From a virus: a stretch of DNA of 34,614 nucleotides. The notes below the pieces were generated by a model. The model was not told the origin of the DNA, ran no database searches, and saw nothing but the letters and a program-made list of their open reading frames with translations. Every line of letters starts with the position of its first letter. The first letter of the stretch is position 1. Below are positions 1-34,614 of the stretch, piece by piece. The stretch spans positions 1-34,614 of the IMG/VR virus record IMGVR_UViG_3300030329_005192, one strand, 5' to 3'. Both the position numbers and the translations under genes were made by a program.

Positions 1-50
1 CCCCCATGACCTCCTGACCCCCGCGACCCCCATGACCCCCGCCGACCCCC
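1..50. repeat. C5-tract tandem repeat, G-quadruplex potential on minus strand
   Basis: Five runs of five C residues lie at 1-5, 18-22, 27-31, 36-40 and 46-50. The last four are separated by only 4, 4 and 5 bases, so the minus strand has four G5 runs with short loops, a canonical G-quadruplex pattern. The repeating unit reads GACCCCC plus two or three bases. No gene is visible. It may be a packaging or terminal sequence, or a low-complexity end that stopped assembly. Confidence 0.7.
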
Positions 51-73
51 GCGTCGAGCGGGGCTGACGCAGC

Positions 74-143
74 AGAGGCGCTGATTTTCAACCTGTATAC
101 ACATCTTGGCGCCTCTTTATTCCGAGTAATCGTGTATACACAC
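74..143 (+). promoter_or_regulatory. Operator/leader region with two TGTATACA palindromes
   Basis: TGTATACA (94-101) and the perfect 10-bp palindrome GTGTATACAC (132-141) lie just upstream of the first gene, 39 bp apart centre to centre. The first sits inside an 8-bp inverted repeat, AGAGGCGC (74-81) with GCGCCTCT (109-116), followed by TTATT. A one-mismatch version of the second palindrome, GTGTCTACAC, occurs at 2760-2769 in the promoter of the ribbon-helix-helix gene, so the motif looks like a shared operator. No good -35 element is visible here. Confidence 0.5.
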
Positions 144-153
144 GGAGAACGAG

Positions 154-384
154 ATGGAATGTTTAGTTCCGAAATGCACAAACACCACGCGAACGCGCGG
201 GCTCTGCCACCCTCATTACCAGCAGGCGCGTGCGCGCGTGCGCGCAGGCAAAGCGACAGAAGAGGATCTCGTTCGGCGGGGCCTCATGTCTGCGCCTGGA
301 GAGCCGGGCTCGACCCCCGCCGTGAGCGCGCGCGGGATTTTCGACCTTGGCTCGGACGTGCGCGGCGACGGAGGTGAGGCATGA
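154..384 (+). CDS. Small Cys/His zinc-finger-like protein
   Basis: 76 aa, function not recognised. The N-terminus has a compact metal-binding pattern, Cys3 and Cys8 followed by Cys18 and His20/His22 (CLVPKC, then GLCHPHY), and is basic; the C-terminus is Gly-rich and acidic. The ATG at 154 is chosen because GGAG (144-147) lies six bases upstream; an in-phase alternative reading from 132 would start inside the operator palindrome. It is the first gene of a rightward operon and overlaps the next gene by ATGA at 381-384. Likely a small early DNA- or RNA-associated phage protein, but no specific role can be assigned. Confidence 0.6.
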   Translation: MECLVPKCTNTTRTRGLCHPHYQQARARVRAGKATEEDLVRRGLMSAPGEPGSTPAVSARGIFDLGSDVRGDGGEA

Positions 385-590
385 CGAAGCGAACACTTGT
401 GTGGCTCGACTCAGTCGGCGCGTTCCTGAACGCCGACACGCTCGAAACTCATCCGGCTGATCGAGCTGGAAATCCAATTCTCGACGAGGGCCAAATCGTT
501 CATCTCGACGACACGTGCGACGCGTGGCGCTCCTCGTTGAGCGCAGCCGACCGCGAGACGATCGCGAACGCGAGAGGAGGTAAAGCATGA
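381..590 (+). CDS. Small acidic hypothetical protein
   Basis: 69 aa, unrecognised. The ATG overlaps the stop of the preceding gene (ATGA), and its own stop overlaps the start of the Mom-like gene at 587 (ATGA), so the three are almost certainly co-translated. The sequence is acidic in the middle (PILDEGQIVHLDDTCDAW), with no signal peptide or membrane segment. GACGGAGGTGAGGC just upstream supplies the ribosome binding site. The tight coupling to the modification gene might suggest an accessory role, but nothing in the sequence proves it. Confidence 0.6.
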   Translation: MTKRTLVWLDSVGAFLNADTLETHPADRAGNPILDEGQIVHLDDTCDAWRSSLSAADRETIANARGGKA

Positions 591-1378
591 CGCTCTCGCA
601 ACGCTGGAATCTTGAGCGCGACAGCTACCGGCCGGCCGATGACGTGGCCTTCGACCCCACTCGCTACGAGGTTGCGCCGCTGGCGACCGATAACGCCGCC
701 AAAGCGTTCGTGATTCGCCACCATTACTCCAACACTTACCCCGTAGCGCGCTGGCGGTACGGCATGTGGGAGCGCGACGAGCTGGTCGGCGTCGCTGTGT
801 TCAGCGTACCTGCCGGCGCACACGTTCTCCGCAACGTGTTCGGAGACGCAGGCGCGGACGCGATCGAGCTGGGACGCTTCGTCTTGCTCGATCGCGTTCC
901 GCGTAACGGGGAGTCGTGGTTTCTGGCGCGGGCCAAGCGCGCACTCAAACGAGAGGGCGTTAGCGGAATCCTGTCGTTTTCCGATCCCCAGCCGCGCACG
1001 AACTCGCGAGGCGAGAGGATCTTCGGTGGTCACTTGGGCGTCATCTATCAGGCCAGTTCTGCCCTTTACGTCGGGCAAGCTCCGAAGCGAACGATCAGGC
1101 TGCTCGACGACGGCAGGGTTTTCTCGGCCCGCGCGCAGCAAAAGATCCGCAGCGGAGATCGTGGCTGGCGACCAGCGGCGGGGATTCTAGAGCGGGCCGG
1201 TGCGCCGCCTGCGCCGGAAGTCGAAGCCGACCGACGGGCTTGGCTTCGCGAGTGGTTGCCGCAGACGACGCGCACGCTGCGGCACCCCGGAAATCATCGC
1301 TATGCGTTTCCGCTGCACCGCAAGGCGCAGCCGATCCTCGGACAGCAGCGCTTCCCGAAGCTCGGACAGGCTTGTTGA
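587..1378 (+). CDS. Mom-like DNA base modification protein (GNAT-type fold)
   Basis: 263 aa. It carries the hallmarks I associate with the phage Mu Mom family, which alters adenine in phage DNA to resist host restriction: HHYS at 45-48, LVGVAVFSVP at 67-76, ELGRFVLLD at 94-102 followed by PRNGESWFL, SFSDP at 130-134, GHLGVIYQASSALYVG at 148-163, and a C-terminal HRYAFPL at 237-243, which recurs in many phage Mom relatives. The fold of Mom is GNAT-like. The start overlaps the upstream stop (ATGA), with AGAGGAGG just before it. Whether this protein adds the same methylcarbamoyl group as Mom is inference from family resemblance. Residues about 165-230 are a less conserved linker. It pairs logically with the C5 methyltransferase at 9245. 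Confidence 0.75.
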   Translation: MTLSQRWNLERDSYRPADDVAFDPTRYEVAPLATDNAAKAFVIRHHYSNTYPVARWRYGMWERDELVGVAVFSVPAGAHVLRNVFGDAGADAIELGRFVLLDRVPRNGESWFLARAKRALKREGVSGILSFSDPQPRTNSRGERIFGGHLGVIYQASSALYVGQAPKRTIRLLDDGRVFSARAQQKIRSGDRGWRPAAGILERAGAPPAPEVEADRRAWLREWLPQTTRTLRHPGNHRYAFPLHRKAQPILGQQRFPKLGQAC

Positions 1379-1492
1379 CCTAACCGGCAAGCATGAGCCC
1401 GCCCCGCCCTGCCAGCCCTGTGCTGCGCGGGGTTGAGGCGGTAGAGGACAACAGCCCCGAAATCGGGGTAAAATCAAAAAACGGAGGACAGC
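1379..1492. other. Intergenic region with small hairpin
   Basis: 114 bases without a convincing gene. A perfect CCCCG-AAAT-CGGGG hairpin lies at 1452-1465; an A-rich stretch rather than a T-run follows it, so it does not read as an intrinsic terminator on the + strand. A strong ribosome binding site, GGAGGA (about 1482-1487), precedes the next gene. Confidence 0.4.
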
Positions 1493-2104
1493 ATGAGTTC
1501 AACGGTTGATCGAGACGACGAGCTGCTCGTAATTGAGGTTCCGCATGGACGCGACCCCAGGGCGATCTCCTTTGCGAACGTAAGCGTGTTTGAGGAATGG
1601 CTCGACGAGCACTACGGGAGCAAAGGCGAGTTTATCGACTGGCTTTGCGACCAGCACGACATCGTCGATGGTGAAGACATCACGACGCTGCAAGCGTTGC
1701 AAATCGACCCGGACGAGATGCGCGCGTATTGGGCTCACGATCTCGCCGCGACCTACGTCCTCGACAACCGCGACGAGGCGCAAGCCATGCTTCAGCGATT
1801 ACAGCCGACGAGTGGCCCGCAGCTCGTCCACGGCGCGATCGGCATCGCGAACGCGATCCGCGAGTGGCTGAAGCCTGCATTCGAGACGCTTGAGGAACTG
1901 CGCGCCGAAATGCAAACGCAGCCCGACAGCGTGCTCCTGAGCGAGGACTGCGAGGACTGGCCGACGTTCGGCGGCGAGATGCCAGCCGAGGCTGCGATCG
2001 TCTCAGTGTGGTCGTGGGACGAAGAGCGAGTTTTGATTGGCGAAGGCGACCATCTGGAGATTGTCACTCGCGAGCAACTGCGCGCGGACTTCGGGAGCAA
2101 CTGA
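1493..2104 (+). CDS. Acidic hypothetical protein, 203 aa
   Basis: Not recognised. It is strongly acidic, with clusters such as DRDDELLVIEV and SEDCEDWPTFGGEMPAEA, and has no membrane segment or signal peptide. The middle (about 85-125) looks helical. The start has an excellent ribosome binding site, GGAGGA six bases upstream. The stop overlaps the start of the next gene by one base (TGATG), so the pair is coupled. Highly acidic early phage proteins of this kind are often DNA mimics or host-protein binders, but that is only a guess here. Confidence 0.6.
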   Translation: MSSTVDRDDELLVIEVPHGRDPRAISFANVSVFEEWLDEHYGSKGEFIDWLCDQHDIVDGEDITTLQALQIDPDEMRAYWAHDLAATYVLDNRDEAQAMLQRLQPTSGPQLVHGAIGIANAIREWLKPAFETLEELRAEMQTQPDSVLLSEDCEDWPTFGGEMPAEAAIVSVWSWDEERVLIGEGDHLEIVTREQLRADFGSN

Positions 2105-2469
2105 TGGGGATGAAAAACGACGAACTGAAGCAACTTCTGCGCGCGGCTGACGCGGCCTTTGTCGAGCGCATCACCCATTTCGACGGGGACAACGGCCACT
2201 GGGTGGTCAAAAATGAAGCCGGCGACCGGATTGAAACCGGCGTTCACGAAAATGCGCTGCTGACGCGCCTCGAATCTTGCGGCGTGACTTTTGAACCACT
2301 GGAGCATCCCGAGTGGCAAGCGTCGCTGCGGCGGTTTGAGTCAAAAAACGAAGCCGTCCTTGAGTCTGGCGGCGGCATTGCGCATAAGCTCGCGGACGCG
2401 GAATGGGCGAAGCTCGCGGAATTCCCAGGTGAAAATTTGAAGCGCATTGTGTGGGACGCGGAGGACTGA
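2104..2469 (+). CDS. Hypothetical protein, 121 aa
   Basis: Not recognised. The ATG at 2104 shares a base with the upstream stop and has GGGAG (2092-2096) at good spacing; an in-frame ATG six bases later is the alternative. The sequence is mixed charged, with GDNGHWVVKNEAGDRIETGVHENALLTRLESCG suggestive of a small alpha/beta domain (given here only in outline: VVKN at about residues 37-40 and LLTRLESCGV at about 53-62). No metal-binding or membrane motif is apparent. Part of the same rightward operon. Confidence 0.5.
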   Translation: MGMKNDELKQLLRAADAAFVERITHFDGDNGHWVVKNEAGDRIETGVHENALLTRLESCGVTFEPLEHPEWQASLRRFESKNEAVLESGGGIAHKLADAEWAKLAEFPGENLKRIVWDAED

Positions 2470-2482
2470 GGACGGGCTTGGG

Positions 2483-2746
2483 ATGACCGAGGTCGAAGCA
2501 GCGCACGTCGCGATGCGAGCAAACAAAGAGCTCGGCGACGACTTCACGATGTGGATGTCGAATCCCGACACGCTGCGGCGCTGGGCTCGCGAGTTTCGCG
2601 CGTCGAACGAGGATCTTGAGGTCCGCATTCGCGAGGCGATCACGACCCTAGACGGGCTGATTGGCGGCGACCCCCTTGCGACTGATGACTTGGCGGGAGC
2701 CCTGACCCCCGTGCGGGATGTCCTTGCCGCGACCCTTCAGGGTTGA
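2483..2746 (+). CDS. Small helical hypothetical protein
   Basis: 87 aa from the ATG at 2483; an earlier in-frame ATG at 2447 would overlap the preceding gene by 23 bases and lacks a clear ribosome binding site. The sequence is mostly helix-forming (residues about 1-60 rich in Ala, Glu and Arg, e.g. DTLRRWAREFRASNEDLEVR). No family recognised. It closes the left-end operon; the promoter of the next gene begins within its last codons. Confidence 0.5.
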   Translation: MTEVEAAHVAMRANKELGDDFTMWMSNPDTLRRWAREFRASNEDLEVRIREAITTLDGLIGGDPLATDDLAGALTPVRDVLAATLQG

Positions 2747-2770
2747 AACGGCGACCCGTGTGTCTACACT
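2743..2770 (+). promoter_or_regulatory. Sigma70-like promoter overlapped by palindromic operator
   Basis: TTGAAA (2743-2748), 16-bp spacer, TACACT (2765-2770). The -10 lies inside GTGTCTACAC (2760-2769), a one-mismatch copy of the GTGTATACAC palindrome at 132-141. A repressor bound there would block RNA polymerase. The ribbon-helix-helix protein directly downstream is the obvious candidate autoregulator. Confidence 0.5.
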
Positions 2771-2788
2771 TTGAAACAGGGGGAAAAG

Positions 2789-2971
2789 ATGTCTCGAACT
2801 GGACAGTATAAGGGTGACGCGGAGGCTGATTCGATCCTGCACATCAGGATTCCGACCTACCAGAAGGAGCTGATCCGCGCAGCCGCCGAGAAGAAGGGCC
2901 TTAGCCTGAGCGAGTTTGTCATCGACCTGACATACGCCGCCGCCCTGAAGATCATGGGCAAGAAGAAGTAA
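2789..2971 (+). CDS. Ribbon-helix-helix DNA-binding protein
   Basis: 60 aa. Residues about 15-50 fit the Arc/MetJ/antitoxin ribbon-helix-helix fold: a short beta strand (SILHIRIP) whose alternating residues would contact DNA, then a helix (YQKELIRAAAEKKG) and SLSEFVIDLTYAAALKI, where the LSxFV turn is typical. The C-terminus is basic (KIMGKKK). The ATG at 2789 is preferred over one at 2771 because GGGGGA (2778-2783) lies five bases upstream. It likely acts as a dimeric or higher-order repressor. A palindrome over its own -10 element suggests autoregulation. No toxin partner is visible: the next gene is on the other strand. Confidence 0.75.
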   Translation: MSRTGQYKGDAEADSILHIRIPTYQKELIRAAAEKKGLSLSEFVIDLTYAAALKIMGKKK

Positions 2972-2972
2972 G

Positions 2973-3152
2973 CTAGTCGCTCGCCTCGTCCACAATCCGC
3001 GTGACGCACTCAAAGCAATACGTGGCCTTCGTCGTCTCAAGGTCCGCAACTGAGACGACCTCCACCCTGCCCTCGTTCGTGCATTGACCGTCGAGCGGCC
3101 AGTGCGCCTCGCATTGGGTCGGTGAGAACTGGTCGCGCAGCAGGCCGCTCAT
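2973..3152 (-). CDS. Small four-cysteine zinc-ribbon-like protein
   Basis: 59 aa, short but well supported. Its ATG overlaps the stop of the upstream minus-strand nuclease gene (ATGA at 3152-3149). Two cysteine pairs are spaced as in a zinc ribbon: QCEAHWPLDGQC in the first half and CFEC near the end. The stop abuts the end of the converging ribbon-helix-helix gene. Function unknown; it is the last gene of the leftward early operon. Confidence 0.55.
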   Translation of the reverse strand: MSGLLRDQFSPTQCEAHWPLDGQCTNEGRVEVVSVADLETTKATYCFECVTRIVDEASD

Positions 3153-3502
3153 TCATCGTCCTGGGTCGGCTCAGTCAGCCGGTAGTCGCGAAAGACCGCG
3201 AGCCGCTGCACGACTAGGCACTCGTCGATCCCGTCGCGCTCTCGATGAGCTACGACCACGGGCTCCTGGTGCTCGCGCGCCGCAGCCTCGGCTTGGTGGC
3301 ACGCATCCAGCAGCAACTGAAACGTGATGCGCTTGCCGTGCTTGACCTCAAGACTCCACCACTGACTCTCGGAGCCGTCGAGATTGACCGCGTCGTTCTT
3401 GCCACCGGACTTGTCGCCGTAGTCCGCGCCACGTCGCTTGAGGCCGAAGACCGCTGCGATCTTGGCCTCCCAGTGCTTCCATGTAGCGGGCGGCTTAGGC
3501 AC
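3149..3502 (-). CDS. PD-(D/E)XK nuclease, possible Holliday-junction-resolvase-like
   Basis: 117 aa from the GTG at 3502, chosen because GGGA lies eight bases upstream and the conserved region begins there; the longer open frame back to 3694 reads as unstructured Ser/Arg-rich translation over a neighbouring gene. The N-terminus WKHWEAKIAAVFGLKR (about 8-23) gives a first-helix Glu, KNDAVNLDG (about 35-43) the catalytic Asp, and SLEVKHGKR (about 50-58) the ExK core. The following QLLLDACHQAEAAA helix and VVVAHRE strand fit small phage endonucleases and resolvases of this fold. Probable role in recombination or replication intermediate processing; the exact substrate is inferred only. Confidence 0.6.
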   Translation of the reverse strand: MPKPPATWKHWEAKIAAVFGLKRRGADYGDKSGGKNDAVNLDGSESQWWSLEVKHGKRITFQLLLDACHQAEAAAREHQEPVVVAHRERDGIDECLVVQRLAVFRDYRLTEPTQDDE

Positions 3503-3563
3503 TCGTTTTCTCCCAGCGCAGTTAGTGGACGCTGATGGCGTCAAACGACCTGCGCAAAGGCCC

Positions 3564-3875
3564 CTAGGGCTGCGAGGCAATTCGGTGTCCGAGCTTGTCG
3601 GTCGCCTTGACGTTGACATCAATGAATCGGAACCACTCTCGGAGGTGATGCCATGACCAGCGAAAGTCCGGGCGCCGCTGCTCGAATTTCTCATGGCATC
3701 GAAATCCGGCTGCGCTTGCGTTGTGGTGCAAAAAGATCGGCGGGGTGCCGTCCTTCGACAGCGTTCCGTCCCAGACGTAGACGCCGTCGAGGTCGGACTC
3801 GATCAGCCGGTTGCACTCGTCGCATCGGATGACGGGACACGACAATCCGTCGATTAAAAGCATTTCCAAGCTCAT
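3564..3875 (-). CDS. CxxC-containing hypothetical protein
   Basis: 103 aa. A CDEC pair (residues 18-21) begins a possible treble-clef-like element, followed by a Trp/Asp-rich strand region, HHNASAAGFRCHEKF (about 50-64), and a C-terminal aromatic helix (WSWHHLREWFRFIDV). Conserved-looking Cys and His residues suggest zinc binding. The ATG has GGGAG upstream in the end of the preceding gene. It sits between a HTH protein and the nuclease in the leftward operon. The 61-base gap after it holds nothing obvious. Confidence 0.55.
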   Translation of the reverse strand: MSLEMLLIDGLSCPVIRCDECNRLIESDLDGVYVWDGTLSKDGTPPIFLHHNASAAGFRCHEKFEQRRPDFRWSWHHLREWFRFIDVNVKATDKLGHRIASQP

Positions 3876-4109
3876 TCAATGATCTCCCTGAGCGTCTTGG
3901 CCGCCAGTTTCATCGACTTGGCCCCACCGGACGCCCGACCGAATCTCGTAGATCGCGCGCTCCGACATGCGGTGCGACAACGCGACCTCGCGAACCGGCT
4001 TTCCGTCCGCCAGCTCGCGTTTGATGACGCGCACGCGGTCCTCGTCGAGCCGTCGATAGCCCAGCCCGAGTCGCCGCTTTTCTGCAAAAAAGCCTTCCTC
4101 ACGAGTCAT
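3876..4109 (-). CDS. Small HTH DNA-binding protein
   Basis: 77 aa from the ATG at 4109. Residues about 22-60 form a helix-turn-helix of the kind found in phage HTH_23/Mor-like proteins: RVIKRELADGKPVREVALSH then RMSERAIYEIRSGVRW, where the IRSGxxW tail is typical. The basic N-terminus (EKRRLGLGYRR) may add DNA contacts. The start overlaps the upstream wHTH gene by 11 bases. Its stop lies immediately before the next start at 3875. Likely regulator of early genes or a replication-origin binder; the target is unknown. Confidence 0.65.
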   Translation of the reverse strand: MTREEGFFAEKRRLGLGYRRLDEDRVRVIKRELADGKPVREVALSHRMSERAIYEIRSGVRWGQVDETGGQDAQGDH

Positions 4110-4557
4110 TTGTGCGCCTGCTCTCAATTGCGCGGACCCACGCAGCAAACGTGGCATTCGACACAGGTTGTCGAGCCAGTTCGCGTAGGTCGAGCGAACC
4201 CGTACCTTGCCGCCCAGAGGAATCAACGTGCGAACACAAGGTCTGCTCAAGCTCGTGGAAAAATCGCTTCTGGCCGCGAAAAATGCGCAGCAACAATTCA
4301 GGGTCGATGACCCAACGCGACGAACCCGCTAATGACCCGGCGAAACGGCCCTTGGCATCGCGTGTCGCGTCAGCCTCGTCGAGTTGCTCCAAACGCGCCC
4401 AGCCCGCTTCGACCAAATCGTTGAGCACTGTCAACGCATGTTGGCGAGTCAGACGAGTGCGACTGCAAATGTCGATTTGCGACAGGCCATACGGGAAAAG
4501 CATTAGCATTTGTGCCGCCTCAAGCACTGATCGCGCGTACTGTGAATTTGTCTGCAA
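4099..4557 (-). CDS. Winged-helix DNA-binding protein
   Basis: 152 aa starting at TTG 4557, supported by GAGGGA at close spacing. Residues about 15-60 look like a winged helix (MLMLFPYGLSQIDICSRT, then RLTRQHALTVLNDLVEAGWA), similar in pattern to IclR/MarR-type N-terminal domains; the rest is helical with a basic C-terminus. First gene after a 280-base stretch without a recognisable gene, so it may have its own promoter. Downstream overlap with the small HTH gene implies co-translation. Could be a transcriptional regulator or a replication initiator accessory protein. Confidence 0.6.
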   Translation of the reverse strand: MQTNSQYARSVLEAAQMLMLFPYGLSQIDICSRTRLTRQHALTVLNDLVEAGWARLEQLDEADATRDAKGRFAGSLAGSSRWVIDPELLLRIFRGQKRFFHELEQTLCSHVDSSGRQGTGSLDLRELARQPVSNATFAAWVRAIESRRTNDS

Positions 4558-4835
4558 AGTCCCTCTGTCCGCATCTGCTCAGACCTCTCCTCTCCCCGCA
4601 TCCATTGCAGGTCGAAGAGTCGGTCTGTGCTCTGTCTTGCAGAGCCGCTCAGGTAGGCGGGGGCTAACCGCGCATCCTGCGGAAGTTGCTTTCACCACGA
4701 AGGCCCTGGCTGCGACACGCGCTCTTCCGTTTCACTCTCGCGTTGCTGGAATGTCGCCTCCCGTGGTACCCCGGCTCTCCAGCAGGCCAAGGTGAATTCA
4801 AACTACGCGCCACCGTTATCCGTCCGCGCAGTTCG
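4558..4835. other. Stretch with no convincing gene
   Basis: On the minus strand a 62-codon frame runs 4852-4664 (GTG start) but is Arg/Ser-rich without recognisable motifs, and overlaps the end of the gene upstream. Purine-rich stretches on the minus strand near 4590-4610 and the strong ribosome binding site at about 4559-4565 lead into the winged-helix gene. A promoter here is possible but no confident -35/-10 pair was found. Confidence 0.35.
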
Positions 4836-5258
4836 TTAAAACTCCTCGTCACCCCCTACGGCCCGCAGCGAGCGCTCCTGCGCAACTACGCGGCGCTCTT
4901 TCGCCACGCGCTCTTGGCGCTCTCGATCGCGCCGTTCGTTGCTGGTTTCTGGTTTTTTCCACGGGCCATCGAGGCCCAACTCGATCCGTGGCTCTAGCTT
5001 TTCCAGCCGGAACACAGACTCAGGCGTAAAGAACCTTCGCGGGTCGAACCCGTCCTCCACTCGCAGGCCGCGATGGAAGTGCACGTAACCGTGGACCGCT
5101 GCGACGAGATCCTCGGCCGAATAGCCGTCGTCGAGCAGGCGGTCGAGGAGCTTGCGCCGCGCACCGCGCAGAGACGGAAGCGTGCGTTTGCCGTAATGCG
5201 CAAATGCCTTGCGGATCAAAGCCCACGCTTCGTCCGCGTCGCTCAAGCGCGACCCCAC
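4836..5258 (-). CDS. Phage replication-type helical protein (helicase-loader/organiser C-domain-like)
   Basis: 140 aa. The pattern AWALIRKAFAHYGKRTLP, then LLDRLLDDGYSAEDLVAAVHG, HFHRGLRVEDGFDPRRFFTP and SVFRLEKLEPRI is typical of the C-terminal domain of phage replisome organisers or helicase-loading proteins (a helix, a GYSxEDLxxA turn, a short-range FxxPExxFR element). The C-terminus is a charged Arg/Glu helix. Two starts are possible: GTG 5258, or TTG 5246, which overlaps the upstream stop (TTGA) and has GGGG five bases before it. It follows a winged-helix protein, so the two may act as one split initiator. Functional assignment is by pattern only. Confidence 0.5.
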   Translation of the reverse strand: MGSRLSDADEAWALIRKAFAHYGKRTLPSLRGARRKLLDRLLDDGYSAEDLVAAVHGYVHFHRGLRVEDGFDPRRFFTPESVFRLEKLEPRIELGLDGPWKKPETSNERRDRERQERVAKERRVVAQERSLRAVGGDEEF

Positions 5259-5512
5259 AGCGTGGAGCGATCTCGCTTTTTCCCAGTGTTGACGACGCGG
5301 CCCATTTTGACCAGCTCGCCGCGCCGGGGACGCTCCGTGTCCCCACTCATGTTCAGAATGTTCTGCAGTTCGCGATCCGTTTTCGGCCCGCTCAGCAACA
5401 CATTCAGAATTGATTCATGGTCGCGCCGAATGCGTATCGGCTGCGCTGCCATGCGCTCGGCTGCGTCTCGACTGGTTTCAGATGTCGCCGCGAACGGCAA
5501 ACTGGACTGCAT
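5243..5512 (-). CDS. Winged-helix protein, replication-module type
   Basis: 89 aa. The ATG at 5512 has a very strong GGGGGGAAG ribosome binding site; ATG 5452 is the weaker alternative. Residues about 33-85 fit a small winged helix: SILNVLLSGPKTDRELQNIL, then RPRRGELVKMGRVVNTGKKR and a final TLWGR strand, a form common in phage replication initiators where the wing ends in xxWGR. Its stop overlaps the possible TTG start of the next gene. Probably binds DNA at the origin or an early promoter. Confidence 0.6.
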   Translation of the reverse strand: MQSSLPFAATSETSRDAAERMAAQPIRIRRDHESILNVLLSGPKTDRELQNILNMSGDTERPRRGELVKMGRVVNTGKKRDRSTLWGRA

Positions 5513-5522
5513 TCTTCCCCCC

Positions 5523-5702
5523 TCAGTGCAGCAATCTTTGAGGGCGACGAAGCAGAACTCGGCGCAGATACACGTCCCGTGCGCACTCCCAGCAGCGCCG
5601 AAACGAAAAATGCGGCCGGGGACGCTGGACGATGAACGACCACACCCGACCGCAATCTATGCACTCACACTCGATTTTGCGCGCTTGCTTCTCACCCACC
5701 AC
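5523..5702 (-). CDS. Small CxxC...CxxC zinc-finger protein
   Basis: 59 aa from GTG 5702 (or 58 from GTG 5699). Residues 14-17 CIDC and 38-41 CWEC, 20 residues apart, form a classic zinc-ribbon pair; the C-terminus is an Arg/Leu-rich helix. The stop codon overlaps the strong ribosome binding site of the next gene (5512), consistent with coupled translation. The start lacks a good ribosome binding site, which lowers confidence. It is the first reading frame downstream of the 5732-5747 operator, so it may be the first gene of a separately controlled transcript. Confidence 0.45.
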   Translation of the reverse strand: MVGEKQARKIECECIDCGRVWSFIVQRPRPHFSFRRCWECARDVYLRRVLLRRPQRLLH

Positions 5703-5731
5703 AGGAGAGAAACAAAAACTTATCCTTTGCG

Positions 5732-5747
5732 CAACAACTTGTTGTTA
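5732..5747. promoter_or_regulatory. Palindromic operator CAACAAC-TT-GTTGTTA
   Basis: A 16-bp inverted repeat with one mismatch, overlapping the stop codon of the repressor gene (TAA, 5747-5745). A perfect version (CAACAAC TT GTTGTTG) occurs at 7450-7465. Two copies flanking the regulator genes suggest operators for one repressor, controlling the leftward early operon here and the rightward operon there. Confidence 0.6.
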
Positions 5748-6266
5748 TCTTTTTTTGCCATTCGCGGCGCGAGCCTTGAACGCCGCTGCAATTCGCTCGA
5801 CAAAGTCGATGAGGTCTTCCACGCCGTCCACGGTCGCGGCGTCTTCCAACGCTAAACCCAGCCGCTCGCGTTGTTCTCCCGTCGTATTGCCGCGCACGCG
5901 CAGATCTGCCCACGGGTTCTCGCCTGCCGCTAGGTCGGCCGCAAAACGCGTCTCGTGATAGACCGCGTGTTGCAAAAACACGTCGCACACGTCGATCCGG
6001 CCCAGCGCAGCCAGCCGCTCAAGAGTCTCGAGGTTCGCATCTCGCTTGCCGCCCACAATCGCGTTCAGCGTCGTCTGCGGCATTCGGAGCTGTCGAGCGT
6101 ATTCCGCCTCGGTCCAGCCAACCTCCTCAGAATCCAGCACGTTCGTCAGGATGTCGCGCAGCATGTCTGCCGCGCAAAGCGTCGTCCGATCGCTGTCAGG
6201 CCCTCCAAATCGCACCGTTCGCGGCTCGTTGCGCACAAATTTTCCAAGCACTTTTCTTTCAGGCAT
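5745..6266 (-). CDS. Xre/Cro-type HTH transcriptional regulator
   Basis: 173 aa. The ATG at 6266 has a near-perfect AGGAGG five bases upstream; the frame continues further upstream only as unlikely N-terminal sequence through the divergent promoter region. HTH at about residues 50-88: WTEAEYARQLRMPQTTLNAI then GGKRDANLETLERLAAL, the Cro/CI pattern. The C-terminal half has a helical GVEDLIDFVERIAAAFKAR segment likely for oligomerisation; no LexA-type Ser/Lys peptidase domain is visible, so induction cannot be by simple self-cleavage. Divergent from the Xre gene at 6383, with operator-like sites between. Candidate lysogeny or early-gene repressor. Confidence 0.75.
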   Translation of the reverse strand: MPERKVLGKFVRNEPRTVRFGGPDSDRTTLCAADMLRDILTNVLDSEEVGWTEAEYARQLRMPQTTLNAIVGGKRDANLETLERLAALGRIDVCDVFLQHAVYHETRFAADLAAGENPWADLRVRGNTTGEQRERLGLALEDAATVDGVEDLIDFVERIAAAFKARAANGKKR

Positions 6267-6382
6267 ACGGCCTCCTACCCCAATTGTGGTTGCACCGTAA
6301 CACAAGTTTCTGCGACTCACGTCATTAAAGTTGTTGCCGGCTGTTCCAAAAATCGCCATCGTCAAAATGGAGGGAGCCCCCA
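6267..6382. promoter_or_regulatory. Divergent promoter/operator region between two HTH genes
   Basis: On the minus strand, TTGGAA, 16 bp, TAATGA is a plausible promoter for the gene at 6266; the spacer contains CAACAACTTT (complement of 6327-6336), a half-site of the 16-bp operator. CCCCAATTGTGG (6278-6289) matches 10 of 12 bases of the palindrome CCACAGTTGTGG at 7478-7489. ACAAGTTTCTG (6303-6313) is one base from ACAACTTTCTG, which occurs twice in the 7429-7545 region. GGAGGGAG precedes the + strand gene at 6383. Confidence 0.5.
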
Positions 6383-6880
6383 ATGACGAAATACCGAGTG
6401 ACTGGAACTGATGAGTTGACTCACGAACCGTTTGCACGGGAGGCGAGCGACGCTGACGAGCTTTTCCGCGCCAACGTGCTCGCGCACATGGCTGCATGGA
6501 GTTCAACGGCAAAACAAGTTGCGCTTGCGTTGAAAATCGACGAGCGCGACTTGCAGCAATTTCTCGACGGCCAGCGAGGCGCTCCGCTGGAGTGGGTCAG
6601 CCGAATCAGCGCCTACGTCGAATGCGAACCGGCTGAAGTGCTCACAGCGGTTGAACCACGCAAAGTGGCCGACAACGTCCTCGCGCATTTGCAGCTCATG
6701 TGCAGCAGCGACGAGATTGGCGAATTGTTTGAAATGATTGTGGTTGCAAAACGCGCAGGTCTGCTTGGCGCCGTGATTGAAGGCGTTCAGCCGCTGACTG
6801 ATCGCGCGTTGTGCGAAAGCGGAGAAGACGCCGACACCATTCGCTCGATTGCGCGGAACCTCGCGAGTCCGCGCAACTAG
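6383..6880 (+). CDS. HTH regulator, paralogue of the 6877-7428 protein
   Basis: 165 aa. HTH-like segment at about residues 41-87: STAKQVALALKIDERDLQQF then WVSRISAYVECEPAEVL, an Xre-type arrangement with GQRGAP in the turn. The C-terminal part, ELFEMIVVAKRAGLLGAVIE (114-133) and IRSIARNLAS (153-162), parallels QLFEMMLLAQATGYTAEALE and ILKAAQSLAS of the convergent neighbour, pointing to shared ancestry. The two genes overlap tail to tail by four bases. Divergent from the repressor at 6266, so it may be the Cro-like partner of the switch. Start supported by GGAGGGAG. Confidence 0.7.
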   Translation: MTKYRVTGTDELTHEPFAREASDADELFRANVLAHMAAWSSTAKQVALALKIDERDLQQFLDGQRGAPLEWVSRISAYVECEPAEVLTAVEPRKVADNVLAHLQLMCSSDEIGELFEMIVVAKRAGLLGAVIEGVQPLTDRALCESGEDADTIRSIARNLASPRN

Positions 6881-7428
6881 ACCTTGGATGCGAGCGACTG
6901 AGCGGCCTTCAAGATCGCAGCCCGATCTACGCCCTCGCGCGTGGCGATGTGCCGAACCATCGACAACGACACCTCAAGCGCCTCTGCGGTGTAACCCGTC
7001 GCCTGCGCCAGCAACATCATTTCAAACAACTGCACCTGCGCGTGGCGCGGAACAATTCGACGAAACTGATCCATGAGCGCTGAATCGCCATCAGCCTTGC
7101 CCTCGCGCTCGTAGGCACCGCCGCTCTCAAAGAACAGCGCCGGACTCATGTCGAGCGCGGCACACACGCGCGACAGAACGTCAACGCGCATCCCCTGGTC
7201 ACCTGACAGCAGCATCGCCAAGGACGGCGCGCGAATCCCCACGCGCTTTGCCAGATCAACGGTCTTCTCAAGGCCCTGCTCGCCCGCAAACTTCTTCAAC
7301 GCAATTCGCGCAGCCTCGTTCAAATCAGGGCCGTAGCGATCCTCGGCATCGCCGTTGATCTCGATTTCGACCTGGATTTCAGGCAACGCAGTTTTCTTCG
7401 TTTTCTTCGCGCGACGCTTGGCAGCCAT
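6877..7428 (-). CDS. Xre-type HTH transcriptional regulator
   Basis: 183 aa. The N-terminus is Lys/Arg-rich (residues 1-13). HTH at about 54-100: EKTVDLAKRVGIRAPSLAML, SGDQGMRVDVLSRVCAALD and MSPALFFE, a clear Xre/Cro form in which the MSPxxFF segment is the usual fifth helix. A helical C-terminal domain (about 115-183) resembles that of the protein at 6383-6880. ATG 7428 lies directly beside operator-like repeats (ACAACTTTCTG at 7430-7440), so autoregulation is likely. Faces the SSB/recombination operon across the 117-base switch region. No protease domain. Candidate main repressor, alternative to the 5745-6266 protein. Confidence 0.75.
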   Translation of the reverse strand: MAAKRRAKKTKKTALPEIQVEIEINGDAEDRYGPDLNEAARIALKKFAGEQGLEKTVDLAKRVGIRAPSLAMLLSGDQGMRVDVLSRVCAALDMSPALFFESGGAYEREGKADGDSALMDQFRRIVPRHAQVQLFEMMLLAQATGYTAEALEVSLSMVRHIATREGVDRAAILKAAQSLASKV

Positions 7429-7545
7429 GACAACTTTCTGGTATTAGTTCAACAACTTGTTGTTGCTATCTCGGTTACCACAGTTGTGGACGGTGCCATA
7501 CCCAAGTGTGGAGAGCAACAACTTTCTGTAGGGGGATCAAACAAC
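7429..7545. promoter_or_regulatory. Switch region with three operator-like sites
   Basis: Holds a perfect palindrome CAACAACTTGTTGTTG (7450-7465), flanked by an 11-base direct repeat ACAACTTTCTG at 7430-7440 and 7520-7530 that reads as degenerate versions of the same site. A second palindrome type, CCACA-GT-TGTGG, lies at 7478-7489. The arrangement of a strong central and two outer sites recalls lambda operators. Transcription starts in both directions are expected but no consensus promoter can be fixed. Confidence 0.6.
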
Positions 7546-7644
7546 ATGACATTGCTCCACGCGCTCTATCACCGTTGGCGAGGTCGAGCGCACCTTCGCT
7601 GCAACCTGTGCCACGCACTGATCCAGCACGTCGAGGTGCGCTGA
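7546..7644 (+). CDS. 32-aa CxxC micro-protein coupled to SSB gene
   Basis: ATG at 7546 preceded by GGGGGA (7531-7536) at nine bases. It encodes 32 residues, basic, with RCNLCH near the middle, and its stop shares a base with the SSB start (TGATG, 7642-7646). The first half is His/Arg/Leu-rich. It may be a real micro-protein or simply a translated leader that delivers ribosomes to the SSB gene. No known family is recognised. Confidence 0.4.
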   Translation: MTLLHALYHRWRGRAHLRCNLCHALIQHVEVR

Positions 7645-8000
7645 TGGCAAGAAATCTCACAGCCTCCGGCCACCTGCACACCGTGCTGCCGACCAAGGTC
7701 ATCAGCGATTCGTTTCGCGTTCGCGAGTTCGTATTGGAGCGCGATCAGAGCGGCAAATATCCGCAGCTCGTTCTTTTCCAGGCCACGAACGACGCCTGCG
7801 AGAAGCTCGACGAACTGCACGTCGGCGACGAAATCGAGGTCGAGTTCGATCTACGCGGTCGCCAGTGGACGAACCGCGACGGCGACATCAAGTTTTTCAA
7901 CTCGCTCAACGTGTGGCGGTGGGACGTGCTGAAACGCGCTGCGCCACCTGAACCAGCGCCGGCGCCCTCGCCTGCTGTTGACGACGACATCCCCTTTTAG
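7644..8000 (+). CDS. SSB-like OB-fold protein (DUF3127 type)
   Basis: 118 aa. Starts MARNLTASGHLHTVLP; an early strand (GHLHTVLPTKV), then FRVREFVLE, YPQLVLFQATNDACEKLDEL and VGDEIEVEFDLRGRQW match the OB-fold of DUF3127 single-stranded-DNA-binding proteins. The last six residues, DDDIPF, are the acidic tip by which bacterial SSB proteins recruit repair enzymes, which strongly supports the call. The Pro/Ala-rich linker before the tip is also typical. It heads the recombination operon, just upstream of the ERF annealase. GAGG (7633-7636) and one-base overlap with the preceding micro-ORF set the start. Role: coat and protect ssDNA during replication and annealing. Confidence 0.85.
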   Translation: MARNLTASGHLHTVLPTKVISDSFRVREFVLERDQSGKYPQLVLFQATNDACEKLDELHVGDEIEVEFDLRGRQWTNRDGDIKFFNSLNVWRWDVLKRAAPPEPAPAPSPAVDDDIPF

Positions 8001-8003
8001 TGG

Positions 8004-8258
8004 ATGGGTGATGTTTGCACGTCACAGACGTGTTTTCGTTTTTTTGAGGCGCAGGTTCTGCGCGACGCGCTGCGCAGGCTGCTGACCGAGATTGGTGCCG
8101 ACGGGTGCGAGTCGTGCAATGGGACGGGCGGCGAGCCGTTTGGCAAGCGTCTTTACTCGCGTGACCGGATGGAAATTGTCGAGGACGTGATTACGCACTA
8201 CGGCGATCCCGACGTGGACCCGTGCGACGACTGCTTAGGGACAGGAGTGGAACTGTGA
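8004..8258 (+). CDS. DnaJ-type zinc-finger protein
   Basis: 84 aa with two CxxCxGxG motifs, CESCNGTG (35-42) and CDDCLGTG (74-81), the pair that binds one zinc in DnaJ-like cysteine-rich domains. No J domain is present. The start is uncertain: ATG 8004 has no good ribosome binding site and the first 14 codons contain a hairpin followed by a T-tract, but no other in-frame start codon lies before the first conserved helix (VLRDALRRLL). Its stop overlaps the GTG start of the ERF gene (GTGA). Such small zinc proteins are common in phage recombination operons; the partner is unknown. Confidence 0.65.
   Translation: MGDVCTSQTCFRFFEAQVLRDALRRLLTEIGADGCESCNGTGGEPFGKRLYSRDRMEIVEDVITHYGDPDVDPCDDCLGTGVEL
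8018..8045 (+). terminator. Terminator-like hairpin in the start of a coding region
   Basis: CACGTC (8018-8023), loop ACA, GACGTG (8027-8032), then TTTTCGTTTTTTT (8033-8045). The stem is only 6 bp but the T-tract is long. It lies in the first codons of the DnaJ-type gene, directly after the SSB gene, and could reduce transcription of the downstream ERF/methyltransferase genes unless translation or antitermination overrides it. Confidence 0.45.
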
Positions 8259-8926
8259 AGAATTTGTTCGCCGCGCTAGCGGCCTTCCAGGGCGATGTGG
8301 GACCAGTTTTTCAGGACGACAGCAACCCGCACTTCAAGAGCCGTTTCGCCAGCACGAAACAGATCATGGAGACGATTCGGCCCCATCTTCGCAAGCACGG
8401 TCTGGCGGTCGTGCAGTTTCCAAAGTCTGGGCCGGACAACAGCGCGGGTTGCAGAACGATTGTCCTGCATGAAAGCGGCGAGTCGCTGGAAGGTGACTTT
8501 TTCGTGCCTCTAGGCGCGAAGGTGGACGCCCAGCGCGCCGTTTCGGCGGTGTCCTACGCGCGGCGAGCTTCACTGAGCGGAGCACTGGGCCTCGTCTCAG
8601 CAAGCGACATGGACACGGACGGCGAGGATCTGGTCGATCGCGGCAGGCCTGCGCTGAAGCCTCCTTCAACTCCCAAGGCAGCAATGAAGGTTGTGCAGCC
8701 TGCACCAGTCGCCGGACCTGCGATGAGCAAGCCCTCTCGCGAGAAGCTCAAGTTTTGCGCTCGAGAACGGCTCAAGGAGTTGAAAATCGAGGACGCCAAG
8801 GACAGCGACGTTCTGGGAATCATCACCGCATTTGCGGTGACGAAAAACACGACGCCGAAAAGCCTGAAAGAAGACGTTTTTGGTGACGCGCTTGAGTGGA
8901 TTCAAGCGTGGGAGCCTGGAGCGTGA
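8255..8926 (+). CDS. erf: ERF-family single-strand annealing protein
   Basis: 223 aa from GTG 8255, which overlaps the previous stop and has AGGAG seven bases upstream. N-terminal features of the ERF family: FAALAAFQGDVGPVFQDDSN, FKSRFASTKQIMETIRPHL and KHGLAVVQFP, then a strand-rich core with LGAKVDAQRAVSAVSYARR, SLSGALGLVS and DTDGED, which form the family's conserved GSAITYARRYxL-like block and end. The C-terminal part (about 165-223) is a variable helical domain. ERF proteins anneal complementary ssDNA, used for genome circularisation or recombination, and commonly work with SSB, present two genes upstream. Confidence 0.9.
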   Translation: MKNLFAALAAFQGDVGPVFQDDSNPHFKSRFASTKQIMETIRPHLRKHGLAVVQFPKSGPDNSAGCRTIVLHESGESLEGDFFVPLGAKVDAQRAVSAVSYARRASLSGALGLVSASDMDTDGEDLVDRGRPALKPPSTPKAAMKVVQPAPVAGPAMSKPSREKLKFCARERLKELKIEDAKDSDVLGIITAFAVTKNTTPKSLKEDVFGDALEWIQAWEPGA

Positions 8927-9147
8927 GCAAGTTCTCTTGCCACGATTTGGTTTCCGCGCGCTTGTCGTCGGTTGAAAACGCAGGCGAGGACGATCCGGCT
9001 GACGTGATGCTGCTGACATTGTTGACCAGCGCTCGCGATCAGCACTTGAAGAACGCTGCGTGGCACGAGCGGCAGGCGACGAAGTGCGAGGACGAAATCG
9101 AAGCGGTCGCTGCCCGTTTTAAGGTGGAATCGGAAGCCGATTTTTGA
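8923..9147 (+). CDS. Small hypothetical protein in recombination operon
   Basis: 74 aa from GTG 8923 (GTGA overlap with the ERF stop; GGAG at 8911-8914 upstream). Acidic, mostly helical, with a conserved-looking LLTLLTSARDQHLKNAAWHE segment and a C-terminal VAARFKVES. No family recognised. The gap of 97 bases after it holds only the GGAGG ribosome binding site of the methyltransferase. Confidence 0.55.
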   Translation: MSKFSCHDLVSARLSSVENAGEDDPADVMLLTLLTSARDQHLKNAAWHERQATKCEDEIEAVAARFKVESEADF

Positions 9148-9244
9148 GCGTCGATGATGCGCGGGGTAGTAAGGCCCAAAACGCGCATTCATCCCCCTTG
9201 CGGGCTTGGCCCACCCGTGACGCGAAACGGGCCGGAGGCAACGC

Positions 9245-10213
9245 GTGAATGGCATGGCTTTATTTGCCGGCATCGGTGGACTCGAATTGGGAATCAAACT
9301 CGCAATCCCGACCTACCGAACATTGGTTTACGTCGAGCGCGAAGCCTATTGTGCGGCCAATCTCGTCGCGCGATTTGCAGAGTGCGAATCGACAATGGGT
9401 CAAACTGCTTTTGCCCCAGCGCCAGTCTGGGACGACATCGAGTCGTTCGACGCAAAGCGATGGGCTGAATCGACTGATCTCATCAGCGCGGGCTGGCCGT
9501 GTACCGACATCAGTCTGGCGGGCACCGGAAAAGGGCTCGACGGAGAACGAAGCGGACTCTGGCGAGAGGTCGCTCGCTGCATTCGCGAGGTGGGACCAGA
9601 CCTCGTCTTGCTGGAAAACTCCCCAGCGCTCACTGTTCGCGGACTGGACCGAGTCCTCGGTGACTTGGCCGAATGCGGGTACGATGCGGCATGGGATGTG
9701 TTTTCAGCGGGAGGCAGCGGGCCTAACGGCTGCGGAGCGCCACACCTCCGGCGGCGGATCTTCATACTCGCGAAACGAGTACTTGACGCCAGCAGCGACA
9801 TCCTACGGGACGAATCGCGGAGGCGGTCAGGGCAGGACGGGCGAGTTCAGACCGAGCCTAGACACTTGGGCGAAGACTTGGCCGACACCGACAGCCGGGG
9901 ACGCGAAGTCGTCGGGAGCGGCCGGGTACTCAACGGCGAGCGGGAGGCATTCGGGGACGACGCTGACGGACGCAGCGAGTGGCGCCCGTGGCCCCCTGGC
10001 CCAAACGACGACGACGGATGGCGCGACTACATCGACGCCGGAGGGCCGTCCCCAGCTCTCAGCCGACTTCGTGGAGGCTCTGATGGGCTTCCCACCGGGC
10101 TGGTCTATCGCAACGATCGGCTCCGGTCCCTCGGAAACGCAGTTTCGCCAATATGTGCAGCGCTGGCGCTCCGAACTCTTGCAGCTCGTCTCGGGGTGAA
10201 TCTTGACGGTTGA
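9245..10213 (+). CDS. C5 cytosine DNA methyltransferase (Dcm family)
   Basis: 322 aa from GTG 9245 (GGAGG at 9234-9238, six bases upstream). Motif I FAGIGGLELG (7-16) binds SAM; an acidic residue after VYVERE (28-33) fits motif II; motif IV SAGWPCTDIS has catalytic Cys86; motif VI reads ENSPAL (124-129), ENS rather than the usual ENV; motif VIII RRRIFILA (169-176) and motif X RLRSLGNAVSP (292-302) are present. The target-recognition region (about 180-285) contains LADTDSRG and PWPPGPNDDDGW, as in many phage orphan methyltransferases. No restriction enzyme gene is nearby, so it probably protects phage DNA. Unusually, the +1 frame is open along almost the whole gene (next entry). Confidence 0.9.
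   Translation: MNGMALFAGIGGLELGIKLAIPTYRTLVYVEREAYCAANLVARFAECESTMGQTAFAPAPVWDDIESFDAKRWAESTDLISAGWPCTDISLAGTGKGLDGERSGLWREVARCIREVGPDLVLLENSPALTVRGLDRVLGDLAECGYDAAWDVFSAGGSGPNGCGAPHLRRRIFILAKRVLDASSDILRDESRRRSGQDGRVQTEPRHLGEDLADTDSRGREVVGSGRVLNGEREAFGDDADGRSEWRPWPPGPNDDDGWRDYIDAGGPSPALSRLRGGSDGLPTGLVYRNDRLRSLGNAVSPICAALALRTLAARLGVNLDG
9249..10199 (+). other. Overprinted open frame inside the methyltransferase gene
   Basis: A 316-codon open frame, +1 relative to the methyltransferase, starting at ATG 9249, ten bases after the same GGAGG. From about residue 121 it reads SCWKTPQRSLFADWTES, TWPNAGTMRHGM (about 139-150), LTPAATSYGTNRGGGQGR (179-196), RPSLDTWAKTWPTPTAGDAK (201-220) and FVEALMGFPPGWS (274-286). 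To my recollection these match a recurrent phage/prophage sequence type (WPRSGxMRNG..., PTPTAxD, FVEWLMGFPxGW) often annotated as methylase C-terminus. The N-terminal 110 residues look random. It may be expressed as a separate protein, reached by frameshift, or be a non-expressed relic. Which, the sequence cannot say. Confidence 0.45.
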
Positions 10214-10463
10214 GACGTTCTTTGCGCAAGCCCGGAAGCGCTGGCTGGCTGGTCGTCAGGAGCGCGGACTCGATCTGGAGGCGCCGTTTCAGGGCGGCGA
10301 TCCCGCTCAGGAGTTCATCGAGGAGGTTCTCGACGCGTCGAACTATCTTTGGCAGATGGAACTGCGGGGCCAAGTTTCGGAAGAAGTCGGTCGGCGAGCT
10401 CGCGGAATGTTGTTTGAGCTGTACTCGATGGCGCAGATGGCGATGGAGGAGGAACGAGGATGA
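10203..10463 (+). CDS. Small protein with MazG-like EExxD element
   Basis: 86 aa from TTG 10203, with GGGGTG six bases upstream, overlapping the methyltransferase end. Helical throughout; AQEFIEEVLDASNYLWQMEL (35-54) is reminiscent of the ExxE...EExxD metal-binding helices of MazG-type nucleotide pyrophosphohydrolases, but only one clear EExxD half is seen, and no second acidic pair. It overlaps the next start (ATGA). If it is MazG-like it could sanitise or reshape nucleotide pools; otherwise a hypothetical protein. Confidence 0.5.
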   Translation: MTVETFFAQARKRWLAGRQERGLDLEAPFQGGDPAQEFIEEVLDASNYLWQMELRGQVSEEVGRRARGMLFELYSMAQMAMEEERG

Positions 10464-10729
10464 CTGCGATCGAGCGAACGAACATTCCGTGGCGTGAACT
10501 GCCGCACCTCAGAATTTCGGAAGCCGCCGAGATTGCAGGGATTTCTAGGCGTGCGATGGAGCGCCATATCGACGACGAAAGTCTCGAGATTCGACGAATC
10601 GGACAGGTGCGGTTTATCACTGTCCCCTCGTTTTGCTGCTGGCTGGGCGAAGCGGAAAACGCATCGCCGACGCCTGCGACAGATTTGTCCACTCAGGAGC
10701 GTGAAGTGATTCGGCGATTGTCGAGATAG
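10460..10729 (+). CDS. xis: Excisionase-like MerR-type HTH protein
   Basis: 89 aa. Residues about 14-55, LPHLRISEAAEIAGISRRAM then ERHIDDESLEIRRIGQVRFI, fit the winged-helix excisionase/helix-turn-helix 17 fold: an initial helix with AAEIAGIS and a short beta wing reading IRRIGQVRFI. Immediate position upstream of the integrase, together with ATGA overlap with the previous gene, supports a recombination directionality factor. The C-terminus is low complexity then a short helix. An alternative is a small transcriptional regulator. Confidence 0.65.
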   Translation: MTAIERTNIPWRELPHLRISEAAEIAGISRRAMERHIDDESLEIRRIGQVRFITVPSFCCWLGEAENASPTPATDLSTQEREVIRRLSR

Positions 10730-10742
10730 GGGGAGTTCAAAA

Positions 10743-12005
10743 ATGGCAAAGACAGCGAAGGCGATCGAGCGGTTCCGCACGAACAAGAAGACCGGCGAGC
10801 GGCGCAGTCGCGGCTGGTACATCCAAGTCTACGACACCGTCACAAAAGAACGGAAGTGGGAGAAGCAGTCGGACGAGGCCAGCGCCAAACGGATTGCAGA
10901 CGGCATCAACGAGGCCGCGCGCGGTCACGCGCTGTTGCAGTCGGCGGCGCCGTCGTATCCGGCTGATGCGATGCTCGACGCATTTCTAGACGCCAAAATG
11001 CCGATCCTGTCGCCTGCGACCTACGACGGATATGAGACGCAAATTCGCGTTCATCTCAAGCCAACCCTCGGCTCGACAGACCTTGCAAGCGTGGACGAAG
11101 CGTGGGTGAATACGTTCGTTCGTGAGCAGTTGCTCGCGAAAAACGGGCTGAACAAGCAGAACTCGATCTATCAAATGCTTCAGCCGTTGGCGGCGACGTA
11201 CAAGTGGCTCATCGAGAAAAAGCAAGCCAACCTTGTCCACCCGGTGAAAGGGATGCGAGCGCGCATCAAACAGATCGGCGATTCGTGGGCTCCCAAATCC
11301 GAACCGAGCGCCAAAGACGCTTGGACGCAGGAGGAAGTGGCTCGCATTCTGGCGTATCTCGAGGCGCACGATCCGACCATGCACCTGATCTTCCAGACCG
11401 CGATCTCGACCGGCATTCGGAGCGGAGAACTGCGCGGGCTGCGCTGGCAAAACGTCCAACTGCCGCACTCGATCCGAATTGAGAAGAACGCGCGCAAGGA
11501 CGGTACGCTTGGACCCACCAAGGGCAAAAACGAACGCACGGTCCCGCTGCCTGGGCCACTCGCTAAGGCCTTGGCGCAGCATCAGGAGAGCCGCCACGCC
11601 CGCGACGGCCTGACCGCTCCCGGCCGCGTCTTTACGAAGCCCAGCGGAGAAATTTGGGACTACGACTCGTTCGCCAACCGCTTCGACGGGCTACGGGCGA
11701 AAATGACCCTGCGGGAGATCAACGCGCGGCCCTTCACGTTCCACTCGACACGGCACACCTACGCCTCCTGGGCGCTAATGGCGAACCGGCCGGTGATCTG
11801 GGTCAGCAAGGTTCTGGGACACGCGGACATCAAAACCACGCTCGAAACCTACGCCCACGTCATCCCCGACATGGCGCCCGATCTGTCGTTTCTGGGGGCG
11901 CTCGACACGGGAAATGGGGGCGATTTGGGGGTGGTCACAAAGACTGTGACCAACTGTGACCACTTGACGCAAGCAAGTGTACACCCGATATCGCAAGTAC
12001 CTTGA
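10743..12005 (+). CDS. int: Tyrosine recombinase/integrase
   Basis: 420 aa. An arm-binding-like N-terminal segment (about 1-60, including a GWYIQVYDTVTKERKW strand pair), a core-binding SAM-like domain (about 72-170) and the catalytic domain. Catalytic residues visible: Arg226 in STGIRSGELRGLRW, Lys about 260 in GPTKGKNERTVPLP, His334 and Arg337 in HSTRH, His360 in VLGHADIKTT, and nucleophile Tyr370 in LETYAHV. The last 25 residues are encoded across candidate arm-type repeats (11931-11963) and may be a by-product of those sites. It is followed 16 bases later by the tRNA-identical att core, as in phages that integrate into tRNA genes. Role: integration and, with the Xis-like protein, excision. 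Confidence 0.95.
   Translation: MAKTAKAIERFRTNKKTGERRSRGWYIQVYDTVTKERKWEKQSDEASAKRIADGINEAARGHALLQSAAPSYPADAMLDAFLDAKMPILSPATYDGYETQIRVHLKPTLGSTDLASVDEAWVNTFVREQLLAKNGLNKQNSIYQMLQPLAATYKWLIEKKQANLVHPVKGMRARIKQIGDSWAPKSEPSAKDAWTQEEVARILAYLEAHDPTMHLIFQTAISTGIRSGELRGLRWQNVQLPHSIRIEKNARKDGTLGPTKGKNERTVPLPGPLAKALAQHQESRHARDGLTAPGRVFTKPSGEIWDYDSFANRFDGLRAKMTLREINARPFTFHSTRHTYASWALMANRPVIWVSKVLGHADIKTTLETYAHVIPDMAPDLSFLGALDTGNGGDLGVVTKTVTNCDHLTQASVHPISQVP
11931..11963. repeat. TGTGACCA repeats, candidate integrase arm sites
   Basis: GTGGTCACA (11931-11939) is an exact inverted copy of TGTGACCAC (11955-11963), and a third copy CTGTGACCA lies at 11944-11952, ten bases before its direct twin (11954-11962). 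They fall in the 3' end of int, about 60-90 bp from the tRNA-identical core, a usual place for arm-type integrase sites. GTGTACAC (11977-11984) is a further short palindrome. Confidence 0.5.
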
Positions 12006-12020
12006 TTTGCTGGGGAAAGA

Positions 12021-12068
12021 TGGTCGGGCCGGTGGGACTTGAACCCACGACCTCTTGACCCCCAGTCA
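12021..12068 (-). other. attP: attP core: 3' half of tRNA-Pro(GGG)
   Basis: Read on the minus strand this is the 3' part of a bacterial proline tRNA: TGACTGGGGGTCAAG (anticodon arm, anticodon GGG), a variable loop AGGTC, a T-arm GTGGGTTCAAGTCCCAC with perfect 5-bp stem, acceptor strand CGGCCCG, discriminator A and CCA. The upstream half of the tRNA is missing and the 5' side of the anticodon stem does not pair fully (GGTGA instead of an expected CTTGA), so identity to the host gene probably begins in the anticodon stem. It is positioned just downstream of int, the normal place for attP. The phage copy would restore the host tRNA on integration. Confidence 0.9.
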
Positions 12069-12134
12069 CCGAAAGAACGATCGCAAGCGTTTGTTTTAAT
12101 TGAGGTTTCTAGAAACAGTGGTCATGTGCACCTT

Positions 12135-12164
12135 TGCCAACGAATGCCAACGAATGCCAACGAC
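12135..12164 (+). repeat. Three tandem TGCCAACGAA repeats beside attP
   Basis: TGCCAACGAA at 12135-12144 and 12145-12154, then TGCCAACGAC at 12155-12164. Perfect 10-bp periodicity, one helical turn, places all copies on the same DNA face. They lie about 70 bp from the tRNA-identical core, opposite to the int side, so they are good candidates for integrase or excisionase arm sites. No gene is seen between 12006 and 12186. Confidence 0.6.
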
Positions 12165-12186
12165 ACCCCTAAGTCTAACAGGGTTT

Positions 12187-12339
12187 TCAACGCTTCCGCA
12201 GCAGCACAATCGCACGGGCCAACGCGGCGATCCACAGCACTCCTGCTGCGAGCAGAACGCAAAAGTCAGCCTCTGAGGCGATCGGCTGGCTCAGCCCGCC
12301 GCTGCCGAAGAGACGCGCCTCGACGCCGTGCTCAGGCAT
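12187..12339 (-). CDS. Small single-pass membrane protein
   Basis: 50 aa from ATG 12339, which overlaps the end of the upstream metalloprotease gene by eight bases and has GAGG at workable spacing. A hydrophobic segment FCVLLAAGVLWIAALARAIV (about 27-46) is followed by LLRKR, a positive cap suggesting N-out/C-in. Last gene of the leftward late operon. Could be a minor holin or antiholin, or an inner-membrane exclusion protein; nothing specific identifies it. Confidence 0.5.
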   Translation of the reverse strand: MPEHGVEARLFGSGGLSQPIASEADFCVLLAAGVLWIAALARAIVLLRKR

Positions 12340-12667
12340 GACTTGGGCCTCGATCTGCGAACGCTCGCTCCAGTCTGCCCAGCGTCCGGTAGAACCTGTC
12401 TGAGTGGTCTTCAGCGCCCGTCTCACGCCACGCAGCCTTGTCAGCCTCCAGAACGTGCGCCCATTCGTGCAGCAGGGTGTAGACGCTTGTGGAGCGCGTC
12501 ATGCCCTTTCGGATGCGAATCAAAACCGGAGCGTCCAAATACGTGACGCCCTCGCAATCCGAGAACTCCTTGGGCATCCGCTCGACGCGCAATCGGACGG
12601 GAACACCAACCGGAAATTCCTCGTGGAGCCACGCGTGAACTTCGTGCAGACGGTCGCGGACAGTCAC
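12332..12667 (-). CDS. HExxH zinc metalloprotease-like protein
   Basis: 111 aa from GTG 12667, overlapping the stop of the phosphoesterase (GTGA). Residues 61-75, SVYTLLHEWAHVLEA, contain the HEWAH zinc-binding helix (H67, E68, H71), and DHSDRFYRTLGRL (87-99) gives the downstream helix typical of SprT/Wss-like or toxin-type gluzincin-like small proteases, with a candidate third ligand around His88. A preceding beta region (VPVRLRVERM, DAPVLIRIRKG) fits the usual sheet before the active helix. No signal peptide, so it acts in the cytoplasm or the virion. Substrate unknown. The frame extends upstream but there it is out-of-frame translation of the phosphoesterase gene. Confidence 0.65.
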   Translation of the reverse strand: MTVRDRLHEVHAWLHEEFPVGVPVRLRVERMPKEFSDCEGVTYLDAPVLIRIRKGMTRSTSVYTLLHEWAHVLEADKAAWRETGAEDHSDRFYRTLGRLERAFADRGPSHA

Positions 12668-13728
12668 AGCCAAATTGGGCAGGTTGTGCCCCGGTCCAGA
12701 CGACCAGCGTGCAGCGTCGTAAACACCTGGGCGGGCGGCGTCGGTGACAGGCCCAGCGAGGCCGCGTAGGGGTCGAAGCCCACAGCGCTTGGATTCATCA
12801 GAATCGAGCCAAGATCCCAGAACTGGTGATGGTGGCCCAGCATGTACAGATCGGCCGGATACGCCTGCCGCCATCGGCTCACCGCTCGAAGCAGCGATGG
12901 CGCAATGCCGCCGATGCCGGAGCCGCCCCGCACACTGTCGCCGTGCGTAATGCAAAGCCGAAAGCCTGGGACGATCTCGACTGCGGCAAAATCGGTCTGC
13001 GGGATGTAGAAATCGACGCGCTTCTCGCCTGCCTCGTTGTAGTGGTCGGCCAGCCGCAGATACACGTCGGTTTCGTGGCTGTACCGAGCGTTCAGGCCGG
13101 GAGTTCGCTTGGCTGTCGTCCGGCCATGATTGCCGTCTACGCACGGGATGAGAATGCGCGGAATGTCGGTTGCCAGGAGCGAGTCGATGATTGTCCGCTT
13201 CAGGCGGTACGCGAAACGACTCGCCTCCAGAGGCGTCATCGGGCTGTCGCGCTCGCTCTTGGCGTGCAGCTCGCCCGTTATCATGTCGCCCATCAACGGC
13301 ATCACCAGCAGCGGCACTGGGCTGTCCAGCGCTTCCCGCTCAATCAGCCGGATCAGCCGGCGGATATAGGTCGCAACCTTCTCCTCTGCCTGCTCTAAAT
13401 TCTGCTCGTTGATCCCCCCAGTTTCCGCCAACGTGAAGGTCTGGTCGTAATGCTCGTCTGAGTGAGGCGCGATCGGAATAATCGCGTCCTTGCGCTCGCG
13501 CTTCTTGAGCTTGACGACAGGCGGCTTCGCAATGGCCTGCGCCAGCGCTTTACGCACCGCTAGGTGCTCCTCCAGCACGTCGACCGCTTTGTGCAGGTTG
13601 CGGTTCTCGGCCTTGAGGTCGGCCATCGTGCGCGCGTTCCGGCGAGCTTGGCGAGCGTTACCCAGCGCTTGCTCGCGCTCTTCCTCCTGCCGAAGCAGCT
13701 CGTCAACGTCAGGAATTTCGCTGCTCAA
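12664..13728 (-). CDS. Calcineurin-like metallophosphoesterase
   Basis: 354 aa. An N-terminal coiled coil (about 10-65: LLRQEEEREQ, LKAENRNLHKAVDVLEEHL) precedes a metallophosphoesterase core. Motifs in order: SDEH (90-93) in place of DxH, GDM (147-149), GNHGR (199-203), THGDS (261-265) and GHHH (298-301), which together give the two-metal site. The predicted start TTG 13728 lies in the last bases of the upstream gene with a weak ribosome binding site, so the true start may be further in. Such enzymes in phages range from DNA-end nucleases to nucleotide phosphatases. Placed in the late operon, not with replication genes, so a late or virion role is possible. Confidence 0.8.
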   Translation of the reverse strand: MSSEIPDVDELLRQEEEREQALGNARQARRNARTMADLKAENRNLHKAVDVLEEHLAVRKALAQAIAKPPVVKLKKRERKDAIIPIAPHSDEHYDQTFTLAETGGINEQNLEQAEEKVATYIRRLIRLIEREALDSPVPLLVMPLMGDMITGELHAKSERDSPMTPLEASRFAYRLKRTIIDSLLATDIPRILIPCVDGNHGRTTAKRTPGLNARYSHETDVYLRLADHYNEAGEKRVDFYIPQTDFAAVEIVPGFRLCITHGDSVRGGSGIGGIAPSLLRAVSRWRQAYPADLYMLGHHHQFWDLGSILMNPSAVGFDPYAASLGLSPTPPAQVFTTLHAGRLDRGTTCPIWL

Positions 13729-13963
13729 TCTTTCGGTCGACCCAATACTTCACGCTTTGAGTGGTAAAACTTTCTTCGCAACCTGTTGCCTCAAGAAACG
13801 CGCGCAGCAGACGAGCAAACGCCCTGCCCTCTCCCACATATCCTCGGTCAATCACATCCCAGAACAACTCCTGCACGTCGTTGCTTTGAGCCTCAAGCCA
13901 ACGCTGAAAACGCGTCGAAGACTCGGGCGCCGAAGCCGCCTCAAGAATGTCGTCAGCGTTCAC
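13709..13963 (-). CDS. Small helical hypothetical protein
   Basis: 84 aa from GTG 13963, overlapping the preceding stop (GTGA). Helical, with SNDVQELFWDVIDRGYVGEG in the middle and SVKYWVDRKI at the end, which hints at a small HTH-like DNA-binding fold, although no family is recognised. It overlaps the phosphoesterase start by 20 bases. Located between the lysis genes and the phosphoesterase. Confidence 0.5.
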   Translation of the reverse strand: MNADDILEAASAPESSTRFQRWLEAQSNDVQELFWDVIDRGYVGEGRAFARLLRAFLEATGCEESFTTQSVKYWVDRKIEQRNS

Positions 13964-14244
13964 GGCTCAAATGCCTCTGGGAAGCAGTAGAGCAAGAGCG
14001 TGCCCATCGCGAAAACCGCCGGGGCCGTCTCTGCGTCTACCTCGTCGATGAGCACCGAAAAGCTCTTCCACTCTTCAATGTTCCATCGCGGGCAATGCGG
14101 ATCACTCTCAGTTGTCGTCGCCAGCGTGCGACATCCTGGCAGCAGCAGCGCGCAGAGCATCGCGAGTAGGACGAGCTGCGCGGAGCCGTCGAACCGTCCG
14201 CGTTGTCTGCTTGAGCGAATCGCGAAGTTGTCGGTTCTCTTCAC
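13960..14244 (-). CDS. Candidate o-spanin (Rz1-like lipoprotein)
   Basis: 94 aa from GTG 14244 with AGGAGAG five bases upstream. A basic start, hydrophobic segment LVLLAMLCALL and the lipobox LLPGC (Cys about residue 38) mark an outer-membrane lipoprotein. The mature part is about 57 residues, with several prolines and two further cysteines. The start lies inside the reading frame of the i-spanin candidate (14108-14338), in another frame, the classical embedded Rz/Rz1 layout. It would fuse inner and outer membranes in the last lysis step of a Gram-negative host. Confidence 0.65.
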   Translation of the reverse strand: MKRTDNFAIRSSRQRGRFDGSAQLVLLAMLCALLLPGCRTLATTTESDPHCPRWNIEEWKSFSVLIDEVDAETAPAVFAMGTLLLYCFPEAFEP

Positions 14245-14338
14245 GCAACTCTCCTACCCGCGAAGCCAGCAGCCGCGCATGGAGGCCAAACCCGAGCGCA
14301 AGCCCTAGAGCCACGCACGAAATCGAAACAGCCCACAC
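14108..14338 (-). CDS. Candidate i-spanin (Rz-like)
   Basis: 76 aa. An N-terminal membrane anchor (VSISCVALGLALGFGLHARL) is followed by a coiled-coil periplasmic domain, RVGELREENRQLRDSLKQ and further basic heptads. This is the expected topology of an inner-membrane spanin. GTG 14338 is the first available start after the holin-like gene; its ribosome binding site is weak, suggesting coupled translation. It overlaps the lipoprotein gene 14244-13960 by 137 bases in a different frame. Confidence 0.65.
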   Translation of the reverse strand: MWAVSISCVALGLALGFGLHARLLASRVGELREENRQLRDSLKQTTRTVRRLRAARPTRDALRAAAARMSHAGDDN

Positions 14339-14347
14339 GGCGTGCTC

Positions 14348-14518
14348 TTACACCGCGCCGTCGCGAGCACCGATCAGGCCAATTCCAGCCAGAGCAGGAA
14401 GCAACCCGTTCATAATCGCGCCGCCCACGTCATTCCCAGAAAGCACCGCAGCCACCACAGTCAGCAACGCACCGCCCAACGTGAGAAATCCAGCAATCGT
14501 CGTCTTCTTGTTTTCCAT
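14348..14518 (-). CDS. Holin-like two-segment membrane protein
   Basis: 56 aa from ATG 14518 (GAGG five bases upstream). N-terminus MENKKTTIAGFLTL is charged, then two hydrophobic helices (about 8-25 and 34-50, GGALLTVVAAVL and IMNGLLPALAGIGLIGA), ending ARDGAV. Small size, two transmembrane segments and a location between the endolysin and spanin genes are typical of phage holins that time membrane permeabilisation. This specific assignment is by context rather than sequence identity. Confidence 0.65.
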   Translation of the reverse strand: MENKKTTIAGFLTLGGALLTVVAAVLSGNDVGGAIMNGLLPALAGIGLIGARDGAV

Positions 14519-14525
14519 CACAACC

Positions 14526-14903
14526 TCACGGGTCGAGCTCGACGTGCAGGTGCAGATTGCTCCGCGCGCCATGCACGACCACGTCGTAGTCGGGGCCAAG
14601 TAGCGAAGCCACATGCTTCGCCCAGATCCCGGCTGTGTTCACCCTGCTCTTTTCGTCGCCCTCGATGTGACGACAAGAAATGTCGATGGCGCGCAGTTCG
14701 CTGTGCAGGTCGCGTCGATCGCTAGAAGGACGCCACCCCTCCGTCACCCACAATTCAGGCCAGCCGAAACTGGCGCTGCCGCGACACGCGGCCCACACCA
14801 TGCTTGCGACCTCTGGACGAAAATGGGCGCCGTGCATCACCGCACCGCGCCCAATTGCAGACTCTTCGTCCCGCTTGAAGTGGATGCGGGGGCCAGATTT
14901 CAC
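14526..14903 (-). CDS. M15-type peptidase, candidate endolysin
   Basis: 125 aa from GTG 14903, which overlaps the preceding stop (GTGA) and has GGAG nine bases upstream; TTG 14909 is an alternative. LWVTEGWRPSSDRRDLHSEL then RAID gives the HxxxxAxD zinc-ligand pattern (His67, Asp74) and NLHLHVELDP at the end supplies the HxH (His118, His120) of LAS/M15 metallopeptidases. These enzymes cut peptidoglycan cross-bridge peptides. No signal peptide, so access to the cell wall requires the holin encoded next. Some virion proteins share the fold; lysis context favours endolysin. Confidence 0.75.
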   Translation of the reverse strand: MKSGPRIHFKRDEESAIGRGAVMHGAHFRPEVASMVWAACRGSASFGWPELWVTEGWRPSSDRRDLHSELRAIDISCRHIEGDEKSRVNTAGIWAKHVASLLGPDYDVVVHGARSNLHLHVELDP

Positions 14904-15280
14904 TTCCAACGGCTCCGAAACTCCGGGTCAATGTCTGACGGTTTTGCGACAAAAGCTGGAGTGTCCCAATAGGACATCGTGATTTCGGAGCTTGACGAGA
15001 TGTCCTCAGTCGCGCGCAACGCGTACACGTCGCCACCAACTCGCTCTAGCTTTGCGTTTGGCTTCTCCTGGTGATTGGCAAAACGTCCAAGCTCCGTGCG
15101 CTCCATGCCACCCACGCCACCATTCACCAACCCAGTGACAGCAGCGCCGATCAATTCACCCTTTCGGAATTCTCGAGCAGCAATCACGCCGCGCCCGTGA
15201 ATCGACGACTCGCCGACGACGTAGTCGCTACCTGTGCGCACTAGGTTTGCAGCAAACTGGAAGTCACGAGAAAGCGACAT
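14900..15280 (-). CDS. SET-domain protein (lysine methyltransferase fold)
   Basis: 126 aa. SSIHGRGVIAAREFRKGELI (25-44) is the characteristic SET opening (IHGxGVxAxxxFxxGExI); GRFANHQEKPNAKLE (65-79) corresponds to the SET NHxxxPN motif that binds SAM, and DVYALRATEDISSSSEITMS with Tyr104 (84-104) to the ARDIxxGEELTxxY end. Post-SET cysteines are absent, as in bacterial and phage SET proteins. No signal peptide. It sits directly upstream of the endolysin (GTGA overlap), an unusual place. It may methylate a host or phage protein late in infection, but target and activity are unknown. Confidence 0.75.
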   Translation of the reverse strand: MSLSRDFQFAANLVRTGSDYVVGESSIHGRGVIAAREFRKGELIGAAVTGLVNGGVGGMERTELGRFANHQEKPNAKLERVGGDVYALRATEDISSSSEITMSYWDTPAFVAKPSDIDPEFRSRWK

Positions 15281-15288
15281 CAGCCGCC

Positions 15289-15345
15289 TCAGTAGCCGCC
15301 AGGACGCGGCCGAGGGCGAGGCTTCGGCTTTTTCTTTTTCGGCAC
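15289..15345 (-). CDS. 18-aa Lys/Pro/Arg-rich micro-protein
   Basis: GTG 15345 shares a base with the stop of the upstream gene (TAGTG) and has an AGGAG motif eight bases before it. It codes VPKKKKPKPRPRPRPGGY and stops eight bases before the SET gene start, whose GAGG ribosome binding site overlaps its stop. Perfect packing with a good ribosome binding site argues for real expression of this extremely basic, proline-rich peptide; low-complexity composition and size keep confidence moderate. Confidence 0.45.
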   Translation of the reverse strand: MPKKKKPKPRPRPRPGGY

Positions 15346-15599
15346 TATTTCTTCTCCTTCACGAGGTCAATCAAAGCATCAACCTTTGTGTCGAGGCGAA
15401 TGACCGTGCGCGCAGTTGTCTCCAACTGCTGCCGGCCCTTTTCAATGCGCTTCTCAACCGCTTTGCGATCTTCGTCCAAGCGATTGATTCGAGTTTCCAG
15501 TTCACGCTGCTTGTGCGTCACGCGGTAAACGCCACCTCCACCGATCCCCAGAGCCGCCAACAGTGCGGCAAACACGTTAGTCACGGGATCGGAGGACAT
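15345..15599 (-). CDS. Small membrane-anchored coiled-coil protein
   Basis: 84 aa from ATG 15599; the longer frame back to 15665 has no ribosome binding site. A hydrophobic segment NVFAALLAALGIGGGGVY (8-25), then a long charged coiled coil (KQRELETRINRLDEDRKAVE and onward to residue 84). Topologically similar to XhlA-like haemolysins or i-spanins, so it may belong to the lysis module. It precedes the tiny basic peptide gene with a one-base overlap. No firm family. Confidence 0.5.
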   Translation of the reverse strand: MSSDPVTNVFAALLAALGIGGGGVYRVTHKQRELETRINRLDEDRKAVEKRIEKGRQQLETTARTVIRLDTKVDALIDLVKEKK

Positions 15600-15666
15600 C
15601 AGATTGAAAGCACCACCACTACGAAGTGCGCAAAGCTGAAGTCGCTGCAAGCAAGCCGCAAACACC

Positions 15667-15960
15667 TCACGGCGTTAGTGCCTCGCAATCGCGAAAGTTG
15701 GTCGAGTTGACCCAAGCATCAACTAAGCAAAACACAACATCGTCCTGCACGTCATCACATTCAATCTTGTCCGCGTTTTCGATTGAATACACTGGAAACT
15801 GGTCTACCCAATCGACGCAAGCGTAAAAAGGAGTGTCAAACTCACGCACTTCGTTTGTGATCGGCATTTTTTCGTCCAACACTGGCCCAAGCACCGCTTC
15901 GTTTGCAAATACCTGCAAGCTTAGGACGCTAAAAAAAAGCAACACAATCAACGTCCACAT
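15667..15960 (-). CDS. Exported acidic cysteine-containing protein
   Basis: 97 aa. Signal peptide MWTLIVLLFFSVLSLQVFA with likely cleavage before NEAV. The mature chain (about 78 residues) is acidic, with four cysteines (C48, C68, C78, C92, approximately), so it may form disulphides in the periplasm. Function unknown. It is the last of three consecutive genes with signal peptides and starts just after the stop of the second. Confidence 0.6.
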   Translation of the reverse strand: MWTLIVLLFFSVLSLQVFANEAVLGPVLDEKMPITNEVREFDTPFYACVDWVDQFPVYSIENADKIECDDVQDDVVFCLVDAWVNSTNFRDCEALTP

Positions 15961-15961
15961 T

Positions 15962-16552
15962 TCAATGCTCTACCCCGTAAACAAACGGCAGCATGGTTTC
16001 GCCGCCAGAGGCCACTCCGCAACTGCACGAGCCGCTGCTAGAACAACCGTCAGCGTTTGCAAACTGGATTCCCCATTGGGAACCCGCAGGAACCCGATGC
16101 GAAAACGATGCGGTTGCGACCGTGCCCGACGCCATTTCCCCAGTCAAAACAACCTCACTATCGGCGTATGCCGTTCCGTTAAGAAACAAGCGAGCTTTGC
16201 AGCCAAAATCGCTACTTCCACCGATTGCCGTGGACTGAACCAAAGTCAAACGAGTAAAAGTAATGTCTCGCGGGGTTCGCCGAATTTGATGCACTCCCCC
16301 AGTGCATGACACGGTGGTGGATAAATCCGTGGAAGACACCAAGTCAATGCAATCCGATCCAGACGCATATGTGTAGGTTCCCGCTGATTGCAACCCACCC
16401 TGAAAGCCGCTGCTTGTCAAAATTCGGTGAGTGCCAGATCCAAAAATCCGTGTTTCGTTGCCGCTCGTGCCGAGAACGGATTCTCCAGCATCCGACACCG
16501 ATGCCAAAAGCAAGCACACGCAAACCGCCGCCAGTAGCTTGCGCGCGATCAT
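15962..16552 (-). CDS. Exported beta-rich protein
   Basis: 196 aa. Signal peptide MIARKLLAAVCVCLLLASVS, likely cut after SDA. The mature sequence is rich in Ser, Gly and Thr with alternating strands (ITFTRLTLVQS, CKARLFLNGTAYADSEVVL, ATASFSHRVPAGSQWGIQF) and a GCSSSGSCSCG cysteine cluster near the C-terminus, suggesting a disulphide-stabilised beta sandwich. It resembles the beta domains of phage tail appendages, but a signal peptide is unexpected for a virion part. It overlaps the preceding gene by ATGA. Candidate surface or periplasmic protein expressed late in infection. Confidence 0.6.
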   Translation of the reverse strand: MIARKLLAAVCVCLLLASVSDAGESVLGTSGNETRIFGSGTHRILTSSGFQGGLQSAGTYTYASGSDCIDLVSSTDLSTTVSCTGGVHQIRRTPRDITFTRLTLVQSTAIGGSSDFGCKARLFLNGTAYADSEVVLTGEMASGTVATASFSHRVPAGSQWGIQFANADGCSSSGSCSCGVASGGETMLPFVYGVEH

Positions 16553-17007
16553 GGAGCGGCCTGCACTTTAACGGTCACAGTGTCAGAGCCGCCTGCCCCC
16601 GCGGTACACGAAATCCACACGAACGCAAACGTACCGTCAAACTGAATCATTTCAGTCGTACTCGACAGAGACACACTGTTGATCTGGGCGCCTACCGTCG
16701 AAAGATCGGCTGTGTCTGAGACTGAGTCGTTGCCCGCGTAGATGTCGCAACGGTACGTCGTACCAGTGCTCTGGCTCGAATCAAACGTCAGGTGCGTAAA
16801 TCCCGTGACTCGAGCGGCAATGTCGACGCTCGCTGCATCATCGCAGACGCCCGTTTCACTCGGCCCCTCGGCATCGCACAGCGTGTAAATTCGGACGCCG
16901 TTAAAAAGATCCGTCACAGCCGCAGCGGTAAACGCCTGGACTGGCACAGCCAATAAAAGCACCGCGACACCTACCGCGGTCGTTAGAAGTCTCTGGATTA
17001 CGTTCAC
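16549..17007 (-). CDS. Exported beta-rich protein
   Basis: 152 aa from GTG 17007, with AGGAGG eight bases upstream. Signal peptide MNVIQRLLTTAVGVAVLLLA with probable cleavage after VQA. The mature chain has about ten predicted strands, is rich in Thr/Ser/Val, and contains Cys residues in TLCDAEG, GVCDDA, YRCDIY and WISCTAG. It resembles the next gene's product in style but not obviously in sequence. It lies directly downstream of the large ejection-type protein. Role unknown. Confidence 0.6.
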   Translation of the reverse strand: MNVIQRLLTTAVGVAVLLLAVPVQAFTAAAVTDLFNGVRIYTLCDAEGPSETGVCDDAASVDIAARVTGFTHLTFDSSQSTGTTYRCDIYAGNDSVSDTADLSTVGAQINSVSLSSTTEMIQFDGTFAFVWISCTAGAGGSDTVTVKVQAAP

Positions 17008-17026
17008 AGCTCAACCTCCTTGAGCG

Positions 17027-19693
17027 TTAAAAGTTGTCACGACTAGGCGCGCGTGGAGACATCGTCTCCGGTTGCACAAACGATTGATTTGCCGAGCGAA
17101 ACCTTTGAAGAAGCGGGTCTGACTGCGGGCCCATAGATTGCAGCATGTCTGTTGCCGGACTCGGACGCCTATCACTTAAACCGCGCGTTCGACCGCTCTG
17201 AGTTGCACGATAAATCTCGCGTTCATCTAACGGAACAGCGATGCCCGACTCTTGCAGCAGCGCACGGAACGGCCTCACAACCCCAGCAGCGGACGCAACA
17301 GCAAGCAGCTTGCGCCACCGCGCCTGCTCTGACAGATTGCCTGTCATTACCTGACTCATGTACTTCAACGACCAAGTATCAAAAGCAAACGATCCCAGCC
17401 CCGTAAAAGCAAGCAGTCCGGCAACCGCGCCCGTAACCCCACCCGTGACGGACAGCACGCCTCCTGCTGCTGTACCGCTTGCTGCGCCTACGACGCCACC
17501 GCCAGTCATAAACCTCACCGCCGAGCCAATACCTGCTAAACCAGTGCGCCTAGCTGCCGTCTGACTTGGGTTAGGAATACCGTCTGGAAACAGTTGTTTT
17601 GCGTCCTCAATAAACTGACGCAACACCTTCGGGTCACCTCCCGAATTCGTGATTAGCCGGCTTACGGCCTGCCATCGAGTGTCGTTCGCGCCCCCTAAGC
17701 CCAGTGATTTTTCAAACGCGGCAAGATTGATAATTTCCAGCCCCGCAAGCGGCCCCTTTTCTGCAACAGACGCTGCGCGGTTAAAAACATCGCTGAGGTA
17801 GCCCGAAACAACACGGCTATATCCGCGTTGAGCGCCAGCACCTTTCGCCACCTTATAAAGCGTGTCCGCAAATTCCGGCGCAAACTTTGGGTCGTTGAAA
17901 AGTTCCCGCGCAAGCATTTCGCTCGACAACACTGAAGTTGATTTCGGATCAGTCTCAGGGAACGAGCTTTCAACGCGTTTAAACTTCTTCCACACAGCGC
18001 CGTTGAGCAAATGGTTCATGCCCTTCCATTTGTCGTCGGCAATTTCCCACATTTTGCGAATTTCGTCCGGCGCAACCTTGCTATTTAATGCCTTTCGCAT
18101 TTGCGCAGAAGCGCCGACAAATACAGTGTGAAACGGATCGCCGGATGCCTTTGCGCGCTGCGCCGCAAACTCGATTTGATTTCTCAAAATGATGTATTCA
18201 GGAATCGAAACCTTGTCGTCGAGATTTAGAAGCTGGTCAAGATATTTCCAATCCGGGTGATTCATCAGACCTGGGCCGGTAGTCTTCAAATCAGGGATTG
18301 CTGTTTTCTTGCCTGCCCGCGCCAGCGGTTGCCCCGCCGCTTGCGGAAAAATTTGCCGTTCAAGTTCGTCTCTAATTGTTGCGTGAGGTACGTGAACTTG
18401 ATCTAACCCTAGGTTGCGTTCAACATCCTGCGTAACTCTGACGGCGCCCTTATACACGTCCTGCGCGGTATCTCTGATGTAATTCAAAAAGTTTTTGTTT
18501 TGCAGAAAAAACCGCTTGGATATTTGTGAAAGAGCCAGACCGGCACCAGCAAAGTCGGCGTAAGAGTGGATAGTGGTTGAAGCAGAACTAAAAATATTCC
18601 TAGTGACTTCCTGAGCCTCTTTTAGGGCTTTTCTCCCCGTCATTGGGTACGCACTCAGCGCAGAAAACATGGCGCGCATAAACCCGTCCGTTGCCATTGC
18701 AAGACTCGGTTCGACACCAAGTCTTCGCGCTCGAGCGATGCGTTCGTTAGATCCCTTTTTTCCAAGTCCAAAGAGTGTCTGGTACGTCTGCCGCTCAGCG
18801 CGCAATCCTATTTGTCCGATCGAAGCATCCGTCGCACCCAGAATTGCCCCACCAGCGATTACATTTAAAAAGTGGTCAGCCGCATCGACCGGATTGCTAA
18901 AATCCAGCGCGCCGCTGTACATGCCACTCATTTTCCGATCAAGTGCGCGCATATATTCGGCAGATAATTCGGTGCCGATGTTCGCGCCCATCATGCGCGA
19001 GGCGTAGCCGAGCGGAGTTGCTTGGCGCGACAGGATGGCGAGCTCGGCCACAAACGGGCCAAACAACTCAACCGCGTCCGCTGCTGTCTCAAGGCCGATC
19101 GCAGCCTGACCGACATCCCCTAGCGTTACCTGCGTGGGGTCGGGGCGCGTCGCAACACTGTTAGCGGGCGTGGCTCGCGAGCCGTCAGGGAAGTAGTACT
19201 GCTGATCTTGCGGATCGAACTGGGCTTCCTGGCCTGTTTCGCGGCTGACAATTCGTTGCCCGCCCATTCCCGGCAATACGTTGAATGCCTGACCTGGAGT
19301 AAGGCCAACGCCTCGTTGTAGCGCGCTAAGTGGAGCGCCGATGGCTTCCGGCACGCGCAGCACAGGACCGCCGCTCATTTCGGGCTCGACGCCTTCGGTA
19401 CGCTGAGTCAGCGCATCTACTGCGAATGAACCGCCAGCGGCTAACGCATCAAATCCTGCCTCTTTGGCAGCGGTAAACGCACGTCCAACCGGCCCTGGCA
19501 AAGAATTAAGGTGCCGCTTTTCCGCGACGTAGTCCCAGCCTTCAGACCCAGAAATCTCATGCAAACTGATCGTAAGTTGAGACGGCGTAATTTCATGTCC
19601 GAATGCAGCTTTGTACTGCTCGGAGGCTGCTGACTCGTACCGCTCGTGCCTGTCCCGCATTGCCTGAATTTCTTCGGGAGAAAATTGGTTCAT
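17027..19693 (-). CDS. Large internal virion/DNA-ejection-type protein
   Basis: 888 aa, the largest gene. The ATG has a perfect AAGGAGG ribosome binding site and overlaps the preceding stop (ATGA). Long helical regions alternate with small hydrophobic glycine-rich patches: LAAGGSFAVDAL near residue 90, and a strongly hydrophobic GGGVVGAASGTAAGG...FTGLGSFAF stretch near 725-770 that could insert in a membrane. Its size, helical composition and place after fibre and stabilisation genes match the ejection proteins of podoviruses (as in T7 gp16 or P22 gp16/gp20), which leave the capsid to form a DNA channel. No transglycosylase active site was recognised. Confidence 0.6.
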   Translation of the reverse strand: MNQFSPEEIQAMRDRHERYESAASEQYKAAFGHEITPSQLTISLHEISGSEGWDYVAEKRHLNSLPGPVGRAFTAAKEAGFDALAAGGSFAVDALTQRTEGVEPEMSGGPVLRVPEAIGAPLSALQRGVGLTPGQAFNVLPGMGGQRIVSRETGQEAQFDPQDQQYYFPDGSRATPANSVATRPDPTQVTLGDVGQAAIGLETAADAVELFGPFVAELAILSRQATPLGYASRMMGANIGTELSAEYMRALDRKMSGMYSGALDFSNPVDAADHFLNVIAGGAILGATDASIGQIGLRAERQTYQTLFGLGKKGSNERIARARRLGVEPSLAMATDGFMRAMFSALSAYPMTGRKALKEAQEVTRNIFSSASTTIHSYADFAGAGLALSQISKRFFLQNKNFLNYIRDTAQDVYKGAVRVTQDVERNLGLDQVHVPHATIRDELERQIFPQAAGQPLARAGKKTAIPDLKTTGPGLMNHPDWKYLDQLLNLDDKVSIPEYIILRNQIEFAAQRAKASGDPFHTVFVGASAQMRKALNSKVAPDEIRKMWEIADDKWKGMNHLLNGAVWKKFKRVESSFPETDPKSTSVLSSEMLARELFNDPKFAPEFADTLYKVAKGAGAQRGYSRVVSGYLSDVFNRAASVAEKGPLAGLEIINLAAFEKSLGLGGANDTRWQAVSRLITNSGGDPKVLRQFIEDAKQLFPDGIPNPSQTAARRTGLAGIGSAVRFMTGGGVVGAASGTAAGGVLSVTGGVTGAVAGLLAFTGLGSFAFDTWSLKYMSQVMTGNLSEQARWRKLLAVASAAGVVRPFRALLQESGIAVPLDEREIYRATQSGRTRGLSDRRPSPATDMLQSMGPQSDPLLQRFRSANQSFVQPETMSPRAPSRDNF

Positions 19694-21534
19694 CTATTTC
19701 CTCCTTCTAGAGGCTGCCACCATCCCGGCGCAGGTGTACTAGTCGCACTTGAGCTGAGTCGAGGGTCGTTTGGCAGAGCCGGAACCCCAGAGGAAACGCC
19801 TAGTCCAGCACCAAGCGGGAATCTAGAAGTGCGCGCAGCGGGTGTCGGCCTTGTAGACAACGGAGGCGGCAAAGCCTCGTCACCAACGATGCGCCCATCG
19901 TCCTCAAACTCAACATCGTCGCCCCTCAAGGCATTTCGTTGCAGAGCAAGCTGCCTCTGAAAGTTTCGATTTACAGCAGTTACCCTAGAGCGTCCAATGG
20001 TGCTGGGAATCGAAAAATCCGAGACGTTAATTCGATCAAAAAGTTGTCGGATCTGCGCTTGCGCTACACGTCCTGATTGATTCATGCCGCGAAGCAAAAA
20101 CCACGTTGCAGAGATTTCCTCTAAACGGACAGTCTGAATGTCGGCAAGTTGCCCGTCATCTGTCGTGTAAATTCCTTCGACTAGGTTTGACAGCCTTTCC
20201 TGCTCTTCAGGGGTGTACGCGGAGTGATTTCTAGCAATGTCTCCTTTCATAAACTCAAGCGTGTCAACGCCGTACCCTCTTATCGTTTCATAGAGAACGG
20301 TCGCGCTGGCTCCGACGCCAAACAGTTCAGGCCGCAACGCAATCTGACTGTAGACATCTGCCATTGCGTAAAGAGCGCGGTAGTTCTCAAGTCTGCCCGC
20401 GCGCGCGTTTAAGACAGAGGCTCTAGCCTCTGGAACATTTCGATACCCGATCGAACCTAGTTCTCGCATGTTTGCATTGAGTTGCGACTGTAGATTTCTA
20501 CGTTTTGGGTCAGACAACGAATCGTCGGCCAGTGCTATTTCAAGATTCTCGATCTTGTCAGCTAACGCCTCGATCTGCCTTGGCTTGGCACCCGATGATA
20601 TCTGTGCGTCATTACGCGCCTGTGCCTTCTGTTGCGCCGTTTTTCGGCGGCTCGCCAAGTCGTTAACATGCTCGACTGCCCGACGAGTCTGCTCATTGCC
20701 TCGGAAAGTTGTTTCGAGGTGAAGCTGTACCCGACTTAACGCTTGGTCTAACGGGATACGAAGCGTGTCTGCGAGTTCTCGAGCAACAAGCTGCACGTTC
20801 TGGTTTAGCAAATCTTGAGCTTCAGGCTCCGCTCCCGAAGCGCCTTTGGCCATATCAACTAAAGCGCCAATGCCATTTTGGGATACGTCAAGGATTGTTC
20901 TGGCAGCTTCAAGTCTCTTTACCGGATCGGCTAGCAGCTCCTCATGTTTATTCCGGCGCGCACGCCTCTCGTCACGGATCGCTCTTGCTTCATCGCGACC
21001 TTCTTGTGCGATCTTTTTTGCAAGTTCACGCTCACGCTCGCTCTGTGCTCTTCCCTGTTCAACGCCGAGATCCCGAACTGCTTGCTGTTGCGCAACGCTG
21101 GGGTCAACGCCCGATTGAACAAGCATATTTGCGCGGCGACCTGCAATCGCGCTCAATTCTGGATATTGGGTTACGGCAAAAGACTCCGGCGTCGGGAATG
21201 CTTGCTGTAGCTGTTCATCCGGCAGTTGGAGTGGACCCTGAAACTCCGGGTTGGTCAAGAATTCGGGCGCTTGCTCGACCCGCGTGTCCCCTAGGCTCTG
21301 CGCGACTCCCGCCCGCTCGGAAGCGTCTGGAAGCCCTTTTGTATATTCACGAAAAATGTCAATCTGTGTTTTCGCGCGCGAAAGCGCGTCGTTCTCGGCC
21401 TGCGACCGCGCCCTAATAAGCGCCGCCTCGTCCCTGCGGTTTTGCGACTCCTCCTGGCGCTGCTCGCGCCGCAGTTGCAGCGCAAGGCTGATGAAGTCGG
21501 GGCCGCGCTCGCTTCTGTAGGGTTGGAACGGCAT
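19690..21534 (-). CDS. Helical internal virion protein
   Basis: 614 aa. N-terminus SLALQLRREQRQEESQNRRD begins a long charged coiled-coil stretch that runs through RARSQAENDALSRAKTQIDI; further helical repeats in the middle (AQQKAQARNDAQISSG, ADKIENLEIALADD) and a Pro/Ser-rich C-terminal tail. No enzymatic motif. It is between two other ejection-type genes, with single-base or ATGA overlaps on both sides, so the three are probably packaged together as internal virion proteins. Alternative: a non-structural late chaperone. Confidence 0.55.
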   Translation of the reverse strand: MPFQPYRSERGPDFISLALQLRREQRQEESQNRRDEAALIRARSQAENDALSRAKTQIDIFREYTKGLPDASERAGVAQSLGDTRVEQAPEFLTNPEFQGPLQLPDEQLQQAFPTPESFAVTQYPELSAIAGRRANMLVQSGVDPSVAQQQAVRDLGVEQGRAQSERERELAKKIAQEGRDEARAIRDERRARRNKHEELLADPVKRLEAARTILDVSQNGIGALVDMAKGASGAEPEAQDLLNQNVQLVARELADTLRIPLDQALSRVQLHLETTFRGNEQTRRAVEHVNDLASRRKTAQQKAQARNDAQISSGAKPRQIEALADKIENLEIALADDSLSDPKRRNLQSQLNANMRELGSIGYRNVPEARASVLNARAGRLENYRALYAMADVYSQIALRPELFGVGASATVLYETIRGYGVDTLEFMKGDIARNHSAYTPEEQERLSNLVEGIYTTDDGQLADIQTVRLEEISATWFLLRGMNQSGRVAQAQIRQLFDRINVSDFSIPSTIGRSRVTAVNRNFQRQLALQRNALRGDDVEFEDDGRIVGDEALPPPLSTRPTPAARTSRFPLGAGLGVSSGVPALPNDPRLSSSATSTPAPGWWQPLEGGNR

Positions 21535-22652
21535 CAGTAGCCAGCTACCGGGTTTGCGAAGAGGTTGGAGCTAGGTGCCTGAAGCGGCAGGTCTGGGTTT
21601 TGCAACGCAAGCGGCACGCCTTCGTTTGACGCTGGCGCTCGACTTCCCATCAACTCTTGCGCCATGCCGTAATTTGCCGCCGTATTGAAACCGCTAGCAA
21701 CATTCCCAAACGCGCCAGAGATTGCGTTCGCCTGCGTGGTCGCTTCTGCCTGCCTCCCCTGGCTCAAAAGTTGATTGGCAGTACTGGCTTGGTTTGCGGC
21801 GGTGTTGAGCGCGTTAGATTGCGCTGGCACAGCCAATCCCAGAGCGTTTTGCAGACCGGCCTGCTGCTGCGTGTAAAGGTTTTGAATAGCTCCGGCAATG
21901 CCAAGGGTTTGCCCTAGAGCTGTCAGCGGATTTTCTTGCCTTTGCTGGGCAAATTGCATGGCAATATCGCCGGGTCGCATTCCCAGGTTCGCGTTACGCA
22001 GCAGAGCCGTCTCTTCCTGCTCATCCGTCATTCGGTTTAGTCGAGCAAGCTGTGCGTTGCTCAGCGGGTCCAACTGACCTTGACCAGACGCAAACTGAGA
22101 TGCCCCGTAGAGCATCTGGTTGACATCGCGCGCAATGTCCATGCGCTGTCCGATCGTCCCTAGAGCGTCGCCACGACGTGCCTCAAGTTGCGAAACGAAC
22201 TCGCGGTGTTGGGCTTCGCGCTGTTGCAATGAGGGGATGTCGGCAAGCGAGTATCCGGTGCGCCCAAGAGCTTGTATCAACGCTTTGCGCAGTTCGTCAG
22301 GGGACGCGCCCGCGTTTAGCGTGTTGAGCACCTCGTCCGCGGACTGGCCGGGATTGTCAAGGATGGCTCCAAGAGCAATCAGCGCCCGACGTTTCACGCG
22401 CTCCTCGAAGGGAATGGCGCTAATACGATTTGCCAACGACTGCCCTACGGACGGAATCTCTTGCGGATCAGCCATGCCAAGGGGCAGAGCCGCGTCAAAC
22501 AAATACCGCCCCATGTACGCATCTTGCATGGGGTCGCGGCTAGCGTAGGTCATGTCGCCGGACGCTACGGTCGAATCAGCCGTCAAACCCCCAAGAAGGT
22601 TTCCCGCAGCGCCCGCTGCTGACGAAACGGCCATCATTGTCATGGGGTCCAT
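21534..22652 (-). CDS. Ala/Gln-rich internal virion protein
   Basis: 372 aa. The N-terminus MAVSSAAGAAGNLLGGL is an amphipathic, membrane-active-looking helix as in podoviral DNA-injection proteins (P22 gp7-like in style). The rest is rich in Ala, Gln and Asn, with helices such as AGLQNALGLAVPAQSNALNT. Start overlaps the fibre gene's stop (TAATG). Likely a minor capsid or ejection protein; no specific homologue is recalled. Confidence 0.55.
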   Translation of the reverse strand: MDPMTMMAVSSAAGAAGNLLGGLTADSTVASGDMTYASRDPMQDAYMGRYLFDAALPLGMADPQEIPSVGQSLANRISAIPFEERVKRRALIALGAILDNPGQSADEVLNTLNAGASPDELRKALIQALGRTGYSLADIPSLQQREAQHREFVSQLEARRGDALGTIGQRMDIARDVNQMLYGASQFASGQGQLDPLSNAQLARLNRMTDEQEETALLRNANLGMRPGDIAMQFAQQRQENPLTALGQTLGIAGAIQNLYTQQQAGLQNALGLAVPAQSNALNTAANQASTANQLLSQGRQAEATTQANAISGAFGNVASGFNTAANYGMAQELMGSRAPASNEGVPLALQNPDLPLQAPSSNLFANPVAGY

Positions 22653-24097
22653 TAGAGTTTCTCCACGCGCAGTCGAGCTTTGGAAACAGTCTGAATCGTG
22701 CCGTTGCTGCCAGCACTTGCGCTTCCTTCGGCGGTCACCGTAATGAGCGGGTGAAGCCGCGGGGCAGCGAGCGCGTCAGCAGCCGAATCAGCCGCAGTTA
22801 CTTGCGGCGTAAACACATAGGTCGCGCCTGGAACGGCGTTATCCACGGTATGTGTGAGCGTCACCGTGCCTGCCGCTTGTCCGTTAGACGCGCCGTGATT
22901 GTCAAAAACTTCGATGTGCGGGCCATCGGGGTAAGAATCTGATCCGTCATTCATCTCAAGTCTGAAACCATAGAAATAGGCTTCGTCACCAAGCGCACTT
23001 GCCCATGAAATTTTCACTTCGTAGATCAGCCGATAACCGGGGTTTGGGATGTACTGGGACAGCGCGAGCGTCGAAATGTCGGTCCAATTCGTGGCCCAGT
23101 TGGTGCCGGAAGCCACTGTTGAAGGAAGGTTCGTCACCTCTGAATTGGCAGTCGCCGTCTGCGTCGGGATGGACTCGACGACAGTGGGGATCGCGTCGTT
23201 CAGCTCGTAGAACCAGACGTTCAGCAAACGCGCTGTCGTAGTGCCAGAACTCGCAGTAACCAGCTCAACAGTAATGTCCGTTGCGCTCGCATCGGTTTTG
23301 ACGATTCCGTTAATGACCTCAACTGAAGTCGCTGCGGCAGACGAATCTGTCACCGAAAAGTCTGTGTAGTCTGTGCTGCCCGATCCCACCGCGTCGACTG
23401 TTTGAAACTTCAAACTGCCGGCGGCTGTGAGCGAATACGCGCAGCCAACAAGGTATTTGGTACTTGCCCGCAGCCCTTTCACAACTTGCTGAAGCGTCAC
23501 TTCTCCCGAAGTCGTCAACTGGTAGTATTTTTTGTCTACGCCGTAAGCGAGATAGTTGGAATCCGGCCCAGCAATACTTGTCGCACCCAGCGATCCCGAT
23601 TCGGTCCAGCCGGTCGGGGGATCTCCACTTGTCACCGATTGGTCGTTAAACCCACCGTTCTGAATCAAATTAGGACCGACAAGCGGTGGCTCACTCCAAC
23701 TGGCAGCAGTCAGAACTCCCGTGTCCATGTATTGGGCACTGACTTGAGCAGGTTTCGTCCCTCGAATTGCGTACCGCAGTCGCGCAATTTCTTGCTTGAG
23801 CGTTGTGGGCAGGCTTGGAGAGGCGCTGTCACCGGGCGACGTGACGGTCCTCATTTCAGATGCGCTGCCCGAGTAATCGCCAATCTTGCTAGGGTCAATA
23901 TCTGCGAGCGCCGCAAGCGCAGTTCCCGGAATGCCGGCGGTCGAACTAATGTTGTCCGAATTTAGATTCCCGTTGACCAGCGTGACAAGGTTGTCAAAAT
24001 CCGCATTTAATTCGGAAGCCGGCAGCTTGTTTCCGTCGATGTATGAAGTTGTCCCCTCACCACTCACGGACTTTGAAGGACGTGTGTACGTGCCCAT
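22652..24097 (-). CDS. Tail fibre/appendage protein with carbohydrate-binding-like domain
   Basis: 481 aa. The first 110 residues (TYTRPSKSVSGEGTTSYIDG, ELNADFDNLVTLVNGNL, then LKQEIARLRYAIRG) are typical of the N-terminal virion-attachment region of fibres in many podoviruses. A second domain starts NLIQNGGFNDQSVTSGDPPTGW, the opening of CBM4/9-like jelly-roll modules seen in phage fibres (listed in parts: NLIQNGGF, then PTGWTESG). The remainder is beta-rich Ser/Thr/Ala-rich sequence. It probably binds host surface glycans and sets host range. Confidence 0.7.
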   Translation of the reverse strand: MGTYTRPSKSVSGEGTTSYIDGNKLPASELNADFDNLVTLVNGNLNSDNISSTAGIPGTALAALADIDPSKIGDYSGSASEMRTVTSPGDSASPSLPTTLKQEIARLRYAIRGTKPAQVSAQYMDTGVLTAASWSEPPLVGPNLIQNGGFNDQSVTSGDPPTGWTESGSLGATSIAGPDSNYLAYGVDKKYYQLTTSGEVTLQQVVKGLRASTKYLVGCAYSLTAAGSLKFQTVDAVGSGSTDYTDFSVTDSSAAATSVEVINGIVKTDASATDITVELVTASSGTTTARLLNVWFYELNDAIPTVVESIPTQTATANSEVTNLPSTVASGTNWATNWTDISTLALSQYIPNPGYRLIYEVKISWASALGDEAYFYGFRLEMNDGSDSYPDGPHIEVFDNHGASNGQAAGTVTLTHTVDNAVPGATYVFTPQVTAADSAADALAAPRLHPLITVTAEGSASAGSNGTIQTVSKARLRVEKL

Positions 24098-25774
24098 CTA
24101 TGCTGCCTCGTCTGCCATGCCCTTGACTGCCACGTCTTGGGTAATTGTTCCAATAAAGAATGGCTCTGCGATGCCGCTGTGACTGAAGTGATGGGCAACC
24201 GAAAAGCCAGAGCCGACTCCGCGCAACCGATCACGAACTAGATTTTCGCCACCTCCAAGCGTTCCGTCAGCCGCAGCAGTTCCAAGAGTTGATCCGCTTG
24301 AGGTATTTCCAAGCTCAAAACCGTCAAGCGTGACTTCAAGAGACTGAGTTACGCCGGTCAAAGAACTGTCGTCGAGCATGTAAGTGTGATTTGGCTGATA
24401 GTCTCCGCTGCCGTTTACCATGACGAACCCATTGCCAATTGACTTCTCGATCGACGGAAATCCGTAGTCGTCGTCTTTAGTTCTAAACGAGACGCCGTAG
24501 GCAGCACCCAAATCGCTGTAAACTGTGCGCGAGAAGAACCCGACCTCGCCTTTTGCGCCGCCCAGGTAGACAACATCTTTATTCCCAGAGGGCTCGCGCG
24601 CGGTTTTGAGATAGTGCGGAGTCAGGTCGCCGGACAGGCGCCACTTGTACCAGCGAACAGCGTCTGGGTTGAGGGATCGCGCGCCCTTAATATCCATTGC
24701 CAAAATGGTGTCGGGCGAAGTGTTGCTACCTGTCGGAACCGCGATCAGCACCAGCCCCTCGTCCGGCCAGTACGCCGCAGTAATGCTCTCGAGCGCGGCC
24801 GGCGATTGATTCACGGTTTCCCACGTCTTGCGAATCGGCCAAGACAGGAACGAATTTTCGCGGTTACCGAACTGCTGCGAGAGCGCCATCGAATGAACGC
24901 CGTGCCGCGACACGTACACCGCGTCGCCCTGGTCGTAGCCGAGGTCAACGAACGCGTGCTGCGAGACGCATCCGTTGGCGATGGCATCCGTCTGGAGGAA
25001 GCGATTGGCGTTGCTTGTGACGTTGGGATTCAGCGTAAAAGCGAGAATCCGTTTATTCGTGAGGAAGAGAAGGAACTCGCCCCGATTGTCCTGATACTGG
25101 GCGATTCCGGTCGAAATCTCTTCGCCGCCAAATGCTCCAACACCGGGATTTTCGCCAAGAAGCTCGCCGGGGATCGAGTTGCTGGTCGGCCAGCTCGTCT
25201 CGTCAGTCGAGGTCGCAGCGTAGTCGCTGTAGCGAGCGACCAGAGGATTGTTGTAGTGGGCCGTCCCGTCGCGAAAGCCCGAAAGGAACAACACGCCCCA
25301 CTTGGCAAACACGTATCGCGGCTTGAGACTAAGGCCCGCTAATCGGGCCGTCGCTGCATTTGAGTTGTTACCGTCCCAAGTCCAGATGGAATTGTTAGAC
25401 GCCCCACCAGCGGCCCACATCAGCGATTGGTGATTTGCAAAGCTCCAAAGATTCGCTGCCCCTTCCGTTATTGTCGGAGAGGAACTCGTCACCTCGACGG
25501 TGTCAGTCCGATAGATTTTAGCGTTGGTGATTGCGACGAACTTGCGGCCCTCATCGCGGCCTTGGCGAAATTCGTGCATTCCGACAACGTGCTTTTCGCC
25601 TGCAATCGTCGCGTCGTATTCTGAATCGCGGACGATGCCTGGACGGGTGCCGGTCAAGTTGCCTTTGCGGCAGCAATTCGTCGCGATCGAAAGCTGCCCG
25701 GGCAGCAGCGCCGCCGGGTTTTCGTCCTCGTTGAGGCCGTTCATCAGCGGCATGTTCTGCGGCTGGTACGGCAT
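24098..25774 (-). CDS. Tail nozzle/packaged-DNA stabilisation protein (P22 gp10-like)
   Basis: 558 aa from ATG 25774, which shares a base with the preceding stop (TGATG). The start MPYQPQNMPLMNGLNEDENP, with LPGQLSIATNC and GTRPGIV, is the usual beginning of podoviral stabilisation proteins, followed by a beta-propeller-like region of repeats such as NLWSFANHQSLMWAAGG, RYVFAKWGVLFLSG and ITAAYWPDEGLVLIAVPTG. It likely plugs the portal and forms the lower tail after packaging. It follows the adaptor gene as in P22- and T7-like tails. An extra 24 residues upstream (from 25846) overlap the adaptor gene and are judged not translated. Confidence 0.75.
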   Translation of the reverse strand: MPYQPQNMPLMNGLNEDENPAALLPGQLSIATNCCRKGNLTGTRPGIVRDSEYDATIAGEKHVVGMHEFRQGRDEGRKFVAITNAKIYRTDTVEVTSSSPTITEGAANLWSFANHQSLMWAAGGASNNSIWTWDGNNSNAATARLAGLSLKPRYVFAKWGVLFLSGFRDGTAHYNNPLVARYSDYAATSTDETSWPTSNSIPGELLGENPGVGAFGGEEISTGIAQYQDNRGEFLLFLTNKRILAFTLNPNVTSNANRFLQTDAIANGCVSQHAFVDLGYDQGDAVYVSRHGVHSMALSQQFGNRENSFLSWPIRKTWETVNQSPAALESITAAYWPDEGLVLIAVPTGSNTSPDTILAMDIKGARSLNPDAVRWYKWRLSGDLTPHYLKTAREPSGNKDVVYLGGAKGEVGFFSRTVYSDLGAAYGVSFRTKDDDYGFPSIEKSIGNGFVMVNGSGDYQPNHTYMLDDSSLTGVTQSLEVTLDGFELGNTSSGSTLGTAAADGTLGGGENLVRDRLRGVGSGFSVAHHFSHSGIAEPFFIGTITQDVAVKGMADEAA

Positions 25775-26811
25775 CAGGAGCCACCAATCAGACGCCCACG
25801 CGAAACGCGAGAGTCTGAGCCTTGGCCGCGAGCCGATCCGTCCCAATTCCCAATGCGCTTGCGCTCAGCAAACATTCCGCCGTGCCGCTGGTGCATGTTT
25901 TCGACTGAGTCCATCGCCATTTCCCGGTAGCGCGCGATGCTGCTGGAGTCGGCGTCGTCGTAAAACGCTTTCATGCTGATAGCAGCGAGATCGACGATCA
26001 TGTCGATGACGTTGGGCGGTACGCCTTGCAAGGTGTCGGTTGTCGCAGCGAGCTCGGCGTGTCGGTAGTGGTACGTGTAGTCGAGCACGTATGCCTCGTC
26101 GGGCACGGGCCAGACCATTAAGCGAAGCGCAGGATCGGGCGAGTCGCCCTCAGAAACGATTGTGTGCGTATCGTGTCCACCGATCGAGATAACTTGCGGT
26201 GTGCCGTACTCAATCTGTGGGCGCGGGTAAAGTTCCTCAAACTCAACTGTTGGGTCTACTTGTTCAAGCGTAACAGGATCGTCTTGATGCGTAACACGCA
26301 GAACCGAACGAACCGTGTCCGGCAGCATGTATTCGGCGTAAAACAGTTCAGCGGAAACGCCAGCGACAGTCTCGGGCATCGGAGTCGCGAGCGTGAGTGC
26401 TGCGAGAGAGCCTGCCCTAGTTCCGTTAAGCACCCTGAACGCTGTATTTGGAAACGAGCTGGCGCCGGTTGCAAGAAATCTTGTGACGTAAAGATCGCTA
26501 CCAGAGCCGTAGATGTCCGCTTCTACAAAAACACTCCCACCGGATCTCGTCAAAGTGGCTGTCGTTTCGCCCTTTGTGGCTGATACAGCCATAGTTTCGC
26601 CGGTCGCAGCTTGTAGCCGAGGGCGCAAAGTCATCTGAGCGCGCCGAATGTCAAACTCCCACCGCTTCGACGACAACACTTCTTCTGTTGCGGTATTCAG
26701 CGCGTCTAGCGTCGCCAAGTCTTCGGTCGCACTGAATGAAGTGACATCGGGCATACGCCGCCGCCGGTTCACTCGATTGACTAGGCTGAGCGCCGTTACG
26801 CTAAATCCCAT
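25774..26811 (-). CDS. Head-to-tail adaptor/tail tubular protein A-like
   Basis: 345 aa. VNRVNRRRRMPDVTSFSATE then LDALNTATEEVLSSKRWEFD is the standard N-terminus of gp4/tail tubular A-type adaptors (helix followed by a conserved W). The middle is a beta domain; towards the end LDYTYHYRHAEL and VPPNVIDMIVDLAAISMKAF match the typical adaptor ending with a helical bundle. A stop-start overlap links it to the stabilisation protein. Forms the ring under the portal. Confidence 0.7.
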   Translation of the reverse strand: MGFSVTALSLVNRVNRRRRMPDVTSFSATEDLATLDALNTATEEVLSSKRWEFDIRRAQMTLRPRLQAATGETMAVSATKGETTATLTRSGGSVFVEADIYGSGSDLYVTRFLATGASSFPNTAFRVLNGTRAGSLAALTLATPMPETVAGVSAELFYAEYMLPDTVRSVLRVTHQDDPVTLEQVDPTVEFEELYPRPQIEYGTPQVISIGGHDTHTIVSEGDSPDPALRLMVWPVPDEAYVLDYTYHYRHAELAATTDTLQGVPPNVIDMIVDLAAISMKAFYDDADSSSIARYREMAMDSVENMHQRHGGMFAERKRIGNWDGSARGQGSDSRVSRGRLIGGS

Positions 26812-27624
26812 TTAGGTCTTACCCTTTTCAGCGTTTTCGCTTTCGCCGCCGCACTCGTCAGCGTCGCAAAAGCGTTGGTGTTGCTTCACGTAGCCCTTGC
26901 GCACTTTCTTTCCACATGGGGCCTCCGCGCTATCGTTGTCGGCCGTCGCGGCTTTTGCTTTTTCGGCGTTCATGCCGGTAGAAGCCGCAGCAGCTTGTTC
27001 CCGAGGAGCAGATACGGGAGCAGGCGCGGACTGCACTTGGTTCAACTGCGCTGCCAGCAAAGCCTGCGTCTCCGCAATTGACTTGAGCGCGGCTGCAATG
27101 TCCGTGTTGTTCGCTTGCTCCTGCTGATACTCTTCTTCGCTCTGCCCGTCCGGGCCGTAGCGGCGCTGCGGCTTAAACTCTTCGTCGAGCTTCGGGTCGA
27201 ATCCAATTTCGATCATTCCCGAACTTTCCGAAAAGGTGTCGGGCGTCTGGCGCACAAAGTCCACGACGTTGGGTACAGGCTCAAAGCCCGTGTCTGATCC
27301 CTCGACGTAGACGAACGCGTCAAGAAACACGCTGTACGCCTGCTCAAACTCGGCCTGAGAGCGCAGTCGCCCCTTCTCGTCGAGCGCCAAGTCGGCTCGC
27401 TCCGGCAGCACTTCACCGCATTTCAACGCTCGCCCACACGTAAGTATGAACGGCACGTAGTCATTGGTTGCGGGGTCGAGGACAGTGACCTCGAGATCGT
27501 CTGGAAGCGACTTCTTGAAGTTGGCAAGACGAACGCTGCCCCGCTCGTAGACGGGTTCGTGACCGTTCATTTGCCACTTCTGGAGCTGCTTCTGATGGAT
27601 CATTTGTGCTTGCTGGATGGACAT
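26812..27624 (-). CDS. Late structural protein with C-terminal Cys/His motif
   Basis: 270 aa. N-terminus IQQAQMIHQKQLQKWQMNGH; a beta-rich core carries a GRALKCGEVLPERADLALDE segment, then a long Gln/Ala linker (about 165-230) and a final PCGKKVRKGYVKQHQRFCDA zinc-finger-like element (C at about 237 and 252, with His between, plus another Cys in ADEC). Located after the capsid block terminator, so it begins a new segment of the late operon. GAGG five bases upstream sets the start. Unrecognised family; may be a head-completion or decoration protein. Confidence 0.5.
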   Translation of the reverse strand: MSIQQAQMIHQKQLQKWQMNGHEPVYERGSVRLANFKKSLPDDLEVTVLDPATNDYVPFILTCGRALKCGEVLPERADLALDEKGRLRSQAEFEQAYSVFLDAFVYVEGSDTGFEPVPNVVDFVRQTPDTFSESSGMIEIGFDPKLDEEFKPQRRYGPDGQSEEEYQQEQANNTDIAAALKSIAETQALLAAQLNQVQSAPAPVSAPREQAAAASTGMNAEKAKAATADNDSAEAPCGKKVRKGYVKQHQRFCDADECGGESENAEKGKT

Positions 27625-27636
27625 GGAACCTCGCTG

Positions 27637-27681
27637 AGAAAAAAGAAGCCAGGGCGGCGAGCACCGTTTGCCCGCCGCCCC
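27637..27681 (-). terminator. Rho-independent terminator after the capsid genes
   Basis: On the minus strand, GGGCGGCG (27680-27673), a 13-base loop and CGCCGCCC (27659-27652) form a perfect 8-bp GC stem, followed shortly by CTTCTTTTTTC. It lies directly after the decoration-like gene (27693-28448) and before the gene at 27624. Partial termination here would give high capsid and low tail-protein transcript levels. Confidence 0.8.
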
Positions 27682-27692
27682 GCTTCAGTGTG

Positions 27693-28448
27693 TTAGAGCT
27701 TGAGGAACACGGTTGCGTGTTCCGTATCAAGCCCTGCCAAGTCGAGCATGGTCGCAACGACAGGGTCGTAGGTGCCTGAGCCGGACTCAGCCGTCAGACC
27801 GACCGCCCCGGCGTCATTGGGAGCCACAGTCAACTGCGTGCCCACACCACCAGTCGCTTCGTTCAGAACCGAAGCAGGACCGTAGGTCTGCGCCCAGAAG
27901 AACTGCGGCGTGCTGCTGCCAGCACCGACAGCAGCAGGAGTCGCCCCAACAATTTTCTGCGTGTAGTTGCCTGCGTCGGCAATCGCCACATTGTTGTTGG
28001 GGTGCTGGATGACGCTCACCGTAGTCGCTGCCGCAAACGCGACGCGAACCGGCTCAATCGTCACAGTCAGCGCGGTCGCCGCTGCGAGAGCAGCATGAGA
28101 CTCGATCCGGTAAAGCTGACCCTCGCCCGTATCATCCTGCACGTTGACGTAACCACCGGCAAGCTGGTTTACAGCCAAGGTGGTCGAACCGCCAAAGGTC
28201 AGATCGAGCGTGCTGTCGTTCGCCGCCGCAGTATTGACCGCGAGCGCCGCGTCCGTCGAGGCAGGCTCAGTCATTTTGACCAGCCGCCCCGCTGCAATCG
28301 CGCTTCCCCGGTTGCAACTGTAGACGTATCGGCGCCCGTCAGAGAGCGTTGCCGAAGTGCCAACAGGATGTCGAGCCGTTTCGACTGTGCTGTAGACCGA
28401 CTGGTTGCTTGCGCCCCCAGCCGTAAGAATCGGAGTTTCGTAACTCAT
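27693..28448 (-). CDS. Capsid decoration/head-associated protein
   Basis: 251 aa with AAGGAGA at good spacing before the ATG. Beta-rich, low-charge sequence (ALTVTIEPVRVAFAAATTVS, STTLAVNQLAGGYVNVQDDT) with Ala, Thr and Gly runs, as in head decoration or head-fibre proteins. The conserved-looking GRRYVYSCNRGSAIAAGRLV (38-57) recalls phage proteins that follow the major capsid gene. Placement directly after that gene and before the terminator supports a high-copy capsid role. Confidence 0.6.
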   Translation of the reverse strand: MSYETPILTAGGASNQSVYSTVETARHPVGTSATLSDGRRYVYSCNRGSAIAAGRLVKMTEPASTDAALAVNTAAANDSTLDLTFGGSTTLAVNQLAGGYVNVQDDTGEGQLYRIESHAALAAATALTVTIEPVRVAFAAATTVSVIQHPNNNVAIADAGNYTQKIVGATPAAVGAGSSTPQFFWAQTYGPASVLNEATGGVGTQLTVAPNDAGAVGLTAESGSGTYDPVVATMLDLAGLDTEHATVFLKL

Positions 28449-28460
28449 TATGAGTCTCCT

Positions 28461-29504
28461 TTACGCCGTGATGCCGGTGAGCTTGTTCTGGTACTTCCGG
28501 GCACTCACGCAGAGCTGCCCTTCCCACAGAACCGGCGCGACAAACGCGTCCTGGTTGTTTCCTCGCTCCATCGGCGAGATGTCGAACATCGCACCGGGGA
28601 GGTACTTCACACCGATGAAGTCGGTGTTCAGGAACAGGGCCGTGCCGCTGGGAACGAACGGATCGTGGAAGATCGGCGCGTCCTTGAAGCGCAAAGCCGA
28701 GAACGACAGATCTCCGACTCTGAGGTCTTCAAATCGGACCTGCGGGCTGAGGCTTCCCTCGTAGAACCGATAAACGCTATCGGTCGTGAGAATCGCGTTC
28801 GGGCGAATCGAGCCTTCCTCAGCGTTCATAAACGCCGTGCGGAAATCCGACACACCCCTCGTTGCAAACGATCCACTAGCGAAGCTGATGCTCGCCGGAG
28901 CCGTTCCCTTGTCACTGATGCCACGACTGTTCCAGTCCGTGAACGTAGAGCCGCTCAGAGACTGCACCGTGTCGTTGGCGCTGATGAGTTCCGTCAGCGA
29001 CGTGATGGCGTTGGGCGCAGCCGAGGAAGCGAGCATCGCCTCCGCAACCGTGTCCACCATCGAGGACACCGTGTCCTCCTGCTTGTGACGAAGGATCGAC
29101 GAAATCTGCGCCGCGCCCGAGTTCTTGCGGAGCGTGGAGCCGTCGATGACGACGGAGCCGGCGCCCAGCTTGAAGTTGGCGCGTGAGCCGCGAGCCGTGT
29201 CGCTGGTGTCGAGCGAAATCTCGCCGAAGCCAGAGGACAGCCACCGGAAAGAACCGTTCTTTCCAAGTTTGACGTTGACGCGAATGGACTCGCCAACCAC
29301 CTGCTCGGCGCCCGCAGCAGCAGGGCTACCGTTTTCGCCGATCGGGCCGTTGAGAGCCGATCCGATGTTTCCGAGAAAGATTGACGCGACAGGATGGCTG
29401 TTCAGACTGTTTTCAACGATTCCGGGGTGGATCGTTTCGGCAGTCGTGACCAGCAGCTCGTCATAAATCCGAGTGCCATCTGCACCCGCGCTTGCAAGAG
29501 CCAT
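28461..29504 (-). CDS. Major capsid protein
   Basis: 347 aa, GGAG at good distance from the ATG. The composition and the ending NNQDAFVAPVLWEGQLCVSA followed by RKYQNKLTGITA are typical of the HK97-fold capsid proteins of temperate podoviruses. N-terminal LNSHPVASIFLGNIGSALNG may be the N-arm; IRVNVKLGKNGSFRWLSSGF and LTTDSVYRFYEGSLSPQVRF are likely P-domain strands and spine. Located between a scaffold-like gene and a decoration gene, and before a strong terminator. No N-terminal protease domain or separate protease gene was recognised. Confidence 0.8.
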   Translation of the reverse strand: MALASAGADGTRIYDELLVTTAETIHPGIVENSLNSHPVASIFLGNIGSALNGPIGENGSPAAAGAEQVVGESIRVNVKLGKNGSFRWLSSGFGEISLDTSDTARGSRANFKLGAGSVVIDGSTLRKNSGAAQISSILRHKQEDTVSSMVDTVAEAMLASSAAPNAITSLTELISANDTVQSLSGSTFTDWNSRGISDKGTAPASISFASGSFATRGVSDFRTAFMNAEEGSIRPNAILTTDSVYRFYEGSLSPQVRFEDLRVGDLSFSALRFKDAPIFHDPFVPSGTALFLNTDFIGVKYLPGAMFDISPMERGNNQDAFVAPVLWEGQLCVSARKYQNKLTGITA

Positions 29505-29517
29505 GTTTTAATCTCCG

Positions 29518-30459
29518 CTACAAGGTGCGTGGGTCGATGCCCCGCCTCCTAGCAGCTTCTTCCAGTACGGACTGGACGTAGTCGTCACGAACACGGCCCT
29601 TCGGGCGAGCAGGCATCGGCGGGGTCCCCGGACGACTGGGGTTGATTCCAGGCGCGTCCGTTGACTTCCTCGCGAGCGCTTCGGCGTTAGAGGTGTCGTT
29701 CGATGAAGCACCGACCAACTTGGCCGCGTGCCGCTTGTAAATCGGCATCGTCACGTACTCGAGGACGCCCAAACCGTCTGGACTTGCCAACTGATCGACA
29801 AGCTGAGCCTGCGTCGCGTCGCCTCGTTCGGCGGCGGCGAAAGACTGCTTGTATTTCTCTCCGATCAGCTTTGAAGCCTCTTCAAACGCTTCAGGGACAC
29901 CCTCAAATTGCGACAAAACCTTCTGGATGTTTTCCTGCACGCGTTGTTCTTTGCTGCGGAGGTCGGCCCCCGCTGCAACGCCCTCAAGGCTCGCGAGTTT
30001 CGCGTTCATCTCGTCAATGCGAGCGGTCAGCGTGTCGCGAATCTTGCGCGTGTCAGGGTCAATCCACTCCTCTTCTTCAGGGGCGTTTTCAGGCACCTGC
30101 TGAGCCGCAGGAACCTCAACCCGCCCATTCTGAATCGCGGTCTGGACGACATCCATCAAGCCGGGGATCTGTTGAACCCGACTGCCCAAGTCAGCAAACT
30201 GAAGCAATCGGTCGGTGCCGCCCGCAAAATCAACGAGCTGCTGGACCGGCTCCAAATCTTTGACCTGATTTGCGAGTTTCGATGAGTGGGCATCGCGCTT
30301 CTGGATTTGCTCCCAAGCGAAATCTCCACCCATCATTACCCGCTCTCGGAGGTCCGGCTGGGCCTCCTGCACTTCGCTTCCGGCACCAGACGCATCCGTC
30401 CCAGGGACTTGCTCGAATCCCTCGGCCGTCTGTTCTGTTCCTTCAATCGCTGCGCTCAC
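29518..30459 (-). CDS. Scaffolding protein
   Basis: 313 aa from GTG 30459 (AGGAGG upstream). Strongly acidic and Gln/Ala/Glu-rich with long helices: KLANQVKDLEPVQQLVDFAG, DTLTARIDEMNAKLASLEGV, KEQRVQENIQKVLSQFEGV. A proline-rich stretch PGINPSRPGTPPMPARP leads to a short C-terminal helix ending RRRGIDPRTL, the likely capsid-binding element. Order portal, zinc protein, scaffold, capsid is standard for podoviruses. Directs procapsid assembly and then exits. Confidence 0.75.
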   Translation of the reverse strand: MSAAIEGTEQTAEGFEQVPGTDASGAGSEVQEAQPDLRERVMMGGDFAWEQIQKRDAHSSKLANQVKDLEPVQQLVDFAGGTDRLLQFADLGSRVQQIPGLMDVVQTAIQNGRVEVPAAQQVPENAPEEEEWIDPDTRKIRDTLTARIDEMNAKLASLEGVAAGADLRSKEQRVQENIQKVLSQFEGVPEAFEEASKLIGEKYKQSFAAAERGDATQAQLVDQLASPDGLGVLEYVTMPIYKRHAAKLVGASSNDTSNAEALARKSTDAPGINPSRPGTPPMPARPKGRVRDDYVQSVLEEAARRRGIDPRTL

Positions 30460-30469
30460 AAAACCTCCT

Positions 30470-30787
30470 TCAACTTTTCGGGGAGCCCGAGTACGAATAC
30501 TTGGTTCCCAAATTCATGTGGTCTTCGTTGCGGGCGCCGCCAACCTTTTCGGCCGACTCACCCAACGCCATGCCCTTCGACTTGGCGTAGTCATCCAACT
30601 CGCTTCGACTGTTAAACGGCTCGTCGCGCAAATGCACATACGTTCGAGGCGAGCCCCACTCCGGCGTGTTTACGCGCGTGATATGAATCTTCATTCGGTG
30701 CCCGCAGCACCACGGCACGTCATCACTCCATGCGTCGGGCACCTCTTCGCCGCAGCGATGGCAGCGGTACGCGTTGAGAACTGCCAT
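30470..30787 (-). CDS. Zinc-ribbon (FmdB-like) protein between portal and scaffold
   Basis: 105 aa from ATG 30787, sharing a base with the portal stop (TGATG). YRCHRCGEEVPDAW (about 7-20) then WCCGHRMKIHI (about 26-36) is a four-Cys zinc ribbon of FmdB/putative regulatory type. The second half, YVHLRDEPFNSRSELDDYAK then GMALGESAEKVGG, is common in phage proteins found at exactly this place in podoviral genomes. Role unknown, perhaps assembly chaperone or regulator. Confidence 0.65.
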   Translation of the reverse strand: MAVLNAYRCHRCGEEVPDAWSDDVPWCCGHRMKIHITRVNTPEWGSPRTYVHLRDEPFNSRSELDDYAKSKGMALGESAEKVGGARNEDHMNLGTKYSYSGSPKS

Positions 30788-32577
30788 CAAGAGCCCCCAA
30801 TCGCGCGAATGTCAGGAAGGCCCTGCTGCGCCGTGCTGACAGGCCCCATGTCGCCGGCACCGCCGCCGCCTTCTTCGACGCCTTGCTGCTGTCGCGCCAA
30901 GCCCTCGGCCACCTGCTCGCCGATCACGGCTTGCTGCGGGTCTTCGCCCGAGAGTTCGGTGATGCGTTCGTGGTAGAAGCGCTGGTTCAGCAGTTGCGAT
31001 TGCACGCCGCCCAAAAGGTTGAAGCCGCTTGCTGTCTTGCTCAGTTGAACGCCCGGGTCGATCTTCAGCGTCGAGTCCAGGCGAACGGCGTACTCAAACT
31101 CGCCCTGCAAGTCGGCGATGTTGACGCTCAGGAATCCTCGCTCGCGATCTGATTGCTCAAGAAAGTTCAGATTTTCCGCGCCGACGATCGGAACGATCAT
31201 GTTGCGCGCGTCTTCGCTTTGGAGGAAGGCGCGGTGTGCGACGCGGATAATATTCGCCCAGTAGGCTTCAAACTTTTCCTGCGTGCGGCCCCGGCTCATC
31301 ATGCCGCCTGCGGAGATGGCGTTTGCCTCGGCTGCTGTCTCCACATTTGCGCGCTGGCCCCGGTCAAACGACGAGACGCCCAGCACTTCGCGAATCTGCT
31401 CTTTCAACTGGTACGTGAGGCCGACGAGCTGGCCGTCAATTGCCCCAAAAGGAACCTCGCGAATAACGGAGCTCGGGTCGCCGATCGTGGCAACTGCTTC
31501 GACGATGGAGTCGGGATTAGTGAGGTTCGCTTCCTCGCCCGCGTCGAAAGCGTCCTTCCGGTACACGATGAGCCGTCGAACGCGACTCACCATCGCGTTG
31601 ATGATTGTCCAGATTTTGTTGTAGAGGAGCTGCTCGCCGTAAAACATCGACGGAAACGAAATGCCGAAGGGGGTGTCTAGCTGCGGGTTAAATGCCAGAT
31701 AGCTGTACGGAAGCTGTCCCCACTCAAAAGGCCATTCGGCCTCTTCACGAATAAGCTCATCGCTGCCAGGAGAAATGCCGAAGACGCGCCGATCTTCTGC
31801 GTCAAAAACCATCCACTCTTCGTACATGGGCATGACGTTCGCGTCGTCGTCGGTCGGCGTATTGTTGAGGCTGTCTCGCTCTTCCTTGTATCTCAGATCC
31901 TGATACCACGTTGGGGTCAGGTCTTTGCGAAAAATCAAGTTGTCGTTTTTTCGGATCTGGCTGGCGAAGTACAGGTTGTGAAACGCCACCCAGCGGGGCT
32001 CTGAGTCGGGCGCGAACGAGTTGACCATCGGGTCAATGCGGCATTGCCAGGGGCGCACAAACTGAATCCACGGCAAGTCGGGCGTCTGGTTCTTGAACCG
32101 CGCGATGAGCTTGCCGTTGTCGTCCTCAAACTCAACCTCGGGCGTGTAGCCGTGCCGAACAAGGCCAAACGGGCTGAGCACCGCCGAAAGCAGCGACATA
32201 TCGACCTCTTCCTTGAACTTTCGTTCGCGGATGAGGAATCGAATTACCTGCTCATTGATCCAAGCTCGACGACGCGACGAGGCATCTGCTGCTGCGCCGC
32301 CGATTGGCCGCACAATTGGATCGGGGTTCCGCGCGCTAATGCCGGAGACAAGACTGTTCACAATCGAGAACATGATGTTCCCAACGAACTGGTCCGCCAT
32401 CTCCGTCGCGCCGTCGAGGGCTCTCGGAAAGTCGCCGCGATAGCCGTCGAGGTACCGCATGAGTGAATACTGCTGAGACGAGCCCGTTTTCTCGTCTGGA
32501 ATTAGGCCAGCGTTGCGAAACTCGTTGTGGGAGTGCTGGAGCCGCATCTTCCACTCTTTCAGCTCAGTGGGACGCAA
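30787..32577 (-). CDS. Portal protein
   Basis: 596 aa from TTG 32577, with AGGAGG nine bases upstream, overlapping the terminase end by 14 bases. Portal features include WINEQVIRFLIRERKFKEEV and LLSAVLSPFGLVRHGYTPEV in the wing, WIQFVRPWQCRIDPM, FEWGQLPYSYLAFNPQLDTP and GISFPSMFYGEQLLYNKIWT ahead of the stem and clip, TIINAMVSRVRRLIVYRKDA, and QLKEQIREVLGVSSFDRGQR in the crown-side helix. The C-terminal tail is Gln/Gly-rich and probably disordered. It forms the dodecameric ring for packaging and ejection, contacted by terminase and the adaptor encoded nearby. Confidence 0.9.
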   Translation of the reverse strand: MRPTELKEWKMRLQHSHNEFRNAGLIPDEKTGSSQQYSLMRYLDGYRGDFPRALDGATEMADQFVGNIMFSIVNSLVSGISARNPDPIVRPIGGAAADASSRRRAWINEQVIRFLIRERKFKEEVDMSLLSAVLSPFGLVRHGYTPEVEFEDDNGKLIARFKNQTPDLPWIQFVRPWQCRIDPMVNSFAPDSEPRWVAFHNLYFASQIRKNDNLIFRKDLTPTWYQDLRYKEERDSLNNTPTDDDANVMPMYEEWMVFDAEDRRVFGISPGSDELIREEAEWPFEWGQLPYSYLAFNPQLDTPFGISFPSMFYGEQLLYNKIWTIINAMVSRVRRLIVYRKDAFDAGEEANLTNPDSIVEAVATIGDPSSVIREVPFGAIDGQLVGLTYQLKEQIREVLGVSSFDRGQRANVETAAEANAISAGGMMSRGRTQEKFEAYWANIIRVAHRAFLQSEDARNMIVPIVGAENLNFLEQSDRERGFLSVNIADLQGEFEYAVRLDSTLKIDPGVQLSKTASGFNLLGGVQSQLLNQRFYHERITELSGEDPQQAVIGEQVAEGLARQQQGVEEGGGGAGDMGPVSTAQQGLPDIRAIGGS

Positions 32578-34198
32578 CGCTCAGTCCTCCTACACGCTTG
32601 TGCCCATAGCCGCTTTTGACTGTGGCGCGCTGTCGACGCTTGACGCGCTCGACGTTCGCAAGCCGGTAGCGCTCGAAGTCAGAAACAGGCGCCGCAAAGT
32701 CGTTGTCAAAGGCCACTGGACGACACATAAGAAAATATCTCGCGGCGTCATACGCGTGGTCGGCTCCGATAAACGCGGTCGTCGAGTCTTCGCTGCGCAC
32801 GCGATCGTTGCGCCGGAGGGTTCGCCATTCCTTGATGACATCGACGTTCTCGGCGTGAATGAGCATTCCAGGCTCATTCGTCGCCGGGTCGATCTTGAGA
32901 TAGTTCATAAACTCCATGTGGCCGGCTTTTCGGTCGACCTGGGCCTTCTTGTCTACGTCCCAGATCGGCAGGCCACGACGGCGAAAGAGTTCTGCCACTT
33001 CCGGTTTCTTGGGGTCGCCCACAAGGCGGCGCAGCATGTTCGACTGGTCGTACTCGCGCTCAAACCAGTTGATGGTGCTGAGCACCTTGCTGACGATGTC
33101 GTCAGGGACGAGGCCCTTCTCGTAGATGCTCTTGCGCAGCACCACTTGGCGAGGGCCGACGAGCCAAAACTGGATGCAAGTGCCGTCGGCGTAGCCGTAG
33201 TCGAATGAGACGTGCAGATCGGCGTGCTTGAACCAGCCAAGGTCGTAGTTGATGACGTGAGCCGGCTGGCCTTTTTCGCCAGTTGTTTCACGAATCGGGA
33301 CAATTCTGCCTCGATGAAATACCCAGCGGCCCCCGAACTGCTCTGCAAAGCCGTCCTGCTTCATCGCGCTGCATTGCGCCGTCTCGTCAAAGCAGTCGTG
33401 GCCGTTCGTCAGCGACGGGGACTTCTGATCGTCCAGCGGCGTGGTGACGATCTCGTTCTCTTCTTGGAGCTCCGCTTTTGCGTGCTCGATCCAGAAGTTC
33501 TGCCAGTCAAATTTTGGATTTGCGCGGCCGGTAAACCGGAAGTGCTCTGTGCCGAGCGCGGGGTTTTCTTCGCCCTGCTGGATCAGTTCGTAGATCCAAG
33601 CGGCCTGGATGTCGGGCGTCGTCGGCCAGACGCTGCGGCCGGTACGAGTCGAGAGGTATTTGAACCACACGATCGAGTCGAGGCGCGCAGCCTCCGACAT
33701 AATCACCCAGTCGAGTTGCTGGCTCTGGAGCGTCTTCTCGTTCTGGGCGGTCTTGACCTCGATGATCGAGCGAACGTCCTGGCCCTTGGCGTTCTTGCCC
33801 CAGATCAGCTCGATTTCCATGTCGCCCTGCTTCGGGCTGTTCTTGCAGCGCCCCAGCGAGTACGGGAAACCGGCCTGATCCTTGCGCTCGACGAGATCCT
33901 CCCAGGCATACGAGAATTCGGCCGCTAGCGAGAAGTTCGGCGCGACGATCCAGCCGCGCTGCGTCTCGAGGTCGGGGTTCAGCGCCAGCGTGGGGCCATG
34001 AGCGAGGACATCGGGGAGCATGTCCTTCCACCCTGCATACGACTTTGACGTGCGAGCCGGACAGGAGATGATCTTGGTGCGTGCCCGAGATTCGTGGAAC
34101 GCCGCGACTGCCGGTTCGTGGACTTCGTACCCGTACACGTCGAATACGAGTTTGCGAAACTTGGCGCGGCCCTCGGCGGTTACGCCGCGAGCTTCCAA
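32564..34198 (-). CDS. Terminase large subunit
   Basis: 544 aa from TTG 34198. ATPase: a Walker A-like loop IISCPARTSKSYAG (43-56) with Lys52 and Ser53, diverging from the usual GxGRxGKS, and a Walker B-like LDWVIMSEAARLD (162-174) where the acidic pair is SE rather than DE. Nuclease domain: VSFDYGYADGTCIQFW (330-345) with Asp333 on the first RNase H-like strand, and GADHAYDAARYFLM near the C-terminus as the closing acidic motif. The protein translocates DNA into the procapsid and cuts it at unit length. The 99-aa gene just upstream occupies the usual small-terminase position but does not resemble one. Confidence 0.9.
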   Translation of the reverse strand: MEARGVTAEGRAKFRKLVFDVYGYEVHEPAVAAFHESRARTKIISCPARTSKSYAGWKDMLPDVLAHGPTLALNPDLETQRGWIVAPNFSLAAEFSYAWEDLVERKDQAGFPYSLGRCKNSPKQGDMEIELIWGKNAKGQDVRSIIEVKTAQNEKTLQSQQLDWVIMSEAARLDSIVWFKYLSTRTGRSVWPTTPDIQAAWIYELIQQGEENPALGTEHFRFTGRANPKFDWQNFWIEHAKAELQEENEIVTTPLDDQKSPSLTNGHDCFDETAQCSAMKQDGFAEQFGGRWVFHRGRIVPIRETTGEKGQPAHVINYDLGWFKHADLHVSFDYGYADGTCIQFWLVGPRQVVLRKSIYEKGLVPDDIVSKVLSTINWFEREYDQSNMLRRLVGDPKKPEVAELFRRRGLPIWDVDKKAQVDRKAGHMEFMNYLKIDPATNEPGMLIHAENVDVIKEWRTLRRNDRVRSEDSTTAFIGADHAYDAARYFLMCRPVAFDNDFAAPVSDFERYRLANVERVKRRQRATVKSGYGHKRVGGLSVASH

Positions 34199-34202
34199 CC
34201 AG

Positions 34203-34502
34203 TCAGTATCCCCTCGTCCAGTAGTGGACGATGCCAGAGTGCGCAGAGCTTGCGCCTGCGTTGAACGTCAAAGTGGTGCCGTTGGTCACCACCACATTGA
34301 TGTCGTCGCCGGCCGCATCGACCTCGAAAGCCGCACGAACGATGGAAGCCGGACCCGGCGTGATCGTCTCTCCGTCGTCGATGTCGCTGTAGTGCTCTTC
34401 GTGGTGCTTCAGCCCGATCGTGCTGATGAGCGTCTTTGTTGCGTTTCCATCGCTGGTCGCGCCAAGAGTGCGCTCAGTGGTCTGACTTGTACGAGTTGCC
34501 AT
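34203..34502 (-). CDS. Small beta-rich protein upstream of terminase
   Basis: 99 aa from ATG 34502, AGGTG upstream. ATRTSQTTERTLGATSDGNA at the start, then GETITPGPASIVRAAFEV, VVVTNGTTLTFNAGASS and VHYWTRGY, a Ser/Thr-rich strand-forming sequence without HTH or coiled coil. It is the first gene of the leftward late operon. Its position would suit a small terminase, but the sequence looks more like a head or decoration component. Unrecognised. Confidence 0.55.
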   Translation of the reverse strand: MATRTSQTTERTLGATSDGNATKTLISTIGLKHHEEHYSDIDDGETITPGPASIVRAAFEVDAAGDDINVVVTNGTTLTFNAGASSAHSGIVHYWTRGY

Positions 34503-34525
34503 TCAAAACACCTATAAGGAAAAGC

Positions 34526-34564
34526 GGAGCCCCGGGAGGAACAGTAAAAAACTCCCGAGGCCCC
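34526..34564 (-). terminator. Strong GC hairpin upstream of the late operon
   Basis: GGAGCCCCGGGAG (34526-34538) pairs along 13 positions with CTCCCGAGGCCCC (34552-34564), with two G-U wobbles in the minus-strand RNA. On the minus strand the loop starts with six T residues. It lies in the 5' leader of the late operon. Possible roles are an attenuator, a late antitermination target, or packaging-related DNA structure. A T-run after the stem is missing, so simple termination is not certain. Confidence 0.5.
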
Positions 34565-34614
34565 TATTGGAGCATGAACCCTATATAGGTTGCACAGCAC
34601 CCCCCCCTCCCCCC
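34565..34614. other. Right end: CCTATATAGG palindrome and C-tracts
   Basis: A perfect palindrome CCTATATAGG (34580-34589), with near-symmetric AACC/GGTT flanks, is followed by C8 (34600-34607), T, C6 (34609-34614) at the contig end. The left end also begins with C-tracts. TATATA could serve as a -10 for the leftward late operon, but no -35 remains within the window. No gene is present. Confidence 0.5.

Follow-up and report, generated by a model that had tools for sequence, protein, structure and literature searches.

Two overlapping reading frames of a phage C5-cytosine methyltransferase gene both code and probably specify one two-subunit enzyme

In the virus record IMGVR_UViG_3300030329_005192 of IMG/VR (taken whole, 34,614 nucleotides, hereafter the window), a C5-cytosine methyltransferase gene is overlapped by a second open frame, and both frames code: the +1 frame is a real coding sequence. 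We consider it probable that the frame 0 product (alpha) and the +1 product (beta) together form one enzyme, a heterodimeric C5-methyltransferase of the M.EcoHK31I kind. The data directly support coding in both frames, the division of selection among three zones, and conservation of the second start, and they show that beta is homologous to the stretch of single-chain relatives that lies between motifs VIII and X. The features of the locus are as follows.

9234..9238, + strand: Shine-Dalgarno-like GGAGG serving both starts (read in the sequence).
9245..10213, + strand: alpha, C5-cytosine methyltransferase with motifs I–VIII and X and no recognizable IX (PF00145, PHROG 363).
9249..10199, + strand: beta, +1 open reading frame of 316 aa with its own ATG after a TGA (PHROG 1008; zero +1 stops; ATG kept in relatives).
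9245..9556, + strand: zone 1, codons 1–104, amino-acid constraint mainly in frame 0 (motifs I and IV), +1 stop-free (substitutions, shuffle nulls).
9557..9769, + strand: zone 2, codons 105–175, constraint in both frames (VI and VIII in frame 0; SCWKTPQRSLFADW and TWPNAGTMRHGM in +1; substitutions, shuffle z).
9770..10099, + strand: zone 3, codons 176–285, +1 constrained, frame 0 an open, unconserved linker (window against 83 relatives; codon-position shares).
9879..9890, + strand: WPTP motif of beta (translation, alignment A6).
10056..10103, + strand: motif-IX-like block of beta, LSADFVEALMGFPPGW (alignments A1, A3, and A6; hhalign of A6 to A7).
10118..10213, + strand: motif X end of alpha (RLRSLGNAVSPICAALALRTL), where frame 0 constraint returns (third-position share of 0.82 in relatives).

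Alpha begins at a GTG (9245) and is 322 aa long. Profile searches match it to PF00145 (1.1e-25) and PHROG 363 (2.2e-49), and the PF00145 residues of the AdoMet-binding motif I, the catalytic PC (IV), EN (VI), and RxR (VIII) are found in frame 0, as is motif X (LGNAV). A sequence-only reading of this DNA had placed motifs I, IV, VI, VIII, and X in this frame, and all are present; we add that no motif IX is recognizable there. A motif-IX-like LMGFPPGW occurs in the +1 frame only and is homologous to the block that precedes motif X in fused relatives. The same reading described a +1 frame open for 316 codons with its own ATG and a common GGAGG, and the sequence agrees: a TGA immediately precedes the ATG, and the GGAGG is spaced 6 nt from the GTG and 10 nt from the ATG. 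The residue pairs that it gave also stand, LADTDSRG in frame 0 being WPTPTAG in +1 and SDGLPTG in frame 0 being ALMGFPPG in +1. The comparison of the +1 translation with protein families that it proposed returned a real family, PHROG 1008 (3.3e-23; residues 66–286 on positions 28–279 of the 329-position profile), and no match in Pfam or NCBIfam. PHROG 363 and PHROG 1008 are both named DNA methyltransferase, and their descriptions are silent on overlapping frames of one locus.

Stop codons are avoided in the +1 frame. The window has none, compared with a mean of 4.3 when frame 0 codons are shuffled synonymously, and not one of 400 such shuffles was free of +1 stops. In 47 non-redundant genome loci, which were selected by frame 0 motifs (the viral loci were selected through the +1 frame), codons 10–60, 60–104, 104–165, and 165–240 hold 0, 0, 0, and 1 stops in +1, compared with 29, 41, 68, and 42 expected from the synonymous shuffle. 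This amounts to 1 stop against about 180 over codons 10–240, none against about 139 over codons 10–165, and none against 70 in zone 1. Stops in the +2 control are close to or above expectation in all bins. Openness of +1 is not a general property of C5-methyltransferases, as Escherichia coli dcm and a canonical methyltransferase (L200) have 14 stops each in this frame.

Substitutions between close relatives show where each frame is under selection. In pairs with 85–95% nucleotide identity, not all of which are independent, amino-acid identity in +1 equals or exceeds that in frame 0, and the constraint falls into three zones: frame 0 alone (codons ~1–100), both frames (~100–160), and +1 alone (~160–280). 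At codons 60–100 of the relatives only frame 0 is constrained, with 0.75 of substitutions at third positions and +1 identity equal to that of +2; within zone 1 the third-position share reaches 0.95. Both frames are constrained in close pairs at codons 100–172. Substitutions then shift from third to first codon positions (codons 161–280), and at codons 172–262 only +1 is constrained: the first-position share is about 0.58 and the third 0.20, and +1 identity is 0.82–0.84, whereas frame 0 is no better conserved than +2 (0.58–0.65). Across relatives the first-position share in zone 3 ranges from 0.42 to 0.79. At motif X, where the third-position share is 0.82, frame 0 is constrained anew.

The window itself is divergent from its relatives (38–46% identity in frame 0, 25–34% in +1), and statistics for the window only rest on distant relatives. 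Against 83 of these, the mean z over codons 176–283 is 4.6 for +1, compared with 0.7 for frame 0 and 0.2 for +2. In zone 2, +1 reaches z values of 2.4 and 4.4 over the synonymous-shuffle null with the +2 control raised there too; the value of 4.4 belongs to codons 136–175, where +2 stands at 2.7. At codons 31–104 the z for +1 is about 0, not above the synonymous null. An initial shuffle test across relatives was inflated by common descent, as its high +2 control showed, and was replaced by the close-pair, stop-avoidance, and distant-window tests.

The start of beta is conserved as well. Among 96 non-redundant loci, the +1 ATG is kept in 89 and replaced by GTG in 3 more, and a stop codon directly precedes the +1 start in 86. 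The ATG is kept even where frame 0 codon 1 is TTA, leaving frame 0 without a start there, and some of the TTA loci have an upstream in-frame ATG for alpha. The second frame 0 codon is AAT in 86 of the 96 loci; elsewhere AAC outnumbers AAT by 504 to 312. The kept ATG, taken with stop avoidance over codons 10–104 where +1 residues are hardly constrained, indicates that this ATG is where translation of +1 begins. Internal starts for beta were set aside for the nested clade, no strongly conserved internal ATG being found upstream of the conserved block. In Paenibacillus phage Diva and in Firecracker, +1 has stops upstream, and so beta must start internally there.

The arrangement is widespread. 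Both frames are open over one DNA in virus Rctr197k, where only the +1 ORF is annotated, and likewise in Pseudomonas phPA-G, Microcystis Mwe-JY08, and Acinetobacter ABMM1, the last with a +1 ORF of 298 codons in a region of 42% G+C. That the frames are open in phages of quite different G+C content, ABMM1 included, supports coding in both. With the +1 protein of ABMM1 as query, IMG/VR yielded at least 599 viral relatives; nearly all of the 80 considered are stop-free in both frames, with 11–28 stops in +2. The viral scan with the window's frame 0 protein found nothing. In GTDB, a frame 0 profile retrieved 155 bacterial relatives, in which +1 likewise stays open nearly to its end; they belong to Pseudomonadota, Myxococcota, Verrucomicrobiota, Planctomycetota, Spirochaetota, and other phyla. 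The search of E. coli gave prophage-type relatives only. One locus, in the E. coli PCP07014 prophage (L201:2500–3261), is called a pseudogene by RefSeq for an internal stop, and its altered stretch stops both frame 0 and +1. Another locus (L159) has one frame 0 stop just before motif VIII and an uninterrupted +1. In a small tree of the catalytic domain, the nested form is one clade (SH-aLRT 99) with the Paraburkholderia locus L173 inside it; motif X therefore changed frames at least once within the clade.

The nature of beta is revealed by fused and split relatives. L192, L194, and L199 each have one ORF that extends from motifs I–VIII through LPTP repeats and EWMMGWPEGW to motif X. The L192 ORF is matched by both PHROG 363 (1–455) and PHROG 1008 (248–454), and the fused ORFs of L194 and L199 join the same two families. 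Twister, Firecracker, and L173 have an alpha that stops after motif VIII, with the LPTP/WPTP region, IX, and X all encoded by the +1 ORF. The beta alignment headed by the window (type A, A6) aligns with that of beta types B and C (A7) with an hhalign probability of 98% (E = 1.7e-13), and the Twister query also retrieved canonical L200, in which ECERLQGWPDDW...MIGNGV corresponds to EWMMGWPEGW...MIGNGV. From these relatives and alignments, beta contains the segment between motifs VIII and X, that is, the recognition domain and motif IX. Beta is not a copy of alpha, as their profiles showed no similarity when compared. A long ORF in a further locus (L196:1376–2779), with many LPTP repeats followed by MMGWPEGW and motif X, appears from its sequence to be a beta expanded by repeats; the methyltransferase-type ENVRGI motif of that locus lies in a separate upstream ORF.

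Division of a C5-methyltransferase between two chains has precedent. The 176-aa small subunit of M.EcoHK31I is reportedly read from an alternative frame inside the large-subunit gene. In M.EcoHK31I, as in M.EaeI, the large subunit holds motifs I–VIII and X and the small subunit IX (PMC3404938), and the window is likened to it by this distribution of motifs, alpha having I–VIII and X and the second frame's protein having IX. The window differs in that its +1 ORF starts 4 nt after alpha and, at 316 aa, covers almost all of the gene, and the predicted recognition domain of M.EcoHK31I is in the large subunit (PMC3404938), whereas selection here points to +1. In M.AquI, the distal recognition region and motif IX are on the second polypeptide (PMC3404938), as in the window, but the AquI small subunit also has motif X, which in the window stays in alpha. 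A second polypeptide of AquI type, with IX and X, is found in L002, L173, and L202 and not in the window, where +1 lacks X; Twister, Firecracker, and L173 share with AquI the placement of X on the second polypeptide. The ShiLan element, an out-of-frame HNH endonuclease within a phage methylase (PMC11855218), is likewise a case of a phage methylase gene that holds an additional protein in a different frame, but it is a mobile insertion, whereas here the core and tail of the methylase itself are overlapped. In Diva, the same nested +1 ORF (gp50, "g49 internal gene") was annotated by its depositor with no function proposed, and unlike that of the window it starts internally. No description of this overlap in phages was found in the mainly open-access literature searched.

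The window also differs from the M.EcoHK31I restriction–modification system in that no restriction-enzyme gene was recognized among the seven neighboring ORFs: a Pfam scan of 7584–12002 gave DUF3127, ERF, HTH_17, phage integrase, and three ORFs with no match. A cognate restriction enzyme is a feature of such a system and not of methyltransferase architecture. Upstream (7506–8926), a DUF3127 protein and an ERF-type recombinase place a phage recombination module beside the methyltransferase. An 86-aa ORF with no Pfam match (10203–10463) overlaps the end of alpha by 11 nt and is followed by an HTH_17 ORF (10460–10729, below the family cut-off) and an integrase (10743–12005).

Could the +1 sequence be reached by frameshifting instead of from its own start? 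A shift after motif VIII would fuse frame 0 motifs I–VIII to the +1 C terminus, yielding a single polypeptide whose recognition domain is an alternative one, and near motif VIII the constraint does pass from frame 0 to +1. In-frame fusions exist, and alpha of Twister-like loci terminates next to the point where the LPTP region of beta begins. However, the avoidance of +1 stops at codons 10–104 and the constraint on +1 residues at 101–160 both lie ahead of any position where a shift would be useful; the +1 ATG is conserved; and nested loci keep motif X in frame 0, so that a single shift would lose X. For the split loci frameshifting is a possibility, yet it leaves stop avoidance and constraint upstream of the junction unaccounted for. 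For the gene as a whole, we regard this switched C terminus, which the sequence-only reading had offered beside dual coding, as unlikely, two separate starts being the better account.

Slightly less likely still is that beta is an overprinted protein outside the methyltransferase, such as a regulator or a counter-defense protein. The conserved N-terminal block of beta (SSWKTSQ...GTMRNG) is absent from the single-chain fusions, and no confident structure prediction was obtained for the +1 protein (AlphaFold on the protein alone, pLDDT 52, pTM 0.27). Beta profiles had no meaningful match among solved structures; the predicted model of L192 matches the fold of M.HhaI through its catalytic domain, and the beta part of the fused model has no clear match to a known recognition domain. 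Against an unrelated function, the C-terminal half of beta is fused between VIII and X in L192, L194, and L199, and in Twister, Firecracker, and L173 motif X is itself part of beta.

That the resemblance seen in +1 is a frame-shadow, cast by a conserved methyltransferase gene in G+C-rich DNA, as the earlier reading feared for the WPTPTAxD family, is highly improbable. At codons 31–104 of the window, +1 conservation does not exceed what frame 0 would impose by itself, but the shadow reading is refuted for codons 105–285 and was rejected by the synonymous-shuffle, codon-position, and window-specific tests. Against it stand the first-position excess, conservation of +1 beyond the demands of frame 0 after motif VIII, the avoidance throughout of stops that synonymous frame 0 variation would freely bring in a shadow, the absence of an open +1 in dcm and L200, and the presence of +1 where frame 0 has already terminated or continues into it as one frame, in relatives that are not shadows. 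The roles at the C terminus are in fact reversed, as frame 0 between motifs VIII and X is unconstrained filler and itself the shadow. Dual coding is thus borne out by stop avoidance, codon-position substitutions, and window-specific conservation, and the frame-by-frame comparison of close pairs shows +1 under selection, in three zones.

In the favored two-subunit enzyme, a ribosome starting at GTG 9245 would produce alpha, with the AdoMet-binding and catalytic domain (I–VIII), a linker with no detected sequence constraint, and motif X. Initiation at ATG 9249, 4 nt downstream in +1, would produce beta, in which an N-terminal stretch with little amino-acid constraint would lead to the conserved block over motifs VI–VIII and then to the WPTP region and motif IX as target-recognition lobe. 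Alpha and beta would assemble, with beta supplying sequence specificity, and the assembled enzyme may methylate DNA and protect that of the phage. In its strict form, with alpha as I–VIII and X, this model leaves two genome loci (L113 and L162) unexplained: frame 0 stops just after motif VIII, a motif-X-like tail lies farther along frame 0, and +1 is intact. These loci may be intermediates toward an AquI-like split or may have been damaged recently.

A broader proposal, which we favor with some reserve, is that a large clade of phage and prophage methyltransferases normally takes the form of a nearly complete double-coding gene, of ~310 codons and with two starts separated by 4 nt, with the recognition domain in the second frame only, PHROG 363 and PHROG 1008 as halves of one enzyme, and the N terminus of beta overprinted on the catalytic domain. 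If so, specificity would be free to evolve in +1, where frame 0 need only stay open. Long same-strand overlaps selected in both frames are rare, and an overlap that persists in many phages and in several bacterial phyla, with the work clearly divided between the frames, would be a natural model for shared constraint. The arrangement occurs in hundreds of phages and bacteria and is usually annotated as one of its two proteins; many annotated orphan phage methyltransferases may therefore lack half of the enzyme, and recoded cloning of the annotated ORF would eliminate beta, so that tests of activity or specificity could come out falsely negative.
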